DNA of 64,000 bases, from positions 1,426,001-1,490,000 of the forward strand of contig NZ_LT629802.1 in NCBI RefSeq assembly GCF_900106045.1, written 5' to 3'. A program made the position numbers and the translations under genes. This stretch comes from Pseudomonas mucidolens (GTDB lineage Bacteria; Pseudomonadota; Gammaproteobacteria; Pseudomonadales; Pseudomonadaceae). Under the pieces are notes generated by a model that searched no databases, was not told the DNA's origin, and worked only from the letters and a program-made list of their open reading frames with translations. Numbering within the stretch: the first letter of the stretch is position 1; every line of letters starts with the position of its first letter. Of this stretch, positions 1-64,000 are shown in pieces.

Positions 1-602
1 ATATCCAGGCCGCAGGCGGCCTGGTCCCGATGGTTGTCGAGCAATCTGCTCGTGGCGAGCGCGCCTATGACATCTACTCGCGCCTTCTCAAGGAGCGAGT
101 CATCTTTCTGGTCGGCCCTGTAGAAGACTACATGGCCAACCTGATCTGCGCGCAACTGCTGTTCCTTGAAGCGGAAAACCCGGACAAGGACATCCATCTC
201 TATATCAACTCCCCGGGCGGTTCGGTGACAGCGGGTATGTCGATCTACGACACCATGCAGTTCATCAAGCCAAACGTGTCGACTACCTGTATCGGCCAGG
301 CATGCAGCATGGGTGCGTTCCTGCTGACCGCCGGCGCCGAGGGCAAGCGTTTCTGCCTGCCTAATTCGCGAGTGATGATTCACCAGCCACTGGGCGGTTT
401 CCAGGGCCAGGCGTCGGATATCGAAATTCACGCCAAGGAAATCCTGTTTATTCGCGAGCGTCTCAACACGCTGATGGCCAAGCACAGTGGGCACACCCTG
501 GAAGAAATCGAGCGCGATACCAACCGTGACAATTTCATGAGTGCAGAAGCCGCGCGTGAGTACGGGTTGATCGACGCTGTAATCGAAAAGCGTCCTGCTT
601 AA
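1..602 (+). CDS. clpP: ATP-dependent Clp protease proteolytic subunit ClpP (5' end outside window)
   Basis: Serine peptidase core of the ClpXP/ClpAP machine, which degrades unfolded, tagged and regulatory proteins in the cytoplasm. The frame is open from base 3, with codons IQAAGGLVP before the methionine at 30. ClpP normally has about 20 more residues upstream, so the gene is cut by the window edge and the methionine at 30 is internal. Catalytic residues are visible: Ser in GQACSMGAF, His in MIHQPLGG and an Asp in the [10 protein letters not shown] region. The oligomerisation segment ([13 protein letters not shown]) is intact. clpX follows after about 110 bases on the same strand, the usual gammaproteobacterial order. 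Confidence 0.97.
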
Positions 603-714
603 TATAAGCAGCTCAAAATAGGGCTGGTCGGCGGGGCCGATCACCTGCGGGCTTGAAAAAGCCCGCATAAGCCTTCATCTTGTGTTGCAAGCCTATCGGA
701 TTTGGATCGAACGA

Positions 715-1998
715 ATGACTGACACCCGCAACGGCGAGGACAACGGCAAGCTGCTCTATTGCTCCTTCTGTGGCAAAAGCCAGCATGAAGTACGCAAATT
801 GATTGCCGGCCCCTCGGTCTTTATCTGCGACGAGTGCGTCGACCTGTGCAATGACATCATCCGTGAGGAGGTGCAGGAAGCCCAGGCCGAAAGCAGCGCG
901 CATAAATTGCCTTCGCCTAAAGAAATCAGCGGCATCCTTGATCAGTATGTGATTGGTCAAGAGCGTGCGAAAAAGGTTCTGGCCGTAGCGGTGTACAACC
1001 ACTACAAGCGCTTGAACCAGCGTGACAAAAAGAATGACGACGTCGAGCTCGGCAAAAGTAACATTCTGCTGATCGGTCCTACAGGCTCGGGTAAAACCCT
1101 GCTTGCGGAAACCCTCGCTCGCCTGTTGAACGTTCCCTTCACCATCGCCGACGCAACCACCCTCACCGAGGCGGGTTATGTAGGTGAGGACGTTGAGAAC
1201 ATCATTCAGAAGCTGCTGCAAAAATGCGATTACGACGTAGAGAAGGCCCAGATGGGTATCGTCTACATCGATGAAATCGACAAGATTTCGCGTAAATCGG
1301 ATAACCCGTCGATTACCCGGGACGTTTCCGGTGAAGGCGTGCAACAAGCTCTGTTGAAGCTGATTGAAGGCACGGTTGCGTCTGTACCGCCACAAGGCGG
1401 CCGCAAGCATCCGCAGCAGGAATTCCTTCAGGTTGATACGCGTAACATCCTGTTTATCTGTGGCGGTGCGTTCTCCGGCCTGGAAAAGGTTATTCAAAAC
1501 CGTTCCACCCGTGGCGGCATCGGTTTCAGTGCAGAAGTGCGCAGCAAGGAAGAAGGCAAGAAGGTTGGTGACTCCTTGCGTGAAGTCGAGCCTGACGATT
1601 TGGTCAAGTTCGGTCTGATCCCTGAGTTTGTCGGCCGCCTGCCGGTCCTGGCGACGTTGGACGAGTTGGATGAGGCTGCGTTGATGCAGATCCTTACCGA
1701 GCCGAAAAACGCCCTGACCAAGCAATATGCCAAGTTGTTCGAGATGGAAGGCGTGGACCTCGAGTTCCGCGCTGACGCGCTCAAGTCGGTGGCCAAGCGT
1801 GCGCTGGAGCGCAAGACTGGCGCACGAGGCTTGCGTTCGATTCTCGAAGGCGTGCTGCTCGACACCATGTACGAGATCCCGTCGCAATCCGACGTGAGTA
1901 AAGTGGTGATCGACGAAAGCGTCATAGAAGGCAAGTCCAAGCCACTGTACATCTACGAAAACAGTGAGCCGGCAGCCAAGGCGGCACCAGACGCGTAA
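715..1998 (+). CDS. clpX: ATP-dependent Clp protease ATP-binding subunit ClpX
   Basis: AAA+ unfoldase that recognises substrates and threads them into ClpP. The 427-residue protein starts at [12 protein letters not shown]; upstream in-frame methionine codons exist but the family begins here. The N-terminal zinc-binding domain has four cysteines (C16, C19, C38, C41; pattern CSFC...CDEC). Next come Walker A GPTGSGKT, pore loop GYVGED, Walker [10 protein letters not shown] and the C-terminal small AAA domain with GARGLRS. A strong intrinsic terminator follows the stop, so lon is expected to have its own promoter. Confidence 0.98.
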
Positions 1999-2022
1999 GC
2001 GTTTTGCTGCTGAAATAAACCA

Positions 2023-2048
2023 AGGGGCCTCAGGGCCCCTTTGTTTTT
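2023..2048 (+). terminator. Rho-independent terminator after clpX
   Basis: Inverted repeat AGGGGCC / GGCCCCT with a four-base loop, followed by TTGTTTTT. It lies 25 bases after the clpX stop and separates clpPX from lon. Confidence 0.85.
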
Positions 2049-2073
2049 ACTCGTGTTTACTGTTCGCATCATG

Positions 2074-2102
2074 CTTGTTTTTTTTGCGTGCAGCCCCCAT
2101 CT
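2074..2102 (+). promoter_or_regulatory. Candidate sigma-32 (heat-shock) promoter of lon
   Basis: CTTGTT at 2074-2079, a 15-base spacer, then CCCCATCT at 2095-2102. The second element matches the RpoH -10 consensus CCCCATNT exactly and the first keeps the CTTG core. It is about 40 bases upstream of the lon start and after the clpX terminator. lon is a classical heat-shock gene, which fits. This is a motif match only. Confidence 0.55.
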
Positions 2103-2142
2103 TGGTTTCAAGCGTACTTTCATCTGTCATCGAGGCGAAATC

Positions 2143-4539
2143 ATGAAGACAACCATTGAATTGCCTCTCCTGCCATTGCGTGATGTCGTTGTGTATCCGC
2201 ACATGGTTATCCCGCTGTTCGTGGGGCGCGAGAAGTCTATCGAAGCCCTCGAGGCCGCGATGACGGGCGACAAGCAGATCCTGCTGTTGGCCCAGAGAAA
2301 CCCTGCTGATGATGATCCTGGCGAAGACGCCCTGTATCGTGTCGGCACCATTGCCACTGTTCTGCAACTGCTCAAGCTGCCGGATGGCACCGTCAAGGTG
2401 CTGGTCGAGGGTGAGCAGCGCGGCGCCGTAGAGCGCTTCATGGAAGTGGATGGTCACCTGCGCGCGGAAGTGGCCTTGATCGACGAAGTCGACGCGCCTG
2501 AACGCGAGTCGGAAGTTTTTGTTCGCAGCCTGCTTTCGCAGTTCGAGCAATACGTACAACTGGGCAAAAAAGTCCCGGCTGAAGTCCTGTCCTCCCTCAA
2601 CAGCATTGATGAGCCAAGCCGCCTGGTCGACACCATGGCCGCGCACATGGCGCTGAAAATCGAGCAGAAACAGGACATTCTCGAGATTATCGATTTGTCT
2701 GCCCGGGTCGAGCACGTCCTGGCGTTGCTGGATGCTGAAATCGACCTGTTACAGGTTGAAAAGCGTATTCGTGGTCGCGTTAAAAAGCAGATGGAGCGCA
2801 GCCAGCGCGAGTACTACTTGAATGAGCAGATGAAGGCCATTCAGAAAGAGTTGGGCGACAGCGAGGAAGGTCATAACGAAATCGAAGAGCTGAAAAAGCG
2901 CATCGATACCGCCGGCCTGCCGAAAGACGCGCTGGCCAAGGCCACCGCTGAGCTGAACAAACTCAAGCAAATGTCCCCGATGTCGGCTGAGGCCACCGTG
3001 GTTCGTTCCTACATCGACTGGCTGGTGCAGGTGCCGTGGAAGGCTCAGACTAAAGTGCGTCTGGACCTCGCTCGGGCAGAAGACATTCTCGACGCCGATC
3101 ACTACGGTCTTGAAGAGGTCAAGGATCGCATCCTCGAATACCTCGCCGTGCAAAAGCGCGTGAAGAAGATTCGTGGCCCGGTGTTGTGCCTGGTCGGTCC
3201 GCCTGGTGTGGGTAAAACCTCGCTGGCGGAGTCCATTGCCAACGCCACAAACCGTAAATTCGTGCGCATGGCCCTCGGTGGCGTACGTGATGAAGCGGAA
3301 ATTCGTGGTCATCGCCGGACGTACATCGGTTCGATGCCAGGAAGATTGATTCAAAAGATGACGAAGGTGGGTGTACGCAACCCGCTGTTCCTGCTCGATG
3401 AAATCGACAAAATGGGCAGTGACATGCGTGGCGATCCGGCTTCCGCATTGCTGGAAGTGCTCGATCCGGAACAGAACCACAATTTCAACGACCATTACCT
3501 GGAAGTCGACTACGACCTGTCCGACGTAATGTTCCTGTGCACCTCCAACTCGATGAATATTCCACCAGCTCTGCTGGACCGGATGGAGGTGATTCGTCTG
3601 CCGGGCTACACCGAAGACGAGAAGATCAACATCGCCGTCAAGTACCTCGCACCCAAGCAGATTTCGGCCAATGGCCTGAAGAAGGGCGAGATCGAATTCG
3701 AGGTCGAGGCCATCCGCGACATCATTCGTTATTACACTCGCGAGGCCGGTGTACGGGGCCTTGAGCGTCAATTGGCGAAGATTTGCCGCAAAGTGGTGAA
3801 GGAGCATTCGCTGGAAAAACGCTTCTGCGTGAAGGTCGCCGCAGACTCCCTCGAGCATTTCCTGGGCGTGCGTAAATTCCGTTACGGGCTGGCTGAGGCG
3901 CAAGATCAGGTTGGCCAGGTCACGGGACTTGCCTGGACCCAGGTGGGTGGCGAGTTGCTGACCATCGAAGCGGTGGTGATTCCGGGCAAGGGCCAGTTGA
4001 TCAAGACCGGTTCGCTGGGTGACGTGATGGTTGAGTCGATTACTGCCGCGCAGACCGTGGTGCGCAGTCGCGCCAGGAGCCTGGGGATCCCCCTGGACTT
4101 CCATGAGAAGCACGACACGCATATCCACATGCCAGAAGGGGCGACCCCGAAAGATGGCCCTAGCGCTGGCGTAGGCATGTGCACGGCACTGGTATCAGCG
4201 CTGACCGGCATTCCGGTGCGCGCCGATGTCGCCATGACCGGGGAAATTACCCTGCGTGGGCAGGTGCTGGCCATTGGCGGCCTGAAAGAGAAATTGCTCG
4301 CGGCGCACCGTGGTGGTATCAAGACGGTGATCATTCCTGAAGAGAATGTGCGCGATCTGAAGGAAATTCCTGACAACATCAAGCAAGATCTGCAGATTAA
4401 ACCGGTTAAATGGATTGACGAGGTCCTGCAAATTGCGCTGCAATACGCGCCGGAGCCCTTGCCGGATGTGGTTTCCGAGATAGTTGCAAAGGATGAAAAG
4501 CGCGAGACTGACTCTAAGGAAAGAATTAGCACGCATTAA
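2143..4539 (+). CDS. lon: ATP-dependent protease Lon
   Basis: Soluble AAA+ serine protease that degrades misfolded proteins and short-lived regulators. The start MKTTIELPLLPLRD was chosen because a GAGG ribosome-binding site lies about 8 bases upstream and the family starts with this LPLLPLRDVVVYP segment. The product is 798 residues: N-terminal substrate-binding domain, coiled-coil around residues 190-290, Walker A GPPGVGKTS, Walker B LFLLDEIDKM, and a C-terminal protease domain with catalytic Ser in PKDGPSAGVGM and Lys in LKEKLLAAHRGG. It lies between clpX and hupB, as in other gammaproteobacteria. Confidence 0.98.
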   Translation: MKTTIELPLLPLRDVVVYPHMVIPLFVGREKSIEALEAAMTGDKQILLLAQRNPADDDPGEDALYRVGTIATVLQLLKLPDGTVKVLVEGEQRGAVERFMEVDGHLRAEVALIDEVDAPERESEVFVRSLLSQFEQYVQLGKKVPAEVLSSLNSIDEPSRLVDTMAAHMALKIEQKQDILEIIDLSARVEHVLALLDAEIDLLQVEKRIRGRVKKQMERSQREYYLNEQMKAIQKELGDSEEGHNEIEELKKRIDTAGLPKDALAKATAELNKLKQMSPMSAEATVVRSYIDWLVQVPWKAQTKVRLDLARAEDILDADHYGLEEVKDRILEYLAVQKRVKKIRGPVLCLVGPPGVGKTSLAESIANATNRKFVRMALGGVRDEAEIRGHRRTYIGSMPGRLIQKMTKVGVRNPLFLLDEIDKMGSDMRGDPASALLEVLDPEQNHNFNDHYLEVDYDLSDVMFLCTSNSMNIPPALLDRMEVIRLPGYTEDEKINIAVKYLAPKQISANGLKKGEIEFEVEAIRDIIRYYTREAGVRGLERQLAKICRKVVKEHSLEKRFCVKVAADSLEHFLGVRKFRYGLAEAQDQVGQVTGLAWTQVGGELLTIEAVVIPGKGQLIKTGSLGDVMVESITAAQTVVRSRARSLGIPLDFHEKHDTHIHMPEGATPKDGPSAGVGMCTALVSALTGIPVRADVAMTGEITLRGQVLAIGGLKEKLLAAHRGGIKTVIIPEENVRDLKEIPDNIKQDLQIKPVKWIDEVLQIALQYAPEPLPDVVSEIVAKDEKRETDSKERISTH

Positions 4540-4562
4540 TACGTTTAAGCCGGGTGGCTTCC

Positions 4563-4591
4563 TTGACAGATTTTTAGAGCCCTTGTTATAA
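4563..4591 (+). promoter_or_regulatory. Candidate sigma-70 promoter of hupB
   Basis: TTGACA at 4563-4568, a 17-base spacer, then TTATAA at 4586-4591, in the lon-hupB gap about 95 bases before the hupB start. The consensus -35 and ideal spacing make this the likely main hupB promoter. Confidence 0.6.
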
Positions 4592-4686
4592 AGCGGCTCT
4601 TAAGTGCCTGTAGGCCATTCAGCACTGATTTTTGCTTTCACCAAAAAACTTAGAATCATACTCAAATAGATATAAGGGGACTTAGA

Positions 4687-4959
4687 GTGAACAAGTCGGA
4701 ACTGATTGATGCTATCGCTGCATCTGCTGATATCCCGAAAGCTGCTGCTGGCCGTGCGCTGGACGCAGTAATCGAATCCGTCACTGGCGCTCTCAAGGCC
4801 GGCGACTCCGTGGTACTGGTTGGTTTCGGTACTTTCTCTGTGACCGACCGCCCAGCTCGCACTGGCCGTAACCCGCAGACTGGCAAGGCGCTGCAAATCG
4901 CCGCAGCCAAAAAACCAGGTTTCAAAGCTGGTAAAGCCCTGAAAGAAGCTGTGAACTAA
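4687..4959 (+). CDS. hupB: DNA-binding protein HU-beta
   Basis: Small histone-like protein that binds and bends DNA without strong sequence preference and shapes the nucleoid. 90 residues, the normal HU length, starting [16 protein letters not shown] with a GTG start codon preceded by an AAGGGGA ribosome-binding site. The DNA-binding arm is recognisable ([20 protein letters not shown], then the [11 protein letters not shown] tail). Located directly after lon, its conserved position. Confidence 0.97.
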
Positions 4960-5009
4960 GCTTCGTTCAAGCCTTTGCCTGCCCAGGTCACACGCAAGTC
5001 TGGCCTGAT

Positions 5010-5088
5010 AGCGGAGCGGCAGCAGACCCATTGAATCATCGGGTCGCCACGCTGGGGGTGTGGGTTCAAACCCCCGTTCGCTCTGCCA
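5010..5088 (+). other. tRNA-like sequence, probably a degenerate tRNA remnant
   Basis: The 3' half reads like a tRNA: a T-loop-like GGTTCAAAC flanked by G and C runs (5054-5075), then GCCA ending at 5088. GACCC (5024-5028) and GGGTC (5041-5045) could form an anticodon-type stem but enclose 11 bases instead of 7. The 5' side (about 5010-5016) pairs poorly with TCGCTCT before the CCA end, and T-stem pairing is imperfect. No good cloverleaf could be built, so a functional tRNA is not claimed. A terminator of the kind that often follows tRNA genes comes next. Confidence 0.3.
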
Positions 5089-5097
5089 GTTACGAGA

Positions 5098-5126
5098 AGG
5101 CGCATCCTCCGATGCGCCTTTCTTCT
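5098..5126 (+). terminator. Rho-independent terminator between hupB and ppiD
   Basis: Perfect 9-bp stem AGGCGCATC / GATGCGCCT with loop CTCC, followed by TTCTTCT. Confidence 0.8.
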
Positions 5127-5191
5127 ATCCGGACTCTACCCACGCTCCACGGTTGCCTAAACTTTGAAGTTCAACCGTTTCTGGGGGACGC

Positions 5192-7063
5192 ATGCTGCAG
5201 AATATCAGGGACAATTCACAAGGCTGGATTGCCAAAACCATCATCGGGATCATCGTTGTATTGATGGCCTTCACCGGTATCGAGGCCATTTTTCAGGCCA
5301 CGACCAACAGCCAGGACGCGGCCAAGGTCAATGGTGAAGCAATCAGTCAAAACGAACTGAGCCAAGCGGTCGACATGCAACGTCGACAGTTGATGCAACA
5401 GTTGGGCAAGGACTTCGACGCGTCCTTGCTGGATGAAAAAATGTTGCGCGAGGCGGCCCTCAAGGGCCTGGTCGATCGCAAGCTGGTGCTGCAAGGCGCG
5501 GCTGACTCGAAGTTTTCCTTCTCGGAAGCTGCCCTGGACCAGGTGATCCTGCAAACGCCGGAATTCCAGGTGGACGGCAAGTTCAATGCGGAACGTTTCG
5601 ACCAGGTGATTCGTCAGCTGGGCTACAGCCGTATGCAATTTCGTCAGATGCTGACTCAGGAAATGCTCATTGGGCAACTGCGTGCGGGCATTGCCGGCAG
5701 CGGTTTTGTGACCGATCAGCAAGTCCTGGCATTCGCGAAACTGGAAAAGCAGACGCGGGATTTCGCCACCGTCAACATCAAGGCCGACCCTGGCGCAGTG
5801 AAGCTCACCGACGAAGAGGTCAAGGCTTACTACGACCTGCACGCCAAAGAGTTCATGACCCCGGATCAGGTAGTCATTGATTACCTGGAATTGAAGAAGG
5901 CTTCCTTCTTCGATCAGGTCACCGTCAACGACGCTGAACTGCAGGCACTGTACGAAAAGGAAATCGCCAACCTTGCCGAGCAACGTCGTGCCGCGCACAT
6001 CCTGATTGAAGTCAACGATAAGGTGAACGAGGCGCAGGCCAAGGCCAAGATCGAAGACATTCAGGCACGTCTGGCCAAGGGCGAGAGCTTTGAGGCGCTG
6101 GCCAAGGAGTTTTCCCAGGATCCAGGTTCGGCCAACAGTGGCGGTGACCTGGGGTATGCCGGCCAGGGTGTCTACGATCCAGACTTCGAGACGGCGCTGT
6201 ATGCCTTGAAGACGGATCAGGTTTCGGCTCCGGTCCGTACGACCTTCGGCTGGCACTTGATCAAGCTGTTGGGCGTTGAAGCACCTGAGGTGCCATCGTT
6301 TGCCAGCCTGAAAGACAAGCTGACACGCGAACTGAAAACCCAGCAGGTTGAACAACGCTTCGTGGAAGCGACCAAGCAACTGGAAGACGCGGCATTCGAA
6401 GCCTCCGACCTGGCTCAGCCCGCTTCGGACCTGAAACTGACCGTGCACACTTCCGCTCCGTTCGGTCGTGAGGGTGGCGAGGGTATTGCCGCCAACCGTG
6501 CAGTGATCCAGGCGGCCTTCAGTACTGAAGTGCTGAATGAAGGTGCCAACAGCACCGCCATCGAGCTGGACCCGGAAACCATCGTGGTGCTGCGTGCCAA
6601 AGAGCACCGCAAGCCAGAACAACTGCCATTGGAAAGCGTCGCGTCGGCTATCCGCGCGCAGTTGACCAAAGAGCGTGCAAGCGCGGCGGCGAAGACCCAT
6701 GCCGACGAGCTGATCGCTAACCTGCGTGACGGCAAGCTGCCGTTGGATAAGCTTGTGGATGGCCAGGAATGGAAAGCCACCGAAGCCGCCGGCCGTGGCG
6801 AGGAGGGGGTTGAACCCGCCGTGCTGCAAGCGCTGTTCCGCATGGCCAAGCCGGTGGCGAAGGATAAGCCGACGTTTACCGACGTGACCCTGCCTGACGG
6901 TAGCCTGGTGATTGTGCGCCTGGACGCTGTCAATGAAGCGGTTGCCCCGACCGATGAAGAGAAGGAGCAGTATCGTCGCGCCCTCGCTTCGCGTGTGGGT
7001 CAGCAGGACTTCGCTGCTTATCGCAAGCAGTTAGAAGCCGAAGCGGATATCGAACGCTTCTGA
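5192..7063 (+). CDS. ppiD: Peptidyl-prolyl cis-trans isomerase PpiD (SurA N-terminal/parvulin family)
   Basis: Inner-membrane-anchored periplasmic chaperone that helps proteins leaving the Sec translocon fold. 623 residues, the normal PpiD length. One N-terminal membrane segment (about residues 16-33, TIIGIIVVLMAFTGIEAIF) is followed by a SurA_N-like chaperone domain and a parvulin domain around residues 265-360 (RRAAHILIEV ... GGDLGYAGQG ... TTFGWHLIKL). The start has a GGGGGA ribosome-binding site seven bases upstream. It is downstream of hupB as in E. coli and ends at a strong bidirectional terminator. Confidence 0.95.
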   Translation: MLQNIRDNSQGWIAKTIIGIIVVLMAFTGIEAIFQATTNSQDAAKVNGEAISQNELSQAVDMQRRQLMQQLGKDFDASLLDEKMLREAALKGLVDRKLVLQGAADSKFSFSEAALDQVILQTPEFQVDGKFNAERFDQVIRQLGYSRMQFRQMLTQEMLIGQLRAGIAGSGFVTDQQVLAFAKLEKQTRDFATVNIKADPGAVKLTDEEVKAYYDLHAKEFMTPDQVVIDYLELKKASFFDQVTVNDAELQALYEKEIANLAEQRRAAHILIEVNDKVNEAQAKAKIEDIQARLAKGESFEALAKEFSQDPGSANSGGDLGYAGQGVYDPDFETALYALKTDQVSAPVRTTFGWHLIKLLGVEAPEVPSFASLKDKLTRELKTQQVEQRFVEATKQLEDAAFEASDLAQPASDLKLTVHTSAPFGREGGEGIAANRAVIQAAFSTEVLNEGANSTAIELDPETIVVLRAKEHRKPEQLPLESVASAIRAQLTKERASAAAKTHADELIANLRDGKLPLDKLVDGQEWKATEAAGRGEEGVEPAVLQALFRMAKPVAKDKPTFTDVTLPDGSLVIVRLDAVNEAVAPTDEEKEQYRRALASRVGQQDFAAYRKQLEAEADIERF

Positions 7064-7086
7064 TGATGTAACTGTGTCGAAAAAGA

Positions 7087-7114
7087 CCCCGGCCTGCCAG
7101 CCGGGGTTTTTTTT
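7087..7114. terminator. Bidirectional terminator between ppiD and the MFS gene
   Basis: Stem CCCCGGC / GCCGGGG with loop CTGCCA, followed by eight T on the + strand and preceded by an A-rich stretch that serves the - strand gene. It lies between convergent genes. Confidence 0.85.
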
Positions 7115-7125
7115 GGCTGTCGGGA

Positions 7126-8310
7126 TCAGTGTCCGGTTCGCAGGGTTGCTGTCAGCGCAAGCGCCGCCAACGCAACAACGGTCCAGGGAAAGGAGGTTAC
7201 GCCCAAGCCCTGAAGTAACATCCCTCCGGCCAAGCCACCGCCGGCAATTCCCAGGTTCCATACGGTCACCAGCATGGACTGCGCAGCATCAGCCGCGTCG
7301 CCGGCCGATTTGGCCAGTGCTGTTTGCAGCAAGGCTGGCAGGCCCCCAAAGGCAATTCCCCAGAATGCCACCGTTACGTAGACCACGCAGGGCGAGTCGA
7401 TCCAGAGTCCCAGCGCCAAGGCCGACGATGCGAACAGTGCGCAACTGATGATCAGCAACAGGCGCAGGCGCTGGTCAATCAATGCTCCAACAAGCCAGAT
7501 ACTCAACAGCGCCGCCAGACCAAATACCAGCAGCACCTGATCGATGTCGGCGGTGAGTCCGGCGGGCGCAAGCAGAGGGGCAATATAGGTGTAGAGAATG
7601 TTGTGGGCCAGCACATAGGTGAAGGTCACGAACAGCACCGGCCGTACCCCGCACAACCTCAGGACCTGGCGCAGGCCAAGGCGTTTTTCAGCACTTTGCC
7701 CGGCAAAGTCCGGTACCTGCCAGCGCACCCATGCCAGCAACGCGATCGTAAGCCCGGTCATGATCGCGAAACTCCAGCGCCAGCCGACCGCAGTACCGAG
7801 CAAGGCGCCGGCCGGTACGCCGAGAGACAACGCCAGGGGCGCACCGAGCATGGCCACGGCAATCGCACGACCTTGCAGATGCGGTGCCACCATACGACTG
7901 GCGTAGCCCGCCAGTAATGCCCAAAGCAGGCCGGCGAATACCCCGGCCAATAAACGCGCGGTCAGGGTCAGCCAATAATCGTTCGACAGCGCCGTGACAC
8001 TGTTGACCAGCGCAAAGCCGCCGATGGCAATCATCAGCAAAGGTCGTCTACGCCAACCGCGAGTGGCGTAGGTCAACGGAATGGCCGCCAGCAACGAGCC
8101 GAGGGCATACAAGGTGACGAGTTGGCCGACCAGCGCCTCGGACACCTGCAGGCCGACGCTCATCTGGGGTAGCAGGCCCGCGGGCAATGCTTCAGTGAGG
8201 ATGGTGATAAACCCGGCAGTGGCCAGCGCCATCAGTCCCCCGATGGGAAGGCGTTCACGATGGGGCGTGAGGTGGGCGGATGAGTCGGCGAGTGGGCTGC
8301 AGGGGTTCAT
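7126..8310 (-). CDS. MFS transporter, DHA1 family (AraJ-like efflux permease)
   Basis: Twelve-helix major facilitator superfamily permease of the inner membrane, probably a drug or sugar efflux pump; the substrate cannot be read from sequence. About 394 residues. Family motifs include a loop 2-3 like GSLLAAIPLTYATRGWRRRP and a motif-C-like segment LGAPLALSLGVPAGALLG. The start at 8310 is preferred because GGAG lies about 10 bases upstream; another ATG at 8325 has no ribosome-binding site. A LysR gene is divergent across a 128-base gap containing an inverted repeat, suggesting that regulator controls this pump. Confidence 0.85.
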   Translation of the reverse strand: MNPCSPLADSSAHLTPHRERLPIGGLMALATAGFITILTEALPAGLLPQMSVGLQVSEALVGQLVTLYALGSLLAAIPLTYATRGWRRRPLLMIAIGGFALVNSVTALSNDYWLTLTARLLAGVFAGLLWALLAGYASRMVAPHLQGRAIAVAMLGAPLALSLGVPAGALLGTAVGWRWSFAIMTGLTIALLAWVRWQVPDFAGQSAEKRLGLRQVLRLCGVRPVLFVTFTYVLAHNILYTYIAPLLAPAGLTADIDQVLLVFGLAALLSIWLVGALIDQRLRLLLIISCALFASSALALGLWIDSPCVVYVTVAFWGIAFGGLPALLQTALAKSAGDAADAAQSMLVTVWNLGIAGGGLAGGMLLQGLGVTSFPWTVVALAALALTATLRTGH

Positions 8311-8403
8311 GGGTATCGGCTCCATTTTTTCAATGCCTCAAGGTAAAGGCCAAGAATAGGGAGCTGGACAGCACAGAAAAACAGGCTAAGGTTCCGAACT
8401 TAT

Positions 8404-8419
8404 CGGACGTTTTTGTCCG
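8404..8419. promoter_or_regulatory. Candidate operator in the MFS/LysR divergent gap
   Basis: Inverted repeat CGGAC-N6-GTCCG, about 20 bases upstream of the LysR start. It is a plausible regulator site for the divergent pair, from symmetry and position only. Confidence 0.35.
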
Positions 8420-8438
8420 CAATGATCGGGAAGTGAGA

Positions 8439-9338
8439 ATGGACAGCCTGGGCAGTATTTCGGTGTTTGTGCAGGTCGCGGAAACCCGCAGTTTTACTCA
8501 GGCCGGCAGGTTGCTGGGAGTGTCGTCCTCGGCCATCGGCAAAAGTATCGCGCGTATCGAAGAGCGCTTGGGCGTCAGATTGTTCCATCGCAGTACCCGC
8601 AGTATCACGTTGACCGCTGAGGGGGCGCTGTTTTTGGAGCGATGTCGGCGCATCCTGGCCGAGGTCGAAGCGGCGGAGCAGGAACTGACAGATGCTGCGA
8701 CCACGCCCAGGGGTAAGTTACGCATCAGTTTGCCGCAGGTGAGAGGGCTGTTGATGCCGGTGCTGACGGAGTTTATGCGGGCCTATCCGGAGATTGAATT
8801 GGACGTGGACTTTTCCGATCGCATGGTGGACGTGATTGATGAAGGCTTCGACGCGGTGGTACGCACCGGCAAACCCGAGGATTCACGACTGATGGCCCGG
8901 CTGCTGGGCAATTACCGGCTGGTGTTGGTGGGTTCTACCGATTACTTTGCCCGATGTGGCACGCCGCAGCGGCCCGCCGACCTGAGTCACCATGCTTGCC
9001 TGCGCCATAAGTTCTGCGCCACCGGCAAGCTGGAAGCCTGGCCTTTACGCCATTTGCCGGAGGAGCCTGCGCCGGTGCTGCGAGCGCCGCTGGTTTCGAC
9101 CACCATTGAGTCTCTCAACCATGTGGTCCATGAGGGCCTCGGGATTGCCTGTCTGCCGGACTTCATGGTGCGCGAGGCGGTTGAGCGGGGGAGGTTGCAG
9201 CGGGTACTGGATGATTACCTGGAGCACAGCGCAAGCTTCTGGTTGCTTTGGCCGTCCAGTCGCCATGCTTCGGCCAAATTGCGGGTGTTTATTGATCATA
9301 TGAGCGTGAGGCTTTTTCCCGCAGAACCCGTCCGATAA
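8439..9338 (+). CDS. LysR-family transcriptional regulator
   Basis: 300 residues. N-terminal winged helix (MDSLGSISVFVQVAETRSFTQAG..., then SSAIGKSIARIEERLGVRLFHRSTR) followed by a LysR substrate-binding domain (about 90-295). The frame is open upstream, but the start at 8439 is chosen because the LysR domain begins there and AAGTGAG precedes it. Divergent from the MFS gene, which it probably regulates. The substrate is unknown. Confidence 0.9.
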   Translation: MDSLGSISVFVQVAETRSFTQAGRLLGVSSSAIGKSIARIEERLGVRLFHRSTRSITLTAEGALFLERCRRILAEVEAAEQELTDAATTPRGKLRISLPQVRGLLMPVLTEFMRAYPEIELDVDFSDRMVDVIDEGFDAVVRTGKPEDSRLMARLLGNYRLVLVGSTDYFARCGTPQRPADLSHHACLRHKFCATGKLEAWPLRHLPEEPAPVLRAPLVSTTIESLNHVVHEGLGIACLPDFMVREAVERGRLQRVLDDYLEHSASFWLLWPSSRHASAKLRVFIDHMSVRLFPAEPVR

Positions 9339-9427
9339 ATCGGTGACGTTTTACCGACAGGAATCCGCGCGCAGGCGTCACGATCTGTTGCACAATACCG
9401 CCCTGAGCGTTTTTCCCAGGAATTTCA

Positions 9428-10291
9428 ATGTCGACATCATTTCACTTGCGTGGCCTCGGGCTGGCGCTGGTGCTGGCGGGCGCCACGGGCTGCTCATCGC
9501 CCAAGACCGCTATCTATGAGCATGAGAACTTCGACGACTCCGGTACGTTTTCACGCAACTATTCGGTCAGTGATATTGCGGCCTGCGAAGCGGCCCGGCG
9601 GGCGTTGCTCAGCCAGGGTTACATCATCACCAGCAGCGATCCGAAGCTGGTAAGTGGCAACAAGAGTTTCCAGCAGACGGGTGAAAGCCATCTGCAGATC
9701 AGCTTCAACGTGGTGTGCGCCGAGGATGGCGGCAACGATCATCAGGCGACGATATTTGCCAACGCCTTGCAGGACCGTTACGCGCTGAAGAAGGTCAACA
9801 ATTCGGCCAGCCTCGGGGTGGGCGTGCTGGGCTCGGTCTCGATGCCGATTGGCTCCACCGACGACTCGATGGTCAAGGTGGCCAGCGAAACGGTCACCTC
9901 GCCGAAATTCTATGATCGTTACTTTGCGTTGGTAGATGTGTTTATGCCGCGCGAGGTGAAACCGGCGGAGCCTGCACCTAAGGCACCCAAGGCGGAACTG
10001 GGCATCCCGGAACCGAAGGCGGCGGCTGTTGAACCGACGCCGACACCAGCGGATGTTGCTCCGGCTCCGGCTCCGGCTCCGGCTCCAGTTCCAGTTCCAG
10101 TTTCGGCCGAGCCGGTTGCAGAGCCCGCGCCGCTGGCGCCGACAGAGCCGGATGGCTCGCAACCGTTGGCGCCGCCTCCGGAGGCGGCACCGATTGCTCC
10201 AGCGCCATCCGTGACCCCAGCCGAGCCGGTGGAAACCGCCCCCACCTTGCCGGCGCCCACTGAGCCGATTGCGCCGCTGCCGACGCCGTAG
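9428..10291 (+). CDS. DUF2242-family lipoprotein with proline-rich C-terminal tail
   Basis: Predicted outer-membrane or periplasmic lipoprotein. Residues 1-22 form a lipoprotein signal peptide with lipobox ATGC (LVLAGATGCSS). Residues about 23-170 match what I recall of DUF2242: a charged domain with a conserved Cys pair region (CEAARRALLSQGY ... NVVCAEDG). From about residue 175 to the end the protein is almost entirely Ala/Pro/Glu/Val, including an uninterrupted AP/VP run near residue 210. That tail is probably extended and could span the periplasm or peptidoglycan. Function unknown. 288 residues; stands alone. Confidence 0.75.
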   Translation: MSTSFHLRGLGLALVLAGATGCSSPKTAIYEHENFDDSGTFSRNYSVSDIAACEAARRALLSQGYIITSSDPKLVSGNKSFQQTGESHLQISFNVVCAEDGGNDHQATIFANALQDRYALKKVNNSASLGVGVLGSVSMPIGSTDDSMVKVASETVTSPKFYDRYFALVDVFMPREVKPAEPAPKAPKAELGIPEPKAAAVEPTPTPADVAPAPAPAPAPVPVPVSAEPVAEPAPLAPTEPDGSQPLAPPPEAAPIAPAPSVTPAEPVETAPTLPAPTEPIAPLPTP

Positions 10292-10475
10292 GGGCGTGGG
10301 CAGCCCCAACCCCTCAGGCGTTCAACATCCGGTTAAATCCACAGCGTGCTGCCACGTTTAATCTGAAAGGGCAGCAACTCCATGCACTAAACATTTTTCT
10401 GTCATGACGGCACTTTAGGCTGGTGATGCGGGTCCTTATTCAAGTACCGCTGTCATCACCACAAGGAGTCGAAAA

Positions 10476-10562
10476 ATGGACGATTATCAGGAAGAATTGC
10501 TGGAGTATCAGGCATTCGAATTCGACCCCCAGGATCCGATAGACGATGCCACAGAGCTGTAG
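10476..10562 (+). CDS. Small acidic protein, 28 residues
   Basis: A short frame beginning MDDYQEELLEYQAFEF and ending in DDATEL. An AAGGAG Shine-Dalgarno sequence sits 8 bases upstream of the ATG, near optimal. Composition is strongly acidic (Asp/Glu near 40 percent) with no basic residue. It ends 7 bases before the convergent AraC gene stop. Too short for most gene callers. I believe it is translated, from the ribosome-binding site and codon choice, but know no function. Confidence 0.6.
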   Translation: MDDYQEELLEYQAFEFDPQDPIDDATEL

Positions 10563-10569
10563 ACCGGCG

Positions 10570-11610
10570 TCAGGCGGAATGCCGCTGACTGCGGCGAAAT
10601 TCCCCTGGGGTCTGGCTGTTCCAGCGCTTGAAGGCCCGTTGAAAGGCTTGTGCTGAAGCAAAACCGAGCAAGTAGGCGATTTCCCCGAAGGCCAGTTCCG
10701 TGTCGCGAATGTAAGTCATGGCCAGGTCGCGACGGGTATCGTTGAGAATGGCGCGAAACTGCGTGCCTTCTTCGGCCAGTTTGCGCCGCAACGTCCAGGT
10801 CGGCAGCTTCAGGCGTGCCGCCACCTCTTCCAGGTCGGGTTCCCTCCCGCCATTGAGCATCGGCCCGAGCAAGCGGGTGATGCGTTCGCGCAGGCTGCGC
10901 GTACGGGTCAATTGTTCCAATTCCCTTTCACACATCTTGAGCAGCAGTTGCCAGGTACTCGGGCAGTGCTCGGGATTACGCAAGGCCAGGGTGGTCAGGC
11001 TCAAGCGTAACTGATTGGAGGGGGCCGCAAACTGGATCTGGCAGTCCCCCAGCACGCGGTAGAGGGGGCTGTAGTCGGGCGCGGCGAATTCGATTTCGAC
11101 CCGCTCGGCCTGCAGCGGTTGCTGGCACAGGGTGGAGAGTTGATGCAGCCAGCCGGCGAGGATCGAGTCCACCACGAAACGGTTGTAGGCGTTGTACGGG
11201 CTGATGGAATAGAAACGTAGCCAGGCGCCCTGGGTATCTTCTTCAAAACTCGACTGGCCACGGTAATTGGAGCCGTAGAGTGCCTCGAAGCGCGTCAAGG
11301 TGCGTGCGGCTTCCCGCACGTTGGGCGCCTGGGCGGCGGTCACGCCGGCCAGGCCGAGCTGATTCATGCGGCTTAATTGGCCCATGCGCAGGCCCAGGCC
11401 CGGATCACCGGTCAGCTGGATGGCGGCATGCCCCAGGCGCATGTAGCGTGGGATCGACAGGCGCGCCCCGGACTCGCTCAGGCGGGCCGGGTCCAGACCG
11501 TATTGCAACAGCAGCGGCTGTGGGTCCAGGCCATGGCTGAGTAGCGCATCTGCGAGGGTATGCACAATGCCCACCGACAGGTCCCCGAGGCGCATCGGTG
11601 CAGGTTTCAC
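10570..11610 (-). CDS. AraC-family transcriptional regulator
   Basis: 346 residues. The N-terminal part (about 20-210) resembles the arabinose-binding-like domain found with OruR/ArgR-type AraC regulators (LADALLSHGLDPQPLLLQYG...). The C-terminal 100 residues hold two helix-turn-helix motifs (LEEVAARLKLPTWTLRRKL; FGEIAYLLGFASAQAFQRAF, then TPGEFR). The start is uncertain: GTG at 11610 or ATG at 11595, neither with a clear ribosome-binding site. It starts 4 bases after the stop of the nitrilase-fold gene, so the two are probably co-transcribed. Confidence 0.88.
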   Translation of the reverse strand: MKPAPMRLGDLSVGIVHTLADALLSHGLDPQPLLLQYGLDPARLSESGARLSIPRYMRLGHAAIQLTGDPGLGLRMGQLSRMNQLGLAGVTAAQAPNVREAARTLTRFEALYGSNYRGQSSFEEDTQGAWLRFYSISPYNAYNRFVVDSILAGWLHQLSTLCQQPLQAERVEIEFAAPDYSPLYRVLGDCQIQFAAPSNQLRLSLTTLALRNPEHCPSTWQLLLKMCERELEQLTRTRSLRERITRLLGPMLNGGREPDLEEVAARLKLPTWTLRRKLAEEGTQFRAILNDTRRDLAMTYIRDTELAFGEIAYLLGFASAQAFQRAFKRWNSQTPGEFRRSQRHSA

Positions 11611-11614
11611 GGGG

Positions 11615-12745
11615 TTACAACCACAGGTTCAGCAGGTGCGCGCCACGTGCGTTGCCGTTGGCAAATACCTCGCCGTTGGCGCTGAGGAAGCTCTGGCCGC
11701 TGGTGCCCTGATCCCAGAATTGCCCTCGCAGGAAGACGCTGATACCGGCGCTGGCCTGGCTGATGGGGACCCGGCTGATCAGGCTCAGGCGATGCCAGGC
11801 TTCGCCTTCGCTGAGCTCTTCCGGCTTGAGGCTGACTTCCGAGGGCGTGGAAGCGCTTTTGAAACCACGCCACGGTTTGTCCCAGGCATCACGGCCCACT
11901 ACGAACGCCGGCACCGCGATCAACTGGGCACCTTGCTCGTTGAGCTTGCGGTAGTTGTCCGGGTACCAGCTGTCGCTGCCGATCAGGACTCCCAGGCGAC
12001 CGGCCGGGGTGTCGACCACGTTGATTGCGCGCTCTTTACCGGACTCGATAAACGCTTGTTCATTGAAGATCGGGTAGAGCTGGCGCTGGGGCTGGCCCAG
12101 GGGCAGGCCATCGCGGTCGAACACCAGGCTGGTGTTGTACAGCGCGCCATGTCCGACCTGCAATTGGCCTTGGCTGACGCTGGGGTTGGGCAGGGTGATG
12201 GAGCCCGCCACCAGGGTGACACCGAACTCTTTGGCCAGGCCGCCAAACAGCACCTGGTAATCGCGCGCCATGCTCGAGGCTTTCATACGCAAGTGGGCGT
12301 CATCCATGCGGTTCTCGCCTTGGGCGCTGATCAGTGCTCGCAGGAACAGCAGCGGATTGCTTGCCGACAGCCAGTTCATCGCTTCTTTAAGACTTGCGGC
12401 CTGGTACAGCTGGTTTTTTTCGCCGCTGATCATCAGCCAGGTACCCACATGTTCCGGTAGCACGACGATGGTTTTTTCGTTGATCAGGCCCTGATCCCGG
12501 GCTTTGCTCAGATAGGCCGCCAGTTTCAGGTGCAAGCGTTCCAGGCTCTGGTAGTCCGCAGGGAACAGCTCCGGCTGGATACCCAGCAGGTTGCCGCGAT
12601 CGGCGGGCAGCCCTTGATCGACTGCGAGGTTGATCCGCAGGTCCGACAGGTAATGCCCCACGGGGCGTTCCTGGGTCCACACCAGATAGGCACAAAGGGC
12701 GGCGACCAGGGCCATGGAGAGGGTCAAAGCAAGAAGTTTACGCAT
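11615..12745 (-). CDS. Membrane-anchored carbon-nitrogen hydrolase-fold protein lacking the catalytic Cys and Lys
   Basis: 376 residues with a single N-terminal membrane segment (about residues 4-23, LLALTLSMALVAALCAYLVW), so the domain is probably periplasmic. The rest has the nitrilase/CN-hydrolase pattern: PEHVGTW with the catalytic-type Glu (E98), and GVLIGSDSWYP around residue 256. In active family members that last motif reads ICY(E/D)xxFP with the nucleophile Cys; here the position is Gly256. The segment that should hold the catalytic Lys (QPQRQLYP, about 219-225) has none. It is therefore probably not an amidase by the usual mechanism. Upstream of and nearly touching an AraC regulator gene. 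Confidence 0.75.
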   Translation of the reverse strand: MRKLLALTLSMALVAALCAYLVWTQERPVGHYLSDLRINLAVDQGLPADRGNLLGIQPELFPADYQSLERLHLKLAAYLSKARDQGLINEKTIVVLPEHVGTWLMISGEKNQLYQAASLKEAMNWLSASNPLLFLRALISAQGENRMDDAHLRMKASSMARDYQVLFGGLAKEFGVTLVAGSITLPNPSVSQGQLQVGHGALYNTSLVFDRDGLPLGQPQRQLYPIFNEQAFIESGKERAINVVDTPAGRLGVLIGSDSWYPDNYRKLNEQGAQLIAVPAFVVGRDAWDKPWRGFKSASTPSEVSLKPEELSEGEAWHRLSLISRVPISQASAGISVFLRGQFWDQGTSGQSFLSANGEVFANGNARGAHLLNLWL

Positions 12746-12896
12746 GGGGGAGCAGACAACGGACCGTGTGCGGGGTTCGCACCTAGGGTAGGGCCCATGG
12801 ATCGGCTTGCCAAGAGGGACTGCGCATTTGGATCAATAAGTTGTCAGTTTCGGTCATTGAGCGGCAAGGAGTGGGCTCTTAGTCTGGGGGGCATAA

Positions 12897-14996
<2,100 letters not shown>

Positions 14997-15020
14997 GTCG
15001 CAGGCTGAGAATGCGTTCGA

Positions 15021-15051
15021 AGGGGCAGTGTTAGACTACTGCCCCTTTTTT
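15021..15051 (+). terminator. Rho-independent terminator after fadH
   Basis: Stem AGGGGCAGT / ACTGCCCCT followed by six T, 25 bases after the fadH stop. Confidence 0.85.
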
Positions 15052-15068
15052 CATGCAGATCGGTTGTC

Positions 15069-16007
15069 ATGGGTCCTTTTGACTGGCTCCCCCACGCTCC
15101 CCTTGAACCCCTGCACCTGGGTTGGCTTGCCGCTGCCGGGGTCGAGGTGGCGGTGCTGCGCCTGGACCGCATTGATCCGCTGATCAGTGGCAACAAATGG
15201 TTCAAGCTCACCGAGCATCTGGCGCAAGGACGGGCAGCCGGGGCCACGGGCATCATCAGCCTGGGCGGTGCTCATTCCAATCATCTACATGCCTTGGCCG
15301 CGGCCGGGAAGCGCTTCGATTTTCCTACGGTCGGCCTGTTGCGCGGACATCCGCAAGACACGCCGACGGTGCTCGATCTGCAGGCGTTTGGTATGCAGTT
15401 GCACTGGCTCGGTTATGGCGGCTATCGGGCGCGGCATGCGCCGGACTTCTGGCAACCCTGGCGCGAACGCTACCCGCAGTTGCGCCCGGTGCCGGAAGGC
15501 GGGGGCGGATTGGCGGGCGCGCGGGGCTGCATGACATTGGTGCAGCAGGCGCGCGCGCAGTTGAGTGGGCTGGGTTGGGACGATTATCACGGCTGGTGGC
15601 TGGCTGCCGGCACCGGCACCACCCTGGCCGGGCTGGTTCTCGCCGAGGCGGGCGCTCATCGGGTGTATGGCGCCCTGGCGGTGCCGCAGGATCACGGTGT
15701 GGCGCAGCAGGTCGGCGCCCTGGTGCAGACAGGCTTTGAGCTGCTCGATGCCAGTCGTGGTGGGTTTGCCAAGGTCGATCCGCGCTTGCTGGATTTCATC
15801 CAGGCCACCGAGGCTGCTAGCGGCTTGCCGTTGGAACCGTTGTATACTGGCAAGGCGCTGCTCGCCCTGCAAACCGAGGTCGAGGCGCGACGTTTTGCGC
15901 GCGGTACACGCCTGATTTTTGTCCACACCGGTGGCTTGCAAGGCCGCCGGGGTTTTAGTCTGGGGTTTGGGGGGAGTAACGGAACAGAAAGCGCACTTAA
16001 GCCCTAG
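15069..16007 (+). CDS. PLP-dependent 1-aminocyclopropane-1-carboxylate deaminase / D-cysteine desulfhydrase family protein
   Basis: 312 residues, fold-type II PLP enzyme. The PLP lysine is expected at K43 in SGNKWFKL; LGGAHSNHLHA (about 74-84) and AAGTGTTLAG (about 179-188) match phosphate-binding parts of the family. True ACC deaminases carry extra active-site residues that cannot be confirmed by eye, so D-cysteine desulfhydrase or a related amino-acid lyase is as likely. The C-terminus ends in FGGSNGTESALKP, 12 bases before a degenerate transposase fragment, so the last residues may have been altered by insertion or deletion. Confidence 0.8.
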   Translation: MGPFDWLPHAPLEPLHLGWLAAAGVEVAVLRLDRIDPLISGNKWFKLTEHLAQGRAAGATGIISLGGAHSNHLHALAAAGKRFDFPTVGLLRGHPQDTPTVLDLQAFGMQLHWLGYGGYRARHAPDFWQPWRERYPQLRPVPEGGGGLAGARGCMTLVQQARAQLSGLGWDDYHGWWLAAGTGTTLAGLVLAEAGAHRVYGALAVPQDHGVAQQVGALVQTGFELLDASRGGFAKVDPRLLDFIQATEAASGLPLEPLYTGKALLALQTEVEARRFARGTRLIFVHTGGLQGRRGFSLGFGGSNGTESALKP

Positions 16008-16019
16008 CAGCGTCGTTCA

Positions 16020-16578
16020 GTGCCTTCTTCCCAGGCTATTTCCACCCGAGTGATGACGACCAAGCCCTCCTACCGCTGCACGGCGAACACAACCGCACTG
16101 GTGGCTGTACAAAGCCAACTGGAACTGGCTCAGGTCTGGGGCGGCGGCGAGGTGGCCTCCGCCGATGGCATGCGTTTCGTTGTACCGGTACGCACGGTGC
16201 ATGCTGGCCCCAACCCGAAATATTTCGGTACCGGGTGGGACGTCACCTGATACAACCTGATATCCCATCAGTTCTTCGGTCTGAACGCCATCACGGTGCC
16301 TCCACCTTGCGTGACAGCTTGGTATTGCTTGCGGTTGTGCTGGAACAACAGACCGAATTGCAGCCAACACAAATCATGAGCGACACCGGCGTCTACAGCG
16401 ATGTGGTATTCGGGTTGTTCCACCTGCTCAGTTATCACTTTTGTCCGCGTCTGGCCGATGTCGGTGGTACCCACTTCTGGCGCACAAGCCCTGATGCGGA
16501 TTACGGCAAGCTCGGCGGACTTGCTCGCCAGTCGGTCAAACCCGACCTGACCGCCGAACATTGGGATGATTGGCTTGA
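16020..16578 (+). pseudogene. Fragment of a Tn3-family transposase (TnpA), broken
   Basis: Translating the + strand gives typical Tn3 TnpA core sequence: WGGGEVASADGMRFVVPVR and HAGPNPKYFG (16140-16230), then YNLISHQFFGLNAITVP (16251-16301) after an in-frame TGA at 16248. A frameshift follows to LRDSLVLLAVVLEQQTELQP and the acidic-residue segment IMSDTGVYSDVVFGLFHLL (16374-16430), ending around AEHWDD. A full TnpA is about 1000 residues, so both ends are missing. It marks an old transposition event at the left edge of the Hcp/DUF4225 island. Terminal inverted repeats were not seen. Confidence 0.85.
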
Positions 16579-16647
16579 GGGAGGGGCAGTTGTGTACCTA
16601 ATTGATCAGGATGGGGACATCCTCAGTGGGACTGATTAGATGTGAGT

Positions 16648-16971
16648 TTACTTTCGTGAAAAGCAGCGTCTTGGATTGTCTTTACTCGGGAGACAAAACG
16701 TTTGAAGCAGGGCACTTATAAAAGCGACCCATCGGATTATATAGTCACTTCCAAAAAAATCTTTGGATGGTAGATATAAAAAAATATAACCATAGCGAGC
16801 TACGCTGAGTTGATTTGCCCCCCAAAGTATAAGCAATGTAAAAAAAAGCCAAAACGTTCCATGCGTAAGGTTGGCTCCTGAAATTCTTCTTGAGATTGAG
16901 TAGAAGGCCAAGAAAGCTGCGAGCGATGCAAGTGAATATAATACCTCTATAAGTAATGTGTTACTTGTCAC
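16648..16971 (-). CDS. Small three-helix membrane protein, candidate immunity protein
   Basis: About 107 residues from a GTG start (reading VTSNTLLIEVLYS) that overlaps the last codons of the DUF4225 gene by 11 bases; a TGGAG lies about 10 bases upstream. Three hydrophobic segments are visible (LLIEVLYSLASLAAFLAFYS; THGTFWLFFTLLILWGANQL; IIRWVAFISALLQTFC). A longer frame begins at 17028, but it lies inside the upstream gene. Position after an effector-like gene and membrane topology suggest an immunity protein for a membrane-active toxin. I recognise no named family; the role is inferred from context. Confidence 0.6.
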   Translation of the reverse strand: MTSNTLLIEVLYSLASLAAFLAFYSISRRISGANLTHGTFWLFFTLLILWGANQLSVARYGYIFLYLPSKDFFGSDYIIRWVAFISALLQTFCLPSKDNPRRCFSRK

Positions 16972-17683
16972 GGTTTTTGGTCTCCAGATACATGGAGCTT
17001 GCTGTCGCAGTGTCGGAAACAACTTCAAATGTTAATGCGGCCTTGCTTGAATTTTCATATCCGCGAACATAATCAGCGCGCACATATCTAAATAAACGCC
17101 ATGCATCTGGTTTTAATATCAGTCTGCCAACGCCGTATGCGGAAAGCCCCAAGTCAACGGATCCATAAGCCATATCCCCTTCAAAGGCTCCTCCGCCCAT
17201 CATTTTTGCAGCCTCTTGATAACCCTTCCTGACAGGCCCCTGTGTATCTGAGCGACCTTCCCATAAGTTTCGCCCATTTTCATACGCATTATTGGCACCA
17301 TGTGCCATCAGAGGGGCACCAGCGAAAAGGCACAGCGTACCGACTGAGCCGTAGCATATCCCAGCACCTGCTGCGAATTGAAGGGCTCCGGCGATTGCTC
17401 CCACGCCTTTTTGAGCCACCTCTAGTGATTGGCTCAGCAGGCTGTTCTGTTCGTTCTTGAGGTCGTTTAGACCCTGCTCAGGGCTTTTTTTACCCTGCTC
17501 GACATCATTAACAATGCTTCTCGCGTAATAAGCAACCTCGCGGTTGAATTGCAAACGCAGCGTGCCGTCTTTGATGTGTCTAGCCCCTAACGTGCTGGCT
17601 TGACTTCCAAGTTTTCTAGCAGCGTCACTGACCATCCAGTAGTCACAGCTACCAGGTATGCAATTTGCGCTTGTTGGTTTCAT
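16961..17683 (-). CDS. DUF4225-type protein, candidate type VI secretion effector
   Basis: 240 residues. N-terminal half is helical and charged (Lys/Glu-rich around 60-85, NDVEQGKKSPEQGLNDLKNE). A hydrophobic glycine/alanine-rich stretch spans about 95-130 (GAIAGALQFAAGAGICYGSV, LFAGAPLMAHGANNAYENG), followed by a soluble C-terminus. This pattern matches my recollection of DUF4225 proteins found beside Hcp, VgrG and PAAR genes. The start codon overlaps the hcp stop (ATGA), implying translational coupling and co-delivery with Hcp. No catalytic motif is visible; pore formation is a guess from the hydrophobic stretch. AT-richer than its surroundings. Confidence 0.6.
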   Translation of the reverse strand: MKPTSANCIPGSCDYWMVSDAARKLGSQASTLGARHIKDGTLRLQFNREVAYYARSIVNDVEQGKKSPEQGLNDLKNEQNSLLSQSLEVAQKGVGAIAGALQFAAGAGICYGSVGTLCLFAGAPLMAHGANNAYENGRNLWEGRSDTQGPVRKGYQEAAKMMGGGAFEGDMAYGSVDLGLSAYGVGRLILKPDAWRLFRYVRADYVRGYENSSKAALTFEVVSDTATASSMYLETKNRDK

Positions 17684-18165
17684 TCGTTATTTCCCCACGT
17701 ACTATATCCGCTGGTGCCAGCAGAGTGGTGGGTCCAAGTGATGTCTCGGTAACGGATGGCGAAATGTTCTTGCGGTTCGGCGTCGTGTTGCAAAATAGCG
17801 TGAGGCATTTCAAGAGTCAGGTCAGCAATAATTCCACCATTGATCGAGATGGAATAGAATTTCTCCTGCATGCCAAAGGAAGACACACGGTAAAAACTGA
17901 TGGTACAGTTTATTTCTTCTCTGCTTGAGAGCGCTTGAGCTAGTAGAGGTGATGACTTATCAACGTTTTTTGTGATGGTGATTGGGTTGTGTGTTGGTTT
18001 ATTAATATTTCCAATATTGGCCATATTGTGGCTGTAAGACAGCACCATAATTTCGTCTGCATGAGCAGCCTGACACTTGTTACCAATAGAGTCTTGGGTT
18101 GAACAACCCGCTGAAATCAGTCCTTGAACCTTGCCGGTGATCGTCATGTAACCGTGGTTAGCCAT
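17680..18165 (-). CDS. hcp: Hcp-family type VI secretion tube protein
   Basis: Hcp hexamers form the inner tube that the type VI machine fires, and they carry small effectors in the lumen. The 161-residue product begins MANHGYMTITGKVQGLISAG; the ATG at 18165 has AGGAG 8 bases upstream, better than the upstream GTG. Family motifs: DEIMVLSYSHNM, ITKNVDKSSPLLAQAL, FYRVSSFGMQEKFYSI and the C-terminal RDITWTHHSAGTSGYSTW. No tss genes are nearby, so this is an orphan hcp dependent on a machine elsewhere. It overlaps the next gene by 4 bases. Confidence 0.9.
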   Translation of the reverse strand: MANHGYMTITGKVQGLISAGCSTQDSIGNKCQAAHADEIMVLSYSHNMANIGNINKPTHNPITITKNVDKSSPLLAQALSSREEINCTISFYRVSSFGMQEKFYSISINGGIIADLTLEMPHAILQHDAEPQEHFAIRYRDITWTHHSAGTSGYSTWGNNE

Positions 18166-18379
18166 ACATACCACTCCTGTTAGTCAGCCGAACATCCTAT
18201 TACAGGGCTATCAGGTGCGCTGTAGGGCTTTTCTGAAAAGGCATGCGAAATATTTCGTACCTGGAATCGACGGCGGCTCCGTGAAAAATCAGTCTTGGTA
18301 AGTCTGTGGGTAGGTCGCGAAACCAAGGTATCCGAGCTCAAGTGCACTTTCTGTTCCGTTGCTCCCCAAACCCCAGTCT

Positions 18380-18925
18380 TTAGCGCTTGGGCAGCATTCG
18401 CCGGAGTGTGTTATCGCGCATCACGTAGTGGTGATACAGCCCCGCGACCGCATGCAAGCCCACCAGCCAATAACCCAGCGTGCCGCCTAGCGCATGCCAG
18501 CCTTTGATCTGCTTGGCCAGCGCTTGGTCTGCGTCGATCAGCGGCGTCAGTTCGAGGCCGTAGAACCACACCGAATTCCCGGCTGCGCTGACGACCAGCC
18601 AGCCGAGGATCGGCATTGCCAGCATGAACACATACAGCGCCCCATGCATCAGCGTGGCGAGCAAGGTCTGCCATTGCGGCGCTGCCGGTACAATCTGCGG
18701 TGCCGCGCCACGGGTGCGGGCAAACAGGCGCAGCCAGACCAGCACGAACACACTCAGGCCCAACATGAAATGCAAGGCCTTGAGCAACGCGCGGCCGTCG
18801 CTGTCCTTGGGGAACACCCCGCGAAACTCGATGGTGGTGTAGACCAGCACCAGCAGCACCAGCATCAGCCAGTGGAGGGTGATGGAAACCTTACTGTAAC
18901 GGGACTCGGTGGGTGTCCACGGCAT
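18380..18925 (-). CDS. Cytochrome b561-family protein
   Basis: 181 residues, four membrane helices and paired histidines for two b-type hemes (SITLHWLM, KALHFMLG, TLMHGALY, LHAVAGLYHHY). An inner-membrane di-heme electron carrier moving electrons between quinol and a periplasmic acceptor; superoxide oxidase CybB is the closest well-studied example. The ATG at 18925 (MPWTPTESRYS) is preferred over an upstream GTG. The gene stands alone next to a deletion scar. Confidence 0.88.
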   Translation of the reverse strand: MPWTPTESRYSKVSITLHWLMLVLLVLVYTTIEFRGVFPKDSDGRALLKALHFMLGLSVFVLVWLRLFARTRGAAPQIVPAAPQWQTLLATLMHGALYVFMLAMPILGWLVVSAAGNSVWFYGLELTPLIDADQALAKQIKGWHALGGTLGYWLVGLHAVAGLYHHYVMRDNTLRRMLPKR

Positions 18926-19039
18926 TGCGTCATTCCTCACTCATCAGGGACAAAACTCCGTTCTCTGGCGACGGAGTCCAGCTAATTTAACCCTGTTTTT
19001 CAAGGGCTGCCCGAGTGAGGGCCGATGTATTGATCTCGA

Positions 19040-19624
19040 TCAACTGGCTTGCGGCATTTCACCGCGCGCAAGCCGCTGGTTGATGTCGGCGATAACGCCC
19101 GGTAGGTCGCGGATGGTGTCGATCAGGTAATGCGGGCGCGAGTCGGCGAACAGCACCTCGATCCACCTGTGCTCGGCACTCAGGGTGTCGGCGTCCAGCG
19201 CCTTGAACTGCGCGTAGGGCAGGCCCAGGGCGTTGCCCGAACAGGTCAGCGCCACTGTCCACATTCCGCCGCGACGGCCTTCGAGAATGCCCGGCACGGT
19301 GTTGTCGATTTTCACGCAGGCCGCCACATCCTCGATACCCAGCGCGATCACGTTGGTCAGCGCTTGTGCCGGCCACGGACGGCCATTCGGCCCCTCGTCG
19401 GTGGCGACCATGTGGTCGGCAACATAGCCGTTGCTGGCGTCCAGTGCTAGGACTTTGTCCATCACCTGCTTGGGATACCCAGAGCACGAGCTGATCTTGA
19501 TCCCTTGTGCGCGCAGGCCGGCGACGGTGTCCAGGGTTCCAGGAATCAACGCGTAATGCTTGGCGATTTTATCGATCTGCAGCGGTATGAAACCCTGATA
19601 AATCGCCGTTACGTCGTCATCGGC
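19040..19624 (-). pseudogene. phnX: Phosphonoacetaldehyde hydrolase remnant, N-terminus deleted
   Basis: The frame reads [54 protein letters not shown] and [20 protein letters not shown], clear PhnX (HAD family, C-P bond cleavage of phosphonoacetaldehyde). Coding similarity continues left to about 19620 (DDDVTAIYQ) and stops. PhnX is about 275 residues; about the first 80, with the nucleophile Asp of the HAD motif I, are missing. Beyond the break the + strand carries a LysR fragment. With the catalytic Asp gone it cannot be functional. Confidence 0.85.
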
Positions 19625-19929
19625 AGGCGATCATGGTGCTGCGCGAACCCAGCTCCATCACGCCTCGCACCTTCGTCGCGGCCTGCGCCGTGGCGGACGT
19701 GCAGCCCAAGGTGTTGCTGGAACTGGACAGCCGAGAAGCGGTGACCGAAACCGTGGCCGCCGAACTGGGCATCGGCGTGGTGTCCTCGGCGGAGCTCAGC
19801 CGTGATCCACGGGTACAGGCGATTCCCATCCGTGGCGAAGGGTTGGTGAACCGCCACCTGCTCGGTTGCATGGAGCGGCGCCGGGAATTGCGCTTGATTC
19901 AGGCCTTTTTCGAGCTGGCGTCGAGCTGA
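19621..19929 (+). pseudogene. LysR-family regulator remnant, 5' two thirds deleted
   Basis: Open frame of about 100 residues reading MVLREPSSITPRTFVAACAV and ending FFELASS. This is the C-terminal part of a LysR substrate-binding domain (VLREPxSxT motif, ELGIGVVSSAEL). The DNA-binding domain and half the sensor domain are absent. It abuts the truncated phnX head to head, as expected if a phnWX operon and its divergent LysR regulator lost the segment between them, including phnW. Confidence 0.8.
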
Positions 19930-20045
19930 GGCGCCTGCAACGCTGGCCGGTTTTTGGTGGAACAGAGTGTTTTTGCCCTATAAACTCTGTCGCCAAAGCG
20001 CCGGCCAGTAGATGTCTCGGCGCCATGGACATAAGAGAGTGAGTC

Positions 20046-20750
20046 ATGGGCGCACAGTGGAAAGTCAAACATAAAGAAGCGGCATCGAATGCCAAGGGTA
20101 AGATCTTCGGCAAGCTGGTAAAAGAAATCACCATCGCTGCCCGTAATGGCGCGGACACCGCGACCAACGCCCACCTGCGTCTGGTGGTGGAGCAGGCCAA
20201 GAAAGCCTCGATGCCCAAGGAAACCCTCGAACGCGCCATCAAGAAAGGCGCGGGTCTGTTGGGCGAGACCGTGCAATACCATCGTGTGACCTACGAAGGT
20301 TTTGCCCCGCACCAGGTGCCGTTGATCGTTGAGTGCGTGACCGACAACATCAACCGTACCGTGGCGGAAATCCGCGTGGCGTTTCGCAAGGGCCAATTGG
20401 GTGCCTCGGGTTCTGTGGCCTGGGACTTCAACCACGTGGGCCTGATCGAAGCGTCGCCTGACGCGTCGGACGCCGACCCGGAAATGGCCGCCATTGAAGC
20501 CGGCGCCCAGGATTTTGAAGCGGGCGAAGAGGGTGCGACCCTGTTCATCACCGAAACCACTGACCTGGACGCCGTGCAGAAAGCCTTGCCGGAACAGGGT
20601 TTCACCGTGTTGTCAGCCAAGTTGGGCTATATCGCGAAGAACCCGGTCAGCGGTTTGAGCGAAGAGCAGATGGCTGAAGTCGAAGCCTTCCTCGAAGGCC
20701 TGGACAACCATGACGACGTGCAGGATATGTTTGTCGGTCTGGCTGGCTGA
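20046..20750 (+). CDS. YebC/PmpR-family protein (YeeN-like)
   Basis: 234 residues, cytoplasmic. Starts [29 protein letters not shown], a YebC/TACO1 family signature; [14 protein letters not shown] and [16 protein letters not shown] segments are present. YebC proteins were long called transcription regulators and are now linked to relieving ribosome stalling. The [10 protein letters not shown]-terminus resembles the YeeN branch rather than the ruvC-linked YebC, so this is probably a second family member in the genome. A hairpin separates it from the convergent kinase gene. Confidence 0.9.
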
Positions 20751-20781
20751 TCGCCCAGCCTCACCTGCGATGCCGCGAACT

Positions 20782-20822
20782 CCGTCTTGAATCCCGCGCC
20801 TGCCCGGCGAGGTTCAAGACGG
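20782..20822. terminator. Bidirectional hairpin between the YebC-family and kinase genes
   Basis: Ten-base inverted repeat CCGTCTTGAA / TTCAAGACGG around a 21-base GC-rich loop with its own pairing potential. It lies between two convergent genes. There is no long T run, so it is a weak intrinsic terminator at best. Confidence 0.5.
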
Positions 20823-20825
20823 TTT

Positions 20826-22142
20826 CTACGGGATATCGCTCAGCGCCTGGATGATTGCCTCGAAACCCGGTCGCGCCAACACCTGCGGCTGACAGCAACG
20901 GTCGCGCAATGCCGCCAGTTGCCCGCGATGTTCAGCGCTCAAGCCGCTGTCCGTGCGCTCCAGTAACTCCCCCAGCAATATGCCGAATGCCCGCACTTCA
21001 ATGCGCTGCAATGCCCGGGTTTGCGGGGTGTCTGCGGTGGCATGGAAGGATGCAGCCCCAAAGTCCCCCAACAGACAATCACCGCTCTCGTTCCACAGGA
21101 TATTGTGACCGTACAGGTCGCCGTGGGTGATCCCGTGACGGTGCAGATGCGCGGCCACCGACGCAATACCACGCGCCATGCGCAACGCTGCGGTGGCGCT
21201 CAAGCGCATGTCGGCTGGGTAAACGTCACGGGTACATGACGCCAGGCTCGGTAAGCCGGCGAGGTTGCGATAACTCGGATCAATCAGTTGCATCACTAGC
21301 GCGGCCTGTTGTTCAGGATGGTCGACGATGCGCCCTTCGACCCTGATCAACTGCGTATGCCGCCCAGCGGCAATGCAAGCCTGCATTTCGTGCAACGGTG
21401 AGCCGTCACTGGTGATGCTGCCCTTGTAGAGCTTGACCGCGACGGCTTTGCTGGTGCCGTCCGCCGCGCTCAGTTGCGCCTGGCGAATGATGCCCGACGC
21501 GCCTTCACCGAGCACGTCGCCCAAGGTCAGTTGCGACCAGGCAATCTCGGGCGTGGTGTCCTCGTCGACGACTGCCGCGGCACTTTCCAGCGGGTTGCCG
21601 GCATACGCCAGCCACGTCAGCTTCGGCAGGCGTAACAGCCACTGCGGCAGGTGAGTCAAACGGTTGGAGGCGATGCGCAGCAGTTCCAGGTTGTCGCACT
21701 GGGCCATGCTCGCCGGCAATTGCTCCAGGCGATTGCCGGCGAGCATGAGCTTCTGCAAATGGGGCCGTTCACCCAGTTCAGCTGGCAACTGGCCGATGCG
21801 GTTATCGGTGAGGATCAACCAGCGCAGCAGGGGCGGCAGCGCGGCGGCCGGGAGGTGTTCGATCTGGTTGGCCTTGAAGCCGATCATGCTCAACTGCGCG
21901 CATTGGCCCAGGCACTCCGGCAGCGCGGTAAACGCATTGTCCGAGCAGAACAACACGCGCAGATGCTTCAACCGATGCAAGTCTTCCGGCAGGCTGCACA
22001 GCGCGTTACCGCTCAGGTTGAGGATTTCCAGGGACTCGGCCAGATCGAAAATTTCCCGGGGGAACTGCGTGAGTCCGCACGACAGGTCCAGACGCTTGGT
22101 GCCAGCCAATTGGCCGGTCTTGAGTTGAGCAAGGGTATCCAT
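20826..22142 (-). CDS. Leucine-rich-repeat protein with C-terminal serine/threonine protein kinase domain
   Basis: 438 residues from the ATG at 22142 (MDTLAQLKTGQLAG). Residues about 15-205 contain seven to eight LRRs of the LxxLxLxxNxLxxLP type (LEILNLSGNALCSLPEDL, LRWLILTDNRIGQLPAEL, LQKLMLAGNRLEQLPASM). Residues about 215-438 form a kinase-like domain with glycine loop LGEGASGIIRQA, Lys in AVAVKLYKG, catalytic loop HGDLYGHNIL and GDFGAAS. All core catalytic motifs are present, so activity is plausible. No signal peptide or membrane segment: cytoplasmic. LRR-kinase architecture is common in plants and unusual in bacteria. Partners unknown. Confidence 0.85.
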   Translation of the reverse strand: MDTLAQLKTGQLAGTKRLDLSCGLTQFPREIFDLAESLEILNLSGNALCSLPEDLHRLKHLRVLFCSDNAFTALPECLGQCAQLSMIGFKANQIEHLPAAALPPLLRWLILTDNRIGQLPAELGERPHLQKLMLAGNRLEQLPASMAQCDNLELLRIASNRLTHLPQWLLRLPKLTWLAYAGNPLESAAAVVDEDTTPEIAWSQLTLGDVLGEGASGIIRQAQLSAADGTSKAVAVKLYKGSITSDGSPLHEMQACIAAGRHTQLIRVEGRIVDHPEQQAALVMQLIDPSYRNLAGLPSLASCTRDVYPADMRLSATAALRMARGIASVAAHLHRHGITHGDLYGHNILWNESGDCLLGDFGAASFHATADTPQTRALQRIEVRAFGILLGELLERTDSGLSAEHRGQLAALRDRCCQPQVLARPGFEAIIQALSDIP

Positions 22143-22465
22143 GGACAGCAGAGTCACTCGGCAAGGGTAAAGGGCAAAAGCTTCATGATAACGAGGTATC
22201 GGGCGTTGGCTCTCGCTGTTGCAATTGTCCCAGGCGGCTGCGGGTGCGGGCCAGGTCGAGAGCCTGGCCGCCGAGGGTCGCATCCAGCGGCTGTCGACCG
22301 ATCAGGATCAAGTGTTTGTCCTGGTCATAACCGGTTGAACAGAGGCCGGTGGTGTGAGTGGTCTGGCGGTAAGGCGGCCAATGGCAATTACCCTGGTGTT
22401 TGGCAATCGCTCACTTTAGAGCGCTCGACCGGGTTTGACCATAATCTGCTGCCGGGTTCGAGCGT
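22143..22465. other. Intergenic region without a convincing gene
   Basis: This 323-base gap lies between the LRR-kinase start and the anti-sigma stop. A 75-codon - strand frame (22183-22410) is open but has no good start or ribosome-binding site. I see no clear RNA gene or repeat. Confidence 0.4.
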
Positions 22466-23218
22466 CTAGAACCGCATTGTCTGCTTGAGCATGTGTGTCG
22501 TCGACGCATCCACCGGGCTGACCATCGCATAGTTGTAGCCGGGGCTGGACCAGTATTCGGCCTGGAGCCCGTCGGCGCTGCGGCTGCCACGGGGGAGCAG
22601 ATAATTCCTGGGGCCGGGTGGACGAATATAGAAGCTGATGCGCCGGCCTTGTTGATTCTCGTAGAGCACCATGGCCGCAGCGCCCTGGTCGGTGCTGAGC
22701 AGGCGTGCGCTGACGGGGTTGAAACCGGCCGGACTCAGGTCCGGCAGACGATGCGCGCGAGTGAAGTAGCGGTCGAGCCAGGTTTGCATGTCGCCGCTGT
22801 CTTGCACGTGGTAGTCGGCTGGCATGATCTGATTCTGCGCGAACAACCGGTAAGCCTGCATGGCGTCAGCCATCGGTAGCAGTGTGCTGGCCATCGTCGC
22901 TTGCCGCGCCTGCCAGCCACTGAAACCACCGATGCTGACTGCGAGCAGCAACGCCGCGGCGGTGGCGAGGTGGCGCCGGGACTGGTGCTTGAGCCGCTGG
23001 CGCAGCAACGCCGGGTCCAGTCCGGGATTGGCCGGCTGTTGCAGCCTCTCGCCCAAGGCCGCACGCAACTGTTGGGCATCCTTTCGCCAGGCGTGGACCT
23101 GGGCCGCGACCTCTGGGTGGGTGGCGAGCCATAGGTCGAGTTGACGTCGATCCGACTCCGGGAGTTGGTGGTCGACATACGCATGTAAATCACGTTCGCT
23201 GGGAGGCAGGCTGATCAT
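22466..23218 (-). CDS. Anti-sigma factor of the ECF sigma factor
   Basis: 250 residues from ATG 23218, whose ATGA overlaps the sigma-factor stop. The N-terminal domain (about 1-85) has the anti-sigma helical pattern (LHAYVDHQLPESDRRQLDLWLATHPE). One membrane segment lies near residues 95-112 (LATAAALLLAVSIGGFSGW), with a periplasmic C-terminal domain of about 135 residues. It lacks the HxxxCxxC zinc motif of ZAS anti-sigmas. It presumably holds the sigma factor at the membrane until a periplasmic signal arrives. Confidence 0.88.
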   Translation of the reverse strand: MISLPPSERDLHAYVDHQLPESDRRQLDLWLATHPEVAAQVHAWRKDAQQLRAALGERLQQPANPGLDPALLRQRLKHQSRRHLATAAALLLAVSIGGFSGWQARQATMASTLLPMADAMQAYRLFAQNQIMPADYHVQDSGDMQTWLDRYFTRAHRLPDLSPAGFNPVSARLLSTDQGAAAMVLYENQQGRRISFYIRPPGPRNYLLPRGSRSADGLQAEYWSSPGYNYAMVSPVDASTTHMLKQTMRF

Positions 23219-23721
23219 TTGAGTATCCGCAGGGATGGGCTGGTGATTTCGCCGTCGCTGAGTTGGCGCAAGGCTTGCCGTGCGCGTGACAGACGGGACA
23301 TCACGGTGCCGATGGGCACGTCGAGGATATGAGCGACTTCCTTGTAGCTCAAGCCCTCCACCGAAACCCACAGCAGCAGGGCGCGTTGCTCGGTGTTCAA
23401 GTGGTCGAAGGCTTGCAGGGTCGACTGGGCCAGTACGGTGCGTTCGACCGAGGGCTGAGCATCGTCGCGGCCGGTGAAAAAATCCAGCATGCGCGCATAG
23501 CGCCGGGAGCGCCGGTGGGCGTCGAGAAACTGCCGGTAGAGGATCGAGAACAACCAGGCGCGAAGATCCCCTTGCGCCTGCTTATCGCCCCAACTGACGA
23601 GCGCGCGTTCAAGACAGGCTTGCACCAGATCATCGGCGCTGGCGGCATTGCGCGTCAGGGATATGGCAAAGCGTCGCAGCCTGGGAATGAGTTCACGCAA
23701 CTGTTCGTCGAGTTCGTGCAT
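23215..23721 (-). CDS. ECF-family RNA polymerase sigma factor
   Basis: 168 residues. Region 2 (about 15-80: LRRFAISLTRNAASADDLVQ, WLFSILYRQFLDAHRR) and region 4 helix-turn-helix (about 110-155: LSYKEVAHILDVPIGTVMSR) are both present. Overlaps the anti-sigma gene by 4 bases. Its promoter region carries GGAATA-N15-CGTC, and the same pattern precedes the divergent catalase gene, so it probably drives itself and the peroxidase operon. Confidence 0.93.
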   Translation of the reverse strand: MHELDEQLRELIPRLRRFAISLTRNAASADDLVQACLERALVSWGDKQAQGDLRAWLFSILYRQFLDAHRRSRRYARMLDFFTGRDDAQPSVERTVLAQSTLQAFDHLNTEQRALLLWVSVEGLSYKEVAHILDVPIGTVMSRLSRARQALRQLSDGEITSPSLRILK

Positions 23722-23752
23722 GGGTTCGTTGTCGTTGTGCAGGGAACAGCAA

Positions 23753-23777
23753 GACGCCTGGGATCAAAGGATATTCC
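23753..23777 (-). promoter_or_regulatory. Predicted ECF promoter of the sigma/anti-sigma operon
   Basis: On the - strand: GGAATA (complement of 23772-23777), 15 bases, CGTC (complement of 23753-23756), about 32 bases before the sigma-factor start. The -35 and -10 words and the spacing equal those of the divergent promoter, supporting autoregulation. Confidence 0.6.
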
Positions 23778-23805
23778 AGATGCTGAAAAATAAATCCTAG
23801 ACGCG

Positions 23806-23830
23806 GGAATAGAATTCGTTGCCGGGCGTC
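23806..23830 (+). promoter_or_regulatory. Predicted ECF promoter of the catalase/cytochrome b561 operon
   Basis: GGAATA at 23806-23811, a 15-base spacer and CGTC at 23827-23830, about 42 bases upstream of the catalase-like start. Identical in words and spacing to the promoter on the opposite strand. Confidence 0.6.
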
Positions 23831-23871
23831 CTGCTTCTTTCACATCTGTGGCCACAGGCCTGGAGCACTTC

Positions 23872-24954
23872 ATGGTAGATCACGTATCACCGCCGCGCCC
23901 ACCGCTGAGCACGGCTGGCCTGATCGCGCGGCTGGCCGGTATCGGGGGGATCGTGGCTGTTGTGGCGGGGGCTTTTGCCTACGTCAACGGCACGCTCGAC
24001 CCGCAACGCTTGCGCCCCCAAAACCTGGTCAACGCGCTGGAAACCAACAGCGGCGTGCATCCCGGCTACCGGCGTAACCATTCCAAAGGCGTGTGTGTGG
24101 CGGGTTATTTCCAGAGCGCTCCCTCCGTGCGCGCGTACTCCAGTGCCGAGGTTTTCAGCGAGGCGCGTACGCCGGTGATCGGTCGTTTTGCCTTGCCCAG
24201 TGGCAACCCGTATGCCCCGGACAGCAGCGTGCCGATTCGCAGCCTGGCGCTGCAGTTCAGCCAGGCCAACGGCCAGCAATGGCGCACTGGAATGAACAGC
24301 ATGCCAGTGTTTCCGGTGGGCACGCCCGAGGCGTTTTATCAACTGCTCAAGGCCGGCGCGCCGGATCCTGCGACCGGTAAGCCGAACCCGGCCAATATGC
24401 CAGCGTTCTTTGCGGCTCATCCAGAGACGGCGCCGTTCCTGGCTTGGGTCAAGACCGCCAAGCCCTCGGCCAGTTATGCCACCGAGACCTACAACGGTAT
24501 CAACGCCTTTTACTTGGTGAATGCCAATGGGCAGCGGCAGGCCGTGCGCTGGGGCGTGGTGCCGGTGATTCAGGATGCAATCGCGGCCACGCCAGCGAAT
24601 GGCGCTGATTTTCTGCAGGAGGATCTGGTGCAACGCCTGGCGGCCGGGCCAGTGCGCTGGCATTTGATGATCACCCTGGCCAATCCCGAGGATCCGGTGG
24701 ATGACGCGAGCAAGGTCTGGGGCGGCGAACATAAAGTCTTGAACGCCGGGACACTGGTGCTGCAGAGCAGCCAGCCGCAGATCGACGGCGCCTGCCGCGA
24801 TATCAACTTTGATCCGCTGATCCTGCCCAGCGGTATCGAGGCGTCCAACGACCCGTTGCTGGCCGCACGTTCGGCGGCGTATGCCAGTTCCTATCTGCGT
24901 CGCACCAGTGAAGTCAGCCAGTTGCACAGCGCCCCTCAGGAGTCCAAGCCATGA
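23872..24954 (+). CDS. Catalase-family heme peroxidase, probably periplasmic (SrpA-like)
   Basis: 360 residues, shorter than true catalases (about 480). The N-terminal hydrophobic segment (about 18-40, IARLAGIGGIVAVVAGAFAYV) is a signal or anchor. The distal histidine motif appears as NHSKGVCVAGYF and the proximal heme ligand as RSAAYASSY (R-x3-Y). Catalase-related peroxidases of this size use organic or hydrogen peroxides with an electron donor. The start at 23872 has GGAG upstream. Overlaps the cytochrome b561 gene by 4 bases, suggesting that protein supplies electrons. Confidence 0.9.
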   Translation: MVDHVSPPRPPLSTAGLIARLAGIGGIVAVVAGAFAYVNGTLDPQRLRPQNLVNALETNSGVHPGYRRNHSKGVCVAGYFQSAPSVRAYSSAEVFSEARTPVIGRFALPSGNPYAPDSSVPIRSLALQFSQANGQQWRTGMNSMPVFPVGTPEAFYQLLKAGAPDPATGKPNPANMPAFFAAHPETAPFLAWVKTAKPSASYATETYNGINAFYLVNANGQRQAVRWGVVPVIQDAIAATPANGADFLQEDLVQRLAAGPVRWHLMITLANPEDPVDDASKVWGGEHKVLNAGTLVLQSSQPQIDGACRDINFDPLILPSGIEASNDPLLAARSAAYASSYLRRTSEVSQLHSAPQESKP

Positions 24955-25490
24955 ATGCACAACCCCGGTTTTTTGCGCCATTGGCGCGCTTGCTGCACTG
25001 GTTGATGGCGCTGATGGTCATCGCCATGCTGTTTATCGGCGCGGGCATGGCGGCCTCGGTTTCCCAGCGTCACGAGTGGTTGTTGAACCTGCATAAACCG
25101 TTGGGCATTGCGATCCTGGCGCTGGTGATCGTACGTTTGGTGGTGCGCTTTTCTACTCGGCAGCCACCCTTGCCAGCCGACTTGCCGAAGTGGCAAGTGC
25201 TGGCGGCCAAGGCGTCCCATGTGTTGCTGTATGGGTTGATGCTGATATTGCCGGTGCTGGGGTGGGCGATGATCTCTGCTGCGGGTGATCCGGTAATGCT
25301 CAGCAGTTCCGTGCAGTTGCCGGCATTGCTGCCGGCCAATGCCTCGCTGTTTGCGCTGTTGCGCAAGGCGCACGGATTTCTCGCCTATCTCCTGTTTTTG
25401 ACGGTATTGCTGCATCTGGCGGCGGCGCTGTTTCATGGATGGGTGCGCCGCGACGGGGTGTTGCAAAGCATGACCGGCAGCAAAAACTGA
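24951..25490 (+). CDS. Cytochrome b561-family protein, partner of the catalase-like peroxidase
   Basis: 179 residues with four membrane helices and heme-ligand histidines (LARLLHWLMALM, LNLHKPLGIAIL, KASHVLLYGLML, LRKAHGFLAYLL, LLHLAAALFHGW). Its ATGA overlap with the preceding gene indicates translational coupling. Expected to pass electrons from the quinone pool to the periplasmic peroxidase. Ends 3 bases before the convergent MFS gene. Confidence 0.9.
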   Translation: MNAQPRFFAPLARLLHWLMALMVIAMLFIGAGMAASVSQRHEWLLNLHKPLGIAILALVIVRLVVRFSTRQPPLPADLPKWQVLAAKASHVLLYGLMLILPVLGWAMISAAGDPVMLSSSVQLPALLPANASLFALLRKAHGFLAYLLFLTVLLHLAAALFHGWVRRDGVLQSMTGSKN

Positions 25491-25493
25491 CGC

Positions 25494-26693
25494 TTAACCC
25501 CGGGATGGCTGCGGTGGTACTGCCGTCGCCGGCTCCAGGGTGCCTATCCAATAGAGCAGCGCCAGCAGGTTAATGGCGGCGCCCAGGCTGCACACGGCGA
25601 TCCAGCCGCCCCAGGCATACATCATCGTGGCGCCCACCGAGCCGAGTGCGCTGCCCACCGAATAGCACAGCATATAAGCGGCGGCCAGGCGGCTCTGGGC
25701 CTGGGGTCGAACGCTGTAGATCAGGCTCTGGCTGGTGACGTGCACGGCTTGCAGGCCAAGATCGAAGGCAATCACGCCGAGCAGCAATGCCCACAGCGAA
25801 GATTGGATGAAAGCGATGGCCAGCCAGGACAGCAGCATCAAGCTCAGTGCGGCGCCACTCACCCATTGCGCCAAACCTCGATCTGCCCAGTGCCCGGCAC
25901 GCGCTGCACCCAGGGCGCCGGCCGCGCCAGCAAGCCCGAACAAACCTATTTGCGTGTGGGACAGCGACAGCGGTGGTGCACTCAAGGGCAGTACCAGCGG
26001 TGTCCATAACACGGTCCCGGCGGCGAAAATCAACAGCGCCAATACCGCGCGATCCCGTAATACCTTCTCTTGGCGAAACAGGCTGAACACCGAATAGATC
26101 AAGTGGCGGTACGTCGTCGAAGTCCGGGGTTCCTCGTTGCTGGGCAGGGCCCGCCACAGCAACAGCGCCATCAGCAGCGTCAAACCGGCCGAGAGCAGGT
26201 ACACCGAACGCCACCCGGCCAGGTCTGCCATTAGACCGGACACCGTGCGCGCCAACAGCAGACCGACGACAATGCCGCTGGTGACGAGGCCCACGACATG
26301 CCCCCGTTGCCGCGGCGCTGCGAGGTGTGCGGCGTAGGCCACCAGTACTTGCGTCACCACTGCCAGCAAGCCGGTCAACAGCATCCCGGCCAGCAACCCT
26401 GTGCCATTGGTAGAAAAGGCCACCCATAAAACGGCGAACGTCGACAGCAACAATTGGCTGACGATCAAGCGCCGACGGTTCAGCAAATCCCCCAGCGGTA
26501 CCAGCAGTAACAGGCCGATGCCATAACCGACCTGGGTCAGGGTAATGATGATGCCAACGCTGGCGTGATCCATGCCGAAGGTGTTCGCCATGGCGTCCAG
26601 CAGGGGCTGGGCGTAATACACATTTGCGACCGACAAGCCACAGGCGATCGCGAACAGCAGAACCACGGCGCCGCTCAATGGGGATTGTGACAT
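25494..26693 (-). CDS. MFS transporter, DHA1 family
   Basis: 399 residues, twelve predicted membrane helices. Motif A-like loop PLGDLLNRRRLIVSQLLLS after helix 2; VLVAYAAHLAAPRQRGHVVG and the motif-C-like GIVVGLLLARTVSGLMAD follow. Probably an efflux pump; substrate unknown. Divergent from an HxlR regulator across a 99-base gap that contains an inverted repeat, a common arrangement for a regulated pump. Confidence 0.88.
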   Translation of the reverse strand: MSQSPLSGAVVLLFAIACGLSVANVYYAQPLLDAMANTFGMDHASVGIIITLTQVGYGIGLLLLVPLGDLLNRRRLIVSQLLLSTFAVLWVAFSTNGTGLLAGMLLTGLLAVVTQVLVAYAAHLAAPRQRGHVVGLVTSGIVVGLLLARTVSGLMADLAGWRSVYLLSAGLTLLMALLLWRALPSNEEPRTSTTYRHLIYSVFSLFRQEKVLRDRAVLALLIFAAGTVLWTPLVLPLSAPPLSLSHTQIGLFGLAGAAGALGAARAGHWADRGLAQWVSGAALSLMLLSWLAIAFIQSSLWALLLGVIAFDLGLQAVHVTSQSLIYSVRPQAQSRLAAAYMLCYSVGSALGSVGATMMYAWGGWIAVCSLGAAINLLALLYWIGTLEPATAVPPQPSRG

Positions 26694-26709
26694 GCTGGAA
26701 TTCCCGTAG

Positions 26710-26728
26710 TGGTTTCAATTTAAAACCA
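26710..26728. promoter_or_regulatory. Candidate operator between the MFS and HxlR genes
   Basis: Inverted repeat TGGTTT-N7-AAACCA. A related GGTTTT half-site lies about 25 bases further right (near 26748). HxlR proteins bind such dyads in divergent gaps. Inference from symmetry. Confidence 0.35.
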
Positions 26729-26792
26729 GTTGTACGGTAGGTGTTCTGGTTTTATATTGCAACTACATTTTTCCCGCAAACAGGTGCCGAGC

Positions 26793-27248
26793 ATGGTCAA
26801 ACTGAGCCGTTTTGAAAGTGCCGAATGTCCGGTGGCGCGTTCGCTCGACGCCATCGGCGATGGCTGGGCGCTGTTGATCATCCGTGATGCGTTCGACGGC
26901 ATTCGCCGCTTTGGCGAGTTTCAGCGCAGTTTGGGGGTGGCCAAGAATATTCTCGCCACGCGACTGCGCAGCTTGGTGACTCACGGGATTCTTGAGATCG
27001 CTCCGGCGTCCGACGGCAGCGCCTATCAGGAGTACGTATTGACGGAAAAGGGCAGGGGCTTGTTTGCCGTGATCATTGGATTACGGCAATGGGGCGAGGC
27101 GTTTTTCTATACCGAGGGCGAGGCCCATTCGGTGATGGTGGATCACGAACAAGGGCAGCCACTGCGAGCGTTGGAGTTGCGCTCGGCAGATGGCCGCTTG
27201 CTGGGTCCCGAGGATTGCCGGCGGGTGGCGCCTCCAACCGCTCGCTGA
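26793..27248 (+). CDS. HxlR-family transcriptional regulator
   Basis: 151 residues. HxlR winged helix: CPVARSLDAIGDGWALLIIRDAFDGIRRFGEFQ with the conserved Cys near the N-terminus (C12), then RSLGVAKNILATRLRSLVTHGILE and the wing YQEYVLTEKGRGL. HxlR members often sense electrophiles or aldehydes through that Cys. The start at 26793 has only a weak ribosome-binding site. Divergent from the MFS gene, its probable target. Confidence 0.9.
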   Translation: MVKLSRFESAECPVARSLDAIGDGWALLIIRDAFDGIRRFGEFQRSLGVAKNILATRLRSLVTHGILEIAPASDGSAYQEYVLTEKGRGLFAVIIGLRQWGEAFFYTEGEAHSVMVDHEQGQPLRALELRSADGRLLGPEDCRRVAPPTAR

Positions 27249-28406
27249 TCAGGTCTGGCGCAAGAGGCCAACCATGTCGGCCACGGTGCTCAGGACATCC
27301 TTGCCCAGTTGCATGGAGCGTTTGCCGGACCAGCCGGTGCGGTGATCAGGTGCGTCGTCGTTGTCCTTGAATGGCATTTCCAAGGTCAGGGACAGGCAAT
27401 CGAATTGCTCGCCCACGCTGTTGCAGGCCAAGGTCATGTTTGCTTCACCGGGCAGGTCGCGGGTGTAGCCGTGAGTGGTCTGGAAGTCGCGGGTCAGGGC
27501 GCTCAAGTGGCTGCGAAAGTATTTTTCCAACTGCTCGATGCGCGGCGTGTAGCCAGGATTGCCTTCACAGCCGGCGGTAAATACGTAGGGGATTTCCTCG
27601 TCACCATGGATGTCCAGGAACAGGTCGACGCCGTATTTTTCCATTTGCTGCTGGACGAACCACACCTCGGGACTGTTCTCCTGGCTCGCACTTTGCCACG
27701 CGCGATTGAGATCCTGGCCCATGGCGTTGGTGCGCAGGTGACCGTGGAACGCGCCGTCCGGGTTCATGTTTGGCACCAAATACAGATCGGCAACAGCCAG
27801 GAGTCTTTTCAGTTCATCGTCACCGTCCTGCTGCAGGCGTTCGATGATGCCTTCCATGAACCATTCGGCCATGTGTTCGCCAGGATGCTGCTGGGCAATG
27901 ATCCAGACCTTGCGTTGCCCCTCGTTGCCTTGCCCACGACGCAGCAAGGGAATATCACGACCTTCGACACTTTTGCCGATGGCCAACAATTGGGTCGCGG
28001 CGCGATTGAGCGCCTGGTCGATCAACCAGTCGTGGCGCTTGCGGCTGTAGGGTTCGAAGTAAGCGATCCAGACGTGTTTTTCTCGCGCCTCGAGGCTGAT
28101 GTGCAAAGTTTCGCCGTCAAAGCGCGTGGGCACTCGGAACCAATTGATGTGGTCGTAGGACGCCACGGCGTTGTAGCCACTCCAGGCGTGGTTGTAGGAC
28201 GATTGACCGGCATTACTCAGTCTGAAGCCATGCGTGTGGCCAATGTGCATGCCTTCGGCCTTGAAGTGGAACCATTGGAAGTGCTGGCTGCGAGTGTCCG
28301 GCTTGATGGCAAGCAATACTTGTCGGGCATCGCTGGCATCGAGTACCTGAATATTGCCGCTGTCGAAATCGCTGCTGATTTTGATGGAGGTCAAGGCCAC
28401 GCTCAT
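27249..28406 (-). CDS. M14-family zinc carboxypeptidase (cytosolic carboxypeptidase-like)
   Basis: 385 residues. The N-terminal 120-residue beta domain (FHFKAEGMHIGHTHGFRLSN, VASYDHINWFRVPT) is of the type found in cytosolic carboxypeptidases (CCP/Nna1). The metallopeptidase domain shows the zinc ligands QQHPGEHMAEW and DIHGDEE, the substrate-binding NPDGAFHGHLRTNAMGQDLN and the catalytic Glu in LTLEMPFKDN. All needed residues are present. No signal peptide. Eukaryotic relatives trim polyglutamate from tubulin; the bacterial substrate is unknown. Converges on the HxlR gene with no gap. Confidence 0.9.
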   Translation of the reverse strand: MSVALTSIKISSDFDSGNIQVLDASDARQVLLAIKPDTRSQHFQWFHFKAEGMHIGHTHGFRLSNAGQSSYNHAWSGYNAVASYDHINWFRVPTRFDGETLHISLEAREKHVWIAYFEPYSRKRHDWLIDQALNRAATQLLAIGKSVEGRDIPLLRRGQGNEGQRKVWIIAQQHPGEHMAEWFMEGIIERLQQDGDDELKRLLAVADLYLVPNMNPDGAFHGHLRTNAMGQDLNRAWQSASQENSPEVWFVQQQMEKYGVDLFLDIHGDEEIPYVFTAGCEGNPGYTPRIEQLEKYFRSHLSALTRDFQTTHGYTRDLPGEANMTLACNSVGEQFDCLSLTLEMPFKDNDDAPDHRTGWSGKRSMQLGKDVLSTVADMVGLLRQT

Positions 28407-28679
28407 GGTCTGTCTGCCTGATTATGAAGGTGTGGCGGGCAGTTTACACAGGCAGAAAGCAAAATCCGGACGCAAATTGTTGCGATAGAGGAGGGGGGCG
28501 TCATCCATGACGCAGCAGCAGCTTAGAATCTGTGAGATTGATTCTCAAGTGCTATTTTGGAAAGATCCGGGCCAGAGCGCTTGATCGACTTCCTTTCGGC
28601 GATAGTCTTTTGCTACCATGCGCGCCATCCAGCAACACACAGACTTCATTAGCCTGAAGCCACGCCAGAATAACTGGCA

Positions 28680-28794
28680 AAAAAAAGACCCGGCCAAAGA
28701 GCCGGGTCAAAAACCGTGATTAGCCTGATGAGGAGATATTCCAAGAGTCCGACCTAAGGTCTCTTGGTCTATCGACTGATCTCGCGACCAGCTG
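28680..28794 (-). ncRNA. prrF: PrrF-type Fur-controlled small RNA
   Basis: On the - strand I recognise the Pseudomonas PrrF sequence: CTGGTCGCGAGATCAG near the 5' end, then the conserved seed region (TCTCCTCATCAGGCTAATCA, complement of about 28715-28736), then the terminator stem GACCCGG / CCGGGTC followed by eight T (28679-28686). About 115 nt. PrrF represses mRNAs of iron-containing proteins such as sodB and TCA enzymes when iron is low. The 5' end is placed 7 bases after the -10 TATTAT. It has its own Fur box. Normally two copies exist in the genome; only one is here. Confidence 0.92.
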
Positions 28795-28800
28795 CTTGCA

Positions 28801-28828
28801 ATAATAATCATTATCATTTGCAAGTCAA
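28801..28828 (-). promoter_or_regulatory. PrrF promoter with overlapping Fur box
   Basis: On the - strand: -35 TTGACT (28823-28828), 16-base spacer, -10 TATTAT (28801-28806). The spacer and -10 form AATGATAATGATTATTATT, a good match to the Fur consensus GATAATGATAATCATTATC. Iron-bound Fur would block this promoter. Confidence 0.85.
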
Positions 28829-28885
28829 ATGTTTTTATCTGTCTGATAGGAATATTTTTTCTTCTGCTCCTGCATCCTTTCCGGA

Positions 28886-29233
28886 CTAGCGTGTCTCTGT
28901 ATCGGGTAGGCGCCGGGGGCAATCCAGCATGGCCTTGGCCATATCAATCAAGTACACCACTGAAAACGCCAGGTCCCGGGTTTCGCCGAGCTTGCTGTTC
29001 GCCAGTTCATAAGCGATGGCAGCGGCGCTGCGCAGCAGGTCTGATGCATGCACCAGCGCCTCTTCGCTGCTGATCCCAGGTTTTAACGCGAACAGGCTTT
29101 CGTTCGGTGGCGGGTCGTTAACATCTTCTTTCAAATAGTAATCCAGCGCGCGCCGGGCGGCCGTGCTGCCACGCAAAAACATCATTTCATCGTCATCGGG
29201 TGTCTCAGGTAGATGATCCGGGACTGTGGTCAT
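28886..29233 (-). CDS. DUF6124-type Pseudomonas protein
   Basis: 115 residues, acidic N-terminus (ETPDDDEMMFLRG). The core matches the small Pseudomonas family I recall as DUF6124: LFALKPGISSEEALVHASDL, LRSAAAIAYELANSKL and LAFSVVYLIDMAKAMLD. Soluble, no signal peptide. These proteins occur in many copies in Pseudomonas genomes without known function. Divergent from the LexA-like repressor gene; both control regions share a 130-base AT-rich gap. Confidence 0.75.
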   Translation of the reverse strand: MTTVPDHLPETPDDDEMMFLRGSTAARRALDYYLKEDVNDPPPNESLFALKPGISSEEALVHASDLLRSAAAIAYELANSKLGETRDLAFSVVYLIDMAKAMLDCPRRLPDTETR

Positions 29234-29363
29234 GAAGTGGGTGCTCTGAAGAAAGGGTTGTATGTCTTGGTTAGATAATAATACGAAGTGTAGTCATGTC
29301 ATTTGATTGATTAATACAAACTGTTTATTGTCGACTTGAATACACAGGGTATTGTCGCGGCCC

Positions 29364-30008
29364 ATGGATAAATGGATAGCGTTGGTCAAAAGCACCATGA
29401 AGGAGCGTAAGGTCACGCAGGACCAGCTCGCCGAACGTCTGGGCATGTCCCAGGGCGGCGTCGGTCACTGGCTGACCAAGCGCCGTGTACCGAGTCTCGC
29501 CGACATGAATCGGGTTATTGCGGAACTGGGGCTGGCGCAGCTTGAGGTCGCCTTGGTGATTCGTGAAAAGCCGGAGTCGGCTGACGACGACGTGGCTTCG
29601 TGCGCCCGCCCCAACCCGTATTTTTGTTACCCGGTGAGCGACTGGAAGGGTGCGTGCGAGGTTCGCGAGGAACGTCTTGCGTATGGCACGACGCGTTTCG
29701 AGTCGACCGACTATCACGCACGTGGCGAAGCATTCTGGCTGCAGGTGACGGGTGATGCCATGACCGCTCCCACCGGACTGAGCATCAGCGAGGGCATGAT
29801 GATTCTGGTGGACCCGGCCATCGATGCCGAGCCCGGCAAACTGGTGGTCGCCCAGTGGGCCAATAGCCCACAGGCGACGTTTCGCAAGCTGTCGGAGGAG
29901 AGCGGCCAGCGTTATCTGGTGCCGCTCAACCCGACTTACCCGAAAACCCTGTTCAGCGATGAGTGTCGGATCATCGGCGTGGTGGTGCAGGCAACGATGA
30001 AGTTTTAA
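29364..30008 (+). CDS. LexA/PrtR-like repressor (HTH plus S24 fold) without catalytic Ser/Lys
   Basis: 214 residues from ATG 29364. N-terminal Cro/C1 helix-turn-helix (VTQDQLAERLGMSQGGVGHW) and a C-terminal S24-peptidase-like domain. In self-cleaving relatives the motif reads VTGDSMT; here it is VTGDAMTAPTG, so the nucleophile Ser is Ala132. The general-base Lys (TFKKL in PrtR-type proteins) is Arg174 in ATFRKL, though K175 follows. No Ala-Gly or Cys-Gly bond is visible in the linker. It probably cannot be inactivated by RecA-stimulated self-cleavage. An inverted repeat AATAC-N5-GTATT (29339-29353) overlaps its start region and may be its operator. Confidence 0.85.
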   Translation: MDKWIALVKSTMKERKVTQDQLAERLGMSQGGVGHWLTKRRVPSLADMNRVIAELGLAQLEVALVIREKPESADDDVASCARPNPYFCYPVSDWKGACEVREERLAYGTTRFESTDYHARGEAFWLQVTGDAMTAPTGLSISEGMMILVDPAIDAEPGKLVVAQWANSPQATFRKLSEESGQRYLVPLNPTYPKTLFSDECRIIGVVVQATMKF

Positions 30009-31957
30009 GCCAGCGTATCCAGCTCCACCAGTGCACAGCCCTCGCCAACCATTTCACCTTCCTGGCAATACAACGCCTTGACCACACCGGCGTGGGGCGC
30101 GCGGATGCTGTGTTCCATCTTCATGGCTTCGAGCACCACCAGTTGGGCGCCGGCTTCCACAGCCTGCCCGACGTCCACCAGCACGCGCACGATGCTGCCA
30201 TTCATGGGGGCGATCAGGCCGCCTTGATGGGATTGACTGGCGTCGACCGCCGCAATCGGATCAAACAGCGTTACACGGTGCAGCTCACCGTCCCAGCGCA
30301 AGAAAAGCGCCTGTTCGCTGCGTACCGCCAAGTGCGAACGGCGTACGCCTTGCTCTTCTACCAATAATTGCTCGCCCAATAGGCGCGGGGCATTGACGGT
30401 CTGCAGTGTCACCAGCCGATCCTGGCCATCGCAGCTCAAATGCAACGAGGTCTCGGCGTCCAGCCCGGCGCGAAAACCCCGCGTTGTGGCCCAGGGTGAA
30501 CAGGGATCATCCGCTCGGACCTTCGCTGCTTGGCTTTGCATGAAAGCGTGGCCCGCGGCCTGCCAGAACGCGTCGCTCAAGTCGCCGGCGGCGGGCAGCA
30601 ATTGCGCCTGGTAACGCGGGATAAATCCGGTGTCCAGTTCGGCTGCGGCAAATGCCGGATGGCCGATGATGCGGCGCAAAAAGCCCAGGTTGGTCTTCAC
30701 GCCACCGACGGCAAACTCATCAAGCATGCTCAACAGCCGCAGGCGCGCCTGTTCGCGGTCCTCTCCCCAGGCAATCAGCTTACCGAGCATCGGGTCGTAG
30801 AAGGGCGACACGCTGTCGCCTTGCTCGACACCGCTGTCGACCCGCCGGCCCGGGCCAGGCGTGGATTCGCGGTAAAGCGCCAGTTGCCCGGTGGACGGCA
30901 GGAAATCATTGGCCGGGTCCTCGGCATACAGGCGTACTTCAATCGCGTGTCCAAGCAGCGGCACTTGCGCCTGGGTCATCGGCAGTGGTTCACCCCGAGC
31001 CACGCGAATCTGCCAGGCCACCAGGTCCAGGCCGGTGATGGCTTCGGTTACCGGGTGTTCCACTTGCAGCCGTGTGTTCATTTCCATGAAGAAAAACTCG
31101 CCCCGGGCGTCCAACAGGAACTCCACGGTGCCGGCGCCGACATAGCCGATGGCCTGCGCCGCGCGGACCGCCGCTTCACCCATGGCTTTGCGCCGCGCGG
31201 GGCTGAGGCCAGGTGCTGGCGCCTCTTCGACGACTTTCTGGTGGCGGCGTTGAATCGAGCAGTCGCGTTCATTGAGGTAGAGGCAATGGCCGTGTTGATC
31301 GGCAAACACCTGAATCTCGACGTGGCGCGGCTTGATCAGGTACTTCTCCACCAACATCTGGGCGTTGCCGAATGACGACAGGGCTTCGCGCTGCGCCGAG
31401 GCCAAGGCTTCGGCCAGTTGACTGACATCCTCAACCACTTTCATACCCTTGCCGCCACCCCCGGCGGTGGCTTTGAGCAGCACCGGATAGCCGATGCGCT
31501 CGGCGGCCTGGCGGAAGGTCTGCAGATCCTGGGCCTCGCCGTGATAGCCCGGCACCAGCGGCACTCCGGCGGTTTCCATCAGAGCCTTGGCGGCGGATTT
31601 GCTGCCCATGGCATCAATGGCCGAGGCGGGCGGTCCGAGAAAAATCAGTCCGGCGGCTTCAATGGCGCGAGCAAAACCAGGGTTTTCCGAGAGAAAGCCA
31701 TACCCTGGATGAATCGCCTGGGCGCCACTGGCCTTGGCGGCCGCGATCAGTTTGTCGATTTGCAGGTAGCTGTCGGCGGCTTTGCTGCCGCCCAGGTCGA
31801 CGCGGATATCCGCCTCGCGGCTGTGGCGCGCATCACGGTCGGTGGCGCTGTGGACCGCCACGGTGGTCAGTCCCAATGCCTTGGCTGTGCGCATGACCCG
31901 GCAGGCGATTTCGCCGCGGTTGGCCACCAGGACACAGGTGATAGCAGGTGCACTCAT
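30005..31957 (-). CDS. liuD: Methylcrotonyl-CoA carboxylase biotin-containing subunit
   Basis: 650 residues: biotin carboxylase/ATP-grasp domain (1-450: VLVANRGEIACRVMRTAKAL, GGGGKGMKVVEDVS, EMNTRLQVEHPVTE), a BT-type linker region and a C-terminal biotinyl domain with AMKMEHS, the Lys that carries biotin. With LiuB it carboxylates 3-methylcrotonyl-CoA in leucine breakdown. Last gene of liuABCD: it overlaps liuC by 4 bases (ATGA). The stop overlaps the convergent LexA-like gene by 4 bases. Assignment over geranyl-CoA or propionyl-CoA carboxylase rests on operon context. Confidence 0.94.
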   Translation of the reverse strand: MSAPAITCVLVANRGEIACRVMRTAKALGLTTVAVHSATDRDARHSREADIRVDLGGSKAADSYLQIDKLIAAAKASGAQAIHPGYGFLSENPGFARAIEAAGLIFLGPPASAIDAMGSKSAAKALMETAGVPLVPGYHGEAQDLQTFRQAAERIGYPVLLKATAGGGGKGMKVVEDVSQLAEALASAQREALSSFGNAQMLVEKYLIKPRHVEIQVFADQHGHCLYLNERDCSIQRRHQKVVEEAPAPGLSPARRKAMGEAAVRAAQAIGYVGAGTVEFLLDARGEFFFMEMNTRLQVEHPVTEAITGLDLVAWQIRVARGEPLPMTQAQVPLLGHAIEVRLYAEDPANDFLPSTGQLALYRESTPGPGRRVDSGVEQGDSVSPFYDPMLGKLIAWGEDREQARLRLLSMLDEFAVGGVKTNLGFLRRIIGHPAFAAAELDTGFIPRYQAQLLPAAGDLSDAFWQAAGHAFMQSQAAKVRADDPCSPWATTRGFRAGLDAETSLHLSCDGQDRLVTLQTVNAPRLLGEQLLVEEQGVRRSHLAVRSEQALFLRWDGELHRVTLFDPIAAVDASQSHQGGLIAPMNGSIVRVLVDVGQAVEAGAQLVVLEAMKMEHSIRAPHAGVVKALYCQEGEMVGEGCALVELDTLA

Positions 31958-32760
31958 GAACGCGGCTCCTGAGATTGCCAGGTCGGCGGACGTTTCTGCA
32001 GAAAGGCCCGCAAGCCTTCCTGGCCTTCGGCGCTGACGCGGATGCGCGAGATAGCGTTTTCGCAGTAACGCCGCAGGGCAGGTGTGAGCGCGCCGTTACC
32101 GACCTCGCGCAGCAGGTCCTTGCTGGCGCGCATGGCCGCTGGGCTGTTGAGCAGCAGGTTGGCGATCCATTGCTCGACCTGCTGCTCCAGTTCGTCGCGC
32201 GGATAACTCTCGGCCAACAGTCCGATCTCCCGCGCCCGCTGGCCGCTGAAGCGGTCTGCCGTCAGGGCATAGCGGCGTGCCGCTCGTTCGCCAATGGCCT
32301 GCACGACAAATGGGCTGATAACCGCTGGCGCGAGGCCGATGCGTACTTCCGACAGGCAGAACTGCGCGTCATCGGCACCAATGGCCATGTCGCAACAACT
32401 GATCAAGCCCAGCGCGCCGCCGTAAGCCGCGCCCTGAACCACCGCCAGTGTCGGGATCTTCAGCTTGGCCAGGTTGTACATCAACTCTGCCAGCTCCCGC
32501 GCATCATCCAGGTTGGTGTGGTAGTCGAGCTCGGCCGATTGCTGCATCCAGGCCAGGTCCGCGCCGGCACTGAAGTGCTTGCCGCGTCCCCGCAGTACCA
32601 GGAAACGCAGGCTCGAATCGGCCTGGACCCGATCCAGGGCGAGGATCAGTTCACGGATCATTTCGGCATTGAAAGCGTTGTTCTTCTCTTCGCGGCTCAG
32701 CCAGAGGGTGGCAAAACCACGCGGGTCGGTGACCAGCTCGAGGGTGTTGAAGTCGCTCAT
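31954..32760 (-). CDS. liuC: 3-methylglutaconyl-CoA hydratase (enoyl-CoA hydratase family)
   Basis: 268 residues from the ATG at 32760 (MSDFNTLELVTDPRG), which has TGGAG about 11 bases upstream; an ATG at 32775 is less likely. Crotonase fold with oxyanion-hole segments GRGKHFSAGADLAWM and VQGAAYGGALGLISCCDM. In the liu operon it hydrates 3-methylglutaconyl-CoA to HMG-CoA, the substrate of liuE. Overlaps liuD by 4 bases and follows liuB by 15 bases. Confidence 0.92.
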   Translation of the reverse strand: MSDFNTLELVTDPRGFATLWLSREEKNNAFNAEMIRELILALDRVQADSSLRFLVLRGRGKHFSAGADLAWMQQSAELDYHTNLDDARELAELMYNLAKLKIPTLAVVQGAAYGGALGLISCCDMAIGADDAQFCLSEVRIGLAPAVISPFVVQAIGERAARRYALTADRFSGQRAREIGLLAESYPRDELEQQVEQWIANLLLNSPAAMRASKDLLREVGNGALTPALRRYCENAISRIRVSAEGQEGLRAFLQKRPPTWQSQEPRS

Positions 32761-32775
32761 GGGATACAGCTCCAT

Positions 32776-34383
32776 TTACATGCGGAACACGCCGAAGCGG
32801 CTCGGCTCGATAGGCGCGTTCAGCGACGCGGACAAGGCCAGGGCCAGCACGTCACGGGTTTGCAGCGGGTCGATGACACCGTCATCCCACAGGCGGGCGC
32901 TGGAGTAATAAGGGTGGCCCTGGGTTTCGTACTGGTCGAGGATCGGCTGTTTGATGGCCGCCTCTTCCTGAGTGCTGAACGCCTGGCCAGCGCGTTCGGC
33001 CTGTTCGCGCTTAACCTGCACCAACACCCCGGCCGCCTGTTCGGCACCCATCACGCCGATCCGCGCGTTGGGCCACATCCACAGGAAGCGCGGGTCATAG
33101 GCGCGACCGCACATTCCATAATTGCCGGCCCCGAAGCTGCCGCCGATGATCACGGTGAATTTCGGTACCTTGGCACACGCCACCGCCGTCACCAGCTTCG
33201 CACCGTGCTTGGCAATGCCGCCTGCCTCGTATTTTTGCCCGACCATAAAGCCGGTGATGTTCTGCAAAAACAGCAGGGGAATCCCGCGCTGGCAGGCCAG
33301 TTCGATAAAGTGCGCGCCTTTCTGCGCGGCCTCTGCGAAGAGGATGCCGTTGTTGGCGAGGAGCGCGATCGGGTAGCCGTGCAAGTGGGCGAAACCGCAC
33401 ACCAGGGTCGTACCGAACAGCGCTTTGAATTCATCGAAGACCGAACCGTCCACCAGTCGCGCGATGACTTCACGCACATCGAATGGTTGCTTGGCATCGG
33501 CCGGGATGACCCCATACAGCTCGTCGACGGCATATAAAGGTGCTGCTGGCGTGCGCTGCTGCAACTGGCCCTGCTTGCGCCAGTTGAGGTTGGCCACGCT
33601 GCGACGGGCCAGGGCCAGAGCATGTTCGTCACTGTCGGCATAGTGATCGGCCACCCCGGAGATCTTGCAATGCACATCGGCACCGCCCAATTCTTCGGCG
33701 CTGACCACCTCACCGGTCGCAGCTTTTACCAGCGGCGGGCCGGCGAGGAAAATCGTGGCTTGCTGGCGCACCATGATCGCTTCGTCTGCCATCGCCGGTA
33801 CATAGGCGCCGCCGGCGGTGCAGGAACCCATGACCACGGCGATCTGCGGGATACCCTGGGCGCTCATGTTGGCCTGGTTGAAGAAGATCCGCCCGAAATG
33901 CTCGCGGTCGGGAAACACTTCGTCCTGGCGCGGCAGGTTGGCGCCGCCGGAGTCCACCAGATAGATGCACGGCAGGCGGTTCTGCTCGGCGATGGTTTGC
34001 GCGCGCAGGTGTTTTTTAACGGTCAGCGGGTAATAGGAACCGCCTTTCACCGTCGCATCGTTGGCGACGATCATGCATTCGACGCCTTCCACCCGCCCGA
34101 TCCCGGCAATTACGCCGGCAGCGGGAACGTCCTCGCCGTAGACCTGATAGGCCGCTAATTGGCTGAGTTCGAGAAACGCCGAGCCAGGGTCGAGCAAGCG
34201 GTTGATGCGTTCGCGAGGCAATAGCTTGCCACGCGAAGTATGCCGTTCCTGGGCCTTGCTGCCGCCGCCTTGCTGGACTTGGGCAAGCAGGGAGTGCAAG
34301 GCATCGACCTGTTTGAGCATCGCCGCGCTGTTGGCGGCAAACTCCGCCGAGCGTGGGTTGAGCTGGGTGTGCAGGATGGCCAT
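32776..34383 (-). CDS. liuB: Methylcrotonyl-CoA carboxylase carboxyltransferase subunit
   Basis: 535 residues, carboxyltransferase fold with two crotonase-like halves. Motifs: [20 protein letters not shown] near the N-terminus, [35 protein letters not shown] and [18 protein letters not shown]. It transfers CO2 from biotin on LiuD to 3-methylcrotonyl-CoA. Starts 11 bases after the liuA stop. Confidence 0.95.
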
Positions 34384-34394
34384 GACACGCTCCG

Positions 34395-35558
34395 TCAGCG
34401 GGTTTCGTTAAATAATTCGCGACCAATCAACATGCGCCGGATCTCACTGGTGCCGGCACCGATTTCATACAGCTTGGCGTCACGCAGCAGGCGTCCTGCG
34501 GGGAATTCGTTGATGTAGCCGTTACCGCCGAGAATTTGGATCGCGTCCAGCGCCATTTGGGTGGCGCGTTCGGCGCTGTAGAGAATCACCCCGGCGGCGT
34601 CCTTGCGCGTGGTTTCGCCGCGTTCGCAGGCCTGTGCCACGGCATACAGGTACGCGCGGCTGGCATTGAGTTGGGTGTACATGTCGGCGACTTTGCCCTG
34701 GATCAATTGGAACTCACCGATGCTCTGGCCGAACTGCTTGCGGTCGTGGATATAGGGCACGATCAGGTCCATGCAGGCTTGCATGATCCCGGTAGGGCCA
34801 CCGGACAGCACCACGCGTTCGTAGTCCAAGCCACTCATCAGTACTTTCACTCCGCCATTGAGTGTGCCGAGGATATTTCCCTCGGGCACTTCAACGTCGT
34901 CGAAAAACAGCTCGCAGGTATTGGAACCGCGCATGCCCAGCTTGTCGAACTTGTTGCTGCGGCTGAAACCTTTCGACTCACGTTCGACGATAAACGCGGT
35001 GATGCCGTGGGCGCCTTTCTCAAGGTCGGTCTTGGCGTAGATCACGTAGGTATTGGCGTCAGGGCCGTTGGTAATCCAGGTCTTGCTGCCGTTGAGCACA
35101 TAGTGCTCGCCGCGCTTGTCGGCGCGCAGTTTCATCGAGACCACGTCGGATCCGGCGTTCGGCTCGCTCATGGCCAGGGCGCCGATGTGCTCGCCGCTGA
35201 TCAGCTTGGGCAAATACTTGAGTTTCTGTTCGTGAGTGCCGTTGCGGTTGATCTGGTTGACGCAGAGGTTGGAGTGCGCGCCGTAGGACAAGGCAACTGA
35301 CGCCGAGCCGCGACTGATCTCCTCCATGGCCACCACGTGGGCCAGGTAGCCCAGGCCGGCGCCGCCGTATTCTTCCGGCACGGTGATGCCGAGCAGGCCC
35401 ATGTCGCCGAACTTGCGCCACATGTCGGCGGGGAACAGATTGTCGATGTCGATCTGCGCGGCGCGCGGCGCCAGTTCCTTGGCCACAAATGACTGCACCT
35501 GGTCACGCAGCATGTCGATGGTTTCACCGAGGGCGAAATTCAGGGAGGGGTAACTCAT
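34395..35558 (-). CDS. liuA: Isovaleryl-CoA dehydrogenase
   Basis: 387 residues, FAD-dependent acyl-CoA dehydrogenase. Start [23 protein letters not shown]/substrate motifs [18 protein letters not shown] and [20 protein letters not shown]. The catalytic Glu of the IVD branch sits in [16 protein letters not shown]-terminal [20 protein letters not shown]. First gene of liuABCD; two LiuR-type palindromes lie 60-120 bases upstream. Confidence 0.96.
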
Positions 35559-35618
35559 GGACAGGCACCTTTTAAGCGTTGTTGTGGTGTGGAGAAGCGT
35601 GCCCTCGGCGCGCTAACC

Positions 35619-35634
35619 TTTACGTTAACGTAAA
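35619..35634. promoter_or_regulatory. LiuR operator 1 in the liuA/ligase divergent gap
   Basis: Perfect 16-bp palindrome TTTACGTTAACGTAAA. Related palindromes occur at 35662 and before liuR, consistent with one MerR-type regulator. Confidence 0.7.
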
Positions 35635-35661
35635 CTTGCGTTGCAAGGCTGTCAATCGTGG

Positions 35662-35677
35662 TTTACGTTAACGTCAA
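35662..35677. promoter_or_regulatory. LiuR operator 2 in the liuA/ligase divergent gap
   Basis: TTTACGTTAACGTCAA, a near-perfect palindrome 43 bases from operator 1. One operator per divergent promoter is the simplest reading. Confidence 0.7.
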
Positions 35678-35720
35678 GCAAGCAGTCGTCCACCTACAAA
35701 AAAACACAATGGGGACCGTT

Positions 35721-37406
35721 ATGGATCAACCGAATCAGAGCTACAGCCGTGGTTCCCAGGACCAGGCGTTGCTGGCCATGACCATTGGCCAGGCGTTCGA
35801 CCAAACGGTCGCGCGATACGCGGAGGGCGACGCCCTGGTGGTCCGCCACCAGCACCTGCGTTACACCTGGCGGCAACTGGGCGAGGCGGTCGATCTGCAT
35901 GCCCGTGGGTTGCTGGCGTTGGGCTTGCAGGCGGGTGATCGGCTGGGTATCTGGGCCCCGAACTGTGCCGAGTGGTGCATCAGTCAGGTGGCCAGCGCCA
36001 AGCTGGGCGTGATTCTGGTCAACATCAATCCGGCCTATCGCGCCAGCGAGCTGGAGTACGTGCTCAAGCAGTCCGGTTGTCAGTGGTTGATCAGTGCCGG
36101 GTCCTTCAAATCCTCGGATTACCACGCCATGCTGCAGGAACTGGTGCCCGAACTGGGTGAGCAAACCAGCGGCCAGCTGCAGTGCGAGAACCTTCCCGAA
36201 CTGCGCGGGGTGATCAGTCTCGATCCGCGACCGCCTTCGGGATTCCTGCCCTGGTCGCACCTCTCGACCCTCGGCGCGGACGTCCCGATGACTCAGTTGC
36301 ATGCTCGCCAGGCCAATCTGCACTTCGGCCAAGCCGTCAATATCCAGTACACCTCCGGCACCACCGGCTTTCCGAAGGGCGCGACCCTCAGTCATCACAA
36401 TATTCTGAATAACGGCTACATGGTCGGCGAAAGCCTGGGGCTCACGGCACAAGACCGCCTGGTGATTCCCGTACCGCTTTATCACTGCTTTGGCATGGTG
36501 ATGGGTAACCTGGGCTGCATCACCCATGGCACCACCATGATTTATCCCAATGACGGTTTCGATCCTTTGTTGACATTGACCACCGTTGCCGAAGAACAGG
36601 CCACCGGCCTCTACGGCGTGCCGACGATGTTTATCGCGATGCTCGATCATCCACGTCGCGGCGAGTTCGACGTGTCGAGCCTACGCACCGGGATCATGGC
36701 TGGGGCCACTTGCCCCATCGAGGTGATGCGTCGGGTGATCAGCGAGATGCACATGGGTGAGGTGCAGATTGCCTACGGCATGACCGAAACCAGCCCGGTG
36801 TCGCTGCAGACCGGGGCGGATGATGATCTGGAGCGGCGTGTCACCACCGTGGGGCGCACCCAGCCGCAACTGGAAAGCAAGATCATCGATGTGGCGGGTA
36901 ACACTGTGCCGCGTGGTCAAGTCGGCGAGTTGTGCACCCGTGGCTACAGCGTGATGCTCGGTTATTGGAATAACCCCGTCGGCACCCGCGAAGCCATCGA
37001 CGACGCTGGCTGGATGCACACCGGCGACCTGGCGAGCATGGACGAGCAGGGCTACGTATGCATCGCTGGGCGTAACAAGGACATGATCATCCGGGGCGGC
37101 GAGAACGTGTATCCGCGAGAACTGGAGGAGTTCTTTTTCACCCATCCGGCAGTCGCGGATGTGCAGATCATCGGCATCCCGGACGCACGTTATGGCGAAG
37201 AAATCGTGGCCTGGATCAAGTTCCATCCGGGTCATGCGGCCAACGAACTGGAATTGCAAACCTGGTGCAAGGGGCGGATCGCGCACTTCAAGACACCCCG
37301 GTATTTCAAGTTCGTGGACGAATTTCCGATGACGGTGACGGGCAAGATCCAGAAGTTTCGGATGCGCGAGATGATGATCGAGGAGCTGCGTGCAAAGGGT
37401 ATGTAA
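35721..37406 (+). CDS. AMP-dependent acyl-CoA synthetase
   Basis: 561 residues from ATG 35721, which has TGGGGA about 6 bases upstream; earlier in-frame ATGs lack a ribosome-binding site. ANL-superfamily ligase with P-loop [56 protein letters not shown] and the C-terminal lysine in [11 protein letters not shown]. Activates a carboxylic acid to its CoA thioester. Sharing LiuR operators with liuA suggests an acid feeding the pathway, such as isovalerate or another branched or medium-chain acid. Confidence 0.9.
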
Positions 37407-37420
37407 CCTGGTCTATCAGA

Positions 37421-37444
37421 TGTGAGAGCGGATTCGCTCTCACA
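37421..37444. terminator. Hairpin after the acyl-CoA ligase gene
   Basis: Ten-base perfect stem TGTGAGAGCG / CGCTCTCACA with loop GATT, 15 bases after the ligase stop. No adjacent T run on the + strand. Confidence 0.5.
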
Positions 37445-37486
37445 TGAGGTGTGGGTTTTACCACTCTCGTGCATTCTTCCAATCAG

Positions 37487-37865
37487 CACAAAGGGGACCC
37501 GAAGGTCCCCTTTAATTTGTCGTTGCCGTGCTCTTTTTTTATTATTGAGGGGCGGTCTGTTGTTGTTTTTGTCAACCGTGGCCCTTTACCGCTATTTTTT
37601 TGGCGATCCCCATCCGGGATCAAGAGCAAACGTATTTTTTTGAGCGCTGATCTGCTTTTTCGCACACGATCCAACCAGTGGGTAGCTACCTTGGGGTAGT
37701 TTTATTGTTCTCTTCCCGGTTGCGAGTAGCGGCATCTGCCGTACCCTGAAAAGCCTATCTTCTCCAAAAAAATCTGTTAGCTGCGTCTCTGTCGTGTTGT
37801 TTTTGTTATGTCAGAGTCGGTACGTCTTATTTTTATTAGGTTTGGCGCTTTTTATTCTTGTTATG
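37487..37865 (-). ncRNA. crcY: CrcY-type regulatory RNA (Hfq/Crc sink)
   Basis: The AT-rich gap between the acyl-CoA ligase and HMG-CoA lyase genes is where I recall crcY in P. putida. On the - strand it shows the CrcZ/CrcY hallmarks: repeated A-rich AANAANAA motifs (AACAATAAAAC, AACAAAAACAACAACAG, AATAATAAAAAAAG, AATAAAAATAAG) that bind Hfq with Crc, and a terminal hairpin AAAGGGGACC / GGTCCCCTTT with TTCG loop at 37490-37513. A sigma-54 promoter lies upstream. The RNA sequesters Hfq/Crc and relieves catabolite repression. The 5' end is estimated at 12 bases after the promoter; about 380 nt. Confidence 0.85.
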
Positions 37866-37875
37866 CCAAAGAGAT

Positions 37876-37891
37876 AGCAGAAGCCGTGCCA
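37876..37891 (-). promoter_or_regulatory. Sigma-54 promoter of crcY
   Basis: On the - strand TGGCACGGCTTCTGCT: the -24 GG and -12 GC with exactly ten bases between, one mismatch to consensus at the -12 TTGC. CbrB is the expected activator. Confidence 0.75.
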
Positions 37892-37974
37892 ACTTTATAA
37901 AGTTGTTTAAAATCAACGGCTTAGTATTTTTTGTCGAAATTTATTTCAGTGAATGCGACAAAGTATGTTCCCGC

Positions 37975-38023
37975 GTTACCCGTTGCGTCTCTGCGCGGTA
38001 ACACATTGTCACATGCAGGTTAC
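37975..38023. promoter_or_regulatory. Candidate CbrB enhancer region upstream of crcY
   Basis: Three half-sites: GTTAC at 37975-37979, GTAAC at 37998-38002, GTTAC at 38019-38023, i.e. 110-158 bases upstream of the estimated crcY start and just beyond the liuE stop. CbrB sites in crcZ/crcY promoters have GTTAC/GTAAC symmetry. Spacing differs from the palindrome I remember, so this is tentative. Confidence 0.45.
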
Positions 38024-38923
38024 TCATCGGGCGGTACGTGCCTTGACCACGCGCGAGCCGGTAGGGCGACCCAATACGCCACTGATCTGTTGGCCGGCCA
38101 GGATCAGCTGCTCCAGGTCGACCCCGGTCTTGATCCCCAGGCCATCGAGCAGGTACAGCACGTCTTCGGTGGCGACGTTACCGCTAGCGCCCTTGGCATA
38201 CGGACAGCCGCCGAGTCCGGCGATGGAACTGTCGAATACCTGGATCCCTTCCAGAAGACTGGCGTAGATATTGGCAATGGCCTGACCGTAGGTGTCATGG
38301 AAGTGCCCGGCCAGTTTGTCCCGGGGGACGTCTTTACCGACCACTTCGAACAAGCGCCGGGTCGCGCCCGCAGTGCCGGTGCCGATGGTGTCGCCCAGAG
38401 ACACTTCATAGCAGCCCATGGCATACAACTCGCGAGCGACGGCGGCGACTTGTTCCGGTGCAACCGTGCCTTCGTACGGGCAGCCCAGCACGCAGGACAC
38501 ATACCCGCGCACGGTCACGCCATGCTGTTTGGCCGCCGCCATGATCGGCGCGAAACGCTCCAGGCTTTCGTTGATGGAGCAATTGATATTGCGCTGGGAG
38601 AAGGCTTCTGAGGCGGCCGCAAACACCGCGACTTCTTTGACGCCGGCCGCCATTGCATCTTCGAACCCCCGCAGGTTCGGCGCGAGTGCACCGTACTTGA
38701 CACCGACCTTGCGCTGAATCTGGGCGAACACCTCGGCGGAGCCGGCCATTTGCGGCACCCATTTGGGCGACACGAAACTGCCCACTTCGATATAACTCAG
38801 GCCTGCGGCGGTCAAGGCGTCCACCAGGTTGACCTTGTCCGCGACGCTGATGGGCTGTGCTTCATTTTGCAGGCCGTCGCGAGGACCGACTTCCACCAGC
38901 CGCACGTGTGAAGGGAGGGACAT
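38024..38923 (-). CDS. liuE: Hydroxymethylglutaryl-CoA lyase
   Basis: 299 residues, TIM-barrel lyase that splits HMG-CoA into acetoacetate and acetyl-CoA, the last step of leucine catabolism. Motifs: VEVGPRDGLQNEAQPI, GLSYIEVGSFVSPKWVPQM, LAGHFHDTYGQAIANI (metal-binding His) and GLGGCPYAKGASGNVATED with the active-site Cys. Also known as mvaB. Directly follows liuR (12-base gap), likely in one operon. Confidence 0.95.
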   Translation of the reverse strand: MSLPSHVRLVEVGPRDGLQNEAQPISVADKVNLVDALTAAGLSYIEVGSFVSPKWVPQMAGSAEVFAQIQRKVGVKYGALAPNLRGFEDAMAAGVKEVAVFAAASEAFSQRNINCSINESLERFAPIMAAAKQHGVTVRGYVSCVLGCPYEGTVAPEQVAAVARELYAMGCYEVSLGDTIGTGTAGATRRLFEVVGKDVPRDKLAGHFHDTYGQAIANIYASLLEGIQVFDSSIAGLGGCPYAKGASGNVATEDVLYLLDGLGIKTGVDLEQLILAGQQISGVLGRPTGSRVVKARTAR

Positions 38924-38935
38924 GTCAGCTACCTC

Positions 38936-39334
38936 TTATGAGTGGTCGATCTGGTTTTGCAGAGTTTGTTGCAGCGCGTGGGTGCAGCGCTCTTCGGCGG
39001 TGTCCAGTTCCAGTTTCATCTGTTCGATGTCCAGCAGTTGTTGCTCCAGTTGTTCGCGGCGCTCGGTGATTTTTGCCAGCATGCTGTGCAACTGTTTCTG
39101 ATTGCCGCTGGATGGGTCGTAGAGTTCGATCAGCTCGCGGCATTCGGCCAGGGAAAAACCGATGCGCTTGCCCCGCAGGATCAGCTTCAGGCTGACCTTG
39201 TCCCGTGGCGAATAAACGCGCTCCTGGCCCCGTCGTTTCGGGGTCAGGAGACCTTGTTCCTCATAGAAACGAATGGCGCGGGTGGTGATGTCGAGCTCGC
39301 GGGCGAGGTCGGAGATGCTGTAGGTCGTGCTCAT
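38936..39334 (-). CDS. liuR: MerR-family regulator LiuR
   Basis: 132 residues from ATG 39334 (MSTTYSISDLARELDITTRA); a TTG 12 bases upstream is also in frame. N-terminal MerR helix-turn-helix (ISDLARELDITTRAIRFYEE), wing, then a long coiled-coil dimerisation helix (QKQLHSMLAKITERREQLEQ). No metal-binding cysteine cluster, so it presumably senses an acyl-CoA. A perfect palindrome precedes the gene, suggesting autoregulation; similar sites lie in the liuA control region. Confidence 0.92.
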   Translation of the reverse strand: MSTTYSISDLARELDITTRAIRFYEEQGLLTPKRRGQERVYSPRDKVSLKLILRGKRIGFSLAECRELIELYDPSSGNQKQLHSMLAKITERREQLEQQLLDIEQMKLELDTAEERCTHALQQTLQNQIDHS

Positions 39335-39375
39335 GGGGGCGCTCAAGAAAGTCTTGGCGCTAAGCTAATGGCTGC

Positions 39376-39391
39376 TTGACGTATACGTCAA
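39376..39391. promoter_or_regulatory. LiuR operator upstream of liuR-liuE
   Basis: Perfect 16-bp palindrome TTGACGTATACGTCAA, 42 bases before the liuR start. Shares the (T)ACGT...ACGT(A) core with the two sites before liuA. Confidence 0.7.
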
Positions 39392-39488
39392 GCGCATCAC
39401 CTGCTTTGATGCGCGATGGTTTACCTGGGGCAAGCCTTAATGCCGTTCAGTGAAGTCGGTGAAGCCCCCTCGCCACAGGACAAGCGTG

Positions 39489-40424
39489 TCAGGCCTGTTG
39501 TTTGTCCAGCTTCTTCTCATGGGCGGTGACCTGCTGGCACAACTCAATCATCTGCTCACGCATCCAGCGGTTGGCCGGGTCCTGGTCGGTGCTTTCGTGC
39601 CAATACAAGTGTGTCTCCACTGACGGAACGTCATTGACCGGCAGGTTGAATGATTGCAGTTCGTTACGTCGGGCAAAGCGCTCGGGTACGGTCATCACCA
39701 TGTCGGTTTGCTGCAACACTTGCGAGGCCATCAAATAATGCTGTGAACGCAGGGCGATCTTGCGCTGAATGCCCATTTTGCCCAGGGCCAGATCGACATG
39801 CCCGAGGCCATTGCGGCGGCTGGAGATATGAATGTGGGTCAGGGAAAGGTAATCATCCAGGCTCAGCTTTTCCTTGCTCGCCATGGGATGCCCCTTGCGC
39901 ATCGCACACACGTAGCGGTCTTCCATCAGCTTGACGTGGCGTACCTGAGGGTCGGTGTTAAGCGGCGCATCCACGGCGAAGTCCAGGCGACCGGCGGCCA
40001 ATTCCTTGGTGGTTTCCCGCCGCTTGGACAGGAAACTCTCGATCACCACGGTGGGCGCCAGGCGGCGCAGGCGCTGGAATAATGGGGGCAGGATCACCGC
40101 CTCGGTGAGGTCGGTCATGCTGATGCGATAGGTCTTGGCCGCCTGCTGCGGGTTGAAAATGCGGCTTTCCTGCACCGATACCCGCAGCAATGACAAGGCA
40201 TTGCGCACCGGACCGATGATGTTCTGCGCCATCGGCGTAGGCACCATGCCCTGGGCGGTGCGCACGAACAACGGGTCGTTGAACGTCTCGCGCAGGCGTG
40301 CCAGAGCGTTCGATACCGCGGGTTGGGTGATCCCGACGATTTGCCCGGCGCGGGTCAGGTTGGCTTCGGTATAGATCGCGTCAAAGACGATGAAGAGGTT
40401 GAGGTCGACCTTGCTCAGATTCAT
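39489..40424 (-). CDS. LysR-family transcriptional regulator
   Basis: 311 residues. N-terminal helix-turn-helix (VDLNLFIVFDAIYTEANLTR, GITQPAVSNALARLRETFND) and substrate-binding domain of the NodD/SyrM-like branch (RISMTDLTEAVILPPLFQRL). Divergent from an acyl-CoA dehydrogenase gene across a 150-base gap with an inverted repeat, so it probably regulates that gene. Effector unknown. Confidence 0.9.
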   Translation of the reverse strand: MNLSKVDLNLFIVFDAIYTEANLTRAGQIVGITQPAVSNALARLRETFNDPLFVRTAQGMVPTPMAQNIIGPVRNALSLLRVSVQESRIFNPQQAAKTYRISMTDLTEAVILPPLFQRLRRLAPTVVIESFLSKRRETTKELAAGRLDFAVDAPLNTDPQVRHVKLMEDRYVCAMRKGHPMASKEKLSLDDYLSLTHIHISSRRNGLGHVDLALGKMGIQRKIALRSQHYLMASQVLQQTDMVMTVPERFARRNELQSFNLPVNDVPSVETHLYWHESTDQDPANRWMREQMIELCQQVTAHEKKLDKQQA

Positions 40425-40457
40425 TTCACAGCGCTCTTATTGTTGGATAGCCATAGG

Positions 40458-40472
40458 CCGATCATATATCGG
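40458..40472. promoter_or_regulatory. Candidate LysR operator in the regulator/acyl-CoA dehydrogenase gap
   Basis: Inverted repeat CCGAT-N5-ATCGG, 34 bases from the LysR start and about 100 from the dehydrogenase start. LysR sites often have T-N11-A dyads of this size. Confidence 0.4.
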
Positions 40473-40574
40473 TGATGAATGTTAATACACGCCGAGAATA
40501 GGCTAGGTTAATTTTCGTAGCTGTTCTAGCATCGATTGCATGACCCAAACAACCTGCCAAGAAGGTAGCCGATC

Positions 40575-41804
40575 ATGGATTTCGCTTATTCGCCCAAGGT
40601 TCAGGAACTGCGTGAGCGCGTCACCGCATTCATGGATGCTTACGTTTACCCTGCCGAGCCAGTGTTTGAACGCCAGGTCAGCGAAGGCGACCGCTGGCAA
40701 CCCACCGCCATCATGGAAGAGCTTAAAGCCAAGGCCAAAGCCGAAGGTTTGTGGAACCTGTTCCTGCCGGAATCCGAGTTGGGGGCCGGCCTGACCAACC
40801 TCGAATACGCACCTTTGGCGGAAATCATGGGCCGCTCTTTGTTGGGGCCGGAACCGTTCAACTGTTCAGCGCCCGACACCGGCAATATGGAAGTGCTGGT
40901 GCGCTACGCCAACGAAGAGCAGAAACAGCGCTGGCTCGAACCTTTGCTGCGCGGCGAGATCCGCTCGGCATTCGCCATGACCGAGCCGGATGTCGCTTCT
41001 TCCGACGCTACCAATATGGCGGCCCGGGCGGAACGCAATGGCGACGAGTGGGTGATCAACGGTAAAAAATGGTGGACCTCCGGTGCCTGTGATCCGCGCT
41101 GCAAGATCCTGATCTTCATGGGCTTGAGCAACCCCGACGCGCCGCGCCATCAACAACATTCGATGATCCTGGTGCCGGTGGATACGCCAGGCGTGAAGAT
41201 CGTGCGTCCGTTGCCGGTCTTCGGTTACGACGATGCTCCCCATGGCCACGCCGAGGTACTGTTCGAGGACGTTCGGGTGCCTTATGAAAACGTGCTGTTA
41301 GGCGAGGGCCGTGGTTTTGAAATTGCCCAGGGTCGCCTTGGCCCGGGGCGAATTCACCATTGCATGCGTTCCATCGGGATGGCCGAGCGGGCGCTGGAGT
41401 TGATGTGCAAGCGCTCGGTCAGCCGTACGGCGTTCGGCAAACCATTGGCGCGGTTGGGGGGTAATATCGACAAGATTGCCGATTCACGGATGGAGATCGA
41501 CATGGCACGCCTGCTGACGTTGAAAGCGGCGTACATGATGGACACTGTCGGCAACAAAGTGGCGAAAAGCGAAATCGCCCAGATCAAGGTGGTGGCGCCG
41601 AACGTCGCGTTGAAAGTCATTGATCGGGCCATCCAGATCCATGGCGGTGCCGGGGTTTCCAACGACTTCCCGCTGGCCTACATGTATGCGATGCAGCGTA
41701 CCCTGCGCCTGGCCGACGGCCCCGATGAAGTACACCGGGCGGCGATCGGCAAGTTCGAGATCGGCAAATATGTGCCTCGCGAGATGATGCGTAGCGGGCA
41801 GTAG
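40575..41804 (+). CDS. Acyl-CoA dehydrogenase family protein
   Basis: 409 residues ([20 protein letters not shown]). FAD enzyme with [15 protein letters not shown] and [21 protein letters not shown]-terminal [20 protein letters not shown]. The [11 protein letters not shown] signature and length match the ACAD10/11-like bacterial group more than short-chain dehydrogenases. Substrate unknown; neighbouring LysR gene suggests induction by a specific acid. Good ribosome-binding region (AAGAAGG) upstream. Confidence 0.9.
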
Positions 41805-41821
41805 TCCTGAGGTAAAGCGCT

Positions 41822-41990
41822 CCTCGGCCATCCATGGCCGGGGTGCAACAGAGCCGCCTTCTGTAGGAGCGAGCTTGCTCGCGAAAAACCTGAGATCGCC
41901 TCGGGGTGCCAGATTTCCCGCGTCATCGTTAACGACCTTCGCGAGCAAGCTTGCTCCTACAGGCGGGGCACGGTTACAAAAAAATCAGGT
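41822..41990. repeat. REPIN copy 1 (two inverted REP sequences)
   Basis: GTAGGAGCGAGCTTGCTCGC at 41863 and its inverse ending CTCCTAC at 41960, separated by about 52 bases. The whole 169-base unit is repeated 200 bases downstream with few differences. REP palindromes of this type are common in P. fluorescens. Confidence 0.9.
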
Positions 41991-42021
41991 CGGCGCGTTC
42001 TGCGCCAGGCCGAACTCGGCA

Positions 42022-42190
42022 CCTCGGCCATCCATGGCCGGGGTGCAACAGAGCCGCCGTCTGTAGGCGCGAGCTTGCTCGCGAAAAACCTGAGAGCGCC
42101 TCGGGGTGCCAGATTTCCCGCGTTATCGTTAACGACCTTCGCGAGCAAGCTCGCTCCTACAGGTGGGGCACGGTTACGAAAAAATCAGGT
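42022..42190. repeat. REPIN copy 2, tandem duplicate
   Basis: Repeat of 41822-41990 with about six substitutions, including one in the 5' REP (GTAGGCGCGAGC instead of GTAGGAGCGAGC) and a compensating look in the 3' REP (GCTCGCTCC). Sits against the 3' end of the next gene. No gene lies between 41805 and 42227. Confidence 0.9.
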
Positions 42191-42227
42191 AATCAGGTCG
42201 GCTACCAGGCCCCCACAACCACATCCC

Positions 42228-43565
42228 TCAATACACCCAAACCTCCACCCGCCGGTTCTTGATCCGACCGCCATCCGCGGTATTTGCCGCCATCGGCATC
42301 TGCGCGCCGAATCCGCGTATATCACGCATCACCACGCCACTCTTGACCAGTTCCCGGCGTACCGCCATCGCGCGCAGCTTCGACAGCAGGGCCGCACGCT
42401 CGGGATCACTCTTGGCATCGCCAAAACCCACGAGTGTCACCCGTTTGTCCTGTTTGCCGTGGCGCTTTATATAGGCCACCACTCGCAGCAAGTCCTGACG
42501 CGCCTTGTTGTCCAGGCTCGCGCTGCCTTCCTCGAAACGAAAGTTCACGGTCAGCCGCTGGGCTTCGCGGGTGATCGCCTGGTAGTCATCGGGCATCGGC
42601 GCCCGGGGTTCTACCGCAATGGCTTGCACCTGTTGCGCGATAAAGCCGTTGGCGGCGACGATCGCTTGCCCCTTGTCGCTCTGGGCGAAATTCACCAGCG
42701 CCTTGGCCCACGGGTTCTCGCCAATGGGTGGCAGGTAGAAAAACAACCGACGCGACAACGGGTAGTCCTCGGTAGCGATCAGGCTGTTCAATGGCAACAT
42801 TGGCTGTGAGTCACCATCGCTGATCGCCACGACCTTGGCCTGGCGTACGTAAGGCAAACCGATAAAGCCGATGCCCTGAGGGTCGCGGCTGACCGCATCC
42901 GATAGTTGTTCGCTGGATTCGAAACGTTGGGCCTCACGCACCAGCACTTTGCCACGCTGGCTGAGTACCAGCTCTTTAAAGGTGTCATAGGTTCCGGACT
43001 GATCATCTCGGGCGTACAGATTGATTCGTCCACCCGCACCGCCCAGGTGCTCCCAACTGTCCACCTCACCGCTGAAAATCCGCGCCAGTTGCTCGGTGTC
43101 CAAGGTGTCCAGCGGGTTGTGCGGATGGACAATGATCGCCAAGCCATCAATGGCGATCACCTGTTCCGCCTCAGGCGCTTTCAGGTCGCCGAGGCTTTCC
43201 AGTGCCACCAGTTCACTGTCTTTGATGGGGCGGGACGAGGCGACCAGGTCGGTGCTGGCGGTTTCCAGCGCCGCGAAGCCGGTGCTGGAACCGTGGGCGG
43301 TGACCTCCACGCTGACCGTTCGGCCCTGGTGAGTTTTGCCGATGATGAGCTGTTCATTGGCATGCTCGGACGCTGAGTTGTGAATCGTCTTCAATCCCTG
43401 TTGCTCCATCAGTCCTTTGACCAGCGCCGGGCCCAGCGCCGCGCCAATCGTGTTGGAACCCTGAATACGCAACGCCGGACCGTGATCGGGCAAGGGCAGC
43501 GGGGTGGCGGAGGCGGTAAAGGGAAGTGTGCTGAGCAGGATCAGCAGGGAGAGAACACGCGGCAT
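42228..43565 (-). CDS. PstS-like periplasmic binding protein fused to an OmpA C-terminal domain
   Basis: 445 residues from ATG 43565 (MPRVLSLLILLSTLPFTASA), a Sec signal peptide. Residues about 30-320 resemble PBP-like domain 2 of phosphate-binding PstS proteins (LRIQGSNTIGAALGPALVKG, ARDDQSGTYDTFKELVL, SRDPQGIGFIGLPYVRQA). Residues about 335-445 form an OmpA-like peptidoglycan-binding domain (VNFRFEEGSASLDNKARQDL, TLVGFGDAKSD, KNRRVEVWVY). Periplasmic and probably cell-wall bound. Phosphate binding is a guess. GAAGG precedes the start. Confidence 0.85.
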   Translation of the reverse strand: MPRVLSLLILLSTLPFTASATPLPLPDHGPALRIQGSNTIGAALGPALVKGLMEQQGLKTIHNSASEHANEQLIIGKTHQGRTVSVEVTAHGSSTGFAALETASTDLVASSRPIKDSELVALESLGDLKAPEAEQVIAIDGLAIIVHPHNPLDTLDTEQLARIFSGEVDSWEHLGGAGGRINLYARDDQSGTYDTFKELVLSQRGKVLVREAQRFESSEQLSDAVSRDPQGIGFIGLPYVRQAKVVAISDGDSQPMLPLNSLIATEDYPLSRRLFFYLPPIGENPWAKALVNFAQSDKGQAIVAANGFIAQQVQAIAVEPRAPMPDDYQAITREAQRLTVNFRFEEGSASLDNKARQDLLRVVAYIKRHGKQDKRVTLVGFGDAKSDPERAALLSKLRAMAVRRELVKSGVVMRDIRGFGAQMPMAANTADGGRIKNRRVEVWVY

Positions 43566-43663
43566 CGTGCCGGCACCTTCTTTAGACAAAGGGAGTGCCG
43601 GCAGATTAAGTCAGCGGTATTGCACAAATGTGACGGTGGCGGCGTTTCGCCGCCGACGGTCGA

Positions 43664-44476
43664 TCAGCTCAATTCGAGCCAGATCGGCGCATGATCAGAG
43701 GGCTTTTCCAGGCCGCGCAGTTCATAGTCCACGCCGGCATCCTTGACCCGCGGCAACAAGCCATTGGACGCCATGATCAAATCAATGCGCAGGCCTCGCT
43801 TGGGATCGTCTTCAAAACCCCGGCTGCGGTAGTCGAACCAGCTGAAACGGTCTGTCACATCAGGATGCAGATGGCGGAAACTGTCCGTCAGTCCCCAGTT
43901 TTTCAGGCGCGCCATCCATTCACGCTCTTCCGGCAGGAAGCTGCACTTGCCGGTTTTCAGCCAGCGCTTGGCATTCTCGGCACCGATGCCGATATCGCAA
44001 TCTTGCGGGGAGATGTTTACATCACCCATCACCACCACGGCCTGGTCATTGCTGAATCGGGTTTCCAGCAACTGTTGCAGGTCTTCGTAAAAGCGTTGCT
44101 TGGCCGGGAACTTGGTGGGGTGGTCGCGGCTTTCACCTTGGGGGAAATAGCCGTTCATGATGGTGATCGGGTTGCCATTCGCATCGGCGAACGTGCCCCA
44201 GATAAAACGCCGCTGGGCGTCTTCGTCGTCCGCGTCAAAGCCTTTGTTTACCTCGAGCGGCTCCTGGCGAGAGAGAAGGGCGACACCGTAGTGGCCTTTC
44301 TGGCCGTGGTAATACACGTGATAACCCAGGGCCTGGACTTCGGCGAGCGGAAACTGGTCGTCGTGAACCTTGGTTTCCTGCAGGCCGATCACGTCCGGCT
44401 GATGTTTCTCGATCAGTGCCGCCAGCTGATGAGGGCGCGCGCGGAGCCCGTTGATGTTGAAAGAGACGATTTTCAT
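43664..44476 (-). CDS. xthA: Exodeoxyribonuclease III
   Basis: 270 residues, the usual length. EEP-fold nuclease: [29 protein letters not shown] (metal-binding Glu), [16 protein letters not shown] and [10 protein letters not shown] (catalytic His/Asp). Cleaves at AP sites and degrades 3' ends of duplex DNA in base-excision repair. Monocistronic by position. Confidence 0.95.
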
Positions 44477-44665
44477 GGTCGGCAGTCCAGACTTGGCAAA
44501 AGGCCGATGCTAGCCGACAAGTCGGACGGGGGCCAGCGTGGCGGTAAGACAGATGCGCTGCTAATGTCCTTCTGACAGCCAACGGCGGGGAACCCGTCAG
44601 CCGCCCCGGGCTCGTACCTATAAGAGCGCAACCTTTTTGAGTCGCGCCCAGGAGATATCACTGAT

Positions 44666-45316
44666 ATGCCGGACACCTCGACCGCCATCGCCCAGATTCA
44701 CCTGCTCGACCGTGGTTATTCCCGCGAAGCCCGTTCCCTGTTGTATCAGGCGTATCGCCATGAACCGACGTTCGCTTACTTGTTCGAGGCGGAACGCGCC
44801 GGGTACGAACACAGAGTACGGACGACGGTGCGAGAATTGGTCAAGCAACACTTTTTCCAGGAGTTGCCGGCCATTGGCCTGTTGGTCAACGACCGCTTGA
44901 TCGGGATCGCCTTGATCGCGCCGCCACAACGGCGTCTGGGAATCACCGAAAGCTGGGCCTGGCAGTTGCGCATGTGGTTGGGCGCCGGGGTCAAGGCGAC
45001 CCGACGTTATCTGGAATACCAACAGGCGGTGCTGGCGTGCCTGCCGTCCGAATCGGTTCATGTATTGCCGTTGCTGGGGATTCACCCGCAATTCCAGGGC
45101 AAGCATTACGGCGAGCAACTGCTTGAAGCCGTGCATAACTGGTGCGCCGAGGATCCCCATTCCCAAGGTGTGGTACTGGACACCGGTAATCCGCTCTACC
45201 TGGAGTTCTACAAGCGTCAAGGGTATGAAGAAGTGGGAGAGGTTGCTGTAGGCCCGATCCTTGAACACGTATTTTTTCACCCAAATCCCCAGGCGTTACA
45301 AACTGCAACGGCTTAA
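44666..45316 (+). CDS. GNAT-family N-acetyltransferase
   Basis: 216 residues. The acetyl-CoA-binding segment is VLPLLGIHPQFQGKHYGEQL followed by the C-terminal VVLDTGNPLYLEFYKRQGYE. Other substrate residues cannot be assigned. Upstream of tamA, which starts 63 bases later; probably a separate unit. Cytoplasmic. Confidence 0.85.
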   Translation: MPDTSTAIAQIHLLDRGYSREARSLLYQAYRHEPTFAYLFEAERAGYEHRVRTTVRELVKQHFFQELPAIGLLVNDRLIGIALIAPPQRRLGITESWAWQLRMWLGAGVKATRRYLEYQQAVLACLPSESVHVLPLLGIHPQFQGKHYGEQLLEAVHNWCAEDPHSQGVVLDTGNPLYLEFYKRQGYEEVGEVAVGPILEHVFFHPNPQALQTATA

Positions 45317-45379
45317 ATAGAATTATTCAGAAAAATCCCGGTTCTAAGATGCTCCTTCGCTCGTGTAGCATCCGCGCCT

Positions 45380-47107
45380 ATGAAATTTCCAGGAAGATTT
45401 ACCAGCGGCTTGATTCTGCTGTTCACAAGCTGCGGCGCATTGGCGCAAAGCGAACTGGACGTACGCATCAAACCTTCAAACGAGGCGCTGAAGGCCAACA
45501 TCGAAGGCTATATCGGCGGGGTTGGCGAGCGTGATGAGGAAGCCTTGTTGCGCTTCAGTCGTGGCGCCGAAGAGCAGGCTCGCAAAGCGGCGCAGGCGTT
45601 GGGCTTTTATCAGCCGCGGATCGCCAGTGAGGTGCGGGGCGGCGAGAACCCGCGGCTGATCCTCACTGTCGACCCCGGCGAGCCCGTGCATTTGCGTGAT
45701 GTGACCATTCGCGTCGACGGCCAGGCGGCGCAACTCAAGTCGTTTCGAGTCCCTGACAGCAAGGACCTCAAGCCCGGTGCCGTGCTCAATCATGGTCATT
45801 ACGAAGATGCCAAGCGTCTGATCCAGAATCAGGCATCGCGCTTCGGCTTTTTCAGTGGCCGCTTCACGCGCCAGACCTTGTCCGTCGACCCCCTGGCGGG
45901 CGTGGCTGATATCGATCTGGTCTACGACAGCGGCCCGCGCTACACCCTTGGCCAGGTCAACTTCGCTGGCGACACACCGTTCGATGCAGAATTGCTGCAA
46001 CGCATGGTGCCGTTCAAGAGCGGCACCCCTTACGATTCCGAACTAATTGCCGAACTTAACCAGGCCCTGCAAGCCAGCGGTTTTTTCGAGGGCGTGCGGG
46101 TGGACGCCGCTCCGGCTGCGGCCGCCGACGATGTGATCCCGGTTGCCGTCCAGCTGGAAACCCGCAAACCACGCACCATGGGGCTGGGCCTGGGTTACTC
46201 GACCGACGTTGGTCCCCGAGGTAAAGCCAACTGGACGCGTCACTGGGTCAATCCCCAGGGGCACAGCTATGGCTGGGAGGCCGAGGTGTCTGCGCCCCGG
46301 CAGAACGTCGGCCTGTGGTATGACATTCCGCTTGATCCGCCGCTCACCGACAAGCTGCGTTTTGCCGGCGGTTATCAGAACGAAGAATTGGCCAACACCG
46401 ACACCTTGAGCAAATTGCTCACCCTCGGCCCTGAATGGCACAGCAAATTGCCCAGCGGTTGGACACGGGTGATTTCCCTCAAGTGGCAGCGCGAAGAATA
46501 TCGCTTGGGCGACGATTCAGGTTTGAGCAATCTGCTGATGCCAGGCGTCAGCTATTCGTACCTGCGCAGCGATAACCGCATCGATCCGAAAAACGGCTAT
46601 CGACTGCAATTTGATGCCAAGGTGGCCAAGGAAGGATTGGGGTCGGACACAAATCTGCTGTATGGCACGGCAATGATCAAGGGCTTGACCACCGTGTGGG
46701 ACAAGCACCGCTTCCTCGGTCGTGCGCAGTTCGGCGGCAGCGCCACCAATGGCTACAAATCGGTACCGCCGTCCTTGCGTTTTTTCGCTGGCGGCGATCA
46801 GAGCGTGCGCGGCTACGAGTACCAGACCTTGTCCCCGGAAAACTCCCAGGGGGACCGCATTGGGGGGCGCTACATGGTGGCCTTGAGCGCCGAGTATCAA
46901 TATTCCATCGCCGAAAAATGGCGCATCGCGACCTTTATCGATCAGGGTAACTCCTTTAACAACATGGAATTTCCGAGCTTGAAAAGCGGCGTCGGGGTGG
47001 GGGTGCGCTGGGTGTCGCCCGTCGGCCCCATTCGTCTCGACCTGGCCCATGCCCTCGACGACCCGGGTGGTATCCGTTTGCACTTTTCCATGGGGCCAGA
47101 ACTGTGA
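45380..47107 (+). CDS. tamA: Translocation and assembly module outer-membrane protein TamA
   Basis: 575 residues with a signal peptide (MKFPGRFTSGLILLFTSCGA, cleaved around LAQ). Three POTRA domains (about 25-260) precede an Omp85 beta-barrel; barrel signatures include RFFAGGDQSVRGYEY and RWVSPVGPIRLDLA with the C-terminal GGIRLHFSMGPEL. With TamB it helps insert some outer-membrane proteins or moves phospholipids. Overlaps tamB (GTGA). Confidence 0.94.
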   Translation: MKFPGRFTSGLILLFTSCGALAQSELDVRIKPSNEALKANIEGYIGGVGERDEEALLRFSRGAEEQARKAAQALGFYQPRIASEVRGGENPRLILTVDPGEPVHLRDVTIRVDGQAAQLKSFRVPDSKDLKPGAVLNHGHYEDAKRLIQNQASRFGFFSGRFTRQTLSVDPLAGVADIDLVYDSGPRYTLGQVNFAGDTPFDAELLQRMVPFKSGTPYDSELIAELNQALQASGFFEGVRVDAAPAAAADDVIPVAVQLETRKPRTMGLGLGYSTDVGPRGKANWTRHWVNPQGHSYGWEAEVSAPRQNVGLWYDIPLDPPLTDKLRFAGGYQNEELANTDTLSKLLTLGPEWHSKLPSGWTRVISLKWQREEYRLGDDSGLSNLLMPGVSYSYLRSDNRIDPKNGYRLQFDAKVAKEGLGSDTNLLYGTAMIKGLTTVWDKHRFLGRAQFGGSATNGYKSVPPSLRFFAGGDQSVRGYEYQTLSPENSQGDRIGGRYMVALSAEYQYSIAEKWRIATFIDQGNSFNNMEFPSLKSGVGVGVRWVSPVGPIRLDLAHALDDPGGIRLHFSMGPEL

Positions 47108-50100
47108 GACGTGGTTTGAAAATAGCCGGCCTGACGCTGCTGGCGGTGCTGGCGCTGGTAGTGTTGGCGCTGTGGACCGTGCTGGGCACGCAGGCCGGCA
47201 GCCGATGGGCGCTGGGCCAGGTGCCGGGTCTGACAGTGGAGAATTTCCAGGGGCGGCTCGGCGGGCGCTGGAGCGCCGGGCATCTGCTTTGGCAGCAGGA
47301 CAACAGCCGCGTCGAGCTGAATGCGCCGACGTTCGAGTGGTCGCCCGCGTGCCTGCTGCGCATGACCTTGTGCATCAATCAATTGGACGTGGACCAGGTC
47401 AGCCTGCAATTTGCGCCGAGTACCGAGGACAGCAGCGGCCCCATTACCTTGCCGGACTTGAAGTTGCCGGTGGCGATTGAACTGGGGGATGTTCGCGTCG
47501 GCAGTTTGCTGTTCAACGGCAGCGAAGCACTCAAGGGCTTGCAACTGGCGGCGCGCTGGACGGCTGAAGGGATGAAGATCGACGCGGTGCATCTGCAGCG
47601 GGAGGATCTGGTCCTGGACCTGGCCGGCGTGCTGCACCCTGGCGGTGACTGGCCGTTGAGCGTGTCGGGCAACCTCAGTTTGCCGTATGCGCCCGGTGAC
47701 ACGCCCTGGAATGTGGCCCTCAAGATCGACGGCGACTTGCTCAAGACCCTCAAGCTTGAGGCTGACAGCAGCGGCTATCTGCCGGCAAAACTGCGCGGCG
47801 AACTGCAACCGCTGGTGGAAAACCTGCCCGCGCAATTGCACCTTACCGCCGATGGCTTCAAGGCCAGCGCCGATCTGCCCGACACGTTGCAACTCAATCA
47901 GCTGGACCTCACCGCCATCGGTGACCTGAACAGCGGTTATCAGCTGTTGGGCAAAGCGCAATTGCCGGCGGAAAAAGGCCCGGTGGACTTGCTGCTCAAA
48001 GGTAAGGTCGACGCCAAGGGCGCACAGATTGCCGGCCTGGACTTGAATGCCGGGAACCAGCAAAGCCTCAAACTCAGCGCTGGACTGGATTGGCAGCAAG
48101 GGTTCAGTGCCGAGGCGAAAATCGATTGGCTGGACTTTCCCTGGCATCGTCTCTACCCGTTGATCGACGAGCCCCAAGTGGTGTTGCACCGCTTCAATGG
48201 TGAGATTTCCTATAAGGATGGCAACTACCTGGGCAATCTCAAGGCCGAGCTTGATGGCCCTGCCGGCAAGTTCAGCCTGGTGACGCCGTTCAGTGGCGAC
48301 CTGACTCAAGTCTTCCTGCCGGAACTGCAACTGGTCGCCGGCCAGGGCAAGGCCGAAGGCCACTTGAACCTGCAGTTTGCCGATGGCATCGCCTGGGACA
48401 CCGCGCTGGATCTTTCAGCGATCAACCCGGCGTATTGGGTTGCGCAGTTGCCGGGCACGCTCGCGGGGCCGTTGCGCAGCAAGGGCCAGATGAAAAACCA
48501 ACAGCTTGAGTTGAACGCCGACCTTAACCTCAAGGGACGCTTGCGCGGCCAGCCCGCGGCCTTCGTCGCGAAGGCCGAGGGGGCCGGCGAGCAATGGACC
48601 CTGGGCACTCTGGATATCCGCCTGGGCGACAACCGCATCAGTGGCAGCGGCAGCGTGCAGCAGCGTTTGGCCGGGCAGATCGACATCAAGCTGGCGCGCC
48701 TGGCACAGCTGTGGCCGCAGTTGCGTGGGCAGGTCAATGGTCGCCTGGACGTCGCCGGTTCGTTGCAAGCGCCCCAGGGCAAGCTCAACCTGCTGGGCCA
48801 GCAGTTGGCGTTTGAAGACAAGCGCCTGCAAAGGCTGGCGCTGGACGCCAACCTCGACGCGAATCAACGGGCGAAAATCGATCTCAAGGGCAGCGGCATC
48901 CAGGCTGGCGACACTCAAGTCGGCACGCTCACCGCCAGCGCCCAGGGCGATATCAAAAACCAGAAAGTCCAGGTGGATCTGACGGGGCCTTTGGTCAAAC
49001 TGGCCCTGGCCCTGGATGGCCACCTCGACCAGGGCAACTGGCGCGGACGTCTGGCCAGCGGTGATGTACACGCCGGGGGCCAGGACTGGAAACTGCAAGC
49101 CCCGGCGAAAATCGAGCGCTTGGCCGATGGCAAGCTGACCTTTGCCGCCCATTGCTGGGTGTCCGGTGCCGCCAGCCTGTGCGGCGAAGATCAGCGCCTG
49201 ATGCCTGAGCCGAAATTGCGTTACCACCTCAAACAATTCCCCATCGACAGCCTGGCGCAATGGCTGCCCAAGGATTTTGCCTGGCAGGGCAAGCTCAACG
49301 CCGACGTGCAACTCGACCTGCCAGCCAGCGGTCCGAAGGGGCTGGTGTCGGTGGATGCGAGTCGCGGCACGCTGCGGGTCAAGGACGAGAATCAGTGGCT
49401 GGATTTTCCCTACGACACCTTGAAACTGGAAACCACGTTGACCCCGAAGCGCATCGACACCCAACTGAATTTCCAGGGTGGCAGGCTCGGCGAACTGTTG
49501 TTGCAGGCACAGATCAATCCACTGGCGAAGAACAAGCCGTTGTCCGGTAATTTCAGCCTGACCGGGCTTGATCTGGCCGTGGCCCGACCGTTTGTGCCGA
49601 TGGTCGAAAAACTCACCGGCAAGCTCAACGGCAACGGTCGTCTGTCCGGCAGCCTGTTGGTACCGCAGATCAACGGCAATGTGAATCTGGTGGGCGGCGA
49701 GATTTCCGGACCTGAACTGCCCGTCAGCTTCGAAGGCCTGAACGTCCAGGCGCTGATCGCCGGCGAAAGCGTATGGCTCAACGGTGGCTGGCGCAGCGGC
49801 AAGACCGGGCAGGGCAGTGTAAAAGGGCTGATCGAGTGGGGGCCGGCGCTGGCGGTGGATATCAGCCTGCAAGGCACGCAACTGCCGGTTACGGTGGAGC
49901 CCTACGCGGTGCTGGAAGTGGCGCCGGACCTGAAGATCACGCTCAAAGACGACAAACTGGCGATTGCCGGCGACGTGCATATACCTCGCGGTGAAATCAC
50001 CGTGCGTGAGCTGCCGCCGTCGACGGTCAAGGTCTCCGATGACACGGTGATCGTCGGCAGCCAGACCGAGGAAGGCCAGCCGCCGATGGCGATGGCCATG

Positions 50101-50778
50101 GATATCAACGTGGTGGTGGGTGAAGACAAACTGAGCTTTGCCGGTTTTGGCCTGACCGCCAAGGTCCAGGGCCGTGTGCATATTGGCGACAATATGGACA
50201 CCCGTGGCGAACTGTGGCTCAACGATGGACGCTATCGCGCCTACGGCCAACGCCTCAACGTACGCCGCGCACGGTTACTGTTCGCCGGGCCCCTCGATCA
50301 GCCGTACCTGGACATCGAGGCCATTCGCCAGACCGACGACGTGATCGCTGGCATTCGCTTGAGCGGGAGTGCCGAGCAGCCCACCACGCAAATCTTCTCG
50401 GAACCGGCGATGAGCCAGGAACAGGCGCTGTCCTATCTGGTGCTGGGCCGTCCGTTGAGTACCACTGGCGAGGACAACAACATGCTGGCGCAAGCGGCGC
50501 TTGGCCTGGGGTTGATGGGCAGCGCGGGCGTCACTTCGGACATCGCCAGGAACCTTGGGATCCAGGACTTTGAACTCGACACCCAGGGCAGTGGCAATGA
50601 AACCGCGGTGGTGGCCAGTGGCAAGATCACTGAAAAACTCAGCCTGCGTTACGGGGTTGGCGTGTTTGAGCCGGCCAACACCATTGCGTTGCGTTACCTG
50701 TTGAGCAAGCGGGTGTATCTGGAGGTGGCCAGCGGCGTCGCCAGTTCGCTGGATATTTTCTACAAACGGGATTTCTGA
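47104..50778 (+). CDS. tamB: Translocation and assembly module protein TamB
   Basis: 1224 residues, starting with GTG inside the tamA stop. N-terminal membrane anchor (about residues 6-28, IAGLTLLAVLALVVLALWTV), then a very long beta-rich AsmA-like groove made of repetitive strands, and the C-terminal DUF490 domain (TKKPF-like ...IRLSGSAEQPTTQIFSEPAM, SYLVLGRPLST). Spans the periplasm from the inner membrane to TamA. Ends KRVYLEVASGVASSLDIFYK, normal for the family. Confidence 0.94.
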   Translation: MRRGLKIAGLTLLAVLALVVLALWTVLGTQAGSRWALGQVPGLTVENFQGRLGGRWSAGHLLWQQDNSRVELNAPTFEWSPACLLRMTLCINQLDVDQVSLQFAPSTEDSSGPITLPDLKLPVAIELGDVRVGSLLFNGSEALKGLQLAARWTAEGMKIDAVHLQREDLVLDLAGVLHPGGDWPLSVSGNLSLPYAPGDTPWNVALKIDGDLLKTLKLEADSSGYLPAKLRGELQPLVENLPAQLHLTADGFKASADLPDTLQLNQLDLTAIGDLNSGYQLLGKAQLPAEKGPVDLLLKGKVDAKGAQIAGLDLNAGNQQSLKLSAGLDWQQGFSAEAKIDWLDFPWHRLYPLIDEPQVVLHRFNGEISYKDGNYLGNLKAELDGPAGKFSLVTPFSGDLTQVFLPELQLVAGQGKAEGHLNLQFADGIAWDTALDLSAINPAYWVAQLPGTLAGPLRSKGQMKNQQLELNADLNLKGRLRGQPAAFVAKAEGAGEQWTLGTLDIRLGDNRISGSGSVQQRLAGQIDIKLARLAQLWPQLRGQVNGRLDVAGSLQAPQGKLNLLGQQLAFEDKRLQRLALDANLDANQRAKIDLKGSGIQAGDTQVGTLTASAQGDIKNQKVQVDLTGPLVKLALALDGHLDQGNWRGRLASGDVHAGGQDWKLQAPAKIERLADGKLTFAAHCWVSGAASLCGEDQRLMPEPKLRYHLKQFPIDSLAQWLPKDFAWQGKLNADVQLDLPASGPKGLVSVDASRGTLRVKDENQWLDFPYDTLKLETTLTPKRIDTQLNFQGGRLGELLLQAQINPLAKNKPLSGNFSLTGLDLAVARPFVPMVEKLTGKLNGNGRLSGSLLVPQINGNVNLVGGEISGPELPVSFEGLNVQALIAGESVWLNGGWRSGKTGQGSVKGLIEWGPALAVDISLQGTQLPVTVEPYAVLEVAPDLKITLKDDKLAIAGDVHIPRGEITVRELPPSTVKVSDDTVIVGSQTEEGQPPMAMAMDINVVVGEDKLSFAGFGLTAKVQGRVHIGDNMDTRGELWLNDGRYRAYGQRLNVRRARLLFAGPLDQPYLDIEAIRQTDDVIAGIRLSGSAEQPTTQIFSEPAMSQEQALSYLVLGRPLSTTGEDNNMLAQAALGLGLMGSAGVTSDIARNLGIQDFELDTQGSGNETAVVASGKITEKLSLRYGVGVFEPANTIALRYLLSKRVYLEVASGVASSLDIFYKRDF

Positions 50779-50792
50779 CCGTCCGACCTTGG

Positions 50793-50818
50793 GCAGGAGC
50801 GAGCCGGCTCGCTCCTGC
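50793..50818. repeat. REP-like palindrome after tamB
   Basis: Near-perfect palindrome GCAGGAGCGAGC-CG-GCTCGCTCCTGC, 14 bases after the tamB stop. Resembles half of the REP family seen at 41863 and could act as a terminator. Confidence 0.6.
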
Positions 50819-50843
50819 GTTACCAAGCTAGCTAACGATTGGT

Positions 50844-50898
50844 TTGACATTTGCTGCCTAGGCAGTAATATCTCGTCACACATTCACTGCCTAGGCAG
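50844..50898 (+). promoter_or_regulatory. MarR-controlled promoter of the efflux operon
   Basis: TTGACA (50844-50849), 16-base spacer, TAATAT (50866-50871). The spacer is filled by the perfect 12-bp palindrome CTGCCTAGGCAG (50854-50865); the same palindrome recurs at 50887-50898. Two identical sites 33 bases apart, the first between -35 and -10, fit repression by the MarR protein encoded next. Confidence 0.8.
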
Positions 50899-50916
50899 TA
50901 ATAAGGTGACTTGCAG

Positions 50917-51390
50917 ATGAACCACTTCACCCCGGAAAACTTTCACACCTGCCATCTCGGGCTTTTGCTGGGTCGCGCCGCGATTCTCAAGGACCGCATC
51001 ATCGACACCCACATGGAACCCCACGGCGTCACCGCCGCGCAGTTCAAGGTGTTGATCATCATGGCCCAGTTCGGCGTCGATACCCCCGCGGAGCTGTGTC
51101 GGCACCTGTCCTTGGACAGTGGCTCGATGACCCGCATGCTCGATCGCCTGGAGCAAAAAGAACTGTTGGCGCGCAAGCGTTCCGAACAGGATCGGCGTCA
51201 AGTGCAGCTTGTGCTCACGACCGACGGCCAGCGCCTGGCGGACATGCTGCCGCACATCGGCGCCCAGGCCTTGAACCAGTTGGCCGGTGCGCTGGAGCCG
51301 GGAGAGTTGCAGAGCCTGGAAAAAATCCTCAAGAAAATGCTCATAGCGGCCGGTGATCCCATCACCATTCAGCGAGTAGGTACTCAATGA
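50917..51390 (+). CDS. MarR-family repressor of the efflux operon
   Basis: 157 residues from ATG 50917 (MNHFTPENFHTCHLGLLLGR) with AAGGTG 9 bases upstream. MarR winged helix: TAAQFKVLIIMAQFGVDTPAE, LSLDSGSMTRMLDRLEQKEL, RSEQDRRQVQLVLTTDGQRL. First gene of a four-gene operon; it overlaps the outer membrane factor gene by 4 bases. Ligand unknown, probably a phenolic compound. Confidence 0.93.
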   Translation: MNHFTPENFHTCHLGLLLGRAAILKDRIIDTHMEPHGVTAAQFKVLIIMAQFGVDTPAELCRHLSLDSGSMTRMLDRLEQKELLARKRSEQDRRQVQLVLTTDGQRLADMLPHIGAQALNQLAGALEPGELQSLEKILKKMLIAAGDPITIQRVGTQ

Positions 51391-52844
51391 ACACACGCGC
51401 TTTTTGCCTGGTGCTGGTGGCCATGGGCATGGCTGGTTGCGCCAACTACAGTGGCCTCGACACCCAAGGCCAGCGCCTCGACGCGAACAACCTGCAGGTC
51501 GGTAAATCGCTGAGTGGAGTGACCCTGTCACCGGCGGCCTGGCCAACAGCCGATTGGTGGAAAAACCTCGGTGACCCGCAACTCGACGGCCTGATCCAGG
51601 AAGCCCTGCAGAACAGCCCCGATATGCAAGTCGCCAGCGCTCGCGCACATCAGGCCGAGGCTGTGGCCTACGCGGCCAACGCCGCTCGCAGGCCGACCCT
51701 GGATGCCAGCGCCGGCATCAGCCGTTCTCGCCTGGCCAAGGATCAGGACCCACGCGGCGAAGGCGATGCCTACTCCACCGTGCGAAACATCAGTGCCGGC
51801 TTCAACTACAACTTTGACCTGTGGGGCGGTCAGCGCGCCGCCTGGGAAGCCGCCTTGGGCCAGGCGCGTGCCGCCGAAGTCGACCGGCAGGCCGCGCACC
51901 TGACCCTGGCCGCCGATGTGGCCAAGGCCTACAGCGACCTGGGGCAGGCCCATATCATTCGTGACCTGGCCAATGAAGACCTGAAGCGCACCCGGCAAAT
52001 GCTCGAGTTGAGCCAGCGCCGCCTGAGTTCCGGTATCGATAGTCACTACCAGTACCAGCAGACCGAAAGCCTGGAAGCCAGCGCCGAATCGCAGTTGATC
52101 GACGCCGAGAAAAAACTGCAGAGCGCTAAAATTGCCTTGGCCGTGTTGCTGGGCAAAGGCCCGGATCGTGGCAATCAACTGGCCCGGCCGAACGTGCTCA
52201 AACCCGGCGCGGTCGCCGTACCGTCGGTGCTGCCCGCCGAGCTGCTTGGCCGTCGCCCGGACCTGATCGCCGCCCGTTGGCGTGTCGAGGCAGCCAGCAA
52301 GAATATTGTCGCTGGCAAGGCCAACTTCTATCCCAACCTCAACCTGAGCGCGAGTGCCGGTGCCGAGTCGTTGCTGGGCGATGCAATGTTCGGTTCCGCC
52401 AGCCGCTTCTTCAACATCGCGCCGACGATTTCCCTGCCGATCTTCGATGGCGGGCGCCTGCGGGCCGACCTTGATGCACGGGATGCCGACTACGACCTCG
52501 CAGTGGCCCAATACAACAAAATCCTGGTGCAAGCCTTGGGCGACGTGGGCAACACCCTCTCGCAACTGCGCGATACCGGTCGGCAGATCGAGGCCCAGCA
52601 ACATGCGACCGAGATAGCCCAGGCGTCCTACGACACCGCCGTCCAGCGCTACGGCTCAGGCATCGGCAATTATCTGGATGTGCTCAGCATCGAGCAGCAA
52701 CTGCTGCAGGCCCAGCGCCAATTGGCCAGTCTGAATGCCGAGCAGATCGATCTTTCGATTCAACTGATGCAGGCCCTGGGGGGCGGTTTCAACGCCGACA
52801 ACGTGGCGAGCGTCACACCGCCTCCAGCCATCCGCACGAAATAA
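51387..52844 (+). CDS. Outer membrane efflux factor, NodT/OprM family lipoprotein
   Basis: 485 residues. Lipoprotein signal with lipobox MAGC (VAMGMAGCANYSGL). Two OEP domains with long coiled-coil helices (VGKSLSGVTLSP..., LADVAKAYSDLGQAHIIRDL; second repeat with AELLGRRPDLIAARWRVEAA and GSGIGNYLDVLSIEQQLLQA). Forms the outer-membrane and periplasmic tunnel of the pump formed with the next two products. The frame overlaps marR by 4 bases. Confidence 0.93.
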   Translation: MNTRAFCLVLVAMGMAGCANYSGLDTQGQRLDANNLQVGKSLSGVTLSPAAWPTADWWKNLGDPQLDGLIQEALQNSPDMQVASARAHQAEAVAYAANAARRPTLDASAGISRSRLAKDQDPRGEGDAYSTVRNISAGFNYNFDLWGGQRAAWEAALGQARAAEVDRQAAHLTLAADVAKAYSDLGQAHIIRDLANEDLKRTRQMLELSQRRLSSGIDSHYQYQQTESLEASAESQLIDAEKKLQSAKIALAVLLGKGPDRGNQLARPNVLKPGAVAVPSVLPAELLGRRPDLIAARWRVEAASKNIVAGKANFYPNLNLSASAGAESLLGDAMFGSASRFFNIAPTISLPIFDGGRLRADLDARDADYDLAVAQYNKILVQALGDVGNTLSQLRDTGRQIEAQQHATEIAQASYDTAVQRYGSGIGNYLDVLSIEQQLLQAQRQLASLNAEQIDLSIQLMQALGGGFNADNVASVTPPPAIRTK

Positions 52845-52859
52845 TTCGAGGTACTTGCC

Positions 52860-54059
52860 ATGGCCACTGCCGAAACCAGCAACACCGCTGAGCAACCCCA
52901 GGACAACAACCCGCGCAAACGCAAAGTATTGCTGCTGGGCCTGGCACTGATCGTCATCCTCGGCGCCGTTGGCGTCTGGGGTTGGTATGAGCTGTATGGC
53001 CGCTGGAGCGAAAGCACCGATGACGCCTATGTGAACGGCAACGTGGTAGAAATCACTCCGTTGGTCACCGGCACCGTGGTGAGCATCGGCGCCGACGATG
53101 GTGACCTGGTGCATGCAGGCCAGGTGCTGATCAATTTCGACCCCAGCGACGCTGCGGTCGGCCTGCAAAGTGCCCAGGCCAATCTGGCCCGCACGGTACG
53201 CCAGGTGCGGGGTTTGTACAGCAATGTCGATGGCATGAAAGCCCAGATCAACGCACAGAAAGCTGAAGTGCAAACGGCCCAGGACAACTACAGCCGACGT
53301 AAGAGCCTGGCCCGGGGCGGGGCGATTTCCCTGGAAGAACTGTCCCATGCGCGGGACAGCCTGACCGCCGCCAACAACACCCTGACCAACCTTCAGCAGC
53401 AATTGAAGAGTACCAATGCGCTGGTGGATGACACCGTCATCTCGTCCCATCCGGACGTGCAGGCCGCTGCCGCCCAGTTGCGGCAAGCGTACCTGACCCG
53501 TGCACGCAGCACCCTGATCGCTCCGGTCAGCGGTTATGTGGCCAAGCGGACCGTGCAACTGGGGCAGCGCGTCCAGCCGGGAACGGCGCTGATGGCGGTG
53601 ATTCCGCTGGATCAACTGTGGATCGACGCCAACTTCAAGGAAACCCAACTGCGCGACATGCGTATCGGCCAGTCGGTAGAGATCGAATCCGACCTCTACG
53701 GCAGCGACGTTAAATTCAATGGCACCGTCGACAGCGTTGGCGCCGGTACCGGCAGCGCCTTTGCCTTGCTGCCGGCACAGAACGCCACCGGTAACTGGAT
53801 CAAGATCGTGCAACGGGTGCCGGTGCGCATTCACATCAACGCCGAGCAGTTGGCCGAACATCCGCTGCGGGTGGGCTTGTCGACCCTGGTCGATGTCGAC
53901 CTGCACGATCAGAGCGGACCGATCCTGGCCCAGCAGGCGCCACAGCAGGCGTCGTATACCACCAACGTCTACGAACGCCAACTGGCCGAGGCGGACGCGA
54001 TGATCGACCAATTGATTCATGACAATAGCGCCGCGACCGCCAAGGCTGCACAACGCTGA
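52860..54059 (+). CDS. emrA: EmrA-like membrane fusion protein
   Basis: 399 residues, one N-terminal membrane helix (about 22-42, KVLLLGLALIVILGAVGVWG). HlyD/EmrA fold: biotinyl-lipoyl segments (STDDAYVNGNVVEITPLVTG, VSGYVAKRTVQLGQRVQPGT), an alpha-hairpin (about 95-185) and beta barrel (AVIPLDQLWIDANFKETQLR). Links the inner-membrane EmrB-like pump to the outer membrane factor. GAGG precedes the start. Shares its last base pair with the emrB start. Confidence 0.93.
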   Translation: MATAETSNTAEQPQDNNPRKRKVLLLGLALIVILGAVGVWGWYELYGRWSESTDDAYVNGNVVEITPLVTGTVVSIGADDGDLVHAGQVLINFDPSDAAVGLQSAQANLARTVRQVRGLYSNVDGMKAQINAQKAEVQTAQDNYSRRKSLARGGAISLEELSHARDSLTAANNTLTNLQQQLKSTNALVDDTVISSHPDVQAAAAQLRQAYLTRARSTLIAPVSGYVAKRTVQLGQRVQPGTALMAVIPLDQLWIDANFKETQLRDMRIGQSVEIESDLYGSDVKFNGTVDSVGAGTGSAFALLPAQNATGNWIKIVQRVPVRIHINAEQLAEHPLRVGLSTLVDVDLHDQSGPILAQQAPQQASYTTNVYERQLAEADAMIDQLIHDNSAATAKAAQR

Positions 54060-55588
54060 TGAGCAACCAAGCCTCTTTCACGCCACCCAGCTTACTGATG
54101 GCCACTATCGGGCTGTCTTTGGCGACGTTCATGCAGGTGCTCGACACCACCATCGCCAACGTGGCATTGCCGACCATCTCCGGCAACCTCGGCGTGAGCT
54201 CGGAGCAAGGTACCTGGGTCATCACTTCGTTTGCGGTGAGCAACGCGATTGCCTTACCCCTGACCGGCTGGCTGAGTCGGCGTTTTGGCGAGGTGAAGCT
54301 GTTTCTGTGGGCCACCGTCCTGTTTGTGCTGGCTTCGTTTTTGTGTGGCATCTCCACTTCGATGCCCGAACTGATCGGCTTTCGGGTGCTGCAAGGCCTG
54401 GTGGCCGGCCCGCTGTACCCGATGACGCAAACGTTGCTGATTGCGGTTTATCCGCCGGCGAAACGCGGTATGGCCCTGGCGTTGCTGGCGATGGTCACGG
54501 TGGTCGCGCCGATTGCCGGGCCGATTCTCGGAGGATGGATCACCGACAGTTACAGCTGGCCGTGGATATTTTTCATCAACGTGCCCATCGGCATCTTTGC
54601 GGTGATGGTGGTGCGCTCGCAACTGAAAAAACGCCCGGTGGTCACCAGTCACCAACCCATGGATTACGTCGGCCTGCTGAGCCTGATCGTCGGCGTGGGA
54701 GCCTTGCAGATCATTCTCGACAAGGGCAATGACCTGGATTGGTTCGAGTCGAACTTCATCATCATCGGCGCGCTGATTTCGGTGATCGCGCTGGCGGTGT
54801 TCGTGATCTGGGAGATGACCGACAAGCATCCCGTGGTCAATCTGCGGCTGTTTGCCTATCGCAACTTTCGCATCGGCACCCTCGTGTTGGTCCTCGGTTA
54901 CGCGGGCTTCTTCGGTATCAACCTGATCCTGCCGCAATGGCTGCAAACCCAGATGGGCTACACCGCTACCTGGGCGGGCCTGGCCGTGGCGCCGATCGGC
55001 ATCCTGCCGGTGTTGATGTCGCCGTTTGTCGGCAAGTACGCCCACAAGTTCGACCTGCGTCTGCTGGCCGGCCTGGCGTTCCTGGCGATTGGCCTGAGTT
55101 GCTTCATGCGTGCCGGGTTCACCAACGAGGTGGACTTCCAGCACATCGCCCTGGTGCAACTGTTCATGGGGATCGGCGTGGCGCTGTTCTTCATGCCGAC
55201 CTTGAGCATCCTGATGTCCGACTTGCCGCCGCACCAGATCGCCGACGGCGCCGGCCTCGCGACCTTCCTGCGCACCTTGGGTGGTAGCTTTGCGGCGTCG
55301 TTGACCACCTGGATCTGGATTCGCCGGGCGGACCAGCATCATGCCTATATGAGCGAGCACATGAGCGTCTACGACTCGGCCACTCGTGATGCGCTGAATA
55401 CGCTGGGCGGGGCAGGGGACAAGGCTTATATGCAGTTGGATCAGATCCTCACCAGCCAGGCATACATGATGTCCACCGTGGATTACTTCACGTTACTGGG
55501 GTGGATGTTCGTCGGCTTGATCCTGCTGGTGTGGCTGGCTAAACCGCCGTTTGCGGCCAAGGCCGGACCAGCGGCCTCCGGCCACTGA
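54059..55588 (+). CDS. emrB: EmrB-like MFS multidrug exporter, DHA2 family
   Basis: 509 residues, fourteen predicted helices. DHA2 signatures: LATFMQVLDTTIANVALPTI, SNAIALPLTGWLSRRFGEVK and the motif C PIAGPILGGWITDSYSWPWI. Drug/proton antiporter that works with EmrA and the outer membrane factor. The start (ATGA) overlaps the emrA stop. The locus adjoins a polyketide cluster, so it might also export that product, but MarR-EmrAB operons are widespread without PKS genes. Confidence 0.94.
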   Translation: MSNQASFTPPSLLMATIGLSLATFMQVLDTTIANVALPTISGNLGVSSEQGTWVITSFAVSNAIALPLTGWLSRRFGEVKLFLWATVLFVLASFLCGISTSMPELIGFRVLQGLVAGPLYPMTQTLLIAVYPPAKRGMALALLAMVTVVAPIAGPILGGWITDSYSWPWIFFINVPIGIFAVMVVRSQLKKRPVVTSHQPMDYVGLLSLIVGVGALQIILDKGNDLDWFESNFIIIGALISVIALAVFVIWEMTDKHPVVNLRLFAYRNFRIGTLVLVLGYAGFFGINLILPQWLQTQMGYTATWAGLAVAPIGILPVLMSPFVGKYAHKFDLRLLAGLAFLAIGLSCFMRAGFTNEVDFQHIALVQLFMGIGVALFFMPTLSILMSDLPPHQIADGAGLATFLRTLGGSFAASLTTWIWIRRADQHHAYMSEHMSVYDSATRDALNTLGGAGDKAYMQLDQILTSQAYMMSTVDYFTLLGWMFVGLILLVWLAKPPFAAKAGPAASGH

Positions 55589-55615
55589 TGCCGCCGACGC
55601 GCGGGCGCTGCGCAG

Positions 55616-57871
55616 TCAGGCGGTGAGTGCTGTTTGCTGCAGGCGCTCATAGCCGCTGCTTAAGTGCTGCGCAGCGGCCAGCATCAAGCTGCTGGCGACT
55701 TCATCGACATGGCGCTGTCGCCACGGCTCCAGCGCGGTGCCTTTGACCCATTGGTTGAAGGCGCCCAAGGCGGGGCTGGTATGCACTTGGTAGTTGTAGA
55801 TATCGTCGCCGCCATCGACGGCCTGTTGGGCCGTGTAGTTGAAATACTCGCGAAACACATGGGCCATGCGGACTTTGGGATGGGCGCGTGCGCGCTGGAT
55901 TTCCTGGTGCCGACCTTGCGCTGTCAATTGGCTCAAGCCGTTGTTCCAGACCGCGTCAAGACTGCGCTTGAAAACGTCGTGCTCCAATGATCGGCGTTCG
56001 CTCTCGGGCAGGTCCTGTAGGCTCGCGTAATGGCTGTAGAGCAAGTACAAACGGTGGGCCCGTTGCGCGAACAGTGAGCCTTTCTTCAGCACCTGAACCT
56101 GACCGCCCCGTTCGAACAACTCACCCTGGGGCGCCCAGGTCGTATCGTAGGCGCTGATTTCCTGAAGTCGATCCTTCACTGCGTCGCAGGTGCCCGCTTC
56201 AGCGGTGCACTGATTGATCGAACCGGTCAGGATAAAATCCGCCCCCGTCATAAACGCCGCAGCGGCCGCTTCGGGCGAGCCGACGCCACCGGCTAGCCCG
56301 ACGCAGAGCGGGTGCGCGTAACCATGGCGCTCGCACAGTGCGGTGCGTAATTGCAGCACCGGCGTCAGGAGGGCAAGGGCAGGGACGCTGCAATTCGCCT
56401 CGACGCAGATGTCGTCGCTCATGGGTATTTGCCTGGCCCATAAGGCCTGGTCAGCGCTGATTGCGCCTTCCGCCAGCAGCAGCTGCAGCAGATAGGCGGG
56501 GGCGGGGCTCATGAACACCTCGGCACTCTCCAGGTGTGAAACTTTGGCGAGCAGTCGGTGCTCGCAGCGCAGGCGGCCCGAGCCCTCTCTGCTCAGCCCC
56601 TTGGCGCGAAACAGCACCAGCTCGCGGGTGATATCGCTAAAGCCTGACACTTCCAGGCAAGCGACGTGGCAGCGAAGGCATAGATCGACGATGGCGCGGG
56701 CTCTCTCCGGCTGATCGGCACTGTTCAGCAGATTTACGCCGTAAGGCTGGCCTGGCAGCAGTCGCTCCTGGGTCTGGCGCACAGTCTGTTCAACCTCGCT
56801 CAAACTCACGCCGTGGGTACCCAGGTAACTCATCATTGCGCCCTGGGCCATGCGCACCACCAACGCCGAGGTGGTGATGCCGTGGCCCATGGCGCCGGCT
56901 ACGTAGGCATATTTAAGTCCGTAGCGTGCGCGGAAGGCCTGGCTGCCCAAGCGCTGTGCCGCATTGGGCTCTGATTCTGACTCGGGCACGGACTCGGCGA
57001 CGATGACCGGCGTTGCTGTACGGCGAATTTCCTCGACCAGCTTGCTCAAGACCGTGCCATTGCTGCGTGCCGTATCGGCACCCACCTCATGGGTCACGAA
57101 ATCTCCCATGCCCAGCACATAGCGGATGCTCTCGACCCATTGCACCGGGCTGCTGATTTGGCGGCACAGCAGGTCTGCGACCTGCCCGGCGGGGTAGGGG
57201 CGCGCCGTCACATTCGCGATCACCGGAACGCGCGGATCCTTGAAGGCAAACCCTTGTACGAAGTCGGCGAAAGCTGCCTGGACCGGTTCCATATGCCGCG
57301 AATGGAATGCGGCACTGACGTTTAGCACGATGCACTGCCCGCCCTCGACGTCCAATCGTTGCGCAGCCGCAAGAATGCTCTGGGTAGTGCCCGCGATGAC
57401 GGTTTGCGTCGGTGAATTGAAGTTCGCGATGTCAATCCCTTCGAAGCCCGGTTCAGCAAGCAGCGCCTGTAAGTCTCGAACGTTCATCCCCACCACGGCT
57501 GCCATGCTGCCAGCAGGGGTTTGACTCATCAGTTGGCCGCGCTTTTGTACCAGTCGCAACCCCGTCTCGAAGTCGAAGCAGCCCGCAGCATGCAATGCCG
57601 AGAACTCACCGAGGCTGTGGCCGACCACTGCATCCAGTGGTTTTCCGAGTGTCTGCCATTGGTAGTAATGCAGAGCGTTGACCGTGTACAGCGCCGGCTG
57701 CGTGTACTGCGTCTGACGCAATCTATCGTCGGGGTCGTCGAGGCACAGTTGCTTGATCGAATAGCCCAGTACCTCGGACGCCAGTTCTTCGATGTGCGGG
57801 TAAGTTTTCCACAAAGTGTTACCCATGCCTTTGAATTGGGCGCCTTGCCCTTGAAACAGGAGCACGTTCAT
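55616..57871 (-). CDS. Trans-acting acyltransferase fused to PfaD-like enoylreductase (AT-ER) of a trans-AT PKS
   Basis: 751 residues. The N-terminal malonyl-CoA:ACP acyltransferase (about 1-285) has FQGQGAQFKGMG, the nucleophile Ser86 in GHSLGEF and His190 in SAAFHSRHM. From about 305 a PfaD/2-nitropropane dioxygenase-type FMN enoylreductase follows (YAYVAGAMGHGITTSALVVR, VGLAGGVGSPEAAAAAFMTG, FILTGSINQCTAEAG). It loads malonyl units onto PKS carriers lacking their own AT and reduces enoyl intermediates in trans. Divergent from the PKS gene. AAAGGA precedes the start. Confidence 0.93.
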   Translation of the reverse strand: MNVLLFQGQGAQFKGMGNTLWKTYPHIEELASEVLGYSIKQLCLDDPDDRLRQTQYTQPALYTVNALHYYQWQTLGKPLDAVVGHSLGEFSALHAAGCFDFETGLRLVQKRGQLMSQTPAGSMAAVVGMNVRDLQALLAEPGFEGIDIANFNSPTQTVIAGTTQSILAAAQRLDVEGGQCIVLNVSAAFHSRHMEPVQAAFADFVQGFAFKDPRVPVIANVTARPYPAGQVADLLCRQISSPVQWVESIRYVLGMGDFVTHEVGADTARSNGTVLSKLVEEIRRTATPVIVAESVPESESEPNAAQRLGSQAFRARYGLKYAYVAGAMGHGITTSALVVRMAQGAMMSYLGTHGVSLSEVEQTVRQTQERLLPGQPYGVNLLNSADQPERARAIVDLCLRCHVACLEVSGFSDITRELVLFRAKGLSREGSGRLRCEHRLLAKVSHLESAEVFMSPAPAYLLQLLLAEGAISADQALWARQIPMSDDICVEANCSVPALALLTPVLQLRTALCERHGYAHPLCVGLAGGVGSPEAAAAAFMTGADFILTGSINQCTAEAGTCDAVKDRLQEISAYDTTWAPQGELFERGGQVQVLKKGSLFAQRAHRLYLLYSHYASLQDLPESERRSLEHDVFKRSLDAVWNNGLSQLTAQGRHQEIQRARAHPKVRMAHVFREYFNYTAQQAVDGGDDIYNYQVHTSPALGAFNQWVKGTALEPWRQRHVDEVASSLMLAAAQHLSSGYERLQQTALTA

Positions 57872-58253
57872 TGCGCAGTCCTTTGGCGGAGCCGGTGGCT
57901 GTTTTTTTCAGCGCAAGGCGGCTTGATACATGAAGTTTTCAGCGTAGAAGTACTGACGAGTATTAACAAGCTTGAACTAAGCGGTTTCAGTGCGGCTGAA
58001 CTTTCAACGCTGATGGATAAAACTAAGTGGCGCGGTGGCCGAGTCCAGCGCTTTATAAAATAAGTTCATAACGCTGGCGGAACACATTGTTTAATAGTCT
58101 TACAGACTGTCATTGTTCACAGTATCTGTCGCCCATAAGCGGCGGTATATCTATTTGTGTGAAGTGTTTTCTCAACCATTCACGTACGTGACACCGTTGA
58201 ATTAACCGACGGCGTTTATTTCCTTCGCAGTCATTGAGCGACATGGAGTCAAC
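57872..58253. promoter_or_regulatory. Divergent control region between the AT-ER and PKS genes
   Basis: 382 bases, AT-richer than its neighbours, no convincing gene. It contains a perfect 12-bp palindrome TCACGTACGTGA at 58180-58191, about 65 bases before the PKS start, a candidate operator. No recognised lux box or rsmA-type motif was found. Confidence 0.45.
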
Positions 58254-61200
58254 GTGGACGTGATTCATGAAATGGCCAGTGGGTGGGTAGCCCTGCCCGT
58301 GCTTGATGCACTGAAACAGCAGGGCATTCTAGAGCTGTTGTCGCAGCATACGTTGCAGGTCAACGATGTGGCACAAGGTTGTGGCGCCGATGCCATGCGC
58401 CTGCGCGCCGCGTTGGGATTGTTGACGCAACTGGGCTATCTCGACAGCCCTTATCCCGGTCTTTATTCGAGCAACGCCCGAACGGCGCTGGCGGCCTCGT
58501 TGCCTGACGAGCTGGTGGCGCTGGGCAAGCTGTCATTGTTCGATGACTGCCTCACATCTGCGCAGTGTGCGGTCTGGCAACGCAGACTGATGCGGTGTAT
58601 CGGCGCAGACGCTGACGACGAATGTGCGCGGTTGTGGGATTGCGCCATCCTGGTGCCGCTGCTGGCGGGTTTTGGCTGGCTTGCGCCGGACACGCTGGAA
58701 CAGGCTTGCCCTCCAGGAGATTGCGCGCCGGTATGGCAAACCCTGCAGCAGCTGTTCGTGCACCGGGGCTGGGCAGAGCAGCGGCGCAACGGGTTTGCGT
58801 TGACGTTGCAGGGCCGCAAGATACTCTTGGCCAGCAGTTCGCTGGCGGTTGTGGTGGCCCACGCCCCCCTTTTGCAGAACCTGTCGGCGCTGCTGTTTGA
58901 AGGTGCGCCGGCGCTTGACCTGGAAACGGCCGCGAGCCCTGGCCTGTCGCGGCCCCCCGCCTCGACAGAGGCATGGGCTTATCAGCGCGTCGTCGAGGCG
59001 TTTAGCGGGCGGGCCTGGGTCGAACCCGCGGCGTGGTTGATGGAGGCTGCCGCTGCGGGGCAGTTTGTCGCACCGGGTGCCTGGCGTTCGATGCGGCAAT
59101 GGCTGGCGAGCGCCTGGCCGCAATTACCTGATGTCAGCCAACGGGCCTATACGGTGCGCCCCCCGGTAGTGGATGACTTGCCGCAATTGATTGAACTTGA
59201 CCGGCTCTCACAACCCTCAGGTTTACACACACCGCCACAGATTATTGAGTGGCGAGTACGTAACACACCGCAAACCCTGATGGTGTTAGTGGCGCAAGGG
59301 CGAATAGCCGCAGCCCTGCATGCGCAACGGATAGATGGCACCGATGCATTGCGTGACACCACGTATTCCCAGGTGCATCACTTGCACCAACCGGACGGTG
59401 TGCACCTTCAACTGCTCGGGCTTTATGTTCTTCCCGAGATGGCGGGACGCGGCTACAGCGACGCCTTGATCGAATGCATGTTGACGTATGCGGCCATGTT
59501 GGGTGATGTGCAGAGTGTCATCGGCGTTACACGCTGCGCCGGGTTTGTGCATCAGCGCGAATCCGTCAGCCTCGAAGACTATGTTCGCTCGCGCAATGTC
59601 CAGGGTGAAATGAGCGACCCGATGCTGCACTTTCATGTCTCACGGGGTGCCGTTATCCGTGAAGTATTACCCGGTTTCCGAGCGGGCGACAGCGACAATA
59701 ATGGCGCGGGAGTTTTAATCGAATATGCCTGGCCAGATATCGCCGTTACTGCACATGAGGCTGACAGCACTCCCGAAGTGGCAGCGCTGTCTCGCATTCA
59801 ATTGGAACAGCTCGTTCAACACGCGGCCTTGCAGGTATCAGCGGCCGGAAAGGCCGATGCTTACAGTCCATCCAGACCCTGGATGGAGATGGGCCTGGGC
59901 TCGTTGCAATTGCTGGAATTGCGTAGACGCTTGAGCAGTGAAACGGGCCTGAGGCTGGATGCGACATTCTTGTTCAGTTGCCCCACGCCTGATGCGGCAA
60001 TCGCTTATTTCGTTGAACACTTGGGTGTACCGCCTGGCTCAAGTGCGTCGGCATCGCGCGGTCCGAGCAGCCAGGCGGCTGTCGCCGAGACGAACGAGGA
60101 CAGCATCGCGATCATTGGCATGGCGTGTCGCCTGCCGGGGGGGATCAGTCATCCGGCCCAGCTTTGGACCGCGCTCATGCAAGGCCAGAGTCTGGTCGGT
60201 CCGATGCCGCCAGCGCGTCGGGCACTCAGGTCCGCTGAGGCGTCATCGTTCTCATGGCACGCCGGTTTCCTGAACGACATAGATCGGTTTGATGCAGGTT
60301 TTTTCCGTATTTCACCCCATGAAGCCCAGTGGCTGGATCCGCAGCAGCGTTTGCTACTGGAGGTGGCATGGGAGGCGTTGGAGTCGGCAGGCCTCTCCCC
60401 GCGATCGTTGCAAGGTTTGGCCAACGGGATTTTTGTCGGGATGATGGGCAGCGAGTACGCGCACCTGCTTGGCAGCAATCCGGCGGACGAACTCGAGGCA
60501 CATTTCGCCACAGGCGCGGCCTGTTCCGTGGCCGCCGGGCGGCTGGCGTATTTTCTCGATTGGCGTGGGCCGGCGCTGACGGTCGATACCGCGTGCAGTT
60601 CCTCGCTGGTCGCGGTGCATCTTGCCTGCCGCAGTCTACAGACCGGTGAATCGAACATCGCCCTGGCCGCGGGCGCCAATGTATTGCTCGATGACCGGGT
60701 CTTTCTGGCATTCGAGAAGGCGGGCATGTTGTCGCCGACCGGCCTGTGTCACACCTTTGACCAAGCTGCCGATGGCTACGTCCGTGCAGAAGGCTGCGCC
60801 ATGGTGGTGCTCAAGCGATTCTGCGAGGCGCAGGCCGACGGCGATCCGATCCTGGCGACCATAGCCGCCAGCGCTATCAACCAGGATGGCGGCGGCGCGG
60901 GACTCACCGCGCCCAATCCGCACGCCCAGCAATCGGTCATTGAAACCGCGCTGCTGCGTGCCGGGCTGCCCGCTTCGGCCATCAGTTATCTGGAAGCACA
61001 TGGCACCGGAACTCCGCTTGGCGATCCTATTGAAGTGCAGGCCGCCGCGCAGGTGCTGGGGCGGGAGCGCTCGGTGCAGCAACCGTTGCTGATCGGCTCG
61101 ATCAAAAGCCTGCTCGGCCATTTGGAAGCGGCTGCGGGTATCGCGGGGCTACTCAAGACCGTGCTGTCGATGCAGCACTCAATCATTCCCGGGCAACTGA

Positions 61201-64000
61201 ATTTTCACACGGCCAACGCCCACATTCCGTGGGACACGCTGCCGATCCGCGTGCCCCAAACAGCGCAACCCTGGCCTGATCCGGTGAAAAGGGCCGGGGT
61301 CAGTTCATTCGGCTTCAGTGGCACCAACGCGCATCTCATCGTGCAAGCCCATGACGCTGCCGAACCGGCGCTCGCCGCAACCTGCAAGCCGATGGCCATC
61401 GTGCTCTCCGCACGCACCGCCGAGCAACTCATGGCCCGCTCGCGCCAGTTGTTGGCTTTCTTGGAACACAGCACGGTGGACGTGGTTGCGTTGGCCTACA
61501 CCTTGCAGGTTGGCCGAGACGCCATGGCGATGCGCCTGGGGTTTATCGCGTCGACACTCACTGAAGTGAAAACCCGACTGGCGGACCTTTGCAGTGAGCG
61601 CCCCGGCGCTCAGACCCCGGAGCCAACTCCCGCGTCGTCGCTGGCGCAGAGCCTTGCACGCTGGTTGCACGGCGACGAGGTGGACTGGCACGCGCTGCAT
61701 GACCTGCCAGCGCCGCGAAAATTGGCATTGCCGACTTATCCCTTTGCCGATGAACGCTACTGGTTGCCCGAAGAAATCAGCGCCGCGCCGCAGCACGACA
61801 CGGCTTCAGCGCAATTGCTGACGTTGACCGCAGGCTGGGAGCGCATGGAAGCGTCGAGCCAGGAGCCGGTCGACGCAACTTTATCAACGTTGTGGTTGAG
61901 TGCTGACGCGACAGCCGCAAACTTGCCAGTCCAGTTCAACGCCTTGAAGTTTGATGAACCCTGCACGGCTGAACGGTTGGGCGCACGGTTGCAGGCCCAA
62001 GCGCGGTGGCAGCAGTTGGTCTGGCGGGTACCGGTTTCCGACAACGCGCCGATCATGGGGTTTCGCTTGATCCAGGCGCTGTTTGCCTTGGGTTATGACC
62101 GGCAACCGTTGCGCCTGACGGTGCTCACCGAACAGGCACACGCCCTGGAACCTCGCGAGCAGGTCGATCCATGTCACGCCAGCGTAGTCGGTTTGATGGG
62201 CACGCTGGCGCGGGAGTATCCCCATTGGCAGCTGCGCCTTATCGACCTGCCCGCAGGTCAGTTCATTGCGCCGGATACCTGGCTGCACCGCCAGGCGGAC
62301 CCGCAACGCAACGTGCAGATCTGGCGTGACGGCGTTTGGTATCGACATCGGTTGGTGCCCACCGAGCTGCCGCCCTTGGGTGTTTCGGCTTACCGGCGGG
62401 GTGGCGTCTACGTGGTCCTGGGGGGCGCGGGAGGCCTGGGTCGGGTATTCAGCGAATACGTTATCCGATGCTATCAGGCGCAGGTGATATGGTTGGGGCG
62501 GCGCGCCGAGGATGCGCAGATTACTGAGCAATGTGCTCGCCTTGGCACGCTTGGTCCCGCACCGGTTTACCTGCAGGCAGATGCCCGGGACCGCGAGGCG
62601 CTGGTGCGTGCGCGGGCGGCGATTGTTGAACGCTATGGCGTGGTCCATGGCGTGGTGCATGCGCCGATGGTACTGGCGGACAACCCGCTGGCGCGCATGG
62701 ATGAACCGAGCTTTCTGGCGGCGTTCCTGGCCAAGACCACGGTGGTTAATCTGGATGCCGTATTCGGTGCCGAGGGCCTGGATTTTTTTGCCAGTTTCTC
62801 CTCGATCGCCAGTTTCCTCAAGACCCCGGGCGCGGCCAACTATGTCGCAGGTTGCTGTTTTGTGGATGCCTACGCGCATAACCTGGGCAGTCGCGGCTAT
62901 CCGATAAAGCTCATGCATTGGGGGCCGTGGTTCGATACCGGCGGGATTTCCGCGCCCGGCTATCGCACCTTCATGCAGCAGATGGGGTTCGAGTCCTTGG
63001 GCTCAGACGAAGCGATGGCCGCGCTCGAACAACTGTTGTCGGGCCCGCTCGACAGCGTGGTGGTGGCGCGGGCGCGGCGTGATCGGCTCAACGACGTGCT
63101 CACTCCGGTCGCCGTCCAGGCGCGCCCCCAGCCCGCCGCTGCGCCGTCGTCACAGGTCGCTGCGGGCGGGCGCGGCTACCGCGCAGAAATGCACGGCATG
63201 AGCCTTGTCGAAGCCATCGTGTGGGATTTGATCGAGCAGGCGCGGACGGTCTCGAAGCTGCCGCGCCAGGCGATCAAAGCGACCGCGAATTTGAGTGAAT
63301 ATGGGTTTGACTCGATCCTGCTGGTGCGCCTCGCCCGACGGTTGAGTGAACACTACGACTTGATGTTGTGGCCGCCGCTGTTTTTCAGTTACCCCAGCCT
63401 GGACCAACTGGCTCAGTATCTCGTGCAATTTCACCAGCCGTTGATGGCCGCGTTGTATGAGCCGCCGGGCAGCGGCGGCGCACCTGCCGCGCCGGGCGCC
63501 GCGCCGACCCTCGATGCAGCTCAGGCGAAGACGGACGAACAGGCAGACGAGCCGATCGCAATTATTGGCCTGAGCGGTCGTTTTGCCGGCGCCAGGAACG
63601 CCGAACAGTTCTGGGAAATTCTCCGTGACGGACGTTCGGTGGTGCAGCCTTTCGCACCCGATCGCCTGGCAGACACCAGCCGTCAACGCTGGTTGGCCGC
63701 CATGCCCGGAGTGGCTGAGTTCGATCCGCTGTTTTTCGAAATTGCCCCCCGCGAAGCGGCGCTGATCGACCCGCGCCAACGGCTGCTCATGCAGGAAACC
63801 TGGTGTGCCCTGGAGGACGCCGCATACGGCCCCGTCCAGTTGAAGCAACAGACGATCAGCACGTTCGTTGGTGTCGAAGCCGGTGACTACGGGCGCCTGA
63901 TAGGCAGCCAGAACACCCTCACCGCGAATCACGACTCCATTCTCGCTGCGCGCCTGGCGTACTTCCTCGACTTGAGCGGACCGACGCTGGCGATCAATAC
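58254..64000 (+). CDS. Trans-AT polyketide synthase with GNAT loading module (3' end outside window)
   Basis: At least 1915 residues, open to the window edge. Start chosen at GTG 58254 with GGAG 5-8 bases upstream (reads [17 protein letters not shown]). Order: adaptor/methyltransferase-like region (about 1-270); GNAT-type loading domain (about 299-494); ACP1 with phosphopantetheine Ser550 in MGLGSLQ; KS1 (about 616-1030) with Cys781 in DTACSSS, His916 in EAHGTGT and GHLEAAAG; linker; KR (about 1280-1570) with LGGAGGLG and Tyr1530 in ANYVAG; ACP2 with Ser1687 in GFDSILL; KS2 from about 1766, cut before its Cys. No AT domain inside, matching the divergent AT-ER. The GNAT loader suggests an acetyl starter. 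Product not identifiable. Confidence 0.93.

Follow-up and report, generated by a model that had tools for sequence, protein, structure and literature searches.

The window analysed here is a 64,000-nucleotide stretch of the Pseudomonas mucidolens genome (positions 1426001-1490000 of an assembly of one contig, 5.85 Mb long), and its right-hand end carries the first part of a single polyketide synthase (PKS) gene on the forward strand. The gene begins with a GTG at 58254, with a GGAG upstream, and its frame stays open to the window end (58254..64000). Read on in the host genome, it ends at 72152 in window numbering, 8.15 kb beyond the window, and encodes a protein of 4632 aa. Pfam and domain searches gave the order lid-GNAT-ACP, KS-KR-ACP, KS-DH-KR-MT-ACP-ER and KS-ACP. 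Within the window these are an adaptor, namely a loading-methyltransferase lid that lacks the SAM-binding core (residues 1-291, 58254..59126), a predicted GNAT-type malonyl decarboxylase domain assigned by sequence and fold comparison (residues 296-492, 59139..59729), and, placed by domain search and motif, the loading ACP (residues 515-590, Ser550, 59796..60023), KS1 (residues 614-1030, Cys781-His916-His956, 60093..61343), KR1 (residues 1290-1600, glycine motif and Tyr1530, 62121..63053) and ACP2 (residues 1645-1730, Ser1687, 63186..63443). The start of KS2 follows (domain search; residues 1762-2177, 63537..64000 and on past the window). Further along the same gene and strand, domain searches placed DH (residues 2330-2640), a second KR (2690-3010), a C-MT (3130-3420) followed by ACP3, an MDR-type ER (3560-3895) and KS3 (3905-4330) followed by ACP4. 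The original prediction, which had described the gene opening as a methyltransferase-like adaptor, GNAT and ACP, then KS-KR-ACP-KS with no AT, is therefore confirmed from the GTG onwards.

A Pfam search found no match to the AT family anywhere in the 4632 aa, and family searches of the protein for condensation, adenylation and enoyl-CoA hydratase domains were also negative. Three RhiE-like linker stretches were recovered by domain search; such a linker after a KS is a mark of trans-AT modules. Divergent from the PKS, on the reverse strand, lies a gene for a trans-acting AT fused to a PfaD-type enoyl reductase (55616..57871), the AT part at 57002-57871 (Pfam Acyl_transf_1 and FabD_helical_ins) and the PfaD part at 55619-56971 (NCBIfam pfaD_fam). 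Its scores of 262.3 bits for fabD and 521.9 bits for pfaD_fam are both above the NCBIfam cut-offs, and its translation contains a GHSLGE motif. With KS modules lacking an embedded AT, a separate AT beside them and the three linkers, the line is of the trans-AT type, as had been proposed.

Downstream of the PKS, a TE gene (PF00975) starts with an ATG at 72247 and occupies 72247-73233 of the forward strand in window numbering; its GC3 is 63.5%, and its closest solved relative by sequence is the polyketide synthase chain 7r0x (1.2e-13). It is followed by an lpxH-like gene on the reverse strand (73354-74103, window numbering), then glnS and cysS, all three named from their translations alone. AT-PfaD, PKS and TE thus form an islet of three genes and about 17.7 kb between an EmrB-like gene and lpxH. 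Eighteen other genomes of the genus had an lpxH match, of which 17 were examined (G007, with a match in two pieces, was omitted): an EmrB-like gene stands 74-1090 bp from lpxH in 11 of these 17 loci, and the six more distant ones have no EmrB-like gene in the flank examined. The NodT/EmrA/EmrB-like genes at 51387-55588 were considered as the exporter of the cluster and rejected, as each of the three relatives studied over a longer stretch (L077, L078 and L079, from genomes G017, G004 and G016) has them next to lpxH without a PKS. Their place directly before lpxH in these relatives marks the efflux genes as native, which leaves three genes for the cluster. In two of the relatives (L077, L078), as in the window's genome, a tamB sequence lies ahead of the efflux block. 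A mobile element was likewise rejected: no tRNA was found in L010, no Rfam match at window positions 55000-64000, and no direct-orientation 12-mer shared by the 600-base stretches at the two islet borders, while G+C is 60.8% in the islet vs 59.5% in the remainder of the 112 kb compared. Thus, there is no sign of how the islet moved.

Loaders of this type also open large assembly lines, an example being the GNAT starter module of labrenzin PKS4 described in an excerpt of PMC6855096, and the gene had been taken as the start of a rhizoxin- or pederin-type line to be followed rightwards. The rightward sequence contradicts this: the gene stops at 72152 after three extension modules, and TE, lpxH, glnS and cysS follow in place of a giant line. 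A KS search of the whole genome returned the three KS domains of the PKS gene and nine further matches in frames of 391-461 aa, and no other modular PKS was found by it; nor was any destination found for the chain after ACP4 apart from the TE. With its three extension modules in one PKS protein, one AT-ER and one TE, the line is whole and is not a giant of the rhizoxin/pederin type, and the idea of a first part of a rhizoxin-, pederin- or oocydin-like line is close to untenable. Given the architectures of the rhizoxin, oocydin and mupirocin clusters, it is presumably also too short for any of these. The earlier suggestion of an unassigned compound stood up, with no known-cluster match in the best 120 rows of the protein searches (from 1345, 1705 and 1220 matches) or in 49 loci from named genomes.

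The search with the C-terminal part of the PKS (best 120 of 1220 matches) returned five other proteins with an identical domain order (P0291, P0296, P0299, P0331 and P0335), 4309-4458 aa long and 52-55% identical to the window's PKS over 4339-4410 aligned columns. As relatives come from the best 120 matches per search, more family members may exist. P0299 belongs to Pseudomonas sp. TMW22091 and P0335 to Pseudomonas sp. SIMBA_077, and P0291 probably comes from P. helleri. All six proteins keep the Cys-His-His of the three KS, the KR1 glycine motif, the Tyr of both KR, the His and Asp of DH, MT motif I, two ER motifs and the four ACP Ser. Both KR of all six also have the Asp of the LxD motif, which under the usual rules points to B-type alcohols. 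Conservation within the family is lowest in DH, at 37-40% identity, compared with 57-72% for the remaining catalytic domains of P0291, P0296 and P0299.

In P. helleri FSL R10-2339 (L082) the same domain order is found, with AT-ER adjoining and TE behind the PKS; the flanking genes are unrelated and the chromosomal place is different, and outside the cluster no DNA match >200 bp links this locus to that of the window. The PKS frame of this assembly (L082/G292) is broken inside KS3, as might be expected of a decayed remnant without function. Such a state is highly improbable for the window's gene, whose frame is open over 13.9 kb, whose catalytic motifs are intact wherever they were examined, and whose domain order is kept by five relatives of 4309-4458 aa. 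An intact copy probably exists in P. helleri as well, since P0291, at 4450 aa, has the same N-terminus as the broken copy as far as compared.

In 398 Pseudomonas genomes, sampled from a larger group, the loader of the family occurs in the window's genome and in G292. Any match at E <= 0.001 was registered in 15 of the 398, five of them with the GNAT part at 30-33% identity in other lines with other partners, and eight others either chiefly in the ACP part or at a weak level. No new member was found in 194 genomes around P. helleri, many of them already among the 398, and no relative in a single-sequence scan of named genomes; tblastn against plasmids gave four records, each with <60% identity and with less than 80% of the query covered. 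A GNAT match is present in 42 of the 49 loci from named genomes, and L082 alone has the same order within the flank examined. The Steroidobacter-type loci L111 and L115 read GNAT-ACP-KS-KR-ACP-KS-DH-KR-MT-KS, with a loader identity of 30-32%.

Alignment of the adaptor with 14 named-locus rows revealed that the window's PKS retains the lid and the segment immediately ahead of GNAT but has no metal- and SAM-binding MT core; the core is full or partial in 13 of the 14 rows, the exception being L082, which also lacks it. In P0291, P0299 and P0296 no more than roughly the first 80 adaptor residues are present, a half lid recognised by pairwise BLASTP (E of 9e-7, 6e-7 and 5e-9, respectively) and by profile comparison (probability 93%), and P0331 and P0335 have only about 31 residues ahead of GNAT. 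In a tree of GNAT-ACP-KS1, with starred branch supports and a midpoint root for drawing only, full-MT proteins fall outside, followed by the window's protein, and the half-lid and no-lid groups are sisters. Stepwise loss of the adaptor would be the simplest reading of this tree, drawn as it is from its midpoint. The proposed lid series runs from a lid without core in the window's PKS through the half lid of the P. helleri type to no lid in the SIMBA_077 type.

Judging by sequence and fold comparison, a GNAT-like decarboxylase fold sits before the loading ACP, and by its sequence the loader is the adaptor-GNAT-ACP of a GNAT-type PKS loading module. T426, H461 and R476 are the equivalents of CurA T355, H389 and R404, which we take to be the catalytic residues of the GNAT decarboxylase. 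Across 59 GNAT rows (P0001, a copy of the query, and matches of <=170 positions or E >1e-10 were dropped; L082 and G292, taken as the same P. helleri record, are both included), T or S is found in 59, H in 59 and R in 58. With these equivalents kept, an acetyl starter formed through malonyl decarboxylation, as originally predicted, is the likely reading. Acetyl priming is not certain because a widely kept Trp is replaced: Q320 stands where CurA has W249 and GphF also has Trp, a residue kept in 47 of the 59 rows, and Gln is found there in all eight family rows (six distinct proteins). Such a GNAT might pick another starter, e.g. methylmalonyl or a preformed acyl group, in a loader that seems to be in use, since all or nearly all of the nearest KS to KS1 among the first 10 rows follow GNAT-ACP loaders. 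This is an unlikely alternative, as the decarboxylase site retains its T, H and R and the AT is of the FabD/malonyl type; moreover, Glu in Mycoavidus proteins and Thr in P0028 indicate that the Trp position tolerates change.

On the observed gene content, domain order, catalytic motifs, insertion site and conserved family, a starter, a sequence of chemical steps, a release mode and a product can be proposed, although domain-to-product rules fail often in trans-AT lines. The trans-AT would load malonyl onto the four ACPs, and the GNAT domain would convert malonyl on ACP1 into acetyl by decarboxylation. Module 1 (KS-KR-ACP) would then give 3-hydroxybutyryl, and module 2 (KS-DH-KR-MT-ACP-ER), through extension, C-methylation and reduction, 5-hydroxy-2-methylhexanoyl, provided that both DH and ER are active. 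Module 3 (KS-ACP, without KR) would add the last unit, yielding 7-hydroxy-4-methyl-3-oxooctanoyl-ACP. The adjacent TE, which may hydrolyse or cyclise the chain, would release it as a beta-keto acid or an eight-membered lactone; the acid could form a six-membered hemiketal, or lose CO2 to give 6-hydroxy-3-methylheptan-2-one. The stand-alone TE could instead be an editing enzyme.

The neighbours of the KS domains were drawn from a pool of 792 KS in proteins returned by the earlier searches, which is biased towards relatives and omits stretches of <=350 positions, P0001 and proteins with any AT match. In this pool, 13 of the 20 nearest non-family KS to KS2 come after KR modules that lack DH, the other seven following ACP only (5), MT-ACP (1) or DH-ACP (1). 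For KS3, 18 of the 20 nearest outside KS follow C-methylating modules and only 6 follow ER modules. The neighbours' labels thus partly match the chemistry expected of the upstream modules, and a C-methyl group in the product is likely and full reduction by module 2 moderately likely. A rival reading has the same line with an inactive DH or cis ER; the chain would then keep a hydroxyl group or a double bond, and the TE would close it to a six-membered lactone of the dihydropyrone type. In favour of this, DH has diverged more within the family (37-40% identity) than any other domain, and 13 of the 20 KS3 neighbours, near-copies from Paenibacillus, follow MT-ACP without a cis ER. Set against this, the His and Asp of DH, the ER motifs and the KR Tyr are kept in the window's PKS and all five relatives, and PfaD is also present as a trans-ER; silent domains are therefore a minority possibility, more plausible than another starter.

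The best explanation, with a probability of roughly 70%, is that the locus is a complete, compact trans-AT islet making an acetyl-primed C-methyl tetraketide. A broader and more tentative proposal, rather doubtful as a whole, is that trans-AT lines built on a single protein form a separate family in Pseudomonas, in which the MT core was lost once and the lid shed stepwise, the Trp-to-Gln change would reflect an altered starter choice or mechanism, and the product would be a small novel methyl-branched metabolite, perhaps volatile. With one PKS, one AT and one TE, the islet is compact enough for whole-system testing. Furthermore, it offers a natural Trp-to-Gln variant of a GNAT decarboxylase, and the lid series poses the question of whether GNAT priming depends on the loading-methyltransferase lid. 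If the prediction is true, the product is a new small Pseudomonas metabolite.

Among the matches listed in the open-licence literature, no paper or assigned compound was found for the islet. According to an excerpt of PMC7930024, Pseudomonas is one of the genera with trans-AT PKS families of which no member has been characterised, and the window's family may already be an unnamed node among those families. The labrenzin/pederin family has a GNAT starter module in a trans-AT line, as here; in the excerpt of PMC6855096, its line is made up of three PKS/NRPS proteins that carry C, A, PCP, ECH and PS domains. The family is of a hybrid type with beta-branching domains, unlike the three-gene islet. 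CurA (curacin), GphF (gephyronic acid) and LynB1 (lyngbyapeptin B) share with the window's PKS the GNAT fold, the T355/H389/R404 equivalents and the lid/adaptor-GNAT-ACP order of the loading module. However, LynB1 has a cis AT, and CurA (W249) and GphF have Trp where the window's PKS has Gln. The MT-GNAT didomains of SxtA and AprA (7uci, 6b39) align with its lid and GNAT, but the window's PKS lacks their metal- and SAM-binding MT core. The P. aeruginosa-labelled P0108 shares the GNAT loader, KS1 (57% identity) and the DH-KR-MT-ACP-ER-KS block, and Mycoavidus P0002 the GNAT loader and KS1 (65% identity); both differ in a full MT core, more modules and a first module without a KR match. The five uncharacterised relatives of identical domain order (P0299, P0335, P0291, P0296 and P0331) have a shorter adaptor or none. 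Compared with these systems, the islet seems to be an uncharacterised GNAT-loaded trans-AT line, with the Trp-to-Gln change and an apparently eroding adaptor as its variant features.

Beside the three-gene polyketide synthase (PKS) islet lies a NodT/EmrA/EmrB-like efflux operon (window 51387-55588), which directly adjoins lpxH in relatives. The operon is native and does not serve the cluster as its exporter. The islet itself encodes two enoyl reductases, a cis MDR-type ER (PKS residues 3560-3895) and a PfaD trans-ER (window 55619-56971), and just one module could make use of such an activity; one of the pair may be idle. Away from the islet, the host genome also carries two neighbouring stand-alone KS-type genes (G000:C1:4466054-4468980).

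In Pseudomonas helleri FSL R10-2339 (loci L030/L031 of genome G292, and L082), the PKS frame is broken within KS3 and the locus is flanked by regulators of the LysR and AraC families. P0291, a database protein of 4450 aa with the domain order of the window PKS, is intact and shares its N-terminus with the P. helleri PKS. A different GNAT-loader line is common to four other Pseudomonas genomes (L032, L033, L034 and L036), where an MT-core-like-GNAT-KS protein of 2330-2365 aa is adjoined by two others, one of which matches AT twice while the other carries a TE.

Among longer assembly lines, the P. aeruginosa-labelled P0108 (5509 aa), whose loader is a full MT-GNAT, has the DH-KR-MT-ACP-ER-KS block in common with the window PKS and looks like its longer cousin. 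The Burkholderia cepacia-labelled P0244, a partial protein, shares MT-ACP-ER-KS.
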